Source: [Mycobacterium] vasticus (GTDB lineage Bacteria > Actinomycetota > Actinomycetes > Mycobacteriales > Mycobacteriaceae). From it: a stretch of DNA of 64,000 bases. Position 1 is the first letter of the stretch; each line of letters begins with the position of its first letter. Below the pieces are notes generated by a model. It did no database searches and was not told where the DNA came from. It saw only the letters and a program-made list of their open reading frames with translations. The translations under genes and the position numbers were made by a program. The DNA lies in assembly GCF_020181595.1 (NCBI RefSeq), contig NZ_CP084028.1, positions 1,523,647 through 1,587,646 on the forward strand, read 5' to 3'. This document shows positions 1-64,000 of this stretch, one piece after another.

Positions 1-1
1 G

Positions 2-153
2 GTGCGGGCATTGTGGTGTGATGATGCGCCGCACGGCCAACTGCTGCTGGTGGTCCACCACCTGGCCACCGACGTGGTGTCCTGGTATGTGCTGCTGGCC
101 GGTGTCACCATGGGGCAGCGTGACCGGCTGGCCGAGCGGCTCGGCGTCGCCGC
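2..153 (+). pseudogene. NRPS condensation/epimerization-domain fragment (chimeric contig-edge piece)
   Basis: Frame 2 reads about 50 residues containing QLLLVVHHLATDVVSW. This resembles the HHxxxD core motif of non-ribosomal peptide synthetase condensation or epimerization domains, where an HHLxxDxxSW string is typical. The similarity ends within about 20 residues, and the frame then runs into a poly-G and poly-C tract. There is no visible start signal, adenylation domain or carrier domain. The following plsB sequence is in another frame and has no biological link with an NRPS. The fragment is too short to assign to a particular synthetase. I infer that it is a piece of another genomic locus joined here by an assembly error. 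Confidence 0.5.
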
Positions 154-1000
<847 letters not shown>

Positions 1001-1011
<11 letters not shown>

Positions 1012-2995
1012 CACCGCCACGGCCCGGCATCGGTACCTGCCGGTGCTGTGGGGGGCGGCGCTGCTGGCCGGTGGCACGGCCGCCGGGATCGGCGCGCTGT
1101 CGCTGGCCGACGCGCTGACCGCCACCGGCCTGCCCGATCCGGGGCCGGCAACCACGCTGGGCCTGCCGTTCGTGCGCGCGGCCGGTGAGATCGCCGCGGT
1201 GCTGGCGGTCGGTTCGTTTCTGCTCGCGGCGTTCCTGGTGCCCCCGCAGGACAGCGGCGTCCTCGATGTCTCCGGCTATCGCGCGCTGCGGCTGGGCACG
1301 GCGGCGTCGGGCATCTGGGCTGTCTGTGCGGCACTGCTGGCTCCGCTGACCGTCTCCGACGTCTCCGGGCATCGGCTGTCGGAGTTCGGAGACCCGGTGC
1401 GGACGTGGTCGCTGGTCGGCCTGGTCGACACGGCGTCGGCATGGCGCTGGACGGCGTTTCTGGCCGCGGCGGTGTGCCTGTTGAGCAGGGCGGTACTGCG
1501 CTGGTCCTGGACGCCGGTGCTGCTGGCCGGCTCATTGCTGACGCTGATCCCGTTGGGGCTGACCGGGCATTCGGCCGCCGGCGGCTCCCACGACCTGGCC
1601 ACCAACAGTCTGCTGATCCACCTGGTGGCCGCGGGCCTATGGGCGGGCGGCCTGCTCGCGCTGCTGGTGCACGCGATGCGCGGTGGTGAACACGCCGACC
1701 TGGCTGCGCGGCGATTCTCGACCGTGGCGCTGTGGTGCTTTGTGGCAATGGGGGTGTCCGGTGTGCTTAACGCGCTGGTGCGACTGGCCCCCTCCGATGT
1801 GCTGACCACCCCGTACGGCCGGCTGGTGCTGGCCAAATTCGTCGCACTGTGCCTGCTCGGTGCACTCGGCTGGGCTCAGCGCCGCCGCGGGGTGGCGGCA
1901 CTGCGGGAAGACCCCGACAAGCGCGCCCCGCTGATCCGGCTGGCCCTGGTCGAGGCCGGGATCTTCGCGGTCACCTTCGGCGTCGCGGTCGGGCTGGGGC
2001 GCACCCCGCCACCTCCGCCGACGGTGCTGGACCCGTCGATCCCGATGGTCAAGATCGGCTACGACTTCGCCGGGCCGCCGACGGTGGCGCGGATCCTGTT
2101 CGACTGGCGGTTCGACCTGATCTTCGGGACCGCCGCGCTGGTGCTGGCGGCGCTCTACCTGGTCGGGGTGCTGCGGTTGCGACGACGCGGCGACGCTTGG
2201 CCGGCCGGGCGGACCACCGCCTGGCTGCTGGGCTGCCTGACGCTGCTGTTCGCCACGTCCTCGGGGACCGGCCGCTACATGCCGGCGATGTTCAGCATGC
2301 ACATGATCGTGCACATGCTGGTCTCGATGCTGGTCCCGATCCTGCTGGTGCTGGGCGGGCCGACCACGTTGGCGCTGCGGGTGCTGCCGGCCGCCGGCCG
2401 AGGTGATCCGCCCGGGATGCGGGAATGGCTGCTGGCCGCACTGCACAGCCGGGTCTCGCGCTTCCTGACCAATCCGATCGTTGCGGCGGTGATCTTCGTC
2501 GTCGGCTTCTACGGCCTGTACTTCAGCACCCTGTTCGACTCGATCGTCGGCAGCCACGCCGGCCACCTGGCGATGAACGTGCACTTTCTGCTCAGCGGCT
2601 ACCTCTTCTACTGGGTGGTGATCGGCGTGGACCCCACACCGCGGCCCCTCCCGCCGATCGCCAAGGTGGCGGTGGTGTTCGCCGCGTTGCCGCTGCACGG
2701 GTTCTTCGGGGTGCTGCTGATGGGCCTACAGAAGGTGCTGGGCGAATGGTTCTACGGCCCGCTGAATCTGCCATGGCACACCGATCTGGCCGGCGATCAG
2801 CGTCTCGGTGGTGGCATCACGTGGGCGGCGGGGGAGCTGCCGCTGCTGTTGGTGATGGTGGCGCTGCTGGTGCAATGGCATCGCAGCGATGAGCGGACGG
2901 CCCGGCGGCTGGACCGGGCCGCCGACCGCGACGACGACGCCGAGTTGGCGGCCTACAACGCGATGCTCGCCGAGGTGGCCCGCCGCGAGCGTTAG
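1001..2995 (+). CDS. CopD-CtaG fusion membrane protein (cytochrome c oxidase assembly/copper type)
   Basis: This 664-residue polytopic membrane protein starts with ATG inside the end of plsB. The N-terminal half (about residues 1-320) has the hydrophobic layout of the CopD copper-resistance domain. The C-terminal half (about 370-620) matches the caa3_CtaG family, with the methionine/histidine-rich helix [17 protein letters not shown]. It resembles M. tuberculosis Rv0102, which has the same two-domain fusion and size. CtaG-type proteins deliver or handle copper for cytochrome oxidase, and CopD is linked to copper import, so a copper-handling role at the plasma membrane is likely but inferred. 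The C-terminal tail (KR/D/E-rich, about 630-664) is cytoplasmic-looking. Confidence 0.82.
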
Positions 2996-3026
2996 CCGAT
3001 AGCAGCCGAACCCAAGGAGAACGTTC

Positions 3027-3857
3027 ATGACCTCACGCAAAACCATCGTGATCACCGGAGCCAGTGACGGAATCGGCGCCGTGGCCGCCCGCGCCCTGGC
3101 CGGCCCCGAGGTCGACCTCGTCGTCGTCGGCCGCTCGGCGCAGAAGCTGGCGCCCGTCGCCGCCGAGACCGGTGCCACCGCGTTCACCGCCGACTTCGCT
3201 CGCCTGGACGAGGTGCGCACCCTGGCCCAGCAGATCCGCGACCACGCCGGCGCCATCGACGTTCTGATGAACAACGCCGGCGGCATGTTCTCACCGTCGC
3301 TGCGCACCGTCGACGGCCACGAACCCAACTTTCAGATCAACCACCTGGCGCCCTTCCTGCTCACCCACCTACTGCGCGACCGGCTGGCCGCAGCCGACGG
3401 CGCCCTGGTGCTCAACACCTCCAGCGTCGCCAACCGATTCGGGCACCTCGACCTCGACGATCTGGACTATCGGCGCCGACGGGCCTTGGAGGCGCGTGCC
3501 TACGGCTCGAGCAAACTGATGAACATCCTGTTCACCCGGGGCATCGCCCAGCGCTGGAGCGACGACGGGATCGTCTCTGCCGCAGTGCATCCCGGACCGG
3601 CCGCATCCAGCTTCGGCAGGGACTCAACGTTCGTCGGCCTGCTCTACCGCACCCCGCTGCGTCACCTCGCGACGATCACCCCCGAACAGGGCGCCGCACC
3701 GCTGATCGAGCTGGCCCGGCGCGGCGCCGACCCGGCGATCAACGGCGTCTACTTCCATCGCCATCGCGCCCAGGGCCCGGAGAACCGTCAAGCCCACGAC
3801 CAGAAGCTGATCGACGGGCTGTGGGAGATCTCCACCGGGCTGGTCGGTCTGGACTGA
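3027..3857 (+). CDS. Short-chain dehydrogenase/reductase (retinol-dehydrogenase-like SDR)
   Basis: This is a 276-residue classical SDR. It has the TGASDGIG dinucleotide-binding loop near residues 10-17, NNAGG at about 86-90, a catalytic serine region LNTSS, and the YGSSK form of the YxxxK catalytic pair near residue 159. A strong Shine-Dalgarno sequence (aaggag) lies 7 nt before the ATG. The architecture resembles retinol dehydrogenase/WWOX-type SDRs that act on lipid or aromatic carbonyls, but the substrate cannot be read from sequence. It is separated by 24 nt from a convergent transporter gene. The gene is not part of the conserved ssb-ettA-gdh core, so it may be a lineage-specific insertion. 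Confidence 0.85.
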   Translation: MTSRKTIVITGASDGIGAVAARALAGPEVDLVVVGRSAQKLAPVAAETGATAFTADFARLDEVRTLAQQIRDHAGAIDVLMNNAGGMFSPSLRTVDGHEPNFQINHLAPFLLTHLLRDRLAAADGALVLNTSSVANRFGHLDLDDLDYRRRRALEARAYGSSKLMNILFTRGIAQRWSDDGIVSAAVHPGPAASSFGRDSTFVGLLYRTPLRHLATITPEQGAAPLIELARRGADPAINGVYFHRHRAQGPENRQAHDQKLIDGLWEISTGLVGLD

Positions 3858-3881
3858 CCGCCCCGGCTGGTTGTTCCGTCG

Positions 3882-5339
3882 TCAGCGTCCGGGCGGCTCC
3901 GGCAGTCCGATCTCGGCGATCGCATCGGCCTCCTGCTCGGTGGCCACCGACGGCCCGGAGCCTGGAAGTCTCTTACCGGCCGTCTCCGGGGTGAACCACA
4001 GCGTGATCGCGCCGACGATGCCCGCGCACATCAGTATGTAGGCAGGCACCATCACGTTGCCGGTGCCGGACACCAGCGTCTCGGCGACCAGTGGAGTGGT
4101 GCCGCCGAAGATCGAGACCGAGATGTTGAAGCCGATCGCCACCGTGAAAAGGCGCACCTTGGTGGGGAACAGCGCCGGCAGCGTAGATGGCGTGGTGCTG
4201 TAGAAGCACACCAGCGTGATGCCGATGAGCAGTACGCCGAGCAGTCGCAGCGGATAGTTTCCGCCGTGCCGGATCAGCAGAAAGGCCGGAACCGAGCCGA
4301 CGATCAGCAGGACTGCGCCGATCCACAGGATGGGTTTGCGGCCGATTCGGTCGGACAGCTTGGCCAGCGGCATCACCGCGACCAGCATCAGCAACAGTGC
4401 CACCACGATCATCGTCAGGCCGCGACTGCCGCTGATGCCACCGACCTGTTTGAAGTACGTCGGCAGGTATCCGGTGAGCATGTAGTTGGTGACGTTCTCG
4501 GCCAGTACCAGGCCCATGCAGATCAGCAGTCCCCGGCGCTGGCCCACGATGATCTGCCGGAACTGCTGCCACCCGCTGTCGCGCTCCTCAGCGGTGTTCG
4601 CATTGAGCTGTTCAAGCTCTTCGAAGGCCGGTGATTCATCGATGCGCAGCCGCATGTAGAGCGTGACGACGGCAAACGGCACGCCCAGCAGGAACGGGAC
4701 CCGCCAGCCCCAGTGCAGCATGTCGGAGACCGGCAACTGGGATTTGAGCAAGGTCACCACCGCGGCGCCGGTGATGTAACCGCCGAGTGTGCCCAGGGGC
4801 AGAAACCCGGTCAGCGCGCCGCGGCTGCGGTCCGGGGCGTGTTCGCTGACATAAGTCATCGCGCCCACATACTCGCCACCGGTGGAGAAGCCCTGCATGA
4901 TTTTGGTGACGATCAGCAGGACCGGGGCCCACAACCCGATCTCCTCATAGGAGGGCAGCAGTCCGGTCACCGTGGTGCCGATCGCCATCAGCGTGACCGT
5001 CATGATCAGCACTCGCTTGCGGCCGATCCGGTCACCGAGCGCACCGAAGACGATCCCGCCGAGCGGTCGCACTGCGAAGGCCGCCGCCAGGGTGCCGAAG
5101 GTGGCGATCAGTCCGACCGCGCTGGAGCTGTCGGTCGGGTAGAAGACCTGCGCGATCGTGGTGGCGAGGAAGCCGTAGATGCCGAAGTCGTACCACTCCA
5201 TGAAGTTGCCGACAGCGGTGCCCGCGATCGAGCGGTGCATGGCTTTCGGGTCGGAGACCCGGATGTCGTCGCGTGCCCATGTCTCGCGGTCCGTGTGTGC
5301 ACCGCTGCCGGATTGGCCGTTGGTATCCACCGCAAGCAA
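3882..5339 (-). CDS. MFS transporter, metabolite:H+ symporter (MHS/ProP-KgtP) type
   Basis: This 12-helix major facilitator has the MHS signature GNFMEWYDFGIYGFLA after an unusually long polar N-terminus. It also has the loop 2-3 motif GDRIGRKRVL and a second DRIGRKP loop in the C-terminal half. MHS members carry proline/betaine, alpha-ketoglutarate, citrate and similar compounds with protons. The charged C-terminal tail is shorter than in ProP, so osmosensing is not suggested. The farthest start is TTG (5339); GTG at 5330 or ATG at 5240 (Met34) would give a more usual N-terminus, so the start is uncertain. The gene diverges from the downstream lipoprotein and converges with the SDR gene. Confidence 0.85.
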   Translation of the reverse strand: MLAVDTNGQSGSGAHTDRETWARDDIRVSDPKAMHRSIAGTAVGNFMEWYDFGIYGFLATTIAQVFYPTDSSSAVGLIATFGTLAAAFAVRPLGGIVFGALGDRIGRKRVLIMTVTLMAIGTTVTGLLPSYEEIGLWAPVLLIVTKIMQGFSTGGEYVGAMTYVSEHAPDRSRGALTGFLPLGTLGGYITGAAVVTLLKSQLPVSDMLHWGWRVPFLLGVPFAVVTLYMRLRIDESPAFEELEQLNANTAEERDSGWQQFRQIIVGQRRGLLICMGLVLAENVTNYMLTGYLPTYFKQVGGISGSRGLTMIVVALLLMLVAVMPLAKLSDRIGRKPILWIGAVLLIVGSVPAFLLIRHGGNYPLRLLGVLLIGITLVCFYSTTPSTLPALFPTKVRLFTVAIGFNISVSIFGGTTPLVAETLVSGTGNVMVPAYILMCAGIVGAITLWFTPETAGKRLPGSGPSVATEQEADAIAEIGLPEPPGR

Positions 5340-5389
5340 CGTATACCAACTCCGCGCGCGGTTCTCGTCAGCGCCGGAGGCCCCCTACG

Positions 5390-6214
5390 ATGGCGGGCAT
5401 GCGCAGGCTCCCAGCCGTCCATGCCGTTGTGAGCGCCGTCGCTGTCGTGGCCGTCGGTTGCTCACCTGCTCCGTCGCAGCCCGGTCCATCGCCATCCGTC
5501 GCGTCGTCTTCGCCGGTCACGTCGTCGTCAGCCACGTCGTCGCCGGGCACACCGACGTCGGTATCGGCGCCCGCGTCGACGTCGCCCACATCATCGAAGA
5601 AGGCCAGTGAGCCTCTGCCGGATGCCGCGGCGATCCTCAAAGAGTCAAGTGCTGCCACCGCAGAACTCGACAGTGCGCACTTGACCATGACGGTGACGGG
5701 CGACATCGACAACCTGCCGATCACGGCGCTCGACGGGGACGTGACGCGGGTGCCCGACGCAGCGGCCAAGGGTTACGCCAAGATCGCGTACCGCGGCGGG
5801 CCGGCCTACGTGCGGTTCGTGATGTTCGGCGGCGATCTCTATGTTTCGCAGTCGCCTCGCCGGTGGGTCGACTACGGGCCGGCGGGCAACTTCTACGACG
5901 CGGCGAACATCCTCAGTCCGGACACCGGCCTCGCCGGCCTGCTGACAGACTTCGTCGATCCCGAGGTCTCGGGGCGGGAAACGGTCGAGGGCGTGCACAC
6001 AGTCCGGATCACCGGCGAGGTGTCGGCCAAGGCGGCGAAGAGGATCGTGCCGCAGCTGAAGGCCGAGAAGCGGACCTCATGCACCGTCTGGATCCAGGAG
6101 ACCGGCGATCATCGGTTGGTTCAGGTCAAGCTGGCCTCGGGTGCGGATGACGCCGTGCAGTTGACGTTCTCGAACTGGAATGAGCCGGTGACCGTCGGCA
6201 GACCGCGGGTGTAG
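5390..6214 (+). CDS. LppX/LprA/LprF/LprG-family lipoprotein
   Basis: This is a 274-residue secreted lipoprotein. A short basic N-terminus and hydrophobic stretch end in the lipobox VAVGC, with Cys24 as the lipidation site. A Ser/Thr/Pro/Ala-rich linker (about 27-72) leads to a globular domain typical of the LppX_LprAFG family, mycobacterial envelope proteins that bind or shuttle lipids such as triacylglycerol, lipoarabinomannan or phthiocerol dimycocerosate. ATG at 5390 has ggagg at 5376-5380; ATG at 5399 is an in-frame alternative. Longer in-frame extensions upstream are unlikely because they would bury the signal peptide. The lipid ligand is not predictable from sequence. Confidence 0.85.
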   Translation: MAGMRRLPAVHAVVSAVAVVAVGCSPAPSQPGPSPSVASSSPVTSSSATSSPGTPTSVSAPASTSPTSSKKASEPLPDAAAILKESSAATAELDSAHLTMTVTGDIDNLPITALDGDVTRVPDAAAKGYAKIAYRGGPAYVRFVMFGGDLYVSQSPRRWVDYGPAGNFYDAANILSPDTGLAGLLTDFVDPEVSGRETVEGVHTVRITGEVSAKAAKRIVPQLKAEKRTSCTVWIQETGDHRLVQVKLASGADDAVQLTFSNWNEPVTVGRPRV

Positions 6215-6359
6215 ACCTCGGGGTTATCCCCAGTTCGCATTTCTTCCACAGTTGCCGTTGCGCGGGCCGTTGGGTCCGACCCGGTTGTCGGGTCCGCCGG
6301 GCTCAATGGGGCCAGCACCGGCGAGCATTTCGCCGCCGCAACCTGGAAGGAAGTGTGCA

Positions 6360-6833
6360 ATGTACGAAACGAAGCTGACCGTGGTCGGCAACATCTGCAG
6401 CGAACCGACTCGCCGCTGGGTGGGGGAGCACGAACTGATCAAGTTCCGGGTCGCCAGCAACTCGCGGCGGCGCAACCCCGACGGCAGCTGGGAGACGGGC
6501 AACTCGTTGTTCATCACGGTCAACTGCTGGGACAGGCTGGTCGCCGGGGTGGGCGCGTCGCTGAGCAAGGGTTTGGCGGTGATCGTGGTCGGCAACGTCT
6601 TCACCAGCGAGTACGAGGACAAGGACGGCGTTCGCCGCTCCTCGATGGAGATGCGCGCGACGGCGGTGGGCCCGGACCTGGCGCGTTGCTCGGCCCGGGT
6701 GGAGAAGTTCATCGCGGTCGGGCCCGACGTTCGGCCCGCTGGTGTCCCCGTCGACGAGCCCGGCGACCCGGATTGCGAGGAGGGCGAAGCCGACGCTGGC
6801 GGCGAAATGGCCGAGATGGAGTTGACGGCCTGA
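6360..6833 (+). CDS. ssb: Single-stranded DNA-binding protein paralogue (Rv2478c type)
   Basis: This 157-residue protein has one OB-fold SSB domain (about 1-110) containing CWDRLVAGV and RRSSMEMRATAVGPDLARC. The tail is acidic and short. It ends EMELTA and does not carry the DDIPF-type tip that recruits partner proteins in the replicative SSB. That, and its position beside ettA and gdh, match the second SSB (SsbB-like, Rv2478c) rather than the essential one encoded with rpsF/rpsR. The ATG has a good ribosome binding site (ctggaaggaag). The upstream gap holds a TTATCCCCA sequence at 6224-6232 and a 6-bp hairpin at 6278-6294. A role with recombination or lesion DNA is inferred from the family. 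Confidence 0.85.
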   Translation: MYETKLTVVGNICSEPTRRWVGEHELIKFRVASNSRRRNPDGSWETGNSLFITVNCWDRLVAGVGASLSKGLAVIVVGNVFTSEYEDKDGVRRSSMEMRATAVGPDLARCSARVEKFIAVGPDVRPAGVPVDEPGDPDCEEGEADAGGEMAEMELTA

Positions 6834-6914
6834 GCGCAGCCGACAGCCGCGCGGGTCCACCCCCTAGGATGGTCGGCGAGCAATTTTCGCGAGACCAGGA
6901 GGCGACACCGCGGC

Positions 6915-8588
<1,674 letters not shown>

Positions 8589-8641
8589 GGTTGGTCCGGT
8601 AGCGGCGCTGCCGGAGCTGACACACAGTCAGGAGGGGTGGG

Positions 8642-11600
8642 ATGACAAAGTCCGCCAAGGAATCGACCGCCTGGACAACATTTCCCGATCCCTCTGAGCC
8701 GCAAGGTATTCCTGCGTGGATCTCAACCGCTTACGTTGAGACCTATCGCGGGTCGCACAGCGACTCTCTGGTCAGCGAAGAACCATCCGGCACCGACCCG
8801 GCCAGTCGGGCCGCCGCCACCGCCGTCGTGACCCCGGCGCTGCCGGCCGCGCACGCCCGGCTGGCGCAGCATCGGCTCGCCGGGGAGACCCGCGTTGCGG
8901 TGTACCCCGCCGACGATCCGGGAGGTTTCGGGCCGGCACTGCAGGTGGTCACCGAGCACGGCGGCATGCTGATGGACTCGGTGGCGGTGCTCCTGCACCG
9001 GCTCGGCGTGGCCTACGTGGGGATCATGTCGCCGGTGTTCACCGTCCAGCGTGATGCGGCCGGAGAACTGCTCAGTGTCGAGCCGAGATCCGCCGACGGC
9101 GCGATGGGCGCCGAGGCCTGGATTCATGTCCAGCTCTCACCGACGGTCAACCGCAACACTCTCGCCGAGACCGAATGCCTGCTGCCCGATGTGATGGCCG
9201 ACGTCCGCCAGGTCGCCATCGATTCCACGGCGATGCGTGAAGCGCTCAACCAGCTTGCCGCCGACGTCGAAGCCAACGCGCACGGCCACTACACCGCTCC
9301 GGATCGCCACGACGTCGCCGCGCTGCTGCAGTGGCTGGCCGACGGGCACTTCGTGCTGCTGGGCTACCAGAGCGGCTTGGTGCGCGACGGGCAGGTTCAC
9401 ATCGAGGACGCCGCCCGGCTGGGAGTGCTGCGCCTGCGTAAGTCCTTGCGGCCCAGGCTCACCGGCAACAATCTGCTGACCTTGGCGCAGGCCACCGTGC
9501 CCACCTACATGCGGTTCAGTTCGCACACCTACGTGGTGGTGATCCGGGAGGACGCCGGCGACAGCATCGTCGCGCACCGCTTCGTCGGGCTGTTCACCGC
9601 CGGCGCCATGAACGCCAACGTCTTCGAGATCCCGGTGATCTCGCAGACCGTCCGCCAAGCGCTGGCTTTGGCGGAGAAGGAGCCCGGTCATCCCGGGCAG
9701 CTGCTGCTCGACATCATCCAAACCGTCCCGCGTTCAGAGCTTTTCGCGATCGATGCGGAGCAGTTGCTCAACATGGCGATGGCGGTGTCCGACCTGGGTG
9801 CGCGGCGCGGGACCCTGCTGTTCCTGCGTGGCGATCGGACCGGTCGCTTTGTGTCCTGCCTGGTGTACCTGCCACGCGACCGCTACACCACCCCGGTGCG
9901 GTTGCACATGGAGGACATCCTGATCCACGAGTTCGGGGGGGTGGGGCTGGAATACAGCGCCCGTGTCAGCGAAGCGCCATGGGCGCTACTGCATTTCATG
10001 GTCCGGATGTCCGACGATCCCAACGCCCGTACGGCTGACACCGGGGAGGTCAACCGGGTCCGAATCCAGGCGCTGCTGGCCGAGGCCACCCGCACCTGGG
10101 GGGACCGGCTGCTGGAGACGGCGGCACAGGACTCCATCGACGCCGAGGTGGCCGAACACTATGCCGTCGCCTTCGACGAGATCTACAAGCAGGCCGTCAC
10201 CCCAGCCGACGCCGTAGGTGACATCGCGGTCATCGAGCGGCTCACCGCCGACTCGGTCAAATTGGTGTTCTCCGACTACGGGTCGGCCGACGGAAGCCAG
10301 TTGGCCTGGTTCCTCGGTGGGCACGGTGCGTCGCTGAGCCAACTGCTGCCGATGCTGCAGTGCATGGGAGTGGCGGTGCTCGAAGAGCGGCCATTCACCG
10401 TCACCCGAGCTGACGGCTTACAGGTATGGATCTACAAGTTCCGGGTGTCCGCGCACCCCACCATCGACATTCCGGAGACCGGCGCCGAGCGCGACGACGC
10501 CGAACAGCGATTCGCCGACGGTGTCACCGCGATCTGGGAGGGCCGCGTCGAACCCGACCGGTTCAACGAGCTGGTGCTGCGCGCCGGTCTGAACTGGCAC
10601 CAGGTGGTGGTGCTGCGCGGCTACGCCAAATACCTGCGCCAGGCCCGTTTCCCCTACAGCGAGAACCACATCGCCTCGGTGCTCAACGAGTACCCGGGCA
10701 TCGCGCGAGCCCTGGTGGCACTGTTCGAGGCACTGTTCGACCCGTCCTGTACACAGCGCAGCCGGGATGCACAGGCGGCAGCCGCTGACGTCGCGGCCGG
10801 AATCGACTCGGTGGTGAGCCTGGACACCGACCGGGTTCTGCGTGCGTTCGCCTCCCTGATTCAAGCCACCCTGCGTACCAATTACTTTGTAACCCGCGCC
10901 GATTCGGCTCGCGCACGTAACGTGCTGGCACTCAAGCTCGATGCCGGCCTGATCGACGAGTTGCCGTTGCCGCGGCCGAAGTTCGAGATCTTCGTCTACT
11001 CACCGCGGGTCGAGGGCGTGCACCTGCGGTTCGGCTTCGTATCGCGCGGCGGGCTGCGCTGGTCGGACCGCCGCGAGGACTACCGCACCGAGATCCTCGG
11101 ACTGGTCAAGGCCCAAGAGGTCAAGAACGCCGTGATAGTCCCGACCGGAGCCAAAGGCGGCTTCGTGGTCAAACACCCACCGACGCCCACCGGTAACCCG
11201 GTGGCGGATCGAGAGGCGGCCCGCGAAGAAGGGATCGCCTGCTACACGCTGTTCATCTCCGGGCTGCTCGACGTCACCGACAACGTCGATCACGCCACCG
11301 GCGCGGTCAGCACTCCACCGCAGGTCGTGCGTCGGGACGGCGACGACGCGTACCTGGTGGTGGCCGCCGACAAGGGCACCGCGAGCTTCTCCGACATCGC
11401 CAACGGAGTGGCGAAGTCCTACGGCTTCTGGCTCGGCGACGCATTCGCGTCCGGCGGGTCGGTCGGCTACGACCACAAGGAGATGGGCATCACCGCCAAG
11501 GGTGCCTGGGAATCGGTCAAGCGGCACTTCCGGGAGATGGGCGTCGACACCCAGACCCAGGATTTCACCGTCGTCGGTGTCGGGGACATGAGCGGCGACG

Positions 11601-13495
11601 TGTTCGGCAACGGGATGCTGCGCAGCGAACACATCCGGCTGATGGCCGCCTTCGACCACCGGCACATCTTCCTCGATCCCGACCCCGATCCCGCCCGGTC
11701 CTTCGCCGAGCGCCAGCGGATGTTCGACCTGCCCCGCTCCAGTTGGGACGACTACGACAAGTCGCTGATCAGCGCCGGCGGTGGCGTCTACGCACGGGAC
11801 CTGAAATCCGTGCCCGTCAGCCCGCAGGTCGCCGCCGTGCTGAGGCTCGACGAGAACATCACCGAACTCACTCCGCCGGTGCTGATCCGGGCGATCCTGC
11901 GAGCGCCCGTCGACCTGCTGTTCAACGGCGGCATCGGCACCTACGTCAAGGCCGAGTCCGAATCCGACGCCGACGTGGGCGACCGTGCCAACGACCAGGT
12001 CCGGGTCAATGGAAACCAGGTGCGCGCCAAGGTGATCGGCGAAGGCGGAAACCTCGGCGTCACGGCCCTGGGCCGCGTCGAATTCGACCTGGCCGGCGGG
12101 CGCATCAATACCGACGCCCTGGACAACTCCGCCGGGGTCGACTGCTCCGATCACGAGGTCAACATCAAGATCCTGATCGACGCCCTGGTGACAGTCGGCA
12201 AGGTGGACCCGGCCGACCGGGCACAGCTGCTGGCGTCGATGACCGACGAGGTCAGTGCGCTGGTGCTGGCCGACAACACCGCCCAGAACGATCTGATGGG
12301 CACCAGCCGGGCCAACGCCGCCAGCCTGCTGCCGGTGCACGCCGATCAGATCCGGCACCTGGTCACCGACCGCGGTCTCAACCGGGAACTGGAGGCGCTG
12401 CCCTCGGACAAGGAGATCGCCCGGCGTGCCGAGGCCGGGCTGGGCCTGGCCTCACCCGAGCTGGCCACCCTGATGGCGCACGTCAAGCTCACCCTCAAGG
12501 CAGCCGTGCTGGCCACCGACCTGCCCGATCAGGACGTGTTCGCCGCCCGGCTGCCGCGGTACTTCCCGCAGGTGCTGCAGCAGCGATTCACCGACGAGAT
12601 CCGCATCCATCAACTGCGTCGCGAGATCGTGGCCACCATGTTGATCAACGACGTGGTGGACACCGCCGGCATCACCTACGCCTATCGGATCACCGTGGAC
12701 GCGGGCGTCGATCTGATCGACGCGGTGCGGGCCTATGTGGCCACCGACGCGATCTTCAGCGTGGGGGAGTTGTGGCGCCGGATCCGGGCGGCCGGTGAAC
12801 AGGACGGCCTGCCGGTGGCGGTGACCGACCGGATGACGCTGGATCTGCGTCGGCTCATCGACCGGGCCGGACGTTGGCTGCTCAACTACCGCCCGCAGCC
12901 CCTGGCGGTGGGTGCGGAGATCAACCGGTTCGCCGAGCAGGTGCGGACGTTGACGCCGCGGATGGGCGAATGGCTGCGCGGCGATGACGCGGACATCATC
13001 GCCAAGCACGTCGGCGAGTTCCGCGACCAGGGGGTGCCTGAGGATCTCGCCGTCGACGTCGCCGTCGGCCTCTATCGCTACAGCCTGCTCGACGTCATCG
13101 ACATCGCCGACATCGCCGAACGCGACGCCGCCGAGGTCGCCGACACCTACTTCGCTCTGATGGATCGACTGGGCACCGACGGACTGCTGACCGCAGTCGC
13201 CCAGCTGCCCCGCGCGGACCGCTGGCATGCGTTGGCGCGGTTGGCGATCCGCGACGACATCTACAATTCGGTGCGAACGCTGTGCATGGATGTGCTGGCA
13301 GTCGGCGAACCGGACGAGGACGGGATGCAGAAGATCACCGAATGGGAAGCGACCAACGGGTCACGGGTGGAGCGGGCGCGGCGCACGCTGGCGCAGATCT
13401 ACTCCTCCGACCAGCGGGATCTGGCCACGCTGTCGGTGGCGGCGCGGCAGATCCGCAGCATGACCCGCGCCAGCGGTCAGGGGTCGGCTTCGTGA
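8642..13495 (+). CDS. gdh: NAD-dependent glutamate dehydrogenase, large L_1618 class
   Basis: This 1617-residue enzyme catalyses oxidative deamination of L-glutamate to 2-oxoglutarate and ammonium using NAD. The size and domain order fit the 180-kDa bacterial class: a long N-terminal regulatory region with ACT-like segments (about 1-700), the catalytic Glu/Leu/Phe dehydrogenase core (about 750-1250, with [11 protein letters not shown] near 838-848 holding the catalytic lysine), and a helical C-terminal region. A strong aggagggg precedes the ATG. In mycobacteria this class is inhibited by unphosphorylated GarA, linking it to Ser/Thr kinase signalling; garA is not in this window. It overlaps the thioesterase start by 4 nt (GTGA). 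Confidence 0.96.
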
Positions 13496-13968
13496 GTGCC
13501 AAGCCGGATTCGCGCGGCGGTCCCAGTGTCGGCTCTCCTCCGTCGAGCCTCGCTGAACCGTCGGGTTTTGTGGCGGCGGTTCCGGTGCGCTGGTCGGACA
13601 TCGACATGTACCAGCACGTCAACCACGCGGTGATGGTCACCATCCTCGAAGAGGCGCGGGTGCCGTTCCTGGCGCCGGCCTTCGCGGTCGACATCACCGA
13701 AGTCGGCCTGCTGATCGCCGAAGTGAAGATCGGCTACAAAGGTCAACTGCGGCTGATGGATTCGCCGTTGCAGGTGACAATGTGGGTGTCGCGGCTGCGC
13801 GCGGTGGACTTCACCATCGGCTACGAGGTCCGCTCGGTGGGCGCCGAACCGGACTCCAAGCCGGCGGTCATCGCCGAAACCCAACTGGCGGCGTTCAGCA
13901 TCGATGAGCAGAAGCTGGTGCGGCTGTCACCGGAGCACCGGGCGTACCTGGAGAAGTTCACCCGCTGA
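13492..13968 (+). CDS. Hot-dog fold acyl-CoA thioesterase (Rv2475c type)
   Basis: This 158-residue protein has a single 4-hydroxybenzoyl-CoA thioesterase-like hot-dog domain. The active-site helix region reads [13 protein letters not shown], with Asp and His placed as in this family, and the strand [11 protein letters not shown] follows. The chosen GTG start sits inside the gdh stop codon (GTGA), which points to translational coupling with glutamate dehydrogenase. The first 25 residues are low-complexity Ser/Pro/Gly and unlikely to be part of the fold. The end overlaps the convergent aglA gene by 11 nt. The substrate is unknown; aromatic or branched acyl-CoA is possible. Confidence 0.85.
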
Positions 13969-15514
13969 GCCAGGCCGCGGTGTTCGGCGCCAACTCGGCG
14001 CCGGTCAGCGGCCCGCTGGACAGCAACCGCGCGCCTTCGGGCAGCGCCACCGGCTGCGAACCGGTGTTGACCACACAGATCAGCGTGCCGCGCCGGAACA
14101 CCACGGCGCCCTCCGGCGCCGGAAGCCACTCCAGTCGTTCGCCGAATCCCGCTCGCTCCCGGCGTATCTCGAGTGCCCGCCGGTACAGCGACAACGTCGA
14201 GTCGGGGTCGCTCGCCTGATGTTCGACGGCCAGCGGCGCCCAGTCCGACGGCATCGGCAGCCAGGTGTCGGGATCGTCGGAGAAGCCGAACGGTGGTGTG
14301 TCACCCGACCACGGCAGCGGCACCCGGCAACCGTCGCGCCCGCGCTCGGTGTGCCCGGAGCGCTCCCACACCGGGTCCTGCAGCGCGGCGTCGGGCAACT
14401 CGACCTCCGGCAGGCCCAGCTCCTGGCCGTTGTAGACGAACACCGTGCCCGGCAGTGCCAACAGGACCAGTGCCATCGCCCGCGCCCGGGCAAGGCCGGC
14501 AGCGCCGTCGCCGTAGCGGGTCACCGACCGCTGCACGTCGTGGTTCTCCAGCGCCCACGTCGGGGTGCCCGCCACCGAGGCGACCGCGGCCAGCGAATTC
14601 TCGATCGCGTCGCGGATCTCGCCGGCGTCGAACTCGGCCTGCAGCAGCCGGAAGTTGAACGCCAGGTGCAGCTCGTCGGGCCGGATGTAGGCGGCGAACT
14701 GGGCATTGTCGTGCACCCAGACCTCACCGACGCTCACCGCTCCCGGATAGTCGTCGACCACCCGGCGGATCGCGCGGTGGATCGCGTGGACACCGGGCCG
14801 GTTGAACCGAGGGTCGTCGTCCTGGTGGGTGAGCAGCTTGATGTCGGTGACGGGCATGTCGGGCAGGCCCGGCGGCTTGGCCATGCCGTGCGAGACGTCG
14901 ATACGAAAGCCGTCCACCCCGCGGTCCAGCCAGAACCGCAGGGTCGTCTCGAAGTCCGCCATGACCTCGGGGTTGTCCCAGTTCAGATCGGGTTGTTGAA
15001 CGTCGAACAGGTGCAGGTACCACTGGCCGTCGGGGACCCGAGTCCAGGCCGGCCCGCCGAACACCGATATCCAGTTGTTGGGTGCCTGCGCGCCGTCCGG
15101 GCCGCGGCCGTCGCGGAAGATGTAGCGCTCCCGCTCCCGACTGCCCGGTGCAGACCCCAGGGCCTCGACGAACCACGGATGCGCCGAACTGGTGTGGTTG
15201 GGCACCAGGTCCATGGTCAGCCTGATGCCGCGCTCGTGAGAGGCCGCGACCAATCGGTCCAGCCCGGCCAGGTCACCGAAGAGCGGGTCGATGGCACGCG
15301 GATCCGCCACATCGTAGCCGTGGTCGGCCATCGGCGACACCATCACCGGGTTGAGCCACAGCGCGTCGACGCCCAGCTCGCGCAGGTAGTCCAGGTGCGC
15401 GGTCACCCCGTCCAGATCGCCCACCCCGTCGCCGCTGCTGTCGGCGAACGAGCGCGGATAGACCTGGTAGAAAACGCAGTCCTGCCACCACGGGGCGCGG
15501 TTGTCGGGGCCCAT
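13958..15514 (-). CDS. aglA: GH13 alpha-glucosidase (AglA/oligo-1,6-glucosidase type)
   Basis: This 518-residue glycoside hydrolase family 13 enzyme starts at [20 protein letters not shown]. The four GH13 conserved regions are present: DLVPNHTS (I), DGFRIDVSHG with the nucleophile Asp (II), SVGEVWV with the acid/base Glu (III) and ENHDVQ (IV). It lacks a signal peptide, so it acts in the cytosol on alpha-linked glucosides, possibly maltose, trehalose or glucosylglycerate-type compounds. Its ATG shares one base with the glbO stop (TGATG), so the two genes are probably translated from one message. A longer in-frame extension upstream would lie inside glbO and is rejected. It corresponds to Rv2471 by position. 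Confidence 0.9.
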   Translation of the reverse strand: MGPDNRAPWWQDCVFYQVYPRSFADSSGDGVGDLDGVTAHLDYLRELGVDALWLNPVMVSPMADHGYDVADPRAIDPLFGDLAGLDRLVAASHERGIRLTMDLVPNHTSSAHPWFVEALGSAPGSRERERYIFRDGRGPDGAQAPNNWISVFGGPAWTRVPDGQWYLHLFDVQQPDLNWDNPEVMADFETTLRFWLDRGVDGFRIDVSHGMAKPPGLPDMPVTDIKLLTHQDDDPRFNRPGVHAIHRAIRRVVDDYPGAVSVGEVWVHDNAQFAAYIRPDELHLAFNFRLLQAEFDAGEIRDAIENSLAAVASVAGTPTWALENHDVQRSVTRYGDGAAGLARARAMALVLLALPGTVFVYNGQELGLPEVELPDAALQDPVWERSGHTERGRDGCRVPLPWSGDTPPFGFSDDPDTWLPMPSDWAPLAVEHQASDPDSTLSLYRRALEIRRERAGFGERLEWLPAPEGAVVFRRGTLICVVNTGSQPVALPEGARLLSSGPLTGAELAPNTAAWLSG

Positions 15515-15912
15515 CAGATCGGCGCGTTGACCAGGAAGTCGGCCACCGTATGAAGGTAGTCCAGCAGCTCGGCGCGATGCGCGTCGTCGAGGGTGTCGCG
15601 GTCGATCTCGTCGACGGCGGTCACCATGCAGCGCAGCCACGCGTCGCGTTGCAGCGGGCCGATCCGGTAGGGGATGTGGCGCATCCGCAGCCTGGGATGG
15701 CCGCGCAGGTCACTGTAGGTGCGCGGGCCGCCCCAGTACTGCTCGAGGAACATCCGCAACCGATCCTCGGCGCCGTCCATGTCGTCGTCGGGGTACATCG
15801 GCCGCAGAATCGCGTCCTGGGCGACCAGTTGATAGAACCGCGACACGATGGCGTGGAAGGTGTCCGCACCGCCTACGGCGTCGTAAAAGGAGTGTTCTTC
15901 TATCGGCTGCAT
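15514..15912 (-). CDS. glbO: Truncated haemoglobin O (group II)
   Basis: This is a 132-residue 2-on-2 globin. It starts [15 protein letters not shown] and carries the FYQLVAQD B helix, the proximal His in [11 protein letters not shown], and the Trp of the G helix in QRDAWLRCM, all typical of trHbO. In M. tuberculosis trHbO binds oxygen very tightly, associates with membranes and has been linked to oxygen delivery to respiration, peroxide handling and NO chemistry. It is the first gene of a reverse-strand pair with aglA. Nearby respiratory genes (ctaJ and the DUF5130 gene) lie on the opposite strand 1.7 kb away. Confidence 0.93.
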
Positions 15913-16048
15913 CGCCCCCCATTGTGGGCCATCTGTGAGGCGGCACCCCCACCTGCGGTGTGAACACACGGCAAATGGGCGTGCGACCAGTGCCGAATCA
16001 TGGTGAACTGTTCCGCGGAGGATCTATGGTGCAGCACTTAAGCCGGCG

Positions 16049-16684
16049 ATGAAGCGTCGGGGCCACCGCAACACCGGTGCCCCCGCGGCGAGCCTGACCG
16101 GGCTTGCCGCCGCTCCATGCCTGCACTCGGTCGCCACTTCTGGTTCCGTCGCCGACGCCGCCTCGATCTGGAACAGACGCCGGGTGCTGCTGCTCAACTC
16201 CACCTACGAACCGCTGACCGCGCTTCCGTTGCGACGCGCCGTCGTCATGCTGATCTGCGGCAAGGCCGACATGGTGCACGACGACCCGTCCGGGCCGGCC
16301 ATCCACTCGGCCACCCGCACGGTGTCGGTGCCCTCGGTGATCCGGCTGCGGTCCTATGTCCGGGTGCCCTACCGCGCGCGCATACCGCTGACCCGGGCCG
16401 CGCTGATGCACCGTGACCGGCACTGCTGCGCCTACTGCGGCGGCAAGGCCGACACCGTCGACCACGTCGTGCCGCGCAGCCGGGGTGGGGACCACTCCTG
16501 GGAGAACTGCGTGGCGGCCTGCTCGGCCTGCAACCACCGCAAGGCCGACCGGTTGCTGACCGAACTCGGCTGGACGCTGAGCCTGGTGCCCACCTCACCG
16601 AAGGGACAGCACTGGCGACTGCTGGCGGTGATCAACGACCTGGATCCGGTGTGGATGCGCTACCTCGGCGAAGGCGCGGCCTGA
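16049..16684 (+). CDS. HNH endonuclease-family protein (Rv2469c type)
   Basis: This 211-residue protein ends in an HNH domain: CCAYCGG, DHVVPRSRGG, then NCVAACSACNHRKADR. It supplies the two CxxC zinc pairs and the H-N-H catalytic residues (about residues 128-172). The N-terminal part holds a conserved block (VLLLNSTYEPL) common to cyanobacterial and actinobacterial stand-alone HNH proteins that occur as single chromosomal genes, not in restriction systems. The target is unknown; a repair or genome-processing role is possible. The start is uncertain because the first 38 residues look poorly structured. The last 25 nt overlap the convergent amidase gene. Confidence 0.85.
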   Translation: MKRRGHRNTGAPAASLTGLAAAPCLHSVATSGSVADAASIWNRRRVLLLNSTYEPLTALPLRRAVVMLICGKADMVHDDPSGPAIHSATRTVSVPSVIRLRSYVRVPYRARIPLTRAALMHRDRHCCAYCGGKADTVDHVVPRSRGGDHSWENCVAACSACNHRKADRLLTELGWTLSLVPTSPKGQHWRLLAVINDLDPVWMRYLGEGAA

Positions 16685-17610
16685 GGCGCCACGTGGCGCC
16701 GGTACCAGCGTCGGCCGTGCCAGCGCTGGTAGTGCCATACCGCGGCGGGCAACATCCCCCTCCGATGCAGCCAGAAGCCGGCCGGCGGGTCCAGCGCGGG
16801 TGCTCGGCGCTCCAGGGTGATCTCACCGAGCAGCACGCCTTCGCCCTCGTCGGCGCGACGTTCGGCGACGACCGTGCCGTCCGCGGCGGCGATCAGGGTG
16901 GCTCCTTCGAAATGGCCGCGGTAGGGCATGGGCAGCCAGGGCATGGCGCAGGTCAGATCACCGGCGTGAGCGGCATGCACCACGGGTGCGCCCACATATT
17001 GGGCGAACGATGCTGACGACCATCGGGCGGTGCGGGCGTTGGTGCGTTCGAGGCGATCGAAGAGTCGGTGCGGACGCCAGCGCGGAATCGACCACCAGCC
17101 CGAGCCGGTCATCACCAGATCCACCTGGCCGCGTAGCCGTCGCACGGTCTGGGTGCGCATCAATTCCCAGCACACCGCGGCACCCACCGTGTGCTCGCCC
17201 GCGCTGAGCACGCCGTCGTCGTCGCCGCAGGTGTAGAACGCGTTCTCCCACATCGTGGGTAGGTCCTTGTCGTGCCGGCCCACCACACCATTGCGATCGG
17301 CCAGCAGGTAGGCGTTGCGGACATGGCCGTCGGCGTCGCGGCACAGAAACGACCCGCCGACCAGCGCGCGGTGCCGTCTGGCCAACGAGGTCAGCAGGTC
17401 GGTGGCCGCGCCGTCCGGCGGCAGGGCCGCGGTGGCCAGTGACTCGGCGAACCCGATCCCGGTGGTGAAGAACTCCGGCAACGCGATGATGCGTGCACCG
17501 GCCCGGCCCGCCTCGTCTCCGAGTCGTTCGCAGGAGGCCAAGTTGGTGGCGACATCGCCGAGCACGGCTTCCAACTGAACCGCCGCCGCCAGCACCATGA
17601 TGCTGACCAT
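16660..17610 (-). CDS. Carbon-nitrogen hydrolase (nitrilase superfamily)
   Basis: This is a roughly 316-residue nitrilase-fold enzyme. The Glu-Lys-Cys catalytic triad is visible as Glu in ALPEFF, Lys in RHDKDLPTMWENAF and Cys in GAAVCWEL. Such enzymes hydrolyse amides, ureas or nitriles of small molecules through a cysteine acyl intermediate. The His/Trp/Arg-rich C-terminal extension (about 275-316) is unusual and could be a binding tail. Two in-frame ATG codons (17610 and 17598) are equally possible starts and neither has a clear ribosome binding site. It diverges from ctaJ and ends inside the HNH gene. The substrate cannot be told from sequence. Confidence 0.82.
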   Translation of the reverse strand: MVSIMVLAAAVQLEAVLGDVATNLASCERLGDEAGRAGARIIALPEFFTTGIGFAESLATAALPPDGAATDLLTSLARRHRALVGGSFLCRDADGHVRNAYLLADRNGVVGRHDKDLPTMWENAFYTCGDDDGVLSAGEHTVGAAVCWELMRTQTVRRLRGQVDLVMTGSGWWSIPRWRPHRLFDRLERTNARTARWSSASFAQYVGAPVVHAAHAGDLTCAMPWLPMPYRGHFEGATLIAAADGTVVAERRADEGEGVLLGEITLERRAPALDPPAGFWLHRRGMLPAAVWHYQRWHGRRWYRRHVAPQAAPSPR

Positions 17611-17681
17611 AGTCGGGTGTCGTCGCGAACTCGGCCCGGGTTCTCGCACCGATCGATCAGCGGTGGGATACGGTCTACGGC

Positions 17682-17915
17682 GTGAGCGTGTTGGAATTCC
17701 TCGGCTACTTCATCGCCATTCCGGCCTTGCTGGTGTCGCTGCTGGCGGCGCGGGTGCTGTCCTACAAATCGCCGCGCGCGGCCACCTACCGGATGGCCGA
17801 CGGCTGGACGCATCCGCCGATCCTGTGGGCGGCCACCGACGAGCGCGTCGGCGGCGGGCACGGTCACGGCGCAGCCGAGTTCAGCGTGGGAGGTGGAACC
17901 AGTGGCAACTGGTGA
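17682..17915 (+). CDS. ctaJ: Small cytochrome aa3 oxidase-associated membrane subunit (CtaJ type)
   Basis: This 77-residue protein has one N-terminal transmembrane helix (about 4-25, [20 protein letters not shown]), a short [14 protein letters not shown] loop and a hydrophilic His/Gly-rich tail. It matches the small actinobacterial proteins annotated as aa3-type cytochrome oxidase subunit CtaJ, seen in cryo-EM of the mycobacterial CIII2CIV2 respiratory supercomplex (from memory, M. smegmatis MSMEG_4693). The start codon is GTG. The 3' end overlaps the next gene by 14 nt with a ribosome binding site inside it, so the two are probably coupled. The assignment rests on length, topology and synteny. 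Confidence 0.72.
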
Positions 17916-18369
17916 GGTCGCGACCATCGATCCGGCGGATCTGCCGTACGGCTCGGCGATCACCTACAGTGGCCGGGTCTCGGGAGTCACCGAGCCCGGT
18001 GAGCTCTCACTGCACTACCCGTTCCCGACCAAGGACCTGGTGGCGCTCGACAACGCGCTGTCCGATGGTTCACGGGCGGCCAAGGCCCGGTTCGCCACCT
18101 ACATCGGCGACCTCGGCGCCGACAGCGCCGCCCGGGCCCGCGAGATCCTGGCCAAGGTGCCCACCCCCAACGATGCGGTGCTGATCGCGGTCTCACCGGA
18201 CCAGCGGCTCATCGAGGTGGCCTACGGCGCCGGCGTGGCCGATCGCATCGCCCCCGCGGCGGCACCGCAGGGTGTGGCCGCGGCCACCGCGGCGTTCACC
18301 GAAGGCCGGCTCGTCGAAGGTTTGATCAGCGCGGTGCAGCTGATCAGCGCCGGGATCTCCCGGCCCTAG
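17902..18369 (+). CDS. DUF5130 protein (Rv2468c type, TPM-like)
   Basis: This 155-residue protein has the layout of DUF5130/TPM-like domains: a [14 protein letters not shown] start, a middle segment about oxidation or phosphatase-like TPM folds, and a hydrophobic C-terminal helix ([13 protein letters not shown]). I chose GTG at 17902 because gggaggtgg at 17888-17896 is correctly spaced; GTG at 17893 is also in frame. It overlaps ctaJ. From memory, the M. smegmatis neighbour of ctaJ (MSMEG_4692) was also modelled at the respiratory supercomplex periphery, so a respiratory role is plausible but not shown by sequence. Confidence 0.7.
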
Positions 18370-18385
18370 CAGGCCCCGCCTTCCG

Positions 18386-19126
18386 GTGGTCGTTGTGCTC
18401 GTCCCCGGGTCACACCGCGCCTGGCTGGCCAACATCGACCGACAGGCGGTCGCCCCGCAGGCGTTGGCCGACATCGTCCGCAGCCAACGCATCACCCGCG
18501 ACAGCTTCGGCATTCTCGATGCGATGGAGCAGATCACCGATCCGGATGGCAAGAGCTACTTCGCGATCGGTTGCGACACCCGGCCCGACGACGCCCGGCG
18601 TGCGACCCTGCTGACCTACATCCTCAACGCCGGCACCGGCTACGGCGGAACCCGCTGCGATTTTGCCGCGACACCCTACGGCGCCACCGAGATGCACCGG
18701 ATCATCGAACGGCAGTGGTCGAACCGCTGGAGCTATGCGGCGATTCGTCGGGTCTGCGATTCCGGCGGCCGGCTGGTGACCACCCCGAACGGGATGCTGA
18801 TGGGCTTGGGCGGCAACCGTATTCACTCCCACTTCAGCCGACGTGGTGGCACCACCTGGGGTGATCTGTTCATGGTCAGCATGAATCAGGTCGACGACCC
18901 GGCCGGTCGGCTGCGAGCGATCATCGAAACGGGACGGGCTCATCCCGACGGCCCGGGCCTGGACCGCTTGCTGCACCACGAGGAGATCCACGCCCAGCAG
19001 TGGGCCGAATTCGGTCCGGTGCAACTGCCCGCACGTTATCTGGCCGAAGAGACCAGGGTGCGGATCTTCGGCGGTACCAACCGATTCGAGAAGCAGGCCG
19101 GGTTGTCCGACGGGGAATACTGCTGA
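18386..19126 (+). CDS. Unrecognised protein with HEEIH zincin-like motif
   Basis: I do not recognise this 246-residue protein as a named family. It has no signal peptide or membrane helix. Near residues 192-201 it reads HHEEIHAQQW; HEEIH fits the HExxH zinc-binding signature of metallopeptidases, followed by AEFG. Other notable segments are NAGTGYGGTRCDF and GNRIHSHFSRRGGTTWGDLF, the latter rich in His/Ser/Arg. No third zinc ligand can be fixed by eye. The GTG start lacks a clear ribosome binding site. It lies 16 nt after the DUF5130 gene and abuts the pepN stop. A role with the ctaJ/DUF5130 pair is possible from position only. Confidence 0.7.
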   Translation: MVVVLVPGSHRAWLANIDRQAVAPQALADIVRSQRITRDSFGILDAMEQITDPDGKSYFAIGCDTRPDDARRATLLTYILNAGTGYGGTRCDFAATPYGATEMHRIIERQWSNRWSYAAIRRVCDSGGRLVTTPNGMLMGLGGNRIHSHFSRRGGTTWGDLFMVSMNQVDDPAGRLRAIIETGRAHPDGPGLDRLLHHEEIHAQQWAEFGPVQLPARYLAEETRVRIFGGTNRFEKQAGLSDGEYC

Positions 19127-21691
<2,565 letters not shown>

Positions 21692-21753
21692 GCCCGCCAA
21701 CAGTAGACGTCGTGGGGTGTCGGTGGCCGCCAGACCGAGCTTTAATGGTCCCC

Positions 21754-22134
21754 ATGCGCATCGCAGGTTTGGTTTTCGCCGCGCTGGCCACGGCGGTGCA
21801 TGTCTACATCTTCGTGCTGGAGTCGTTGCGGTGGACCGCTCCGCGCACCCGAGCAGTGTTCGGGACCACGGCCGAGGAAGCCGAGACCACCAAGTTGTTG
21901 GCCTTCAACCAGGGTTTCTACAACCTGTTCCTGGCGGTGGTGACGGGGCTCGGTGTCGCCGCGGTGGCACAGGGCTGCACGAGTGTCGGAGCGGCGCTGG
22001 TGTTTGCCGGCGCGGGCTCGATGCTGGCCGCGGCACTGGTTCTGATCGCCTCGTCTCCCGCCAAGGCCCGCGCCGCCGCCGTGCAGGGTGTGTTTCCGGC
22101 CCTCGCGGTCGCGCTGCTCGCCTTGAGCCTGTAA
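21754..22134 (+). CDS. DUF1304 small integral membrane protein
   Basis: This 126-residue protein has four predicted membrane helices. The N-terminus [20 protein letters not shown] fits DUF1304 proteins, which begin with a helix carrying HVYIF and continue with [10 protein letters not shown]. The function of this family is unknown. ATG at 21745 (three codons earlier) is an alternative start. It is divergent from pepN across about 60 nt and lies 29 nt before the reductase gene, so it may be co-transcribed with it. Longer upstream in-frame codons overlap pepN and are unlikely to be used. Confidence 0.78.
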
Positions 22135-22163
22135 GAACCCGCCAACTCCCGAGAGGATCGCCT

Positions 22164-22775
22164 GTGACCGTGAGATCGAACGCCGAGTTCTGGTTTGACC
22201 CACTGTGCCCGTGGTGCTGGATCACCTCGCGGTGGATCCTGGAGGTCGAAAAGGTCCGCGACATCGACGTCACCTTCCACGTGATGAGCCTGGCCGTGCT
22301 CAACGAAGGCCGTGACGACATCTCGCAGGAGTACCGCAGGGGTCTGGAGCAGGCGATGGGCCCGGTTCGGGTGGCGATCGCTGCCGAACAGCAGCGGGGC
22401 AACGACATCCTGCGCCCGCTCTACACCGCGATGGGCACCCGGATTCACAACCAGAACAACAAGGACTTCCCTGACGTCATCGCCGGCGCGCTGGCTGAGG
22501 TGGGCCTGCCGGCCGAGCTGGCTGATGCGGCCACCGTCGACACCTACGACGAGGCCCTGCGCGCCAGCCACCACGCGGGCATGGACGCCGTCGGTCCCGA
22601 CGTCGGCACCCCGACCATCCACGTCAACGGGGTGGCGTTCTTCGGCCCGGTGCTGTCCCGCATTCCACGCGGCGAGCAGGCCGGACAGCTCTGGGACGCC
22701 TCGGTGACGTTCGCGTCCTACCCGTACTTCTGGGAGCTCAAGCGCACTCGGGGCGAAGCGCCGCAGTTCGACTGA
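22164..22775 (+). CDS. Mycothiol-dependent DsbA-family reductase (Rv2466c type)
   Basis: This 203-residue thioredoxin-fold protein carries CPWCW near residue 15, an active-site CxxC of DsbA/FrnE type, and the cis-proline region GTPTIHVNG. It matches Rv2466c of M. tuberculosis, a mycothiol-dependent oxidoreductase that also activates some nitro prodrugs and is induced by oxidative stress. GTG at 22164 has gagagga 7 nt upstream. It is cytosolic (no signal peptide). In M. tuberculosis the gene belongs to the SigH response; I do not see a convincing SigH promoter directly upstream. Confidence 0.9.
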
Positions 22776-22871
22776 TCCCGCTCCCCGCGACCGTGCTCAA
22801 TTGTCCGGTAAAAGCCCAGGTGAGGGCGGACAGTTATGCACGGTCGAGGGGTGGGCGGCGGGGATGACACA

Positions 22872-23360
<489 letters not shown>

Positions 23361-23371
23361 CGTGCTCTGAC

Positions 23372-24178
23372 ATGCCCGAGGGGCACATCCTGCACCGGCT
23401 GGCCCGGCTACATCAGCGTCGCTTCGCCGGTGCCCCGGTGCGGGTGTCCAGTCCGCAGGGCCGCTTCGAGGCCGGTGCCGCCGCGGTCGACGGGCGCTCG
23501 CTGACCCGCGCCGAAGCCTGGGGCAAGCACCTGTTCCACCACTACTCGGGCGGCGCGATCGTGCGCGTGCACCTGGGAATCTACGGTCAGTTCAGCGAAT
23601 TCGACGTCCGCGACGGCGCGGTGCCCGAACCGGTCGGCCAGGTGCGCATGCGGATGGTCGGCGCCGAGTACGGCAGCGACCTGCGCGGGCCGGCGGCCTG
23701 CGAGGTCATCGACGAGGCGCAGCACGCCGATGTGATCGCCCGACTCGGGCCCGACCCGCTGCGCACGGATGCCGATCCGGCCTCGGCATTCAAGCGGATC
23801 GCCAAGTCCCGCAAGGCGATAGCGGCCCTTCTGATGGATCAGTCGGTGCTGGCCGGCGTCGGCAACGTGTACCGCAGCGAAGTGCTGTTCCGGCACCGGA
23901 TCGACCCGTACCGGCCCGGTACCGACGTCGGCGAGGGCGAGTTCGCCGCGATCTGGGCCGACCTGGTGGCGTTGATGAAGGTCGGGCTGCGTCGCGGCAA
24001 CATCGTCGTGGTGCGGCCCGAGGACGACCACGGCGCGCCCGCCTACGCACCGGGTAAACCGCGCACCTACGTCTACCGCCGCGCCGGTGAGCCGTGCCGG
24101 GTGTGCGGGACCGCGGTGCGTACCGCGGAACTGGAGGGCCGCAACCTGTTCTGGTGCCCGTCCTGCCAGACCGGCTAG
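23372..24178 (+). CDS. nei: Endonuclease VIII-type DNA glycosylase (Nei, Rv2464c type)
   Basis: This is a 268-residue Fpg/Nei-family bifunctional glycosylase/AP lyase. After Met removal the N-terminal Pro-Glu (MPEGHILHRLA) supplies the catalytic residues. The central H2TH domain carries LLMDQSVLAGVGNVYRSEVLF, and the C-terminal zinc finger CRVCG followed by FWCPSCQ is intact. It excises oxidised pyrimidines from DNA in base excision repair. The stop codon directly abuts the stop of the convergent lipP gene. Confidence 0.92.
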   Translation: MPEGHILHRLARLHQRRFAGAPVRVSSPQGRFEAGAAAVDGRSLTRAEAWGKHLFHHYSGGAIVRVHLGIYGQFSEFDVRDGAVPEPVGQVRMRMVGAEYGSDLRGPAACEVIDEAQHADVIARLGPDPLRTDADPASAFKRIAKSRKAIAALLMDQSVLAGVGNVYRSEVLFRHRIDPYRPGTDVGEGEFAAIWADLVALMKVGLRRGNIVVVRPEDDHGAPAYAPGKPRTYVYRRAGEPCRVCGTAVRTAELEGRNLFWCPSCQTG

Positions 24179-25402
24179 TCAGTCGTCGTAGATCGATTCA
24201 CGCCGGGGCCGGATCGTCACCCCGAGCGCGCGGTAGATCTCGTTGGACAGCACCACACTGCGCGGGTCGGCGTTGGCCTGGGTGTGGTCGAAGCGGTTCA
24301 TCACGTACCCGTAGCCGATCCGGTGCTCGAGGTCGACGAACGCGAATGACCCACCGAGCCCACCGTGGCCGAAGATCCGCCGGTTGGGGCCGTTGACGCC
24401 CTCGGCGTTGAGCATGTAGCCCAGGCCCCAGCCGTGCTCGGCGACCCGGGGGCCCAGCACCAGATCCGTCTCGGTGCCGCCCTGCAGCACCCGCAGCCGG
24501 TCCATGGTGGGACGGCTCAGCAGCTTCTCCTGCGCCAGTGCGTTGTAGAACGTGGCCATACCCAGCGCTGAGACCTGGGCGTTGGTGCCGGGGAACTCCA
24601 GCTCGCGCCACAGGGTCAAGTCGTTGGTGGCGATCTCGTCGTCGGGGGCGAATCCCATCGCCACCGCCAGACCCGCCTTGGAATGGTCGTCCAACGAGGT
24701 CGGGCGTTTCGGGGCGCCGGCCGAGGCCAGCATCTCCCGGATCGTCGGCTTGCCCACCGGGTCGGTGCAGCGGTAGGGCTGCTGGTCGGCCGGCACCCCG
24801 ATGTGCACTTCGGCGCCGATCGGACCGGCGACCTCGCGGCGCAGATACTCGCCGACGGTCATGCCCGTCACCCGCTTGACCACCTCGCCGATGATGAACC
24901 CGTAAGTGGTCATGTGATAGCCCTGCGCGGTACCCGGGCGCCACCACGGTTCGGCCGCGGCCAGCCGCTCGCAGACCAGATCCCAGTCGGTGACGTCGCG
25001 CCAGTGCATCGGCTCGCGGGGCCCGATCGCACCGGAGCGGTGCGCCAGGACCATCGCCAGCGAGATGTCGCCCTTGCCGGCCTGGCCGAATGCCGGCCAG
25101 TAGTGCGCCACCGGGATACGCAGGTCCAGTTCCCCGGCGTCGGCGAGCCGGTGCACGCAGGTGCTGGTCAGACCCTTGCTGCCGGACAGCACGGTGCCCA
25201 GGGTGTCTTCCTGCCAGGGCCGCACGCCCTCGACGTCGGCCGAGCCGGCCCACAGATTGACGACGAGTTCGCCGTCCACATACGCCGCGACGGCAGCGCC
25301 GAGTTCCTCGCGCTCGGTGAAGTTACGCTCGAACTCCTGCCGCACCCTCTCGAAGCGCGGGGAGCACGTCCCATGAATCTGGACGTGCCGTGTGCCGCCC
25401 AT
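24179..25402 (-). CDS. lipP: Beta-lactamase-fold esterase (LipP type)
   Basis: This 407-residue protein has the class C beta-lactamase/esterase VIII fold. The nucleophile is in SGSKGLTS (SxxK, about residue 73), the second motif Tyr is in GYHMTTYGF, and the C-terminal HGGLGGSF box is present. Such enzymes hydrolyse short-chain esters or act as D-peptidase-like proteins. No signal peptide is seen, so it is probably cytosolic. aggaagg precedes the ATG. The leader between tRNA-Gly and this gene contains competing inverted repeats (25429-25473). Its position next to nei and upstream of tig matches Rv2463. Confidence 0.9.
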   Translation of the reverse strand: MGGTRHVQIHGTCSPRFERVRQEFERNFTEREELGAAVAAYVDGELVVNLWAGSADVEGVRPWQEDTLGTVLSGSKGLTSTCVHRLADAGELDLRIPVAHYWPAFGQAGKGDISLAMVLAHRSGAIGPREPMHWRDVTDWDLVCERLAAAEPWWRPGTAQGYHMTTYGFIIGEVVKRVTGMTVGEYLRREVAGPIGAEVHIGVPADQQPYRCTDPVGKPTIREMLASAGAPKRPTSLDDHSKAGLAVAMGFAPDDEIATNDLTLWRELEFPGTNAQVSALGMATFYNALAQEKLLSRPTMDRLRVLQGGTETDLVLGPRVAEHGWGLGYMLNAEGVNGPNRRIFGHGGLGGSFAFVDLEHRIGYGYVMNRFDHTQANADPRSVVLSNEIYRALGVTIRPRRESIYDD

Positions 25403-25428
25403 GGAGTGCCTTCCTGCTAGGAGGGAAT

Positions 25429-25473
25429 CCCCGTCCGCGGGGTCTTCTTCCTCGGTGTCGACCGGACCCCGCG
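25429..25473 (-). promoter_or_regulatory. Competing hairpins in the lipP leader / tRNA-Gly trailer
   Basis: On the reverse strand, the arm CGCGGGGTC (25473-25465) can pair with GACCCCGCG (25444-25436) across a 20-nt loop. The CCCCG inside the second arm can instead pair with the adjacent CGGGG (25433-25429), forming a 5-bp hairpin with a 4-nt loop. The two pairings are mutually exclusive. This could end the tRNA transcript or influence lipP expression. No U-run follows. Confidence 0.4.
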
Positions 25474-25573
25474 AAGCTTGTTAGGAAGGATAGGTCGGCG
25501 GTGGGGCACCCGTACAACAGGCTGGGGCGCAGACCTGGCCCCAGCCGCCGTCGGGGGACCGCATCGGCCCTGG

Positions 25574-25647
25574 TGGAGCGGGCGACGGGAATCGAACCCG
25601 CGTAGCTAGTTTGGAAGACTAGGGCTCTACCATTGAGCTACGCCCGC
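25574..25647 (-). tRNA. tRNA-Gly (anticodon TCC)
   Basis: The reverse strand folds as a complete cloverleaf. The acceptor arm is GCGGGCG paired with CGCCCGC, the D-arm contains AGCTCAATGGTAGAGC, the anticodon loop CTTCCAA gives anticodon TCC, and the T-loop is GGTTCGATTCC. CCA is encoded (25576-25574). Total length is 74 nt including CCA. Confidence 0.95.
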
Positions 25648-25774
25648 ATGAATGGCTAGAGCGAGACTGTACCGGCGTGGCCGACTGCAAATCCAACTGG
25701 GACCCCTGCGGGGGCGTGCGGAGCGGGCGGCTGCATTGCCGTCGTCGCCGGGCCGTAAGATCGCCTGGTCAGTG

Positions 25775-25851
25775 CGGGGTGTAGCGCAGCTTGGTAGCGC
25801 ATCCGCTTTGGGAGCGGAAGGCCGCAGGTTCAAATCCTGTCACCCCGACCA
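25775..25851 (+). tRNA. tRNA-Pro (anticodon TGG)
   Basis: The forward strand folds as a complete cloverleaf. The acceptor CGGGGTG pairs with CACCCCG, the D-arm reads GCGCAGCTTGGTAGCGC, the anticodon stem CCGCT/AGCGG encloses anticodon TGG, and the T-arm is CAGGTTCAAATCCTG. CCA is encoded. Total length is 77 nt. Confidence 0.96.
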
Positions 25852-25908
25852 GCAGCGCGCGTCGCACCGGCATGACCGTCCATCACCGAAATATCGAGGA
25901 GTACGCCC

Positions 25909-27309
25909 GTGAAGAGCACCGTCGAGCAGCTGACCCCGACCCGGGTTCGCATCAACGTGGAGGTGCCGTTCACCGAACTGAAGCCGGACTTCGAGCGCAC
26001 CTACAAGGAGCTGGCCAAGCAGGTGCGGATGCCGGGTTTCCGTCCGGGCAAGGCGCCGGCCAAGCTCATCGAGGCGCGTTTCGGCCGGGCCGCGGTGCTG
26101 CAGCAGGTGGTCAACGAGGCGCTGCCCAGCCGCTACAGCGAGGCGGTCACCACCTCCGAGCTCAAGCCGCTGGGCCAGCCCGAGATCGAGGTCACCAAGA
26201 TCGATGACGGTGACCAGATCACCTTCACCGCCGAAGTCGACGTTCGTCCTGACATCGCCCTGCCCGACCTGGAGCAGATCAAGATCAGCGTGGACCCGAT
26301 CGAGGTCGCCGACGACGAGGTGGATGCCGAGTTGGAGTCGCTGCGCGCGCGGTTCGGCACCCTGACCGGTGTGGACCGGGCGGCCGCGGCCGACGACTTC
26401 GTCTCGATCGACCTGGGCGCCACCATCGACGGCGAAGAGGTCCCCGGTGCGGCCACCGAAGGCCTGTCGCACCAGGTGGGATCCCGCCAGCTCATCGACG
26501 GGCTCGACGACGCGATCATCGGACTGTCGGCCGGTGAGAGCGCGACGTTCACCACCAAGCTGGCCGCGGGACCGCAGGCCGGAAAGGACGCCGACGTCAC
26601 CGTCACGGTGCAGGCGGTCAAGGAACGCGAGCTGCCCGAGGCCGACGACGAATTCGCGCAGCTGGCCAGTGAATTCGACACCATCGGCGAGCTGCGGGAA
26701 AACCTCGTCGAGCAGGTGCGCCGGACCAAGCGCATCCAGCAGGCCGAGAAGGTCCGCGAGGCGACGTTGGAGGCCCTGGTCGAGCAGGTCGAGATGCCGC
26801 TGCCCGAGGCCGTGGTCAAGGCGCACGTCGACAACGCTCTGCACAACGCTCTGCACGGTCTCGACCACGACGAGAACAAGTTCGCCGAGTCGCTTGTCGA
26901 GAAGGGATCCTCGCGCGCCGAGTTCGACGCCGAGACCCGCGCCGAGGCAGAGAAGTCGGTCAAGACGCAGCTGCTGCTCGACGCACTCGGCGACGAGTTG
27001 GACATCCAGGTCGGCCAGAACGACCTCACCCAGCACCTGGTGCTGATGTCGCGTCAGTACGGCATCGCGCCGCAGCAGCTGATGGGCTTCCTGCAGCAGA
27101 ACAACCAGTTGCCCGCGGTCTTCGCCGACGTGCGCCGGGGCATGGCGCTGGCAGCGGCCGTGCGTGCCGCCGCGGTCAGTGACACCGCCGGCAACGAGAT
27201 CGACGTCACCGAGTTCTTCGGCGGCGGCCAGGTCGACGACGACGCCGCTGACGAGGCCGCTGAGGCCCTTGACGAGGCTCTGGAAGCCGAGGCCGAAGGC
27301 GACGAGTGA
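25909..27309 (+). CDS. tig: Trigger factor (ribosome-associated chaperone, peptidyl-prolyl isomerase)
   Basis: This is a 466-residue trigger factor. The N-terminal ribosome-binding domain has the loop [17 protein letters not shown] (about 44-60), the middle FKBP-type PPIase domain lies around 160-245, and the helical C-terminal chaperone domain follows. The last 40 residues are strongly acidic, an extension common in actinobacteria. It binds near the exit tunnel and shields nascent chains. The start is GTG with gaggag upstream. It precedes clpP1-clpP2, the classical tig-clpP-clpX order, with mmuM inserted on the other strand before clpX. Confidence 0.96.
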
Positions 27310-27320
27310 CGCTGTGAGCG
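27310..27320 (+). promoter_or_regulatory. Candidate ClgR box upstream of clpP1
   Basis: CGCTGTGAGCG directly after tig has the CGC-N5-GCG form of ClgR operators, with one mismatch to the longer mycobacterial consensus as I remember it. ClgR is known to activate clpP1P2 in M. tuberculosis and Corynebacterium. It lies 96 nt before the clpP1 start. A possible -10 (TAGGGT, 27362-27367) lies between, without a good -35. Confidence 0.4.
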
Positions 27321-27415
27321 AACGAGGGCGGTTCGGACCGTCCTCGCAGCCGCGGTTTGGTTAGGGTCGTAAACATGTCTCGGCAGACGAATCTCGAGAA
27401 AGCAGGTATCCCACT

Positions 27416-27994
27416 GTGAGCCAGCCCGGTCTGAATCTCGTCGACTCGGTGTACGAGCGGCTACTGCGAGAACGCATCATCTTCCTGGGGTCTCAGGTCG
27501 ACGACGACATCGCCAACCGGCTGTGCGCCCAGATCCTGTTGTTGGCCGCCGAGGACCCGACCAAGGACATCTCGCTCTACATCAACTCCCCGGGCGGTTC
27601 GATCAGCGCGGGGATGGCGATCTACGACACCATGGTCCTGGCCCCGTGTGACGTCGCCACCTACGCGATGGGCATGGCCGCCTCGATGGGTGAGTTCCTG
27701 CTCGCCGCCGGCACCAAGGGCAAGCGTTACGCCCTGCCGCACGCCCGGATCCTGATGCACCAGCCGCTGGGCGGGGTGACCGGCAGCGCCGCGGACATCG
27801 CCATCCAGGCCGAGCAGTTCGCGGTCATCAAGAAGGAGATGTTCCGGCTCAACGCCGAGTTCACCGGCCAGTCCATCGAGCGCATCGAGGCCGACTCGGA
27901 CCGCGACCGGTGGTTCACCGCCCCCGAGGCCCTCGAGTACGGCTTCGTCGACCACATCATCACCCGCGCTCACGTCAACGGAGATGCCAAATGA
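27416..27994 (+). CDS. clpP1: ATP-dependent Clp protease proteolytic subunit ClpP1
   Basis: This is a 192-residue ClpP serine peptidase. The catalytic Ser90 lies in GMAASMGEF and His115 in LMHQPLGG. The DRDRWF region near the C-terminus is in the position of the third catalytic residue. In mycobacteria ClpP1 and ClpP2 form a mixed 14-mer in which both rings are needed and which works with ClpX or ClpC1. The start is GTG. The stop overlaps the clpP2 ATG (ATGA), so the subunits are made from one coupled message, ensuring near-equal amounts. The N-terminus is a few residues shorter than in M. tuberculosis ClpP1. Confidence 0.96.
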
Positions 27995-28638
27995 ACCCCG
28001 AAACCTTGCGAGCCATCGCACCGCAGGCGCGCTACATCCTGCCGTCGTTCGTGGAGCACTCCAGCTGGGGCGTCAAGGAGTCCAACCCGTACAACAAGCT
28101 GTTCGAGGAGCGCATCATCTTCCTCGGCGTGCAGGTCGACGACGCCTCGGCCAACGACATCATGGCCCAGCTGCTGGTGCTGGAGTCGCTGGACCCCGAC
28201 CGCGACATCACCATGTACATCAACTCCCCGGGTGGCTCGTTCACCTCGCTGATGGCGATCTACGACACCATGCAGTACGTGCGGGCCGACATCCAGACCG
28301 TGTGCCTGGGTCAGGCCGCCTCGGCTGCTGCGGTGTTGCTGGCCGCCGGTACGCCGGGCAAGCGGATGGCGCTGCCCAATGCCCGGGTGCTGATCCATCA
28401 GCCGTCGCTGTCCGGGGTGATCCAGGGTCAGTTCTCCGACCTGGAGATCCAGGCCGCCGAGATCGAGCGGATGCGCACGCTGATGGAGGGCACGCTGGCC
28501 CGCCATACCGGCAAGGACCCCGAGCAGGTCCGCAAGGACACCGACCGCGACAAGATCCTCACCGCGGCCGAGGCCAAGGAGTACGGGATCATCGACACCG
28601 TCCTGGAGTACCGGAAGCTGTCGGCTCAGACGGCGTAG
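27991..28638 (+). CDS. clpP2: ATP-dependent Clp protease proteolytic subunit ClpP2
   Basis: This 215-residue second ClpP subunit has catalytic Ser111 in GQAASAAAV and His136 in LIHQPSL. It differs from ClpP1 by an N-terminal extension ([20 protein letters not shown]) and a longer tail, features that in mycobacterial ClpP2 mediate ATPase docking. The ATG lies inside the clpP1 stop. The 3' end overlaps the convergent mmuM gene by 13 nt. Confidence 0.96.
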
Positions 28639-29531
28639 TCTCTCCGCCTCGCCGACAGGGCGGCGATGTCGGCCGGGCGCACCCGGCAGCAGCCGCCCAC
28701 GATGCGGGCGCCGGCGGCCACCCATCCCGGCACCAGGTCGGGGGAGAAGCGCGCCGGTCCGCTCCAGCCGCCACGGACCCAGCGTTCCCCGCTGTTGGGG
28801 TAGGCGATCACCGGCTTACCGGTGACGCGGCGGGCGATCTCGACGGCGTTCAGCACATCGCCGGGCGCGCAGCAGTTCACCCCCACCGCGACGATCTGCG
28901 GCACGCCCGCGGCCACCGCGAACGCCTCCGCCAGGGGCTGCCCGGCCCGGGTCGTGGTTCCTTCGACGGTGTAGCTGAGCCAGGCCGGTACGTCCGTTCG
29001 GCCTATCAGGTTCGCCAGGGCTTCGGCCTCATCAACGTCCGGCACCGTCTCGCATGCCAGCACGTCGGCCCCGGCGTCGGCCAGGACTTCCAGTCGGGGC
29101 CGGTGCCAGGCCGTCAGCTGCGCGACCGAAAGCCCGTAGCGGCCAAGGTATTCCGAGCCGTCGGCCCGGGCGGCGCCGTACGGGCCGACCGATGCGGCCA
29201 CCCAGTGGCCGCTTCCGGCGGCGTCACGGGCCAGCTCGATGCTGCGGCGCATCAGCAATTCCGCGTCCGCCCGCCCGATTCCGCGGGCGGCGAAACCCTC
29301 GAAGCTCGCCTGGTAGCTGGCGGTGGTCGCGATCTGTGCGCCCGCGGCGAAGAAGGCGCGGTGTACGGCGGTGATCTCATCTGGGGCATCGATCAGTGCC
29401 CGGGCCGACCACAACGGGTCCCGGGAATGGTTCCCGGAAAGCTCAAAGCCGCGGGCTTCCAGCTCCGTCGCCAAGCCCCCGTCGGCGATGAGCACGGTAT
29501 CGTCGGGAACGGCGAACCCCACGTCCGCCAC
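28626..29531 (-). CDS. mmuM: Homocysteine S-methyltransferase (MmuM type)
   Basis: This 301-residue protein has the zinc-dependent homocysteine methyltransferase (S-methyl-Met:Hcy) barrel. Evidence is the start [16 protein letters not shown], the conserved [13 protein letters not shown] segment, the first zinc Cys in GVNCCAP and the Cys pair in VGGCCR near the C-terminus. It regenerates methionine from homocysteine using S-methylmethionine or SAM. The start is uncertain: GTG at 29531 gives the length of Rv2458 (about 302), whereas farther upstream in-frame codons would run into the clpX leader. It lies between clpP2 and clpX on the opposite strand. Confidence 0.9.
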
Positions 29532-29703
29532 TGTAGGGCTCCAGATAACACCTGCAACACGCTCGCGCCGCGCCAGCGCGTCACGCGCCGCGTCGGCAGC
29601 TCGGGCGATATGTTCTTGGGCAGACAGGTACGGGCGTAGAAACCAAATACCAACGACGCGATTCGGCCTTATCGGTCGCCTCGCAACCGAACGAGCGGGT
29701 AGC

Positions 29704-29730
29704 GTCGGGGAATACACACCGATCCCCGAC
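29704..29730 (+). promoter_or_regulatory. 8-bp perfect hairpin in the clpX leader
   Basis: GTCGGGGA (29704-29711) is perfectly complementary to TCCCCGAC (29723-29730) across an 11-nt loop. The hairpin ends 36 nt before the clpX ATG, between the divergent mmuM and clpX starts. It could be an operator or an RNA hairpin in the clpX 5' untranslated region; the sequence alone does not decide. Confidence 0.45.
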
Positions 29731-29766
29731 GACAGACGGCGAACAGGAAGTAGGTCCTCACGCACC

Positions 29767-31050
29767 ATGGCGCGCATCGGAGACGGCGGTGACCTGCTGA
29801 AGTGTTCCTTCTGCGGAAAGAGCCAGAAGCAGGTCAAGAAGCTCATCGCGGGTCCGGGCGTCTACATCTGCGATGAGTGCATCGACCTGTGCAACGAGAT
29901 CATCGAAGAAGAGCTCGCCGACGCCGACGACGTGAAGCTCGACGAGCTGCCCAAGCCCGCCGAGATCCGGGAATTCCTGGAGGGTTACGTCATCGGTCAG
30001 GACACCGCCAAGCGCACGCTGGCCGTGGCCGTCTACAACCACTACAAGCGCATCCAGGCCGGCGAGAAGAGCCGCGATTCGCGCTCCGGCGAGCCCGTCG
30101 AGCTGACCAAGTCCAACATCTTGATGCTCGGACCCACCGGTTGCGGCAAGACGTACCTGGCTCAGACCCTGGCGAAGATGCTCAACGTCCCGTTCGCAAT
30201 CGCGGATGCCACCGCGCTGACCGAGGCGGGCTACGTCGGCGAGGACGTCGAGAACATTCTGCTCAAGCTGATTCAAGCCGCCGACTATGACGTCAAGCGC
30301 GCCGAGACCGGCATCGTCTACATCGACGAGGTCGACAAGATCGCCCGCAAGAGCGAGAACCCGTCGATCACCCGGGATGTCTCCGGTGAGGGCGTTCAGC
30401 AGGCGCTGCTGAAGATCCTGGAAGGCACCCAGGCCTCGGTTCCGCCGCAGGGTGGCCGCAAGCACCCGCATCAGGAATTCATCCAGATCGACACCACCAA
30501 CGTGCTGTTCATCGTGGCCGGGGCGTTCGCCGGTCTGGAGAAGATCGTCTCGGACCGGGTCGGCAAGCGCGGCTTGGGCTTCGGTGCCGAGGTTCGTTCC
30601 AAGGCAGAGGTCGACACCGTCGACCACTTCGCCGAGGTCATGCCCGAAGACCTGATCAAGTTCGGGTTGATCCCGGAGTTCATCGGCCGGCTGCCGGTGG
30701 TGGCCTCGGTGACCAACCTGGACATGGAGTCGTTGGTCACGATCCTCTCCGAGCCCAAGAACGCTCTGGTCAAGCAGTACACCCGGCTGTTCGAGATGGA
30801 CGGGGTGGAGCTGGAGTTCACCCCGGACGCGCTGGAGGCCGTCGCCGACCAGGCGATCCACCGGGGCACCGGCGCGCGTGGCCTGCGGGCGATCATGGAA
30901 GAAGTGCTGCTGCCGGTCATGTACGACATCCCCAGCCGCGACGACGTCGCCAAGGTCGTCGTCACCAAGGAAACGGTGCAGGACAACGTGCTGCCGACCA
31001 TCGTGCCGCGCAAGGCGTCCCGGTCGGAGCGCCGCGACAAGACCGCGTGA
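29767..31050 (+). CDS. clpX: ATP-dependent Clp protease ATP-binding subunit ClpX
   Basis: This is a 427-residue AAA+ unfoldase. The N-terminal zinc-binding domain reads CSFCG then CDECIDLC. The ATPase core has Walker [13 protein letters not shown], pore-loop GYVGED, Walker [12 protein letters not shown] and the sensor-2 region GARGLR. It unfolds tagged proteins and feeds them into ClpP1P2. The chosen ATG ([13 protein letters not shown]) is the family start; longer in-frame codons upstream overlap mmuM antisense. Length is normal for ClpX. Confidence 0.97.
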
Positions 31051-31056
31051 CCCGGG

Positions 31057-31077
31057 CGGTGGCGCTCTGCGCCGCCG
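31057..31077 (+). terminator. Hairpin after clpX (possible terminator)
   Basis: CGGTGGCGC and GCGCCGCCG form a 9-bp stem (one G-U pair) around a TCT loop, 6 nt after the clpX stop. There is no T-run behind it, which is common in mycobacteria, so termination is plausible but not certain. Confidence 0.45.
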
Positions 31078-31339
31078 AAAGTTACTCATCGGTAGCGGAA
31101 GTTTCTTAAAGTTGGCCTGCCGTCTATAGTGATGAAAACCACATTTCCTTTCTTGGCTGACTCAGAACCCTGCCCTGACGTCGGGGTTTAGCGGTCAAGC
31201 GGTGGAGTTTCGACACGGTGTGGCGTCGAATGCTCTCTAAGAACGGTGCAATAATCGGTACTGCCAGTGACAGAAAAAAATGTGGGTGCGCCAGACGTGC
31301 TGCGCGAGCCCGATCAGGACAGTGATGGAAGGCGGGGCC
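31078..31339 (+). promoter_or_regulatory. korA upstream region with candidate -10
   Basis: This 262-nt non-coding stretch is less GC-rich than its neighbours. TATAGT at 31125-31130 is a good mycobacterial -10 (TANNNT) but has no convincing -35. A second AT-rich point (ataatcgg) lies near 31250, followed by a run of seven A at about 31273. A long leader of roughly 200 nt before korA is possible. No small open frame or clear operator was found. Confidence 0.35.
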
Positions 31340-33267
<1,928 letters not shown>

Positions 33268-33268
<1 letters not shown>

Positions 33269-34353
33269 TGACAACCACCGAATCCGGCACCTCCCTGGTC
33301 GGCACCGACCTGGGGCTGACCGCCCTGAGCGGTGTTCCCACCACCGATGAGCCGCAGAAGTCCAAGGACTTCACCTCCGACCAGGAGGTGCGCTGGTGCC
33401 CGGGCTGTGGCGACTACGCCATCCTGAACTCGATGCGCAACTTCCTCCCGGAGCTGGGACTGCGCCGGGAGAACGTGGTCTTCATCAGCGGGATCGGCTG
33501 CTCGAGCCGGTTCCCGTACTACATGAACACCTACGGTGTGCACTCGATCCACGGCCGTGGCCCGACGTTCGCCACCGGGCTGGCGACCGCCCGCGAGGAC
33601 GTGAAGGTCTTCCTGATCACCGGTGACGGTGACGCACTGTCGATCGGCGGCAACCACCTGATCCACACGCTGCGCCGCAACGTCAACATCACCATCCTGT
33701 TGTTCAACAACCGGATCTACGGTCTGACCAAGGGCCAGTACTCGCCGACGTCGGAGACCGGCAAGATCACCAAGTCGACGCCGTTCGGCTCGCTGGACAA
33801 CCCGTTCAACCCGGTCTCGCTGGCGATCGGCGCCGAGGCGACCTTCGTCGGGCGTGCGCTGGACTCCGACCGCAAGGGCCTCACCGAGGTGCTGCGCGGC
33901 GCGATGGAACACCGCGGCTCTGCGCTGGTGGAGATTCTGCAGGACTGCCCGGTCTTCAATGACGGCTCCTTCGACCTGCTGCGCAAGGAAGGCGCCGAGA
34001 ACCGGCTCATCAATGTCCGTCAGGGCGAGAAGGTGATCTTCGGTGCCGAGGGCGAGTACTGCGTGATCAAGTCCGGCTACGGCCTGGAGGTCGCCAAGAC
34101 CGCCAACGTCTCGGCCGACCAGATCGTCGTGCACGACGCCACGCTGGCCGACTCCTCCTATGCGTTCGCGCTTTCGCGGCTGTCCGAGCAGGACCTGTCG
34201 CACTTCCCGATGGGAATCTTCCGCAAGGTCAGCAAGCCCACCTACGACGACCAAGCGCGTGCGCAGGTCGCCGAAGCCCGGCAGGCCAGCGCGCACGACT
34301 CCGCCGCGCTTCAGGCGCTGCTGCGGGGCCGCGACACCTGGACCGTCGACTGA
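33268..34353 (+). CDS. korB: 2-oxoglutarate:ferredoxin oxidoreductase, beta subunit
   Basis: This is the 361-residue thiamine-diphosphate-binding subunit. It carries RWCPGCGDYAIL, GIGCSSRFPYYMNTYG and the ThDP motif GDGDALSIGGNH, which continues to NNRIYGLTKGQ. The cysteines CPGC and GIGC are those that coordinate the [4Fe-4S] cluster in related enzymes. No ferredoxin gene lies beside the pair, so the electron acceptor is encoded elsewhere. It is translationally coupled to korA and followed 5 nt later by mobA. Confidence 0.95.
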
Positions 34354-34357
34354 CGCC

Positions 34358-34939
34358 ATGACCGGCCGACTGGCCGGTGTGGTCCTGGCCGGCGGTGAAT
34401 CGCGCCGGATGGGCCGCGACAAGGCCACCCTGACCGTGGCCGGCCTGTTCGACGGCCGGACCCTGGTCGAGCATGTGGTGTCGATGATCGGGCAGCGCTG
34501 CGATCCGGTTTTCGTGGTGGCCGCCGCAGGCCAGTCGCTGCCTGACCTTCCCGCGCAGGTGTTGCGTGATGAGGTGCCCGGGCAGGGACCACTACCGGCC
34601 CTGGGACTGGGCCTGGGTGCTGCTGGCGGCGCAGGCGCGGATCATGCGTTCGTCTGCGCCGTGGACATGCCGAGTCTGACGTCCGAGTTGATCGACCGGC
34701 TGACCGAATCCGCCTGCTTGTCGGGTGCTGATGTCGTGTTGCCGGTGGCTGGCCGGGACCACTACCTGGCGGCGGTCTACCGCACCGCGCTGGCCGGCAC
34801 CATCGCCGGGCTGGTGGCGGCCGGGAAGCGCCGGGTCGGTGCGTTGATCGACGCCGTCGAGGTCCAGCGGATCGAGCTGGCCGATGCAGGCCCACTGACC
34901 AATCTGAACTCTCCGGACGACATCGCCGGGTGGGCGTGA
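34358..34939 (+). CDS. mobA: Molybdenum cofactor guanylyltransferase (MobA type)
   Basis: This 193-residue nucleotidyltransferase has the signature LAGGESRRMGRDKA at residues 10-23 (the LAGGxxxRMGxDK motif) and the metal-binding CAVDMPSL region near 105. It transfers GMP to molybdopterin to give the guanine dinucleotide cofactor. It is close behind korB (Rv2453c by position) though the two functions are not obviously linked. Confidence 0.9.
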   Translation: MTGRLAGVVLAGGESRRMGRDKATLTVAGLFDGRTLVEHVVSMIGQRCDPVFVVAAAGQSLPDLPAQVLRDEVPGQGPLPALGLGLGAAGGAGADHAFVCAVDMPSLTSELIDRLTESACLSGADVVLPVAGRDHYLAAVYRTALAGTIAGLVAAGKRRVGALIDAVEVQRIELADAGPLTNLNSPDDIAGWA

Positions 34940-35429
34940 ACTGATCCGTCGACAGCAAATAGTGGTCGAGGGATTTAATAATGGAAATCAGGCTCTCGAC
35001 GCGTACCGAAATAAATCTTCGTGTTATCTCGGTGATATTTGGACATTATTGGTCGTGTGATGAATTTTGACGGTTCCGGCCGCTGTGGTCGATGGATCGT
35101 CCAAAACCGTTGCAGCAGAATCGATTCAGTGCCATCAACGTGCTGAGATGAGCTCGGGGTATGGGTTCGTCGGCTCGGTTATCGGCGGGTGGATCTTATT
35201 CGCCGTACAAGGCGGTCGGCAGGTTTTGCAGGCATGAGACTTCGCTGCGCGGCGCGACTGGGGCCCGCCCGCCGTCTGGGTTTGCGTGAGACGTGACGTG
35301 GCCGGTCCGCAGGGCGACCACCTGCGGTTTATGCGGCGTGTGGGGCTGGCGTGGCGATCACTGAGCCGCCCTGGACGCCCGCGAGAGGGTGAAATCCCGC
35401 CTTTTCCAGTGGCCCAGGCCACAAAATAT

Positions 35430-35447
35430 CCGTGATTTGACTCACGG
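35430..35447. promoter_or_regulatory. CRP-like palindrome CCGTGA-N6-TCACGG
   Basis: A perfect 6-nt inverted repeat with a 6-nt spacer matches the GTGA-N6-TCAC core of cyclic-AMP receptor protein sites. In M. tuberculosis the CRP homologue Rv3676 is known to control rpfA. This site is 387 nt before the rpf start, so it would need a promoter within the gap. Confidence 0.4.
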
Positions 35448-35650
35448 CCCGCGCGTTATAGCCGGAGGTGGACCGATCATAAAATCCATTGCTGACCTGC
35501 TAAAACCATTATCGCCCGCAGTGTGATGGTTTCGTTATCTGTTCGAAATACTTGCGTCATGGTGCTGGACGCGCCGTATGAACATTTCGTAAGTTTCCTT
35601 CGTCCCAGATAAGGGGCAAACAAATTGAATCGACGGAACCGCGTGTTAGC

Positions 35651-36160
<510 letters not shown>

Positions 36161-36174
36161 CCTTACGCATCGCT

Positions 36175-36208
36175 GACGGCGCCGGACTGTTTTCAGTCCG
36201 GCGCCGTC
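36175..36208. terminator. 15-bp perfect hairpin terminator after rpf
   Basis: 36175-36189 and 36194-36208 are exact reverse complements around a TTTT loop. The stem is very stable and placed 14 nt after the rpf stop. There is no T-run on the forward strand, but it is the strongest terminator-like structure in the window. Confidence 0.8.
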
Positions 36209-36246
36209 GCCGTCGGCGGGTCCGGTCGGCGGGTAGCGTCGGCCAC

Positions 36247-37503
36247 ATGCCCGACACGTCACGTGAGCTCGATGTCGTCGTCTACGGGGCGACCGGATTC
36301 GCCGGGAAGCTGACCGCCGAATACCTGTCCCGCGCCGCAGGCGGCGTCCGGATCGGCCTGGCGGGCCGCTCGGTCGACCGGTTGCGCGCGGTCAGAGATT
36401 CCCTCGGCCCGGCGGCACAGGACTGGCCGATCGTGGTCGCCGACGCCGACAAGACCGAGACACTGGACGCGATGGCGGCCCGCACCCGGGTGGTCATCAC
36501 TACCGTCGGCCCCTACACCCGCTACGGCATGCCCCTGGTCGCCGCCTGCGCGGCCGCCGGCACCGACTACGTCGACCTCACCGGCGAGGCGCTGTTCATG
36601 CGAGAGAGCATCGACCTCTACCACAAGCAGGCCGCCGACAACGGGGCCCGGATCGTGCACGCCTGCGGCTTCGACTCGATTCCGTCGGACATGAGCGTGT
36701 ACGCCCTTTATCGGGCGGTCCGCGACGACGGCGCCGGTGAGTTGCTCGACACCGACTACGTTGTGCGGAGCTTCTCCGGTGGGCTGTCCGGCGGCACCCT
36801 CGCCACGATGGTCGAGGTTCTGAGCACCGCCGCCAACGATCCGGACGCCCGACGCGAAATGTTCGACCCCTACACGCTCAGTTCGGATCGTCCCGCCGAA
36901 CCCCGATTGGGCCCCGAACCGGACCTGTCCTGGCGCCGGGGCCGCGACATCGCACCCGAACTGGACGGAATCTGGACCGCCGGCTTCGCGATGGCGCCCG
37001 TCAACACCCGCGTCGTGCGGCGCAGCAACGGACTGCTGGACTGGGCGTACGGGCGTCGTTTCCGCTATGCCGAGCACATGAGCGTCGGCTCGTCGGCCGC
37101 GGCACCTGCGCTGTCTGGATTGGCGACCGGGATAGGCAAGGTCGCGTTCGGGCTCGGGGGCTACTTTCTCCGGCTGGTGCCGACCGGACTGCTGGAACGG
37201 GCATTGCCCAAGCCGGGGACCGGTCCGAGCCGGCGCCGCCGGGAGAGCGGCCACTACCGCATCGAGACCTATACGACCACGAGCAGCGGAGCCCACTATC
37301 GAGCCGTCATGGCGCAGCAGGGCGACCCCGGCTACCAGGCCACCGCGGTGCTGCTGGGAGAGAGCGCCCTGGCGCTGGCCCTGAACCGCGACCTGCTCTC
37401 CGAGCACCTCGGTGTGCTCACCCCGGCCGCGGCGATGGGCGACGCGCTGCTGGTCAGGCTGCCCGCGGCCGGGGTGAGGCTGGAGGTGTCCCGGCTGAGT
37501 TGA
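36247..37503 (+). CDS. Saccharopine dehydrogenase-like / trans-acting enoyl reductase family protein (Rv2449c type)
   Basis: This 418-residue protein starts with a Rossmann segment VVVYGATGFAGKLTAEYL and has TTVGPYTRYGMPLVAAC and HACGFDSIPSDMSVY, hallmarks of the saccharopine-dehydrogenase-like family that includes mycobacterial Rv2449c and the trans-acting enoyl reductase Rv2953 of phenolphthiocerol synthesis. No polyketide synthase is nearby, so a role as a lipid-linked NAD(P)H reductase is an inference. The ATG is 87 nt after the rpf stop, beyond the terminator, so it probably has its own promoter. Confidence 0.85.
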   Translation: MPDTSRELDVVVYGATGFAGKLTAEYLSRAAGGVRIGLAGRSVDRLRAVRDSLGPAAQDWPIVVADADKTETLDAMAARTRVVITTVGPYTRYGMPLVAACAAAGTDYVDLTGEALFMRESIDLYHKQAADNGARIVHACGFDSIPSDMSVYALYRAVRDDGAGELLDTDYVVRSFSGGLSGGTLATMVEVLSTAANDPDARREMFDPYTLSSDRPAEPRLGPEPDLSWRRGRDIAPELDGIWTAGFAMAPVNTRVVRRSNGLLDWAYGRRFRYAEHMSVGSSAAAPALSGLATGIGKVAFGLGGYFLRLVPTGLLERALPKPGTGPSRRRRESGHYRIETYTTTSSGAHYRAVMAQQGDPGYQATAVLLGESALALALNRDLLSEHLGVLTPAAAMGDALLVRLPAAGVRLEVSRLS

Positions 37504-37601
37504 TCGGGCTGCGAACCGGTGCCGGCCACTGACCTTTCCGCTAGTGTCGTTTTCGACCGCTGCTACTGCAGCACCCCAGCAACGAAGGTGGACGAATAAT
37601 C

Positions 37602-38195
37602 ATGGCCGGCCTCGACGATCTCTTCGCTCAGATCCCCATCCAGGACATCGCCAGCCAGCTCGGCGCTGACTCGGGTGAGGTGGACAGCACCATCCGCACC
37701 CTCGTTCCCGTGCTGGTCAGCGGACTCAACCACAACGCCCAAGACCCGGGCCAGGCCGACAGCATCGTCAACGCAGCCAGCGGCTTCGCGGCCGCGGGCC
37801 TGCTGGACAATGTGCTCGGCGGCAACCAGGACGAAGGCCAGCAGGTCATCTCGACGATCTTCGGCGGCAACGACAGTGGCCAGGTCGCCTCGGCGCTGTC
37901 CGGCGCCGGCGCCGGCAACAACGACCTGCTGCAGAAGCTGCTGCCGATCATCGCGCCGATCGTGCTGGCCTACATCGGCAAGCAGCTGACCGGCCAGAAG
38001 GCCGAGCCGGCCCAGCAGCAGGCCTCCGGCGGCGGTCTCGGTGACGTCCTGGGCGGCATCCTGGGCGGCATGGTCTCCGGCGGCGGCGCCCCGAAGAACC
38101 AGTCGATGGGCAGCATCCTGGGCAACATGCTCGGCGGCAAGACCGGCGGCGCCATCGGCGACATCCTCGGCGGACTGCTGGGCGGCAAGAAGTAG
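37602..38195 (+). CDS. DUF937 protein with glycine-rich tail
   Basis: This 197-residue protein has an N-terminal DUF937 helical domain (about 1-130; MAGLDDLFAQIPIQDIASQLG and repeated GFAAAGLLDNVLGG-type units). The C-terminal third repeats small hydrophobic/Gly segments (LGGILGGMVSGGG, ILGNMLGGK, ILGGLLGGKK). No signal peptide is present. The family function is unknown, although YidB-type DUF937 proteins are widespread. aggtgg lies upstream. A strong terminator follows, so it is a single-gene unit. Confidence 0.85.
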   Translation: MAGLDDLFAQIPIQDIASQLGADSGEVDSTIRTLVPVLVSGLNHNAQDPGQADSIVNAASGFAAAGLLDNVLGGNQDEGQQVISTIFGGNDSGQVASALSGAGAGNNDLLQKLLPIIAPIVLAYIGKQLTGQKAEPAQQQASGGGLGDVLGGILGGMVSGGGAPKNQSMGSILGNMLGGKTGGAIGDILGGLLGGKK

Positions 38196-38206
38196 CAACC
38201 CCTTGC

Positions 38207-38238
38207 AAAGCCCCCGGACCGCCCGGTCCGGGGGCTTT
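38207..38238 (+). terminator. Rho-independent-type terminator after the DUF937 gene
   Basis: AAAGCCCCCGGACC (38207-38220) pairs perfectly with 38225-38238 around a GCCC loop, giving a 14-bp stem that ends in TTT. It is 11 nt after the stop and 36 nt before valS. Confidence 0.85.
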
Positions 38239-38273
38239 CGCGTCGTACCGGCCGGGCTTCCTAGAATTGACCG

Positions 38274-40928
38274 GTGACCGACACCCCCAACGCCGCCGAT
38301 CCCGACCACCTGCCCAAATCCTGGGAGCCGGGTGCGGTAGAGGACGCGATCTACCAGCGGTGGGTGGACGCCGGTTACTTCACGGCCGACCCGGCCAGCG
38401 CCAAGCCGGGCTACTCGATCGTGCTGCCGCCGCCGAACGTTACCGGCAGCCTGCACATGGGTCACGCGATGGATCACACGCTGATGGACGCGTTGACCCG
38501 GCGCAAGCGGATGCAGGGGTTTGAGGTGTTGTGGTTGCCGGGCATGGACCATGCCGGCATCGCCACTCAGAGTGTGGTGGAGCGGCGCCTGGCCGCCGCC
38601 GGCCAGAGCAAGGAAGAGCTGGGCCGTGAACGCTTCGTCGAGCAGGTCTGGGACTGGAAGCGTGAGTCCGGCGGCACCATCGGCACCCAGATGCGCCGGA
38701 TCGGCGACGGGGTGGACTGGAGCCGCGAGCGGTTCACCATGGACGACGGGCTGTCGCGGGCGGTCCGCACCATCTTCAAACGGCTCTACGACGCCGGCCT
38801 GATCTACCAGGCGGAGCGGCTGGTGAACTGGTCGCCGGTGCTGGAGACCGCGATCAGCGACCTCGAGGTCAAATACGAGGACATCGAAGGCGAACTGGTG
38901 TCGTTCCGGTACGGCTCGCTCGACGACTCGCAACCCCACATCGTGGTGGCCACCACCCGGCTGGAGACCATGCTCGGCGACACAGCCATCGCGGTGCACC
39001 CCGACGACGACCGCTACCGCGACCTGGTCGGAACCAGCTTGGCGCACCCGTTCCTGGACACCGAGATCGTGGTGGTCGCCGATTCCCACGTCGACCCCGA
39101 ATTCGGAACCGGCGCAGTCAAAGTCACGCCGGCTCACGATCCCAACGACTTCGAGATCGGGCTGCGTCACCAGCTGGCGATGCCGACGATCCTGGACCCC
39201 AAGGGCCGGATCACCGGCACCGGAACACAGTTCGACGGGATGGACCGCTTCGAGGCGCGGGTCGCGGTGCGCGAGGCGCTGGCCGCCGAAGGTCGTATCG
39301 TGGCAGAGAAGCGGCCCTATGTGCACAGCGTCGGGCATTCCGAGCGCAGTGGTGAGGTGATCGAACCGCGGCTGTCCATGCAATGGTGGGTCGACGTCTC
39401 CTCGCTGGCCAAGGCTGCCGGCGATGCGGTCCGCGACGGCCACACCGTCATTCACCCCAAGAGCCTGGAGCCGCGCTGGTTCGGCTGGGTCGACGACATG
39501 CACGACTGGTGCATCTCCCGGCAGCTGTGGTGGGGGCACCGCATCCCGATCTGGCACGGGCCGGGCGGCGAGAAGGTGTGCGTCGGCCCGGACGAGACCC
39601 CGCCGCAGGGGTGGCAGCAGGACCCTGACGTGCTGGACACCTGGTTCTCCTCGGCATTGTGGCCGTTCTCCACGATGGGCTGGCCCGACCGTACCCCTGA
39701 GATCGAGAAGTTCTATCCGACTTCGGTTCTGGTCACCGGATACGACATCCTGTTCTTCTGGGTGGCCCGGATGATGATGTTCGGCACCTTCGTTGGGGAC
39801 GACGAGACGATTACCCTGGGTGGCACACGCGCGCCGCAGGTGCCATTTCGGGATGTCTTCCTGCACGGCCTGATTCGCGATGAGCACGGCAGCAAGATGA
39901 GCAAGTCCAAAGGCAACGGTATCGACCCGCTGGACTGGGTGGACACCTTCGGCGCCGACGCCCTGCGGTTCACCCTGGCCCGCGGGGCCAGCCCCGGCAG
40001 CGACCTGTCCATCGGCGAGGATCATGCGCGTGCATCGCGCAACTTCGTCACCAAGTTGTTCAATGCGACCCGCTTCGCGCTGCTCAACGGTGCTTCCCCG
40101 GCGCCACTGCCGCAGTCCGATGAGCTTACCGACGCCGACCGGTGGATTCTCGGCCGATTGGAAGAGGTTCGCGCCGAGGTGGATTCGGCGTTCGACGGCT
40201 ACGAGTTCGGGCGTGCCTGCGAGGCGCTGTACCACTTCGCCTGGGACGAATTCTGTGACTGGTACGTCGAGTTGGCCAAAACCCAACTCGGGCAGGGGTA
40301 CACCCACACCACCGCGGTTCTGGCCGCGGTGCTCGACACCCTGCTGCGGCTGTTGCACCCGGTGATCCCGTTCGTCACCGAGACCCTGTGGCAAGAGCTC
40401 ACCGGCGAGGAGTCCCTGGTGATCGCCGACTGGCCGTCGCCGTCCGGCATCGCCTTGGACCGGGTTGCCGCGCAACGGATCACCGACATGCAGAAGCTGG
40501 TGACCGAGGTGCGTCGCTTCCGCAGCGATCAGGGCCTGCGGGACCGGCAGCGGGTTCCGGCCCGGCTGACCGGTGTCGACGAGGCCGATCTGGCCAGCCA
40601 GGTGGCCGCTGTGGCTTCCCAGGCCTGGCTCACCGAGCCCGGCGCGGACTTCGCGCCGTCGGCCACCGTCGAGGTGCGCCTGGGCGGAGGCACCGTGGTG
40701 GTGGAACTGGACACCTCCGGCACCGTCGACGTCGCAGCCGAGCGCCGGCGGCTGGAGAAGGATCTGGCGACCGCGCACAAGGAGCTCGCCGCCACCTCGG
40801 CGAAACTGGGCAACGCGGAGTTCCTCGGCAAGGCGCCCGAAGCGGTGGTGGACAAGATCCGGGCCCGCCAGCAGCTGGCCTCCGACGAGGTGGAGCGGAT
40901 CAGCGCTCGTCTTGCGGGCCTGGCGTGA
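38274..40928 (+). CDS. valS: Valyl-tRNA synthetase
   Basis: This is an 884-residue class Ia synthetase. The HIGH motif reads [17 protein letters not shown] (about residue 50-66), the KMSKS loop is [10 protein letters not shown] near 542, the editing (CP1) domain lies between, and the C-terminal coiled coil typical of ValRS (about 815-884, [19 protein letters not shown]) is present. It charges tRNA-Val. The start is GTG. The last codons overlap folC by 4 nt (GTGA), so the two are coupled. Confidence 0.97.
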
Positions 40929-42343
40929 CCGAGCATCAGATCAACACCGGCGAGCCGACCCCGGACGAGATCGCAGCGCTGCTGCAGGTCGAGCACCTGC
41001 TCGACCAGCGGTGGGGTGAGACCACGATCGAGCCGAGCCTGACCCGGATCAACGCGGTGCTCGAACTGCTGGGCTCTCCGCAGCGCGGCTATCCGTCTAT
41101 CCACGTCGCGGGCACCAACGGCAAGACGTCGGTGGTGCGGATGATCGACGCGTTGCTCACGGCGTTCTCCCGCCGCACCGGGCGCACCACCAGCCCGCAC
41201 CTGCAGTCGGCGGTCGAGCGCATCGCCGTCGACGGCCAGCCGATCAGCCCGGCCAAGTACGTGGAGACCTACGCCGAGATCGAGCCCTTCGTGCAGATGG
41301 TCGACGCATCCTCGCAGGCTGAGGGCGGGCCGGCGATGAGCAAGTTCGAGGTGCTCACCGCGATGGCGTTCGCAGCCTTCGCCGACGCCCCGGTCGACGT
41401 CGCCGTGGTGGAGGTCGGCATGGGTGGGCGCTGGGACGCCACCAACGTCGTCAACGCCCCGGTGGCGGTGATCACCCCGATCAGCGTTGACCACGTCGAA
41501 TACCTCGGTGACTCCCTCGCCGGAATCGCCGAGGAGAAGGCCGGCGTCATCTGTGCCTCCACCGATGAGCTGGCCGACACCGTCGCGGTGATCGCCCGCC
41601 AGGAGCCCGAGGTGATGGAGGTGTTGCTGGCGCAGTCCGTGCGCGCGGACGCGGCTGTGGCCCGGGAGAATTCGGAGTTCGCCGTGCTCGGTCGCCAGCT
41701 CGCGATCGGCGGCCAGATGCTGGAGCTGCAGGGCTTGGGCGGGGTGTACTCGGAGATCTTCCTGCCGCTGCACGGGGAGCATCAGGCCCGCAACGCAGTG
41801 CTGGCACTGGCGGCGGTCGAGGCGTTCTTCGGCGCGGGTGCCGACCGGCAGCTCGATGTCGACACGGTCCGGGCCGGGTTCGCCGCGGCGCGCAGCCCCG
41901 GTCGGCTGGAGCGGATGCGCAGTTCGCCCACGGTGTTCATCGACGCCGCGCACAATCCGGCCGGCGCCGTCGCCCTGGCCCAGGCGCTGACCGAGGAGTT
42001 CGGGTTCCGGCTGCTGGTCGGCGTGGTCAGCGTGTTGGGGGACAAGGACGTCGACGGGATTCTCGCCGCGCTGGAGCCGGTGTTCGACACGATCGTGGTG
42101 ACGCACAACGGATCTGGGCGGGCTTTGGATGTCGATACCCTGACCGCGGCGGCGGTGCGGCACTTCGGCGAGGACCGGGTGGTCACCACCGAGACGCTCG
42201 GCGACGGGATCGACGCTGCGACCGCCTTGGTGGACGAGTTCGACTCCGACGGCGAAATCGCCTCGGGGACAGGCATCGTGATCACCGGCTCGGTGGTCAC
42301 CGCCGGAGCGGCACGCACGCTGTTCGGAAGGGACCCGGCATGA
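40925..42343 (+). CDS. folC: Bifunctional folylpolyglutamate/dihydrofolate synthase
   Basis: This 472-residue Mur-ligase-fold enzyme carries the P-loop [14 protein letters not shown], the [14 protein letters not shown] block and DAAHNPAGA. It adds glutamate to tetrahydrofolates and, as FolC, can also make dihydrofolate from dihydropteroate. The GTG start lies within the valS stop, and its stop overlaps the next gene (ATGA). A valS-folC-DUF4233-ndk cluster is conserved across actinobacteria. Confidence 0.95.
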
Positions 42344-42690
42344 GCGAACAGGCGCAGACTCCTGACCCGTGGCGCGGTTTCCGCGGGATCATGGCCCTGA
42401 CTCTGATCCTGGAGGCCATCGTGGTGCTGTTGGCGCTGCCGGTGGTCAGCATGGTCGGCGGCGGCCTGACACCGGTGTCGCTGGCCTACCTGCTCGGCCT
42501 GGCAGTGGTGCTGTTGCTGCTCTGCGGAATCCAGGGCCGACCGTGGGCGATCTGGGCCAATCTGGGGGTGCAGGCCGTCCTGATCGCGGGATTCGCGGTG
42601 TATCCGGGTGTCGGCGTGATGGGGCTGGTCTTCGCCGCGGTGTGGGGGCTGATCGCCTATTTCCGGGCCGAGGTGTTGCGCCGCGGTTGA
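42340..42690 (+). CDS. DUF4233 membrane protein (Rv2446c type)
   Basis: This 116-residue protein has about four transmembrane helices (roughly 13-35, 45-60, 64-82 and 86-108) and a short [19 protein letters not shown] start typical of DUF4233. The function is unknown. It is translationally coupled to folC through ATGA and precedes ndk by 29 nt, so it belongs to the same transcription unit; folate or nucleotide physiology is suggested only by context. Confidence 0.85.
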
Positions 42691-42719
42691 CCCGTCTGGT
42701 GTTCGGTACGCTGTCGCCC

Positions 42720-43166
42720 GTGACTGAGCGGACTTTGGTGTTGATCAAGCCGGACGGTGTCAACCGTCGGCTGGTGGGCGAAATCATCAGCCGGATCGAG
42801 CGCAAGGGCCTGACGCTGGCCGCGCTGGAGCTGCGGCCGGTGCAGCAGGCGGTGGCTCGCAAGCACTACGCCGAGCACGACGGCAAGGCGTTCTTCGCCT
42901 CGCTGCTGGACTTCATCACCTCCGGGCCGGTCGTTGCCATGGTCGTTGAGGGGCCGCGGGCGATCGAGGCGTTCCGGCAGCTGGCCGGTGGCACCGACCC
43001 GGTCGCCAAGGCCACCCCGGGCACCATCCGCGGTGACTTCGGGCTGGAGACCCAGTACAACCTGGTGCACGGTTCGGACTCCCCGGAGTCGGCCGAGCGC
43101 GAGATCGCGCTGTGGTTCCCTGACCTGAAGCCGTCGGCTCCGACGTCGCCGATGACGCTGGCCTGA
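42720..43166 (+). CDS. ndk: Nucleoside diphosphate kinase
   Basis: This is a 148-residue NDK. The start reads [20 protein letters not shown] and the phosphohistidine is in [12 protein letters not shown]. It equilibrates NTP and NDP pools by a ping-pong phosphohistidine mechanism. It is about 12 residues longer at the C-terminus ([11 protein letters not shown]) than the M. tuberculosis enzyme (136). The start is GTG. A small hairpin directly after the stop probably ends the valS-folC-DUF4233-ndk unit. Confidence 0.95.
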
Positions 43167-43185
43167 GGCCGGACTTACGGCCTTT
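43166..43185 (+). terminator. Small terminator hairpin after ndk
   Basis: AGGCCG (43166-43171) pairs with CGGCCT (43178-43183) around a 6-nt loop, followed by TT. It begins in the last base of the ndk stop codon. Confidence 0.5.
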
Positions 43186-43373
43186 CGCGCGGACTCGCGC
43201 CGTTGTGTGGGATACTGGCCAATGGGTGAACGTCACCGGATCGGTGTCCGACACCCGAATGAAGACTTAGGCGAGTGCGACGGTCGCGCTCTGTGATGCG
43301 GCGCCGATCGCCGGTCCTCATTCAGCCAGGCACCGAGTCGGTTCCACCCGAGCCCCTCGGAGCGAGACCACTA

Positions 43374-43451
43374 CAAGCCCGGGGAATCGAACCGGGCGAA
43401 TAACGAGAAGCCCTCGCGTGGCCGCGTCGAATTGACGCGCCCGGGGGCTTG
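43374..43451 (+). promoter_or_regulatory. Structured rne leader with competing stems
   Basis: Just before the rne ribosome binding site, GGGCTTG (43445-43451) can pair with CAAGCCC (43374-43380), or its first six bases with AAGCCC (43408-43413). The nearer pairing encloses a further 6-bp hairpin (43423-43428 with 43434-43439). GCCCGG (43377-43382) also has its own partner (43392-43397). These alternatives could tune access to the start. The 296-nt gap holds no gene. Confidence 0.45.
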
Positions 43452-43462
43452 AGGAGACTTAC

Positions 43463-46381
43463 GTGTCAGACGGTTCTCTTTTCCAAGGCTTTGAAGGCGC
43501 CGCGTCGGACCCCGGCTCGGATCCGGCACCGGCACCGGCCGAGCACCAGGTGCCGGCCGAGCATGAGGAGCTGCCGGACCGGCTGCGAGTCCACTCGCTG
43601 GCGCGGGTCCTGGGCACCACCAGCAAGCGGGTGCTCGATGCCCTGATCGAGCTGGACGGCCGGACGCGCAGCGCCCAGTCCAGCGTGGACCGCGGCGAGG
43701 CGGTTCGGGTCCGTGACCTGCTGGGTTCCACTGATGCCGCGGAAGCCCCCGAGGTGGCGGAGGAGTCGGCCGAGGTCGCCGAGGAACCCGAGTCCCGGCT
43801 GCTGCTGGAGACCGTCCCGGAAGCCACACCCACCCGGGTGGACTACATGCCGTTGTTCGTCGCACCCCAGCCGGTCGCCTACCAGCCCCCGGCCGTCCGT
43901 GAGACCGACGACGACCTCGACGAAGACGACGACGACACCGCCGGTGCCGACGCCGACACCGACGCCGACACCGACGACGAGAACGGTGACCGCCCGGCCA
44001 ACCGCCGGCGCCGCCGGGGTCGTCGGGGCCGCGGCCGGGGTCGCGGATCCGACGGTTCGGCCGATGACGGCACTGATGGCTCTGATGGCGCCGACGACTC
44101 CGAAGACGATGTCGCAACCGACTCCGACGATGCCGGTGACGGCGAGGAGGACGCCGACGACGAGAACGGTTCGGGTGAGGACGCGGGCAACCGTCGTCGC
44201 CGCCGTCGTCGTCGTCGCAAGTCCGGCGCCGGGGACGACGACGACACCGCGTCGTCGGACGACCCGCCCAACACCGTCGTGCACGAGCGGGCCCCGCGGG
44301 CCAAGGCGGGGCGCGCGGCCAAGGGCGAGAGGGGTACGGGCGACGACGAGATTCAGGGCATCACCGGCTCGACCCGGCTGGAGGCCAAGCGGCAGCGTCG
44401 CCGCGACGGCCGTGACGCCGGGCGCCGCCGCCCGCCGATCCTGAGCGAGGCCGAGTTCCTGGCCCGCCGCGAGGCCGTTGAACGCCGGATGGTCGTTCGG
44501 GACCGGGTGCGCACGGAACCGCCGCATCAGGGCGCGCGCTACACCCAGATCGCCGTGCTGGAAGACGGCGTGATGGTCGAACACTTCGTCACCTCGGCGG
44601 CATCGACGTCGCTGGTGGGCAACGTCTACCTGGGCATCGTGCAGAACGTCCTGCCGTCGATGGAGGCCGCGTTCGTCGACATCGGCCGGGGCCGCAACGG
44701 CGTGCTCTACGCCGGTGAGGTGAACTGGGAGGCTGCCGGCCTGGGTGGCGCCAACCGCAAGATCGAGCAGGCCCTCAAACCTGGCGACTACGTCGTGGTG
44801 CAGGTCAGCAAGGACCCGATCGGACACAAGGGTGCCCGGCTGACCACGCAGGTGTCGCTGGCCGGTCGTTACCTGGTGTATGTGCCGGGGGCGTCGTCGA
44901 CCGGGATCAGCCGCAAGCTGCCCGACACCGAGCGGCAGCGGCTGAAGGAGATCCTGCGCGAGGTGGTGCCGGCCGACGCCGGCGTGATCATCCGCACCGC
45001 GTCCGAAGGTGTCAAGGAAGCCGACATCCGCTCCGATGTGGAACGACTCCAGGAGCGCTGGACCCAGATCGAGGCCACGGCCGCGGAGACCCAGGCCAAG
45101 GCCGCCGGCGCCGCCGTCGCGCTCTACGAAGAGCCCGACGTGCTGGTCAAGGTCATCCGGGACCTGTTCAACGAGGATTTCTCCGAGCTGGTGGTCTCCG
45201 GTGACGACGCCTGGGCGACGATCAACGACTACGTGGGCTCGGTGGCGCCCGAGCTGGTTTCGAAGCTGACCCAATATCAGGCTCCCGAGGGGCCCGACGG
45301 GCAGGCGGGACCGGATGTGTTCGCCGTGCACCGCATCGACGAGCAGCTTGCCAAGGCGATGGACCGCAAGGTCTGGCTGCCCTCTGGCGGCACGCTGGTG
45401 ATCGACCGGACCGAGGCCATGACGGTCGTCGACGTCAACACCGGCAAGTTCACCGGCTCCGGGGGCAACCTCGAGGAGACGGTGACCAAGAACAACCTGG
45501 AGGCCGCCGAGGAGATCGTGCGGCAACTGCGGTTGCGTGACATCGGCGGCATCATCGTCGTCGACTTCATCGACATGGTGCTGGAGTCCAACCGGGATCT
45601 GGTGTTGCGTCGGCTGACCGAGGCCTTGGGCCGTGACCGCACCCGCCACCAGGTGTCGGAGGTGACGTCGCTGGGCTTGGTGCAGCTGACCCGCAAACGG
45701 CTGGGCACCGGGCTGATCGAGGCGTTCTCGACGAACTGTCAGCACTGCGCCGGCCGCGGAATCATGCTGCACGCCGACCCGGTGGATTCGGCCGCCCCGG
45801 GCCGCAGGTCGGAGTCGAGCAGCGGCAGCCGTCGCAGCAAGCGCTCCCGTAGTAAGGCGAAGGTCGACGAGCCGGCAGTGGCCAAGGTTCCGGTGCACAC
45901 CCCCGGTGACCACCCGATGTTCAAGGCGATGGCCGACCGCCACGAGGACGACGAGTCCGAGGACGGCGTCGAGGTCGAGGGCGAGAGCACCGACGCCGAG
46001 GTGCAGGGCATCGACGTCGGAGCAGGCGTTGACGTCGATCAGCAGGCGGCGTCCGAGGTGGTCGACGACGACCTGGACGAGGCTGACGACACCGACGAGG
46101 TCGACGACTCGGATGAGGATGAGGACGCCGACTCCGATGAGGACGAGGTCGACCTGGACGGCGACGACGACGAATTCGACGAGGACCTCGAGGGGCTCGA
46201 CGACGAGGACTCCGACGATGACTCCGACGAAGACGATGACTCCGACGAGGATGACGAGGATCAGGACGACGAGGATCACGACGACGAGGAGTCTGACGAG
46301 GAGGCCTGGCCGGCCGCATCGGCCTATCAGCGGCCCCCTCGGCGCCGCGCCGCTGCCCGTCCGGCGGGTCCGCCCAGCTGA
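43463..46381 (+). CDS. rne: Ribonuclease E/G
   Basis: This is a 972-residue endoribonuclease. Residues 1-310 are a disordered region of acidic runs and Arg-rich blocks. The catalytic part has the S1 domain (about 360-450), the RNase E core with VVDVNTGKFTG and VVDFIDM (metal-binding Asp residues) and the Zn-link Cys pair NCQHCAGRG. The last 150 residues are a highly acidic Asp/Glu/Ser repeat ending in an Arg/Pro patch. RNase E starts mRNA decay and processes rRNA; the tails recruit partners in mycobacteria. The start is GTG after gaggag. It is preceded by a structured leader. Confidence 0.96.
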   Translation: MSDGSLFQGFEGAASDPGSDPAPAPAEHQVPAEHEELPDRLRVHSLARVLGTTSKRVLDALIELDGRTRSAQSSVDRGEAVRVRDLLGSTDAAEAPEVAEESAEVAEEPESRLLLETVPEATPTRVDYMPLFVAPQPVAYQPPAVRETDDDLDEDDDDTAGADADTDADTDDENGDRPANRRRRRGRRGRGRGRGSDGSADDGTDGSDGADDSEDDVATDSDDAGDGEEDADDENGSGEDAGNRRRRRRRRRKSGAGDDDDTASSDDPPNTVVHERAPRAKAGRAAKGERGTGDDEIQGITGSTRLEAKRQRRRDGRDAGRRRPPILSEAEFLARREAVERRMVVRDRVRTEPPHQGARYTQIAVLEDGVMVEHFVTSAASTSLVGNVYLGIVQNVLPSMEAAFVDIGRGRNGVLYAGEVNWEAAGLGGANRKIEQALKPGDYVVVQVSKDPIGHKGARLTTQVSLAGRYLVYVPGASSTGISRKLPDTERQRLKEILREVVPADAGVIIRTASEGVKEADIRSDVERLQERWTQIEATAAETQAKAAGAAVALYEEPDVLVKVIRDLFNEDFSELVVSGDDAWATINDYVGSVAPELVSKLTQYQAPEGPDGQAGPDVFAVHRIDEQLAKAMDRKVWLPSGGTLVIDRTEAMTVVDVNTGKFTGSGGNLEETVTKNNLEAAEEIVRQLRLRDIGGIIVVDFIDMVLESNRDLVLRRLTEALGRDRTRHQVSEVTSLGLVQLTRKRLGTGLIEAFSTNCQHCAGRGIMLHADPVDSAAPGRRSESSSGSRRSKRSRSKAKVDEPAVAKVPVHTPGDHPMFKAMADRHEDDESEDGVEVEGESTDAEVQGIDVGAGVDVDQQAASEVVDDDLDEADDTDEVDDSDEDEDADSDEDEVDLDGDDDEFDEDLEGLDDEDSDDDSDEDDDSDEDDEDQDDEDHDDEESDEEAWPAASAYQRPPRRRAAARPAGPPS

Positions 46382-46403
46382 CAAAGACCCGGAAGAGGCC
46401 GGT

Positions 46404-46433
46404 TTGACCCTTTAGTTGCTGGTCAAGTACCCT
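46404..46433 (+). promoter_or_regulatory. SigA-type promoter for rplU-rpmA
   Basis: TTGACC (46404-46409) and TACCCT (46428-46433) are separated by 18 nt, matching the mycobacterial TTGACN / TANNNT consensus. CTGGTC (46419-46424) and GACCAG (46435-46440) form an inverted repeat around the -10. Transcription would start near 46440, giving a roughly 125-nt leader before rplU. Confidence 0.65.
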
Positions 46434-46564
46434 AGACCAGTTGTCTGCAGCCGGGTATCGCCCCGGCCCGGCGGGCAGAACCCAAACCACCTGCGCAAGT
46501 CCCGATGGCGTGCGCTGTGAGCGGCACCCGAGAAGTAACCGAGAAGTAGAGGTAGACACCAACG

Positions 46565-46876
46565 ATGGCGACGTACGCAATCGTCAAGACCGGCGGCAAG
46601 CAGTACAAGGTTGCCGTCGGGGACGTGCTCAAGGTCGAGAAGATCGAAACCGAGCCGGGTGCCTCCGTCTCGCTGCCGGTCGCGCTGGTCGTGGACGGTG
46701 CCACTGTCACCACCGACGCCGCCAAGCTGGCGAAGGTGTCTGTCACCGGTGAGGTGCTCGAGCACACCAAGGGCCCCAAGATCCGTATCCACAAGTTCAA
46801 GAACAAGACCGGCTACCACAAGCGGCAGGGTCACCGTCAGCAGCTGACCGTGCTCAAGGTCACCGGAATCAAGTAG
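46565..46876 (+). CDS. rplU: 50S ribosomal protein L21
   Basis: This 103-residue protein starts [20 protein letters not shown], the family signature, and has the C-terminal [21 protein letters not shown]-binding segment. It is a structural component of the large ribosomal subunit binding 23S rRNA. It is the first gene after the promoter at 46404 and precedes rpmA by 11 nt. Confidence 0.98.
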
Positions 46877-46887
46877 GAGCGAACGAG

Positions 46888-47154
46888 ATGGCACACAAGA
46901 AGGGCGCTTCCAGCTCGCGGAACGGGCGCGATTCCAATGCCCAGCGACTCGGCGTCAAGCGGTTCGGTGGCCAGGTGGTCAAGGCCGGCGAGATCCTGGT
47001 CCGCCAGCGCGGTACCCATTTCCACCCGGGCGTCAACGTCGGGCGTGGCGGCGACGACACCCTGTTCGCGACGTCGCCGGGTGCGGTCGAGTTCGGTGTG
47101 AAGCGTGGTCGCAAGACCATCAACATCGTGCCGGTCGCCCGCGTCGAGAGCTGA
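46888..47154 (+). CDS. rpmA: 50S ribosomal protein L27
   Basis: This is an 88-residue L27 starting [16 protein letters not shown], with the flexible N-terminal arm that reaches the peptidyl transferase centre. The [22 protein letters not shown] core is typical. No Firmicutes-type N-terminal cleavage extension is present. It follows rplU in one operon. A 7-bp hairpin lies between it and obg. Confidence 0.98.
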
Positions 47155-47174
47155 CCAACCGGCCCAGCGCCGGA

Positions 47175-47198
47175 TGCGTGCGCCAACTGGTGCACGCA
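47175..47198 (+). terminator. Hairpin between rpmA and obg
   Basis: TGCGTGC (47175-47181) pairs with GCACGCA (47192-47198) around a 10-nt loop. It could partly end the ribosomal-protein transcript before obg. No T-run follows, and obg may still be read through. Confidence 0.4.
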
Positions 47199-47228
47199 CG
47201 GCGTATCTAATGGGTGAGAGGAAGCCCG

Positions 47229-48674
47229 ATGTCCCGGTTTGTCGACCGCGTCGTCATCCATGTGAGCGCGGGCGACGGGGGCAACGGCTGCGCGTCGATT
47301 CACCGCGAGAAGTTCAAGCCGCTCGGCGGCCCGGACGGCGGTAACGGCGGACGCGGCGGCAGCGTCGTGCTGGTCGTCGACCCGCAGGTGCACACCCTGC
47401 TGGACTTCCATTTCCGGCCGCACATCGCCGCCGCCTCCGGCAAGCAGGGGCAGGGCAGCAACAAGGACGGCGCGTTCGGCGCGGACCTGGAGATCAAGGT
47501 TCCCGACGGCACCGTCGTGCTCGACGAACACGGACGGCTGCTGGCCGACCTGGTGGGTACGGGTGCCCGCTTCGAAGCCGCCGCGGGAGGCCGCGGTGGG
47601 CTGGGTAACGCGGCGCTGGTGTCGCGTGCCCGCAAAGCGCCCGGATTCGCGCTGCTGGGGGAGAAGGGCGAGACCCGCGACCTCGCCCTCGAGCTCAAGA
47701 CCGTAGCCGACATCGGCCTCATCGGCTTTCCGTCCGCCGGTAAATCCGCACTGGTGTCGGTGATCTCGGCGGCCAAGCCGAAGATCGCCGACTATCCGTT
47801 CACCACGCTGGCGCCCAACCTGGGGGTGGTCTCCGCCGGGGACAACACCTTCACTGCCGCCGACGTGCCGGGCCTGATCCCGGGTGCCTCCACCGGACGC
47901 GGGCTCGGCCTGGACTTCCTGCGGCACATCGAACGTTGCGCCGTGCTGGTGCACATCGTGGATTGTGCGACTGCCGAACCCGGCCGTGATCCGATCTCCG
48001 ACATCGAGGCCATCGAAGCCGAACTGGCCGCCTATACCCCGACCATGCAAGGGGATTCGACGCTCGGGGATCTGGTGGACCGGCCGCGTGCGGTGGTGCT
48101 CAACAAGATCGACGTGCCCGAAGCCCGGGAGATGGCCGAGTTTGTGGCAGCCGATATCGCCGCCGAACGTGGCTGGCCGGTGTTCATGGTCTCGACGGTG
48201 AGCCGGGAGGGGTTGCGCCCGTTGACCTTCGCGTTGGCGGACATGGTGTCGGCGTATCGCGCCGCGCAACCCGAGCCGGTGGCACGCCGGCCGGTGATCC
48301 GGCCGATACCGGTCGGGCAGACCGGGTTCACCGTGGAATCCGACGGTGAAGGTGGTTTCGTCGTCCGCGGAACCCAACCGGAGCGCTGGGTGCACCAGAC
48401 CAGCTTCGACAACGACGAAGCGGTCGGCTACCTGGGTGACCGGCTGGCCCGGCTCGGCGTCGAGGACGAGTTGCTGCGTCAGGGCGCGACGCCCGGTTGC
48501 GCGGTGACCATCGGCGAGATGACCTTCGACTGGGAGCCGGCTACGGCGGCCGGGGTGGACGTGCCCTTGTCGGGTAGGGGCACCGACGTCCGGGTGGAAC
48601 GCAGCGACCGGATCGGGGCCGCCGAACGCAAGGTGGCGCGCAAACAGCGCCGAGAGCACACGGAGGACACGTGA
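47229..48674 (+). CDS. obg: Obg GTPase
   Basis: This 481-residue Obg has the glycine-rich N-terminal domain (1-160; [28 protein letters not shown]), the G domain (about 160-335; G1 [12 protein letters not shown]3 [10 protein letters not shown]4 NKID) and the C-terminal OCT domain. Obg binds the 50S subunit and ppGpp and is needed for ribosome assembly and growth control. I chose ATG at 47229 (MSRFVDRV) with gagagga upstream. The stop overlaps the proB GTG start (GTGA). Confidence 0.96.
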
Positions 48675-49777
48675 CCGGCAGCGGTGCGCGAGAAGCGATT
48701 CGCACCGCGCGCAGCGTCGTCGTCAAGATCGGTACCACCGCGCTCACCACCGAGTCGGGGATGTTCGACGCGGGCCGGCTGGCCGGGCTCGCCGCGGCCA
48801 TCGAGGCCCGGATGAAGGCCGGATCGGACGTGACGATCGTGTCCTCGGGCGCGATTGCCGCCGGCCTGGAGCCGCTGGGACTGTCCAAGCGGCCCACCGA
48901 TCTGGCCACCAAGCAGGCTGCCGCCAGCGTGGGACAGGTGGCGCTGGTCAACGCGTGGAGCGCCGCCTTCGGTGAATTCGGCCGCGCCGTCGGGCAGGTG
49001 CTGCTCACCGCGCAGGACGTGTCGATGCGGGTGTCGCACACCAATGCCGCGCGCACGCTGGACCGGTTGCGGGCACTGCACGCCGTCGCGATCGTCAACG
49101 AGAACGACACGGTGGCCACCAATGAGATCCGGTTCGGCGACAACGATCGGCTCTCGGCGCTGGTGGCGCACCTGGTCGGGGCCGATGCGCTGGTGCTGCT
49201 CTCCGACATCGACGGCCTGTATGACGCCGACCCGCGTAAGGGTCCGGCTCGGCTGGTACCGGAGGTGGCCGGCCCGGACGACCTGCGCGGCGTGGTGGCC
49301 GGCGAGGGCAGTCACCTGGGCACCGGCGGCATGGTGTCGAAACTGTCGTCGGCTCTGCTGGCCGCCGACGCGGGTGTGCCGGTGCTGCTGGCCGCCGCCG
49401 GTGACGCAGCGGCAGCACTGTCGGAGGCATCGGTGGGCACCGTGTTCGCGCCGCGCGCGCAACGGCTTTCGGCACGCAAGTTCTGGGTGCGCCATGCCGC
49501 CGATGCGGCGGGAACTCTGACGTTGGATGCGGGCGCGGTCGAGGCGGTGCTGACCCGGCGGCGCTCGTTGTTGCCGGCCGGGATCACCGGGACCTCGGGC
49601 GCATTCCACGGCGGCGACGTCGTCGAACTGTGCGGCCCGGACGGGACGGTGGTGGCCCGCGGCGTCGTCGGCTATGACGCGGTGGAGCTGGCCGCCATGA
49701 TCGGGCGTTCCACCACGGATCTGGCACCTGATGCCCGCCGGCCGGTGGTCCACGCCGACGACCTGGTCGCGGTCTGA
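48671..49777 (+). CDS. proB: Glutamate 5-kinase
   Basis: This 368-residue enzyme has the amino-acid kinase domain (about 1-265; [43 protein letters not shown]) and a C-terminal PUA domain (about 275-365). It phosphorylates glutamate in the first step of proline synthesis; the partner ProA is at 62957, so the pathway genes are split by 13 kb here. The start is GTG within the obg stop codon. Confidence 0.96.
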
Positions 49778-49788
49778 CACCCACCGGC

Positions 49789-50493
49789 ATGAGCACCGTT
49801 TTCACCGTCGAAGGGGCAGGCTGGAGCGGCTTGCTGCGATTCATGTGCCGTGGCGCGGTCGCCAAGGGCCGCACGGTGCGAAACGTCAAGTACCCCAACA
49901 CCTATTTCGACGGCCTGCGCTATGTCCCAGCGGTCGAGGCGGTGCGGCGCGGTGCGCAGGCCCTTGACGACATGCTGAACGCACACTTCGACGGCCACCC
50001 CGACGCCGACGACGTCCTGGTCTACGGGGTGAGCATGGGCTCGCAAGTCGCCTGCAAATGGTTGCGCGACTACGGGCCGGGCACCTCGATCCCGGCCGGC
50101 AAGGTGTCGTTTCTGTTGCTCGCCAATCCCGAGCAGCCGTTCCACGGCATCTATCAGGCCGACCCGAAGCTGGTGTGGTTCATGACGTTGCCCGACTACG
50201 GCGGTGTAGGCGTTCCCGGGAACACCCCGTTCGCGGTGACCGATCTGTGTCGCCAGTACGACGGCATGGCGGATTTTCCCAACCGTCCCGCCGCACAGGT
50301 CAGTTGGCTGGCCGTATGCAACGCACTGGTGGGACTGGTAACCGTGCACAACAACTACTTCAGGGTGAATCCGCAGGCCCGCGACAACCTCCGGGTCAGG
50401 CGCGGCAACGTCACCTACGTGTTCTGCCCCACCCGGCGTAAGAGGCGTCAGCGGATCGAGAGCAGCTATGACCGCTCGGCCTGGAGCTACTGA
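49789..50493 (+). CDS. PE-PPE-domain serine hydrolase without a PE domain
   Basis: This is a 234-residue alpha/beta-hydrolase-like protein of the PE-PPE domain type. The nucleophile elbow reads VYGVSMGSQVA (GxSxGS). The NVKYPNTYFDGLRYVPAVEAV start and HNNYFRVNPQARD segment are typical of that family. No PE or PPE leader, signal peptide or transmembrane helix is visible. It may be a cytosolic or phage-derived esterase/thioesterase. The basic tail (TRRKRRQR) is unusual. It is 11 nt after proB and overlaps the TetR gene by 7 nt. Confidence 0.78.
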   Translation: MSTVFTVEGAGWSGLLRFMCRGAVAKGRTVRNVKYPNTYFDGLRYVPAVEAVRRGAQALDDMLNAHFDGHPDADDVLVYGVSMGSQVACKWLRDYGPGTSIPAGKVSFLLLANPEQPFHGIYQADPKLVWFMTLPDYGGVGVPGNTPFAVTDLCRQYDGMADFPNRPAAQVSWLAVCNALVGLVTVHNNYFRVNPQARDNLRVRRGNVTYVFCPTRRKRRQRIESSYDRSAWSY

Positions 50494-51122
50494 CCGGTGG
50501 GGTGTAGATACAGTGCGCCCCAGACGATTTCGGTCAGGGCCGTGGTGAGTTCGCTGTCGTAGCCGACGTCGTGGTTCGGCAGGTTCTGCTGGCAGGCCCG
50601 CTCCACCATCCACGTGAGTGCGCTTGCGGTGGCTTCGGCGGGCAGCTCGCGGCGAATGGAGCCTTCGGTCTGGCCGTCTTCGATGACCTGGGCCACCCGG
50701 CCCGAGATGCCGGTCAGCAGTTCCCGATAGGTGGCTCCCACCAGGGGGTCGTAGCCGGCCATCTCGTTGAGCGCGATCAGCAGCGGCTGGTGTCGCCGGT
50801 AGCTGGCGATGATCGCGGCCATCGCGTCGTGGACGTCGGCGGGATCGCGGCGCCCCGCCACGCCCCACCAGCGTTGCGCGCCCTCGGTGAGGTCGTCGAA
50901 CACCTGGTCGGCCAGCCGGCGCAGTAGGTGGCCCTTGTCCTCGAAGTAGATGTAGAAGCTGGCTCGCGAGATCCCGGCCTCGGTGGCGAGCCGGTCCACG
51001 CTGAGTTCGGTGAAGCTGGCGCCCTGGCGCATCAGTCGTTCGGTCGCGTCGAGCAGCCCGCGCTCGATCTCCCCGCGCCGCTCCTGGCGGCTGACCGTGG
51101 GTTTGCGCGTCACGGAGGCCAT
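50487..51122 (-). CDS. TetR-family transcriptional regulator
   Basis: This is a 211-residue TetR regulator. The N-terminal helix-turn-helix reads SVDRLATEAGISRASFYIYFEDK (about 41-63), followed by a helical ligand-binding domain ending YLHPTGQ. I chose ATG at 51122 (MASVTRKP), because a longer start at 51164 would begin inside the palindromic operator. The gene is divergent from the P450, and the operator (51154-51176) lies between them, so it probably represses the P450 and perhaps itself. The effector is unknown. Confidence 0.9.
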   Translation of the reverse strand: MASVTRKPTVSRQERRGEIERGLLDATERLMRQGASFTELSVDRLATEAGISRASFYIYFEDKGHLLRRLADQVFDDLTEGAQRWWGVAGRRDPADVHDAMAAIIASYRRHQPLLIALNEMAGYDPLVGATYRELLTGISGRVAQVIEDGQTEGSIRRELPAEATASALTWMVERACQQNLPNHDVGYDSELTTALTEIVWGALYLHPTGQ

Positions 51123-51152
51123 GCGGTGCAGCATACTGCGCACGATGACATC

Positions 51153-51180
51153 TTGACTAGACACTATGTCTAGTCATAAT
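51153..51180 (+). promoter_or_regulatory. Promoter of the P450 gene with overlapping TetR operator
   Basis: TTGACT (51153-51158) and CATAAT (51175-51180) form a SigA-type promoter with a 16-nt spacer. The spacer is filled by a perfect 10-nt inverted repeat, TGACTAGACA (51154-51163) and TGTCTAGTCA (51167-51176), separated by 3 nt. Binding of the divergent TetR protein here would block RNA polymerase. Confidence 0.82.
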
Positions 51181-51227
51181 GTCGTGTTGTTCGCATTGTG
51201 ATCGGAGTCATACGCCGAGGAGGCCCC

Positions 51228-52487
51228 ATGCCGGTATCGACCGCCGCAAGCCGTGTTTACGACGCCGTCGACCTGTCGTCACGCGCGTTCTGGTCCACCT
51301 CCGCTGCGGACCGGGAACGCTCGTACGCAGTCCTGCGCGACGAGCGCCCGGTGAGCTGGCATCCGCCGGTGGCGGACTCGATGCTCAACGATCCCGACGA
51401 CCCTGGATTCTGGGCCGTCACCAGGCACGCCGACATCGCCACGGTGAGCCGCAACAACGATGTCTTCCTGTCCGGCAAGGGTGTGCAGTTCGAGAACATC
51501 CCCGAAGAGATGCTCGAAACCACCCAATCCTTCCTGGCCATGGATCCGCCTCGACACACCAAACTGCGCAAACTGGCCACCGCGGCATTCACGCCCCGGC
51601 AGATCCGGCGCATCGAGGACTCGATCAAAGCCAGTGCCACGGCCATCGTCGGCGAACTGAAAGCCGCCGGCAGCGGGGCGGACTTCGTCGAATACTGCGC
51701 CAAGGAACTGCCGCTGCGCACGTTGGCGGACATGGTGGGCGTCCCGGATTCCGAGCGCGCCCAGGTGGCCAGCGCCGCCGATGCGCTGGTGTCGACCAAT
51801 GACCCGGTTTTCCTCAATGGGCGTGACCCGCTGGCGGTGATGGGCGAGAGCATCATGTACCTGCATCAGGTCGCCGCCACCCTGGCCGCGCAGCGCCGCG
51901 AGCAGCCCGGTGACGACCTGTTCAGCACCCTGGTGAACACCGAGGTGGACGGCGACCGGCTCACCGACGCCGAAGTGTGCGCCTACTTCGTGCTGCTGGC
52001 CGTCGCTGGCAACGACACCACCCGGCAGACCACCAGTCACGCGCTGCGGGCGCTGACCGAGTTCGGTGAGCAACGGGCCTGGCTGATGGATGATTTCGAC
52101 CGCCGCATCGGGATGGCCGTTGAGGAGTTCATCCGCTACGCCACTCCGGTGATGACGTTTCGACGCACCGCCGCAACCGATTACGAACTCGGTGGCCAGA
52201 TGATTCGGGCCGGCGACAAGGTGGCGATGTTCTACGCCTCCGGCAACTGGGACGATCGGGTTTTCATCGACCCGGACCGACTGGACCTGAGCCGGGATCC
52301 CAACCCGCACCTGGGATTCGGCGGTGGCGGGCAGCACTACTGCCTGGGCACCCACGTCGCGCGAGCCCAGCTGCGCGCCATCTTCGACGAGTTGCTGCAC
52401 GAGCTGCCCGGCATCGAGGCCGGCGAACCGGAGTACTTAGCGGGCAGCTTCATTCACGGGATCCGGGCCATGCCCTGCACGTTCTGA
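51228..52487 (+). CDS. Cytochrome P450
   Basis: This 419-residue cytosolic P450 has the heme-binding loop [11 protein letters not shown] with ligand Cys372, the I-helix oxygen motif AGNDTT (about 260-265) and the conserved [14 protein letters not shown] segment. It resembles mycobacterial CYP123/124/125/142-type enzymes that act on sterols or lipids, but the substrate is not readable. gaggagg lies 4 nt before ATG 51228; the upstream GTG at 51198 is rejected. No ferredoxin or reductase gene is adjacent. It overlaps the convergent transporter gene by 51 nt. Confidence 0.93.
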
Positions 52488-53726
52488 CCCCGGTGGTCCA
52501 GGCTCGGCCAGCCCGAACCGGATCCCGGTGGCGTCCTTGCCGATCGCGGTCAACACCACGACCGCGATCAGCGTCGGCACCACCGTGACGATCAGGGCGT
52601 ACGGGTAGCCGTGCGCGGCCGCGAGGTGTTCCTGGATCGGCAGGTTGAATGCGGCGAACAGATTGCCCAGCTGATAAGTCACGCCCGGATAGAAGCCGCG
52701 GATCGCGTCCGGCGACATCTCGGTGAGGTGCGCCGGAATCACGCCCCAGGCGCCCTGCACGAAGATCTGGATCAGAAACGCGCCGAGGCACAGCATGCCC
52801 GCGGTCTGCGACAACGCGAACAGCGGCACGATCGGCAGACCCATCGCCGCCGCCCAGATGATCGCGTAGCGCCGGCCCAGCCGCTGGGACAGCGAACCGA
52901 AGAACAGCCCACCGATGATCCCGCCGATGTTGTAGATCACCGCGATCCACTTGGCCGTGACATGCGACAGGCCCGCACCGTTGGCGGAGGTCAGAAACGT
53001 CGGATAGATGTCATGGGTGCCGTGGCTCATCCAATTGAACGCCGTCATCAGCAACACCAGGTAGCAGAAACGGCGGATCACCTTGGCGTCGGTGAACACG
53101 TCACGAATCCTGGTGCGGGTCAAGCGCATCCGGTCCTGCGTGGCCAGCCACACCTCGGACTCGGCGACTCGGTAGCGAATCAGCAGGCTGACCATGGCCG
53201 GCAGGATCGACAGCCCGAACAGCCAGCGCCAGGACAGCCCCAGCACGTCGTTCACCAGCAGTGAGGCCACCGTGGCGGCCAGATAGCCGAACAGGTAACC
53301 CTCCTGCAGCAGGCCGGAGAAGAACCCGCGACGCTCCGGCGGGATCTTCTCCATGGCCAGCGCGGCGCCCAATCCCCACTCGCCGCCCATGCCGATTCCG
53401 TAGAGCAGTCGCAGGATCACCAGCACGGTGAAGGTGGGCGCGAACGCGCACAGGAATCCGACCGTCGAGTAGAAGATCACGTTCACCATCAGCGGTATCC
53501 GCCGCCCGACCCGGTCGGCCCACAGGCCGAAGATCAGCGCCCCGAGCGGACGCATCATCAAGGTGGCGGTGGTCAAAAACGCCACCTCGGTCTTGGTGTG
53601 GCCGAAGGTCTTGGCGATATCGGCGTAGACGAAAACCACGATGAAATAGTCGAAGGCATCCATCGACCAACCCAGGACGGCGGCCAGGAACGAGTTGCGC
53701 TGGTCGGGGGTGAGGCGCTGTTTCAC
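52437..53726 (-). CDS. MFS transporter of the sialate/lactate (NanT/JEN-like) type
   Basis: This 429-residue carrier has about 12 helices. The start [21 protein letters not shown], the motif DRVGRRIPL and the loop [13 protein letters not shown] are typical of the sialate:H+/carboxylate MFS subgroup. The GTG start is assumed. It would move a small organic acid. Because it converges with the P450 and is not co-transcribed with it, joint function is possible but unproven. The C-terminal tail (last 25 residues) is polar and variable. Confidence 0.87.
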
Positions 53727-53774
53727 CGGAATATCGTGCCGGATCAGTCCGCCACTGCGGGCGTTATGCGGCGA

Positions 53775-54629
53775 TTAGTTCGCCGAAATCATCGCCGTGA
53801 TCAGTTCCTCGGCCAGCACCGCCAGGGCCGCCGAACAGCCACCGTCGAACTTGATGGCCGCCAGCTCGTCGCCGCGGGTCGGACCGCGGTTGACGATCGC
53901 GATCGGGACCCCACGCGCCGCTGCGTACCGGACGAACCGGTAGCCGGAGAACACCGTCAGCGAGGACCCGGCGACCAGCAACGCCTCGGCGTCGTCGACC
54001 ACTGAAAACGCCCGTTCGACACGGTCTTTGGGGACGTTCTCGCCGAAGTAGACGATGTCGGGTTTGAGCATCCCGCCGCACCGGTGGCAATCCACGTAGC
54101 GGAACGACGCGGTATCGGCGACAACTGCGTCCGCGTCGGGTGCCACCGCGATACCGCCGAGGTCCTCGGCGCGCTCGATGAATCCCGGGTTGAGCTCCTC
54201 CAGCTGCTCGGCCAGCGTCATGCGGCTCATGGTGGTCCCGCACCCCAGGCAGACCACCGTCGCGTAGCTGCCGTGCAGATCGACGACCCGGCGACCGCCG
54301 GCCTTGGTGTGCAGCAGATCGACGTTCTGGGTGACGACCCCGGTCACCACGCCGGCGGCTTCCAGCGCGGCCAGCGCCCAGTGACCCGCGTTGGGCGCGG
54401 TGGCGGCCATGTGGCGCCAGCCCACGTGGTTGCGGGCCCAGTACCGCTGACGGAAGACCGCATCGCCGGTGAACTGGGCGATGGTCATCGGATTGCTCGG
54501 CGGGGAGTCCGGCCCGCGATAGTCGGGAATACCGGAATCGGTGGAGATCCCCGCACCGGTCAGTACCGCGATTCGCCGGCCTGCCAGCAATGTCAGCAGG
54601 TCGCAGACCGTCGGCGTGATGTCGCTCAT
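53775..54629 (-). CDS. Sir2-family NAD-dependent deacylase (SIRT4-like)
   Basis: This is a 284-residue sirtuin. It has VLTGAGISTDSGIPDYRG (NAD binding), TQNVDLLHTKAG, the catalytic His in DLHGSY, the zinc pairs CLGC and CHRC, and GSSLTVFSGYRFV. The spacing between zinc pairs is large (about 50 residues), typical of class II (SIRT4-like) sirtuins. It removes acyl groups from lysines using NAD. I chose ATG at 54629 (MSDITPTV); farther upstream codons are Arg-rich and reach into nadE. It is divergent from nadE. Confidence 0.92.
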   Translation of the reverse strand: MSDITPTVCDLLTLLAGRRIAVLTGAGISTDSGIPDYRGPDSPPSNPMTIAQFTGDAVFRQRYWARNHVGWRHMAATAPNAGHWALAALEAAGVVTGVVTQNVDLLHTKAGGRRVVDLHGSYATVVCLGCGTTMSRMTLAEQLEELNPGFIERAEDLGGIAVAPDADAVVADTASFRYVDCHRCGGMLKPDIVYFGENVPKDRVERAFSVVDDAEALLVAGSSLTVFSGYRFVRYAAARGVPIAIVNRGPTRGDELAAIKFDGGCSAALAVLAEELITAMISAN

Positions 54630-54691
54630 CTGGTCCAGCGTAAGCACCCGAAAGCTGCGTATTGGCACAGTCCAGGCGACAATGGCAGGCG

Positions 54692-56746
54692 ATGGACTAT
54701 TCAGGGGACTTCTACAGCGCCTACCGGCACGGGTTCGCGCGGGTCGCTGCCTGCACACACCGCGCCACGCTTGCCGACCCGGCCGCCAACGTCGAGTCGG
54801 TGGTGCAGCTGGCGCGCCGGTGCCACGACGACGGCGTGGCACTGGCCGTCTTCCCCGAGCTCACGCTGTCGGGCTACTCGCTCGATGACATCGTCGCGCA
54901 GGACGCCCTGCTCGACGCGGTCCAGGCCGCGCTGCTCGACCTGGTCGCCGCGTCGCTGGAGCTGCTACCGGTCCTGGTGGTGGGGGCGCCGCTGCGCTAC
55001 GGCCACCGGGTGTACAACACCGCCGTCGTCGTTCATCGGGGCCGCATCCTCGGGGTGGTGCCCAAGTCGTACCCGCCCACCTACCGCGAGTTCTACGAGG
55101 GCCGCCAATTCGCCGCCGGTACTGGAGAGCGCGGCCTGATCCGGCTGGCCGGGGATGAGGTGCCGTTCGGCTCGGACCTGCTGTTCGCCGCAACCGACCT
55201 GCCGGGCTTCGTGCTGCACGCCGAGATCTGCGAGGACATGTTCGTGCCGGTGCCGCCGAGTGCGCAGGCGGCGTTGGCCGGCGCGACCGTGCTCGCCAAC
55301 CTCTCGGGCAGTCCCATCACCGTGGGCCGCGCCGAAGACCGGCGGCTGCTGGCCCGCTCGGCGTCGGCGCGGTGCCTGGCCGCCTACGTCTATGCCGCCG
55401 CCGGGGAAGGGGAGTCGACCACCGACCTGGCCTGGGACGGCCAGACCATGATCTGGGAGAACGGGACCCTGCTGGCCGAGAGTGACCGGTTCCCCCGCGA
55501 ACCCCAGCGCAGCGTGGCCGATGTGGACCTGGGGCTGCTGCGCTCGGAGCGTGCGCGAATGGGCACGTTCGACGACAACCGCCGACACCATCGGGATGCG
55601 ACAGGTGCATTCCGCCGGGTGGAGTTCGCACTCGACCCGCCGGACGGGGACATCGGACTGCGGCGGGTGGTTGAACGGTTCCCGTTCGTGCCATCCAATC
55701 CGCAACGGCTGCAACAGGACTGCTACGAGGCCTACAACATCCAGGTATCCGGTCTGGAGCAGCGGCTGCGCGCTCTGCGCTATCCCAAGGTGGTTCTCGG
55801 GGTGTCGGGTGGGCTGGACTCCACTCACGCGCTGATCGTCGCCGCACGGGCGATGGACCGGGAGAACCGGCCGCGCAGTGACATTCTGGCGTTCACCATG
55901 CCCGGCTTCGCCACCGGCGAGCACACCAAGGCCAACGCCGCGGCGCTGAGCAGGGCGCTGGGGGTGACCTTCGCCGAACTGGACATCCGCGACAGCGCCA
56001 GGCTGATGCTGACCGAACTGGGACACCCGTTCGCGCGCGGTGAAGCCGTATACGACGTCACGTTCGAGAACGTCCAAGCCGGCCTGCGCACCGACTACCT
56101 GTTCCGGATCGCCAACCAGCACGGTGGCATCGTGCTGGGCACCGGCGACCTGTCCGAGCTGGCGCTGGGCTGGTCCACCTACGGGGTGGGCGATCAGATG
56201 TCGCACTACAACGTCAACGGCGGGGTACCCAAAACCCTGATCCAGCACCTGATCCGGTGGGTGATCAACTCCGGGGAGTTCGATGCCGACGTGTGCGCGG
56301 TACTGGCCTCGGTTCTCAACACCGAGATCAGTCCCGAACTGGTGCCGGCGGCTGACGGCGAAGAGATTCAGCGCAGCGAAGACACCGTCGGGCCGTACTC
56401 GCTGCAGGACTTCGCGCTGTTCTCCGCTCTGCGCCACGGGTTCTCGCCGGCCAAGATCGCGTTCCTGGCGTGGCACGCCTGGCATGACATCGACGCGGGT
56501 TCCTGGCCGCCGGGTTATCCGGCGGACAAACGACAGGCCTACTCACTGGCCGAGATTCGCAAATGGCTGAAAGTCTTCGCCCAACGGTTCTATTCGTTCA
56601 GCCAATTCAAGAGGTCGGCACTGCCCAACGGGCCCAAGGTGTCCCACGGCGGCTCACTGTCACCCCGCGGCGACTGGCGCGCCCCGTCGGACATGTCGGC
56701 GCGGATCTGGCTCGACGAGATCGAGCGCGAGATACCCGAGAAGTAG
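54692..56746 (+). CDS. nadE: Glutamine-dependent NAD+ synthetase
   Basis: This 684-residue two-domain enzyme has an N-terminal glutaminase of the nitrilase fold with catalytic Glu56 (FPELTLSGYS), Lys125 (PKSYPPTYREFYE) and Cys180 (EICEDMF), and a C-terminal ammonia-dependent synthetase with the pyrophosphatase loop SGGLDSTHA. It makes NAD from nicotinate adenine dinucleotide, the last step of NAD synthesis. The length matches the mycobacterial enzyme (about 679). It lies beside a NAD-consuming sirtuin, and the next gene starts right after its stop. Confidence 0.96.
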   Translation: MDYSGDFYSAYRHGFARVAACTHRATLADPAANVESVVQLARRCHDDGVALAVFPELTLSGYSLDDIVAQDALLDAVQAALLDLVAASLELLPVLVVGAPLRYGHRVYNTAVVVHRGRILGVVPKSYPPTYREFYEGRQFAAGTGERGLIRLAGDEVPFGSDLLFAATDLPGFVLHAEICEDMFVPVPPSAQAALAGATVLANLSGSPITVGRAEDRRLLARSASARCLAAYVYAAAGEGESTTDLAWDGQTMIWENGTLLAESDRFPREPQRSVADVDLGLLRSERARMGTFDDNRRHHRDATGAFRRVEFALDPPDGDIGLRRVVERFPFVPSNPQRLQQDCYEAYNIQVSGLEQRLRALRYPKVVLGVSGGLDSTHALIVAARAMDRENRPRSDILAFTMPGFATGEHTKANAAALSRALGVTFAELDIRDSARLMLTELGHPFARGEAVYDVTFENVQAGLRTDYLFRIANQHGGIVLGTGDLSELALGWSTYGVGDQMSHYNVNGGVPKTLIQHLIRWVINSGEFDADVCAVLASVLNTEISPELVPAADGEEIQRSEDTVGPYSLQDFALFSALRHGFSPAKIAFLAWHAWHDIDAGSWPPGYPADKRQAYSLAEIRKWLKVFAQRFYSFSQFKRSALPNGPKVSHGGSLSPRGDWRAPSDMSARIWLDEIEREIPEK

Positions 56747-58072
56747 GTGAGCGAGCCAGTTTCCCCGGGCCGGACCGACCGTGAAACGGCGGTCGTGATC
56801 GTCGGCGCGGGCATGTCGGGGCTGATCGCCGCACGCGCCCTGCATCGCCGCGGTATCGACGTGCTTGTCCTCGAATCCGCGGCCCGAACGGGCGGAAGGC
56901 TGTTCGCCGAGACCTCGGCCCTGGGCTCCCGTCTTGATCTGGGCGGCCAATGGGTGGGAGCCGGCCACCACCGGCTGGAGGCACTGGCAGCCGAACTCGG
57001 CGCGACGGTGTTTCCCATGCACACCCCGAAGCGCCCGATGGTGATCAAGGGCGGCAAGACGCTGTCAGCCGTTGGTCCGACGGTGGCGATCGCCAATGCG
57101 GTGCTGGCCTCCTGGGTGATGAGGGCGAAGTTCGGCGCGCCCAGGCGATGGAGTTCCCAGACGATCCAGGATCGGCTTTCCAAGGTGCCTCCGGCAGTGG
57201 CCCGGCGACTGCTCGAAGTGCTGCTCGCGACCTCGACCACGGCCGACCTGGACCGCTTTTCGATGGAGTCGTTCGTCGAGATGATCGGCTACGAGGGCGG
57301 ACTGACCGAGATGCTGTCGACCAGCGGCGGGGCGCAGGACAGTCTTATCCTCGAGGGCGCCGGCACCCTGACGGATCGGATCGCCGCCGAATTGGGGGAG
57401 CGGGTGCTGACCGATAGCCGGGTGATCTCCGTTCGTGACGAGGCGGGATCGGTTGTCGTCAGCACGGAATCAGCGGTGGTGCGGGCATCAAAGGTGATCG
57501 TGTCGGTGCCGCCGCCGATGACCACCAAGATCGCCTTCGACCCACCCCTTCCGGTTGGCCGACGGCGCCTCCAGGACAGCACATACATGGGATCGGTCTA
57601 CAAGGCGATCGCGGTCTATGAGCGGCCGTTCTGGCGCGAGCACGCCGACCTCGAATGCATGATCCTCGACAACCCCGGCGCTGCGGTCTTCGACACCTCG
57701 CCGCCCGGCGGGCCCGGCCACCTCTGCGTGCTGGTGGGTGGTCGGGAGGCGCGAGAAATCGACGCTCTGGCCGAAAATGATCGGCGGAGAACGCTTATCG
57801 GCCCACTCGCGGCGGTGACAGCACTGCCCGCGCTGCTCGACCCGGTGAGCTGGCACGAAAAGTCCTGGCACCGTGACGAAAACGTCGGCGGTGGCTATTC
57901 GGCCCTGCCGAGCGCCGGGAGCACTGGGACTATGTTCCCGCTGCCGTCGGACCCGACCGGCGACATCTACTGGACCGGCACCGAAACCGCCGCTGAGCAT
58001 GCCGGATACATCGAGGGTGCCATCGAGGCGGGCGAGCGGGTCGCCGCGCAGGTCATCGCATCCCTACGGTAG
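56747..58072 (+). CDS. Flavin-dependent amine oxidase
   Basis: This 441-residue protein belongs to the monoamine-oxidase-like FAD family. The N-terminal dinucleotide fold reads VVIVGAGMSGLIAARAL, followed by LESAARTGGRL and LGGQWVG; the C-terminal FAD contact is IYWTGTETAAEHAGYIEGA. It oxidises amines to imines, releasing hydrogen peroxide. The substrate is unknown (polyamines or aromatic amines are usual). The GTG start immediately follows the nadE stop, so translation is likely coupled. No signal peptide is seen. Confidence 0.88.
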   Translation: MSEPVSPGRTDRETAVVIVGAGMSGLIAARALHRRGIDVLVLESAARTGGRLFAETSALGSRLDLGGQWVGAGHHRLEALAAELGATVFPMHTPKRPMVIKGGKTLSAVGPTVAIANAVLASWVMRAKFGAPRRWSSQTIQDRLSKVPPAVARRLLEVLLATSTTADLDRFSMESFVEMIGYEGGLTEMLSTSGGAQDSLILEGAGTLTDRIAAELGERVLTDSRVISVRDEAGSVVVSTESAVVRASKVIVSVPPPMTTKIAFDPPLPVGRRRLQDSTYMGSVYKAIAVYERPFWREHADLECMILDNPGAAVFDTSPPGGPGHLCVLVGGREAREIDALAENDRRRTLIGPLAAVTALPALLDPVSWHEKSWHRDENVGGGYSALPSAGSTGTMFPLPSDPTGDIYWTGTETAAEHAGYIEGAIEAGERVAAQVIASLR

Positions 58073-58081
58073 GAATTAGCC

Positions 58082-58477
58082 ATGCCCACCGTCCTGATCG
58101 AGGTACGCCGCCACTACACAACGGCTGAGGAGATCGCGATCATCGACGCCGTCCACGGTGCGATGGTCACGGCCTTCCAGATCCCGGCCACGGACAAGAA
58201 CGTCCGGCTGGTCGCCCACGAGCCACACCGGTTCGCGGTGCCGGCGCACCTGGCCCAACCGGAGTACCGCACCCTGGTCTCGATCGCCTGCTTCACCGGC
58301 AGGTCCCTGGACGCGAAACGCGCACTGTATGCCGGGATCGTCGAACGCCTTGAGACACTGGGGATCCCGCGTGACCACGTGATGATCACCCTGCACGAGG
58401 CGGACCGCGACAACTGGGGGATCCGGGGTGGGCAGGCCGCCTCCGACGTCGAGCTGGGCTTCAACATTCAGGTGTGA
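58082..58477 (+). CDS. Tautomerase-superfamily protein
   Basis: This 131-residue protein begins MPTVLIEV; Pro2 would become the catalytic N-terminus, the hallmark of 4-oxalocrotonate tautomerase-fold proteins. It has the tandem beta-alpha-beta layout of the longer tautomerases (MSAD/MIF-like) rather than the 62-residue 4-OT. It lies 9 nt after the amine oxidase, suggesting one unit that may process a carbonyl product. The 3' end overlaps rbsK by 10 nt. The substrate is not known. Confidence 0.85.
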   Translation: MPTVLIEVRRHYTTAEEIAIIDAVHGAMVTAFQIPATDKNVRLVAHEPHRFAVPAHLAQPEYRTLVSIACFTGRSLDAKRALYAGIVERLETLGIPRDHVMITLHEADRDNWGIRGGQAASDVELGFNIQV

Positions 58478-59322
58478 TCGCGCAGCATCCGGGTGATCGC
58501 CGCTGAATCCGGCGCGCAGTCCCCGGCTCCCCGAACCTGGGTCGCCAGCGCCCCGGCGGCGCAGGCGCAGCGCAGCGCGTGCGCGATGCCACGTGGCCAC
58601 TCGGCGGCCAGCACACCGGCGAACACGTCACCCGCACCGGAGGTGTCGACGGCATCGACCACCGGTGCCGGTACGTGCACGGTGCCGTCCGCGCCGGTGT
58701 AGCGCGCCCCGTTCGCGCCCAGCGTGACCACCCGGTGCGGCACCGGATGATCGAACCGCGCGGATTCGGTCTCATTGACCACCGCGACGTCCACCAGGTC
58801 GACCAGCCTCGCCAGCTCGGTCTCCTCACCGCCTGCCGGGGAGACGTTGACGATCACCGTCGCCCCGGCGGCGCGTGCGATCCGGGCGGCCGCGGCGGCC
58901 GTCGCGATCGGAATCTCCAACTGCAACAGCAGCACCTGGGCGCCGGCGATCGCGTCGCGTCCGGCGTTCACCTCGACCGCACTGTTGGCTCCCGGCACCA
59001 CCACGATGGTGTTCTGCCCAGCCGTGTCCACGGTGATGATGGCAGCGCCACTGGGCCCGGGCACAGTCACCAACCCCGCGGTGCCGACGCCGTTGTCCGC
59101 CAGGTGCCGACGCAGTAGCGCACCGGCGTCGTCGTCACCCACCGCACCCACGAAGCAGACCTGCGCACCGGCCCGGGCGGCCGCGACGGCCTGATTGCCG
59201 CCCTTGCCACCGGGAACGGTGGCCGGTGTCGAACCCAGCACCGTCTCGCCCGGGGCGGGCAGTGCGGCGACGGTGAACACCGCGTCCAGATTCACGCTGC
59301 CCACCACACATACCCGCGTCAT
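58468..59322 (-). CDS. rbsK: Ribokinase (PfkB family)
   Basis: This 284-residue sugar kinase begins MTRVCVVGSVNLD and has the PfkB signature GGKGGNQAVAAARAG (about 40-54) and the ATP/anion-hole motif DTSGAGDVFAG with the catalytic Asp near residue 235. It phosphorylates ribose or a similar sugar. No ribose transporter is beside it. I chose ATG at 59322; the in-frame codons farther upstream cross into the cyclase leader. It is divergent from the cyclase gene across about 90 nt. Confidence 0.9.
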   Translation of the reverse strand: MTRVCVVGSVNLDAVFTVAALPAPGETVLGSTPATVPGGKGGNQAVAAARAGAQVCFVGAVGDDDAGALLRRHLADNGVGTAGLVTVPGPSGAAIITVDTAGQNTIVVVPGANSAVEVNAGRDAIAGAQVLLLQLEIPIATAAAAARIARAAGATVIVNVSPAGGEETELARLVDLVDVAVVNETESARFDHPVPHRVVTLGANGARYTGADGTVHVPAPVVDAVDTSGAGDVFAGVLAAEWPRGIAHALRCACAAGALATQVRGAGDCAPDSAAITRMLRDHT

Positions 59323-59411
59323 GGAATCCAGCTTCGCATTCACGACCGCGGAATGTCCTGCATCGCTTAGTGTGAGGAACCGCCTGGAAGACCGGGGAAG
59401 GGAGCCGCCCA

Positions 59412-61547
59412 GTGGATGCGGCACCGTTGACAGTGGCCCCGGCCGGCGAAGAGCGTCTGTACCGGCGGCTCGCAGCGCGCCTGAGTATCCAGACCAAGCT
59501 GATGATGATCCTGCTGCTGACCGCTATCGCCTCGGTCGCCATCGTTGGATTCGTCGAGTTCCAGTATGGCGCAAAGGAATTACAGTTGGCGGCGACCAAC
59601 AAACTGGTGCAGGCCCGCGAGTTGCAGCGCCGGGCGATCACCGGGCTGTTCGCCGATATGACCAACTCCCTGACCGTGTTCAGCGGAGGAGCGGTCGCCT
59701 CGGGCGCGCTCACCGCGTTCACCGCCGGATTCGACGAACTCGCCCGGGTTGCAGTCACGCCAGAACAGCAGCGGGCGATAGCGGACTACTACCGGGACAA
59801 CTTCACCAAGGCCCTGGGCGAGCGAGCGGGCGATCAACCCGACGTTGCGGCGTTTCTGCCCACTTCGAACGCGCAGCGCTATCTGCAGGCCCACTACACC
59901 GTCGCCGACTCGCAGCGGTCCGACGGCGACTCCAGCGCCTGGGCGGCGGCAAACGCCCAGTTCAACGATATTTTCGGAGACATCGTCCACCTCAACGGGT
60001 ACCAGGATGGCTTGTTGTTGGACACCCGAGGCAACGTGGTCTATTCGGTCAACAAGGGTGTGGACCTGGGCACCAACGTGCTTACCGGTCCCTACCGTGA
60101 ATCCGGCCTTCAGGGCGCCTACCGCAAGACGCTGGCGGCCAATGCGGTCAACTTCGTCTGGATCACCGATTTCGCGCCCTACCAACCCAACCTGGACACG
60201 CCGACGGCATGGCTGGTGTCGCCGGTCGGTACCAAGGGTGTGGTCGAGGGTGTGATGGCCCTGGCCCTGCCCAGCGCAAAAATCACCGAGATCATGACCG
60301 TCGGCCGCGACTGGGATGCCGCCGGGCTGGGCCGCACAGCCGAGAGCTACCTGGCCGGTCCGGACGGCCTGATGCGGTCCGATTCGCGGCTGTTCCTCGA
60401 AGATCCAGACCGATACCGTCGGGAGGCGATGGCGGCCGGGACATCTGAGTCGACAGTGGACCGCGCGCTGCGATGGGGGACCACCACCCTGGTGCAACCC
60501 GTCGCCGGTCCGGGACTGCGGGCCGCCCAACGTGGTCAGTCCGGAACGCTCAACACCGGACACGACTATCTGGGCAAACGTGAGCTGACCGCGTACGCGC
60601 CGCTGACCGTGCCCAACTCGGACCTGCAGTGGTCGATCCTGTCGACCCGGGAGTACGCCGACGCCTACTCCGGCGTCACCTCCTTCCTGCGCAGGGTGGT
60701 GCTGGCCACGACCGGGGTCATCTTCGCGATCTGCATGCTGGCGATGCTGCTCGCCCGGCTGTTCCTGCAGCCGATCCGGCGGTTGCAGGCTGCTGCCCAG
60801 CGGATCAGTGCCGGGGACTACAGCGCCGTGGTCCCGGCCTGCACGGCTGACGAGATCGGCGATCTGACCAGGGCTTTCAACGACATGAGCCGTAGCCTGC
60901 GCACCAAGGAGGAGATGCTCGACCAGCAGCGCAGACAGAACGACGAACTGATGTTGTCGCTGATGCCGGAGTCGTTGGTTCGGCGCTACCGCGGGGGCGA
61001 ACAGGCCATCGCCGATGAGCATCACAACGTCAGCGTCATCTACGCCGAACTGCAGGGGATCGAGCAGGTTTCGGCCGAGGTCACTGCGAGCGAACTGGTG
61101 ACGCTGGTCGACGACCTGGTCAGGCAGTTCGACGCGGCGGCCGAAGCCGTTGGCGTTGAGCGGATCCGGACTATGCACAACGGCTACCTCGCCGGCTGCG
61201 GGCTGACCACGCCGCGGCTCGACGGCGTGCACCGTGTCGTCGAATTCGCGTGCGAGATGCAGCGCATCGTCGAACGGTTCGCCATCAAATCCGGCCACCG
61301 GTTGAGCCTGTGGGCAGCGATTAACACCGGCGAGGTCGTCAGCGGCCTGGTGGGACGCTCCGGCGTCACCTACGACCTGTGGGGTCCCGCTGTCAACCGC
61401 GCCTATCAGCTACGCAGGGACACAACGGAATCCGGTATCTATGTCACCGCAGCGGTGCGTGACATGCTCGACGAGGACCAGAAATTCGTCGCGGTAGGCA
61501 CCGGAGACGCCCAGGATCAGATCTGGAGATTGTCGGAGACGCCGTGA
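59412..61547 (+). CDS. Membrane receptor with degenerate class III adenylate cyclase domain (Rv2435c type)
   Basis: This 711-residue protein has a TM helix (about 29-48), a large extracytoplasmic sensor region (about 50-425, CACHE-like by layout), a second TM helix (about 428-452), a HAMP linker (453-505) and a C-terminal class III cyclase homology domain (about 535-690). By eye the first metal Asp is Glu546 (YAELQG), the second is Asn590 (MHNGY), the substrate Lys position is Arg584, and the transition-state Arg is Gln666. Asp655 (YDLWG) and Asn662 are kept. It may therefore be a weak or non-catalytic cyclase. The start is GTG and it overlaps the channel gene by 4 nt. Confidence 0.9.
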   Translation: MDAAPLTVAPAGEERLYRRLAARLSIQTKLMMILLLTAIASVAIVGFVEFQYGAKELQLAATNKLVQARELQRRAITGLFADMTNSLTVFSGGAVASGALTAFTAGFDELARVAVTPEQQRAIADYYRDNFTKALGERAGDQPDVAAFLPTSNAQRYLQAHYTVADSQRSDGDSSAWAAANAQFNDIFGDIVHLNGYQDGLLLDTRGNVVYSVNKGVDLGTNVLTGPYRESGLQGAYRKTLAANAVNFVWITDFAPYQPNLDTPTAWLVSPVGTKGVVEGVMALALPSAKITEIMTVGRDWDAAGLGRTAESYLAGPDGLMRSDSRLFLEDPDRYRREAMAAGTSESTVDRALRWGTTTLVQPVAGPGLRAAQRGQSGTLNTGHDYLGKRELTAYAPLTVPNSDLQWSILSTREYADAYSGVTSFLRRVVLATTGVIFAICMLAMLLARLFLQPIRRLQAAAQRISAGDYSAVVPACTADEIGDLTRAFNDMSRSLRTKEEMLDQQRRQNDELMLSLMPESLVRRYRGGEQAIADEHHNVSVIYAELQGIEQVSAEVTASELVTLVDDLVRQFDAAAEAVGVERIRTMHNGYLAGCGLTTPRLDGVHRVVEFACEMQRIVERFAIKSGHRLSLWAAINTGEVVSGLVGRSGVTYDLWGPAVNRAYQLRRDTTESGIYVTAAVRDMLDEDQKFVAVGTGDAQDQIWRLSETP

Positions 61548-62929
61548 GCATCCTCGGGCCGTGGCTGTACTGGGCGATCGGGATCGCAATCGGGCTCCCG
61601 GCCGGCCTGGTCCTGCTCACCGAAGGCCATGTGGCCCTGGCCCGCCGAGGCAGTTCCCTGGCGCGGCCGGTGGCCCTGCTACGGAACTATCTGTTGCCGC
61701 TGGGCGCATTGTCGGTGTTGCTGGCGAAGGTGGCCGGTGTGTCGGGACAGGATCCGGCGCTGCGGGTCATCTACACGGCGTTCGGCTTCGTGCTGTTGGT
61801 GTTGGCACTGTCGGTGCTCGACGTCACCTTTTTCCAGAGCGCCCCGAAGGATTCCTGGCGGGGCCGGATGCCGACGATCTTCGTCGACGTCGCCCGCTTC
61901 CTGTTGATCGGTGTCGGTCTGGCGCTGACGCTGTCGCACGTCTGGGGAGCCCGGATCGGTGGCCTGTTCACCGCGCTCGGTGTGACGTCGGTGGTCATCG
62001 GGCTGATGCTGCAGAACTCGGTCGGCCAGATCGTTTCGGGCCTGTTCATGCTGTTCGAGCAGCCGTTCCGGATCGGCGACTGGCTGTCGACTCCCACCGC
62101 GCGCGGCCGGGTCGTGGAGGTGAACTGGCGCGCGGCGCACATCCACACCACCGATGGCCTGCAGATCATGCCGAACTCGGTGCTGGCCGGCACCTCGTTC
62201 ACCAACATCACCCGATCCGGCGGGGTACACCAGGTGTCGATCACGACCACGTTCGGCGTCGCCGACCCGCCGGACCAGGTGTGCGCGCTGTTGTCGCGAG
62301 TGGCGATCGCACTGCCGATGCGAACCACCGGCGCCGCACCGGCTTCGGCGACCCTGGGCAGCGGTCAGTACCGCACCACGATCGCGGTCGACTCGCCGAG
62401 CGACGACGGCCCGGCGCAGGCCACCTTCCTACGGTGGCTCTGGTACGCCGCCCGGCGGGAGGGACTGCACCTCGACAACGCCGCCGACGACTTCAGCACG
62501 CCGGAGCGGGCGGCCGAGGCGCTGCGGACAGTTGTGGCACCTGCCCTGCGGCTGACCGACGCCGACGAACAGGCCCTGGCACCCCATGCCAGGGTGGTCC
62601 GCTACGGCGCGGACGAACCCCTGCAACAGGCCGGTCTGGTGCCGGCCGGGATCACCTTCCTGACCCATGGCAGGGTCCGGCTCACCAGCGAGGATCCCGA
62701 CTTGCCGGGCGTCACGCTGGGCGACGGCGCGTTCCTTGGGATCACCTCTTTGACACGGCAGTCCAGCCAGTTCGACGCCCACGCCCTGGAGGAGGTGACT
62801 GCGGTGGTCATCGACCGCGAACACATCGAGGACCTGGTGATGGCCAAGCCGCTGCTGCTGCAGGAGCTGGGCCGGATCATCGACCAGCGGCGCAGTGTGG
62901 TGTCTGCAGACCGGGGCCGTTTTACCTGA
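61544..62929 (+). CDS. MscS-family channel with C-terminal cyclic-nucleotide-binding-like domain (Rv2434c type)
   Basis: This 461-residue protein has four to five N-terminal helices, the MscS pore and beta region (about 135-215: GLMLQNSVGQIVSGLFMLFEQPF, DGLQIMPNSVL) and a C-terminal domain (about 345-450) that folds like a CRP-type cNMP-binding barrel (VVRYGADEPL, FLTHGRVRL). Such fusions are known as bCNG channels. In the phosphate-binding cassette, the usual GE and R residues appear as GI and Gln (GAFLGITSLTRQSSQF). The GTG start is inside the cyclase stop, so the channel and receptor are made together. Confidence 0.9.
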   Translation: MSILGPWLYWAIGIAIGLPAGLVLLTEGHVALARRGSSLARPVALLRNYLLPLGALSVLLAKVAGVSGQDPALRVIYTAFGFVLLVLALSVLDVTFFQSAPKDSWRGRMPTIFVDVARFLLIGVGLALTLSHVWGARIGGLFTALGVTSVVIGLMLQNSVGQIVSGLFMLFEQPFRIGDWLSTPTARGRVVEVNWRAAHIHTTDGLQIMPNSVLAGTSFTNITRSGGVHQVSITTTFGVADPPDQVCALLSRVAIALPMRTTGAAPASATLGSGQYRTTIAVDSPSDDGPAQATFLRWLWYAARREGLHLDNAADDFSTPERAAEALRTVVAPALRLTDADEQALAPHARVVRYGADEPLQQAGLVPAGITFLTHGRVRLTSEDPDLPGVTLGDGAFLGITSLTRQSSQFDAHALEEVTAVVIDREHIEDLVMAKPLLLQELGRIIDQRRSVVSADRGRFT

Positions 62930-62956
62930 TCGGACGTTCGCCGATACGCTGGCACG

Positions 62957-64000
62957 ATGAGCGTCCCCGTGCTTCCCGACCTGCGCCAAGAGGTCCACGA
63001 TGCCGCCCGCCGAGCCCGGGTCGCCTCCCGTGCGCTGACGTCGCTGTCCACCGCGGCCAAGAACAACGTGCTCAACGCCGCCGCCGACGCGTTGCTGACT
63101 CACTCCGACACCATTGTGGCGGCCAACGCCGAGGATCTCGCGGTTGCGCGGGCGGCCGGCACCCCTGAGGCGATGCTGGACCGGCTGGCCCTGAACCCCG
63201 AGCGGGTCGAGGGGATCGCCGCCGGGCTGCGCCAGGTGGCCGGGCTGCCCGACCCGGTCGGCGAGGTGCTGCGCGGCTACACCCTGCCCAACGGCTTGTT
63301 GCTGCGCCAGCAGCGCGTCCCGCTGGGCGTGGTGGGCATGGTCTACGAGGGCCGGCCCAACGTCACCGTCGACGCGTTCGGTCTGACGCTGAAATCGGGC
63401 AACGCGGCGTTGCTGCGCGGCAGCTCGTCCGCCGCACACTCCAACCAGGCCTTGGTCGAGGTGTTGCGCGGTGCCCTGGAGGCCGAGGACCTGCCCGCTG
63501 ACGCCGTACAGCTGCTGTCGTCCGTCGACCGCGCCACCGTCACGCACCTGATCCAGGCCCGCGGCCTTGTCGACGTGGTGATTCCGCGTGGCGGGGCCGG
63601 GCTGATCGACGCGGTGGTGCGCGACGCGCTGGTGCCGACCATCGAGACCGGGGTGGGCAACTGCCACGTCTACATCCATGAGGCCGCCGATCTTTCGGTC
63701 GCCGAAGAAGTGCTGCTGAACTCCAAGACTCGCCGGCCCAGCGTCTGCAATGCCGCCGAGACCCTGCTGATCGACGCCACGATCGCCGAGACGGCGTTGC
63801 CGCGGCTGGTCGACGCGTTGACCGCAGCCGGGGTCACCGTGCACGGCGACGCCGACACCGCCGCCCCCGAGGACGACCTGCGCCGCGAATACCTGGCGAT
63901 GGACATCGCCTTGTCCGTGGTCGACGGGCTCGAGGACGCGATCGAGCACATCAACGAATACGGCACCGGCCACACCGAGGCCATCGTCACCACCAATATG
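62957..64000 (+). CDS. proA: Gamma-glutamyl phosphate reductase (partial, runs off the window)
   Basis: The first 348 codons of ProA are present (family length about 415). Visible are [23 protein letters not shown], the nucleotide region [10 protein letters not shown], and the catalytic Cys264 in [13 protein letters not shown]. ProA reduces gamma-glutamyl phosphate with NADPH to give glutamate semialdehyde in proline synthesis, acting after ProB (48671). The ATG is 27 nt after the channel stop. The frame is open to the end of the window with no defect. Confidence 0.95.

What the first reader, a model, noticed from the sequence alone, without database searches (positions are those of the whole stretch)
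61544..62929. MscS channel with a degenerate cNMP-binding domain overlapping a pseudo-cyclase: possible new sensor-channel system
The channel domain is complete, but the cNMP cassette lacks the usual Glu and Arg. Together with the coupled pseudo-cyclase this suggests that the receptor controls the channel by direct contact or another ligand. Both losses in both partners argue for a repurposed signalling module conserved at the Rv2435c-Rv2434c locus.
Basis: partly seen in the sequence, partly recalled or inferred. Interest (0 to 1): 0.7.

Follow-up and report, generated by a model that had tools for sequence, protein, structure and literature searches.

The report
Conserved pseudo-cyclase receptor and channel pair
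A bacterial gene pair, a membrane receptor whose enzyme part looks dead and an ion channel whose cAMP-binding part looks blind, is kept together across distant actinobacteria, which suggests that the receptor talks to the channel without the usual cAMP messenger.

Summary
ORF 61544-62929 is an MscS-superfamily channel with a C-terminal cNMP-type domain; it overlaps by 4 nt a dCache-HAMP-cyclase-like receptor (59412-61547). The cassette Glu is Ile400 and the Arg is Ser408; the receptor keeps 2 of 6 class III catalytic residues. The genome is a Mycolicibacter-type Mycobacterium.

The state is old. 0 of 124 channels read have the cassette Glu. None of 133 cyclase domains has all six residues and 1 of 133 has both metal Asp, against 12 of 13 other cyclases of this genome. 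All 86 named pairs and all 42 channels read in wider loci have a receptor beside the channel. In 346 actinobacterial genomes the channel was found in 12, the full-length receptor in 13: these 12 and one whose channel is cut at a contig end. Tandem copies co-segregate as pairs. In 11 loci of a distant clade the channel sits between two such receptors. Both odd domains look purifying-selected.

Best reading: a dedicated receptor-operated channel, controlled by contact with the dead cyclase dimer rather than by cAMP. Pairing and site loss are shown; contact and gating are inferred. A non-cAMP ligand is the main rival.

The parts
59412..61547 (+). dCache-HAMP-cyclase-like receptor, 711 aa (Rv2435c-type); stop codon included
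59481..59573 (+). first TM segment of the receptor (residues about 24-54)
   Evidence: hydropathy
59574..60674 (+). extracytoplasmic dCache sensor (residues about 55-421)
60675..60902 (+). second TM segment and HAMP domain (residues about 422-497)
   Evidence: PF00672 57.0 bits at residues 446-497
61014..61490 (+). degenerate cyclase-homology domain, Pfam match at residues 535-693; catalytic positions E546, R586, N590, D655, N662, Q666
61544..62929 (+). MscS-type channel with C-terminal cNMP-type domain, 461 aa (Rv2434c-type); stop codon included
61544..61547 (+). 4-nt overlap GTGA of channel start and receptor stop
62015..62215 (+). MscS beta domain (Pfam match residues 158-224)
   Evidence: PF00924 65.9 bits
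62597..62842 (+). cNMP-type domain (Pfam match residues 352-433)
62720..62785 (+). degenerate phosphate-binding cassette, residues 393-414 (I400 for Glu, S408 for Arg; conserved T404-R405-Q406)

Best explanation
The two genes make a dedicated receptor-operated channel. A ligand or envelope cue is sensed by the extracytoplasmic dCache domain; the signal passes through the TM helices and the HAMP coiled coil into a cyclase-homology dimer that cannot make cAMP; that dimer contacts the cNMP-type domains below the MscS-type pore and changes how easily the channel opens. Shown here: translationally coupled gene order, inheritance and duplication as a unit, loss of the catalytic and cassette residues in every relative read, and continued purifying selection on both odd domains. 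Inferred: dimerisation, the contact, the direction of the effect and the stimulus.
For: Pairing: 86 of 86 named pairs have the receptor directly upstream, 45 overlapping by 4 nt and 36 by 1 nt; 30 of 30 loci and 42 of 42 channels in wider loci have one too. Co-occurrence: channel in 12 and full-length receptor in 13 of the same 346 genomes, 12 shared, the 13th with its channel cut at a contig end; in 24 rechecked genomes 5 have both and 19 neither, among them four Mycobacterium that lack both. Co-duplication: 10 of 10 tandem copies fall in the same orthologue group in both trees. Residues. Control: 12 of 13 other cyclases of the genome keep both metal Asp. Selection: dN/dS 0.02-0.25 for the cyclase-homology domain in 10 of 10 comparisons and 0.06-0.23 for the cNMP domain in 9 of 10. 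Two receptors flank one channel in 11 loci. Folds intact.
Against: Nothing here shows contact or gating; shared operon and co-inheritance also fit a diffusible ligand. One cassette residue, R405, is almost fixed outside the triad clade, as a kept ligand site would be. One receptor (L141) keeps both metal Asp, and the first metal Asp is kept in 59 of 84 named pairs. One cNMP comparison gave dN/dS 0.69, at dS 0.05. In L197 the receptor is in two frames beside an intact channel. The ABC-ATPase-linked cNMP domain of the same genome also lacks the Glu (GQ, Arg kept), so loss of the Glu alone is not a strong sign. The tree correlation has no control gene.
Confidence: 0.5

Rival explanations
1. The pair still uses a small molecule, but not a classical cyclic mononucleotide: the cNMP-type domain binds another anion or metabolite through the conserved LTR[QE] cassette, and/or the cyclase-homology domain binds a nucleotide without turning it over and acts as a sensor.
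For: R405 is kept in 82 of 82 named channels and 26 of 30 others outside the triad clade, followed by Q or E in most. cNMP-fold domains that bind other ligands are described (PMC2246266, passages). The Ade-Asp is kept in 84 of 84 named cyclase domains.
Against: R405 is kept in only 4 of 12 channels of the triad clade, which are also paired. The conserved cassette could as well be a docking surface. No ligand was found or testable.
Confidence: 0.27
2. Conventional cAMP signalling: the receptor, alone or with another cyclase as a heterodimer, makes cAMP, and the channel binds it despite the changed residues.
For: Domain families and their order are those of a cAMP pathway; one member keeps both metal Asp (L141); print counts Rv2435c among adenylate cyclases (PMC4822843, PMC3961136, passages).
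Against: The second metal Asp and the Lys are absent in 84 of 84 named domains and the Arg in 80 of 84, so residues of both half-sites are missing and a heterodimer partner would not complete a site. No channel of 124 has the cassette Glu.
Confidence: 0.07
3. Two neighbours with unlinked jobs: a receptor that signals elsewhere and an osmotic release channel, held together only by operon position near proA.
For: The pair lies beside proA in 59 of 80 named loci; MscS-type channels commonly act alone (recalled).
Against: Pairs are found at other places in other lineages, neither partner was found without the other in 346 genomes apart from the contig-end case, and tandem pairs co-segregate.
Confidence: 0.1
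4. Neutral decay: both domains are remnants on the way out.
For: Catalytic and cassette residues are gone.
Against: dN/dS well under 1 in nearly all comparisons; the same replacements recur over genera, orders and classes; folds predicted intact.
Confidence: 0.03

Closest known systems
bCNG channels / 'bacterial CNBs attached to mechanosensitive ion channels' (family 14 of Kannan 2007, PMC2246266; Caldwell 2010 and Malcolm 2012 seen only as titles in a reference list)
   Same: MscS-type pore followed by a C-terminal cNMP fold.
   Different: Their printed cassette consensus is GEIALLTGGPRTATVRA; here the Glu is gone in 124 of 124, and a receptor gene is attached.
YnaI and MscS of E. coli
   Same: YnaI is the best solved sequence match (residues 80-240, E 9.8e-14); five hydrophobic segments here.
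   Different: No cNMP-type domain or receptor partner in those (recalled).
Class III adenylyl cyclases with HAMP, such as the Rv1318c-1320c and Rv1625c types (names recalled)
   Same: Cyclase-homology fold.
   Different: Other cyclases of this genome keep both metal Asp in 12 of 13; the window's keeps neither.
cAMP-gated channels MloK1, SthK, HCN
   Same: Channel with a cytosolic C-terminal cNMP fold; best structural matches of that part.
   Different: Voltage-gated-type pore and working cassettes (recalled).
KCNH channels with a cNMP fold that binds no cyclic nucleotide (recalled)
   Same: A cNMP fold kept in a channel without its classical ligand.
   Different: Other pore family, no partner receptor of this kind.
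Rhodopsin-guanylyl cyclase with a CNG channel in chytrid fungi (recalled)
   Same: A sensor-cyclase and a cyclic-nucleotide-type channel serving one pathway.
   Different: There the cyclase is active and the link is cGMP.

Membership tests
MscS superfamily | MscS beta domain and pore helix | tested here: met
   PF00924 65.9 bits against cut-off 20.2; Foldseek top matches are MscS-type channels.
MscS superfamily | opens under membrane tension | not testable with these tools
   needs electrophysiology
bCNG (MscS-cNMP) channels | C-terminal cNMP fold | tested here: met
bCNG (MscS-cNMP) channels | cassette Glu and Arg of the printed consensus | tested here: not met
   I400 and S408 in the window; Glu 0 of 124 channels. 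Arg column has R in 4 of 12 of the triad clade only, where the alignment is least sure.
bCNG (MscS-cNMP) channels | gated by cAMP or cGMP | not testable with these tools
   needs binding and current measurements
Class III nucleotide cyclases | cyclase-homology fold | tested here: met
Class III nucleotide cyclases | two metal Asp, Lys, Asn, Arg | tested here: not met
   Window E, R, N, (D), N, Q; 2 of 6 positions canonical, counting the Ade-Asp.
Class III nucleotide cyclases | makes cAMP or cGMP | not testable with these tools
   needs an assay
dCache receptors | double Cache sensor | tested here: met
dCache receptors | a defined ligand-binding motif | not tested
   no ligand class assigned

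The most novel reading that the evidence does not exclude
A bacterial receptor-operated MscS channel: an ancient actinobacterial signalling unit in which an enzyme-dead cyclase dimer, worked by a dCache sensor, physically controls a channel through an emptied cNMP fold, with a two-receptor version in a distant clade.
Probability: 0.35. Interest if true: 0.85.

Novelty: new variant of a known kind. Interest (0 to 1): 0.62.

Why it matters
Rv2435c-type proteins are counted in print as adenylate cyclases of the mycobacterial cAMP network (PMC4822843, PMC3961136; passages); the residues say that this family should not be. If the receptor controls the channel by contact, bacteria have a route from an outside ligand to an ion channel without a second messenger, built from the two halves of a cAMP pathway, and it could be tested with two genes in a laboratory strain. 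It also offers a natural series of emptied cyclase and cNMP folds that are still under selection.

Tried and rejected
Heterodimer rescue of catalysis: named mycobacterial domains lack residues of both half-sites; in the triad clade the first metal Asp is absent in 21 of 21 receptors counted (10 upstream, 11 downstream). Rejected for those. Decay: rejected on dN/dS. A mycobacterial peculiarity: rejected. An intact sister pair: none seen, but only Actinomycetota genomes were searched; other phyla were not searched for canonical MscS-cNMP channels beside cyclases. Residue covariation between the partners was not attempted: too few diverse pairs. Co-complex prediction was not possible with the tool given.

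Papers. (MscS, cNMP domain, cyclase, dCache combined with group names) gave 0 papers; the listings showed no description of this pair in titles and abstract starts. PMC2447327, the 2004 cyclase survey, could be read only as abstract and section list; the index counts Rv2434c 3 times, Rv2435c 10 times and 'inactive cyclase domain' once in its full text. PMC3961136 cites that survey for an inactive Rv1359 (passage), so the phrase may concern Rv1359, but I cannot exclude that the survey already notes the pair or the lost residues.

Rows dropped: 4 of 86 named channels with a stop inside the extracted frame (L006, L011, L014, L067; not inspected) from the 124; 2 of 86 cyclase frames of 600 aa or less (L062, L082) from the 84; of the wider loci only cyclase frames over 600 aa were counted (49). 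Named and unnamed sets may share species, and close relatives are not independent. One search kept the best 80 of 133 relatives. In some searches only 4 and 3 first-look candidates per genome were scored, so absences there are less sure than, where all candidates were scored. The ten dN/dS comparisons reuse some loci.

Full report

The lost residues. A profile of 20 family cNMP domains aligned to solved ones puts the channel's I400 at the cassette Glu and S408 at the Arg. Among 82 named channels including the window the Glu position is L 48, V 23, I 10, Q 1 and the Arg position N 67, S 14, V 1. Among 30 channels of the wider loci outside the triad clade the Glu position is Q 17, M 4 and others, and the Arg position V 14, A 5, T 5, S 4, M 1, Q 1. 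Among 12 of the triad clade the Glu position is L 5, M 2, P 2 and others, and the Arg column has R in 4 of 12, where the alignment is least sure. There is no Glu in 124. A motif LTR[QE] is nearly fixed instead, except in the triad clade. In the cyclase-homology domain the window has E, R, N, D, N, Q at the first metal Asp, Lys, second metal Asp, Ade-Asp, Asn and Arg. In 84 named domains the Lys is Arg in 84, the second metal Asp is Asn in 83, and both metal Asp occur in 0; in 49 domains of the wider loci both occur in 1 (L141); none of the 133 has all six. Control: of the 13 other PF00211 cyclases of this genome 12 have both metal Asp and 8 have the whole set, with Asp or Thr at the Ade position. 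A second control is less clean: of the three other PF00027 proteins of this genome the CRP-like and the acetyltransferase-linked ones keep Glu and Arg, but the ABC-ATPase-linked one reads GQ with the Arg kept. In print, cNMP domains attached to mechanosensitive channels have the consensus GEIALLTGGPRTATVRA (PMC2246266, passages including a row of its Table 1).

One unit. All 86 named pairs including the window (80 loci plus the window; 5 loci hold two pairs) have the receptor directly upstream; 45 overlap by 4 nt and 36 by 1 nt. So do 30 of 30 loci (several are read again in the next set) and 42 of 42 channels in the wider loci. The channel was found in 28 of 301 genomes of the family, 25 of the 29 same-genus genomes listed. 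The four same-genus genomes without it lack the receptor as well; over 24 genomes rechecked 5 have both and 19 neither. In the same sample of 346 actinobacterial genomes the channel is found in 12 and a full-length receptor in 13; the 13th, G621, has its channel at a contig edge beside the receptor. The other hits cover the cyclase end, or in G473 the Cache-HAMP part, and are other proteins. Trees of 120 pairs correlate at 0.99 and of 82 named pairs at 0.92, without a control gene. More telling, in the 5 tandem loci the four nearest rows of each of the 10 copies belong to the same orthologue group in both trees, so pairs were duplicated and kept as pairs.

Range and a two-receptor form. Pairs occur in other genera of the family (L110-L112), another family of the order (L141), other families of the class (L142-L144, L172, L186-L192) and outside the class (L145-L147, L174-L185). 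The channel of L146 is 100% identical to a protein named for Ilumatobacter fluminis, by recall an acidimicrobiian. In 11 of these loci the order is receptor-channel-receptor, with 4-nt overlaps at both joints in 7 of 11 (in L177 and L182 the upstream receptor is split or cut). Of 10 upstream receptors counted 9 keep the Lys and 8 the second metal Asp, none the first; of 11 downstream ones none keeps the Lys, the Ade-Asp or the first metal Asp. L183-L185, from two genomes of the same family, are plain pairs. In mycobacteria the pair sits mostly between divergent rbsK (51 of 80 named loci) and proA (59 of 80).

Selection. In ten comparisons of close relatives dN/dS was 0.02-0.25 for the cyclase-homology domain, and 0.06-0.23 for the cNMP-type domain in nine; the tenth gave 0.69 at dS 0.05. 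The odd domains are therefore kept for something.

How it most likely works. Sensor, HAMP and cyclase-type dimer are the parts of a classical transmembrane receptor; the cNMP-type domain sits where MloK1, SthK, HCN and bCNG channels carry their cAMP switch. With the chemistry of synthesis and binding gone in both, but fold, order and pairing kept, contact between the two cytosolic domains is the simplest remaining link, and the triads fit a receptor of two unlike subunits. That step is inference. A non-cAMP ligand is the chief rival.

Known and new. Print treats Rv2435c as an adenylate cyclase with a double Cache domain (PMC4822843, passage) of the mammalian-type group (PMC3961136, passages), and Rv2434c as a membrane protein perhaps in cAMP signalling (PMC11205783, passages); expression of Rv2435c is reported (PMC3938503, passage); PMC9995111 has neither name in its text (term count). 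I found no report of the conserved pair, its joint loss of sites, its range or the triads in the searches listed under Tried and rejected, with the caveat on PMC2447327 given there.

Noticed in passing
L145, L146, L147, L174-L180, L182: Receptor-channel-receptor triads: one channel gene between two unlike pseudo-cyclase receptors.
   Followed up: partly
L021, L022, L023, L028, L031: Tandem second copies of the whole receptor-channel pair; copies keep their partners in both trees.
   Followed up: yes
L197:3176-5335 (-): The receptor is in two frames beside an intact channel: a sequencing error or a broken receptor; not inspected.
   Followed up: no
L004 (G000:C1:462805-463056): An ABC-type ATPase frame ends in a cNMP domain whose cassette reads GQ instead of GE with the Arg kept.
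   Followed up: no
L234 (G473:C87:1683-2594): A protein matching only the Cache-HAMP part of the receptor profile (positions 177-509, frame 697 aa); its output domain was not read.
   Followed up: no
window 62957-64000 and 58468-59424: The pair sits between proA (same strand, 27 nt on) and a divergent rbsK-like gene; proA follows in 59 of 80 named loci. Proline synthesis beside an MscS-type channel hints at osmotic physiology.
   Followed up: partly
L141:3317-5545 (-): The one receptor with both metal Asp (D, R, D, D, S, R): possibly still a nucleotide binder.
   Followed up: no
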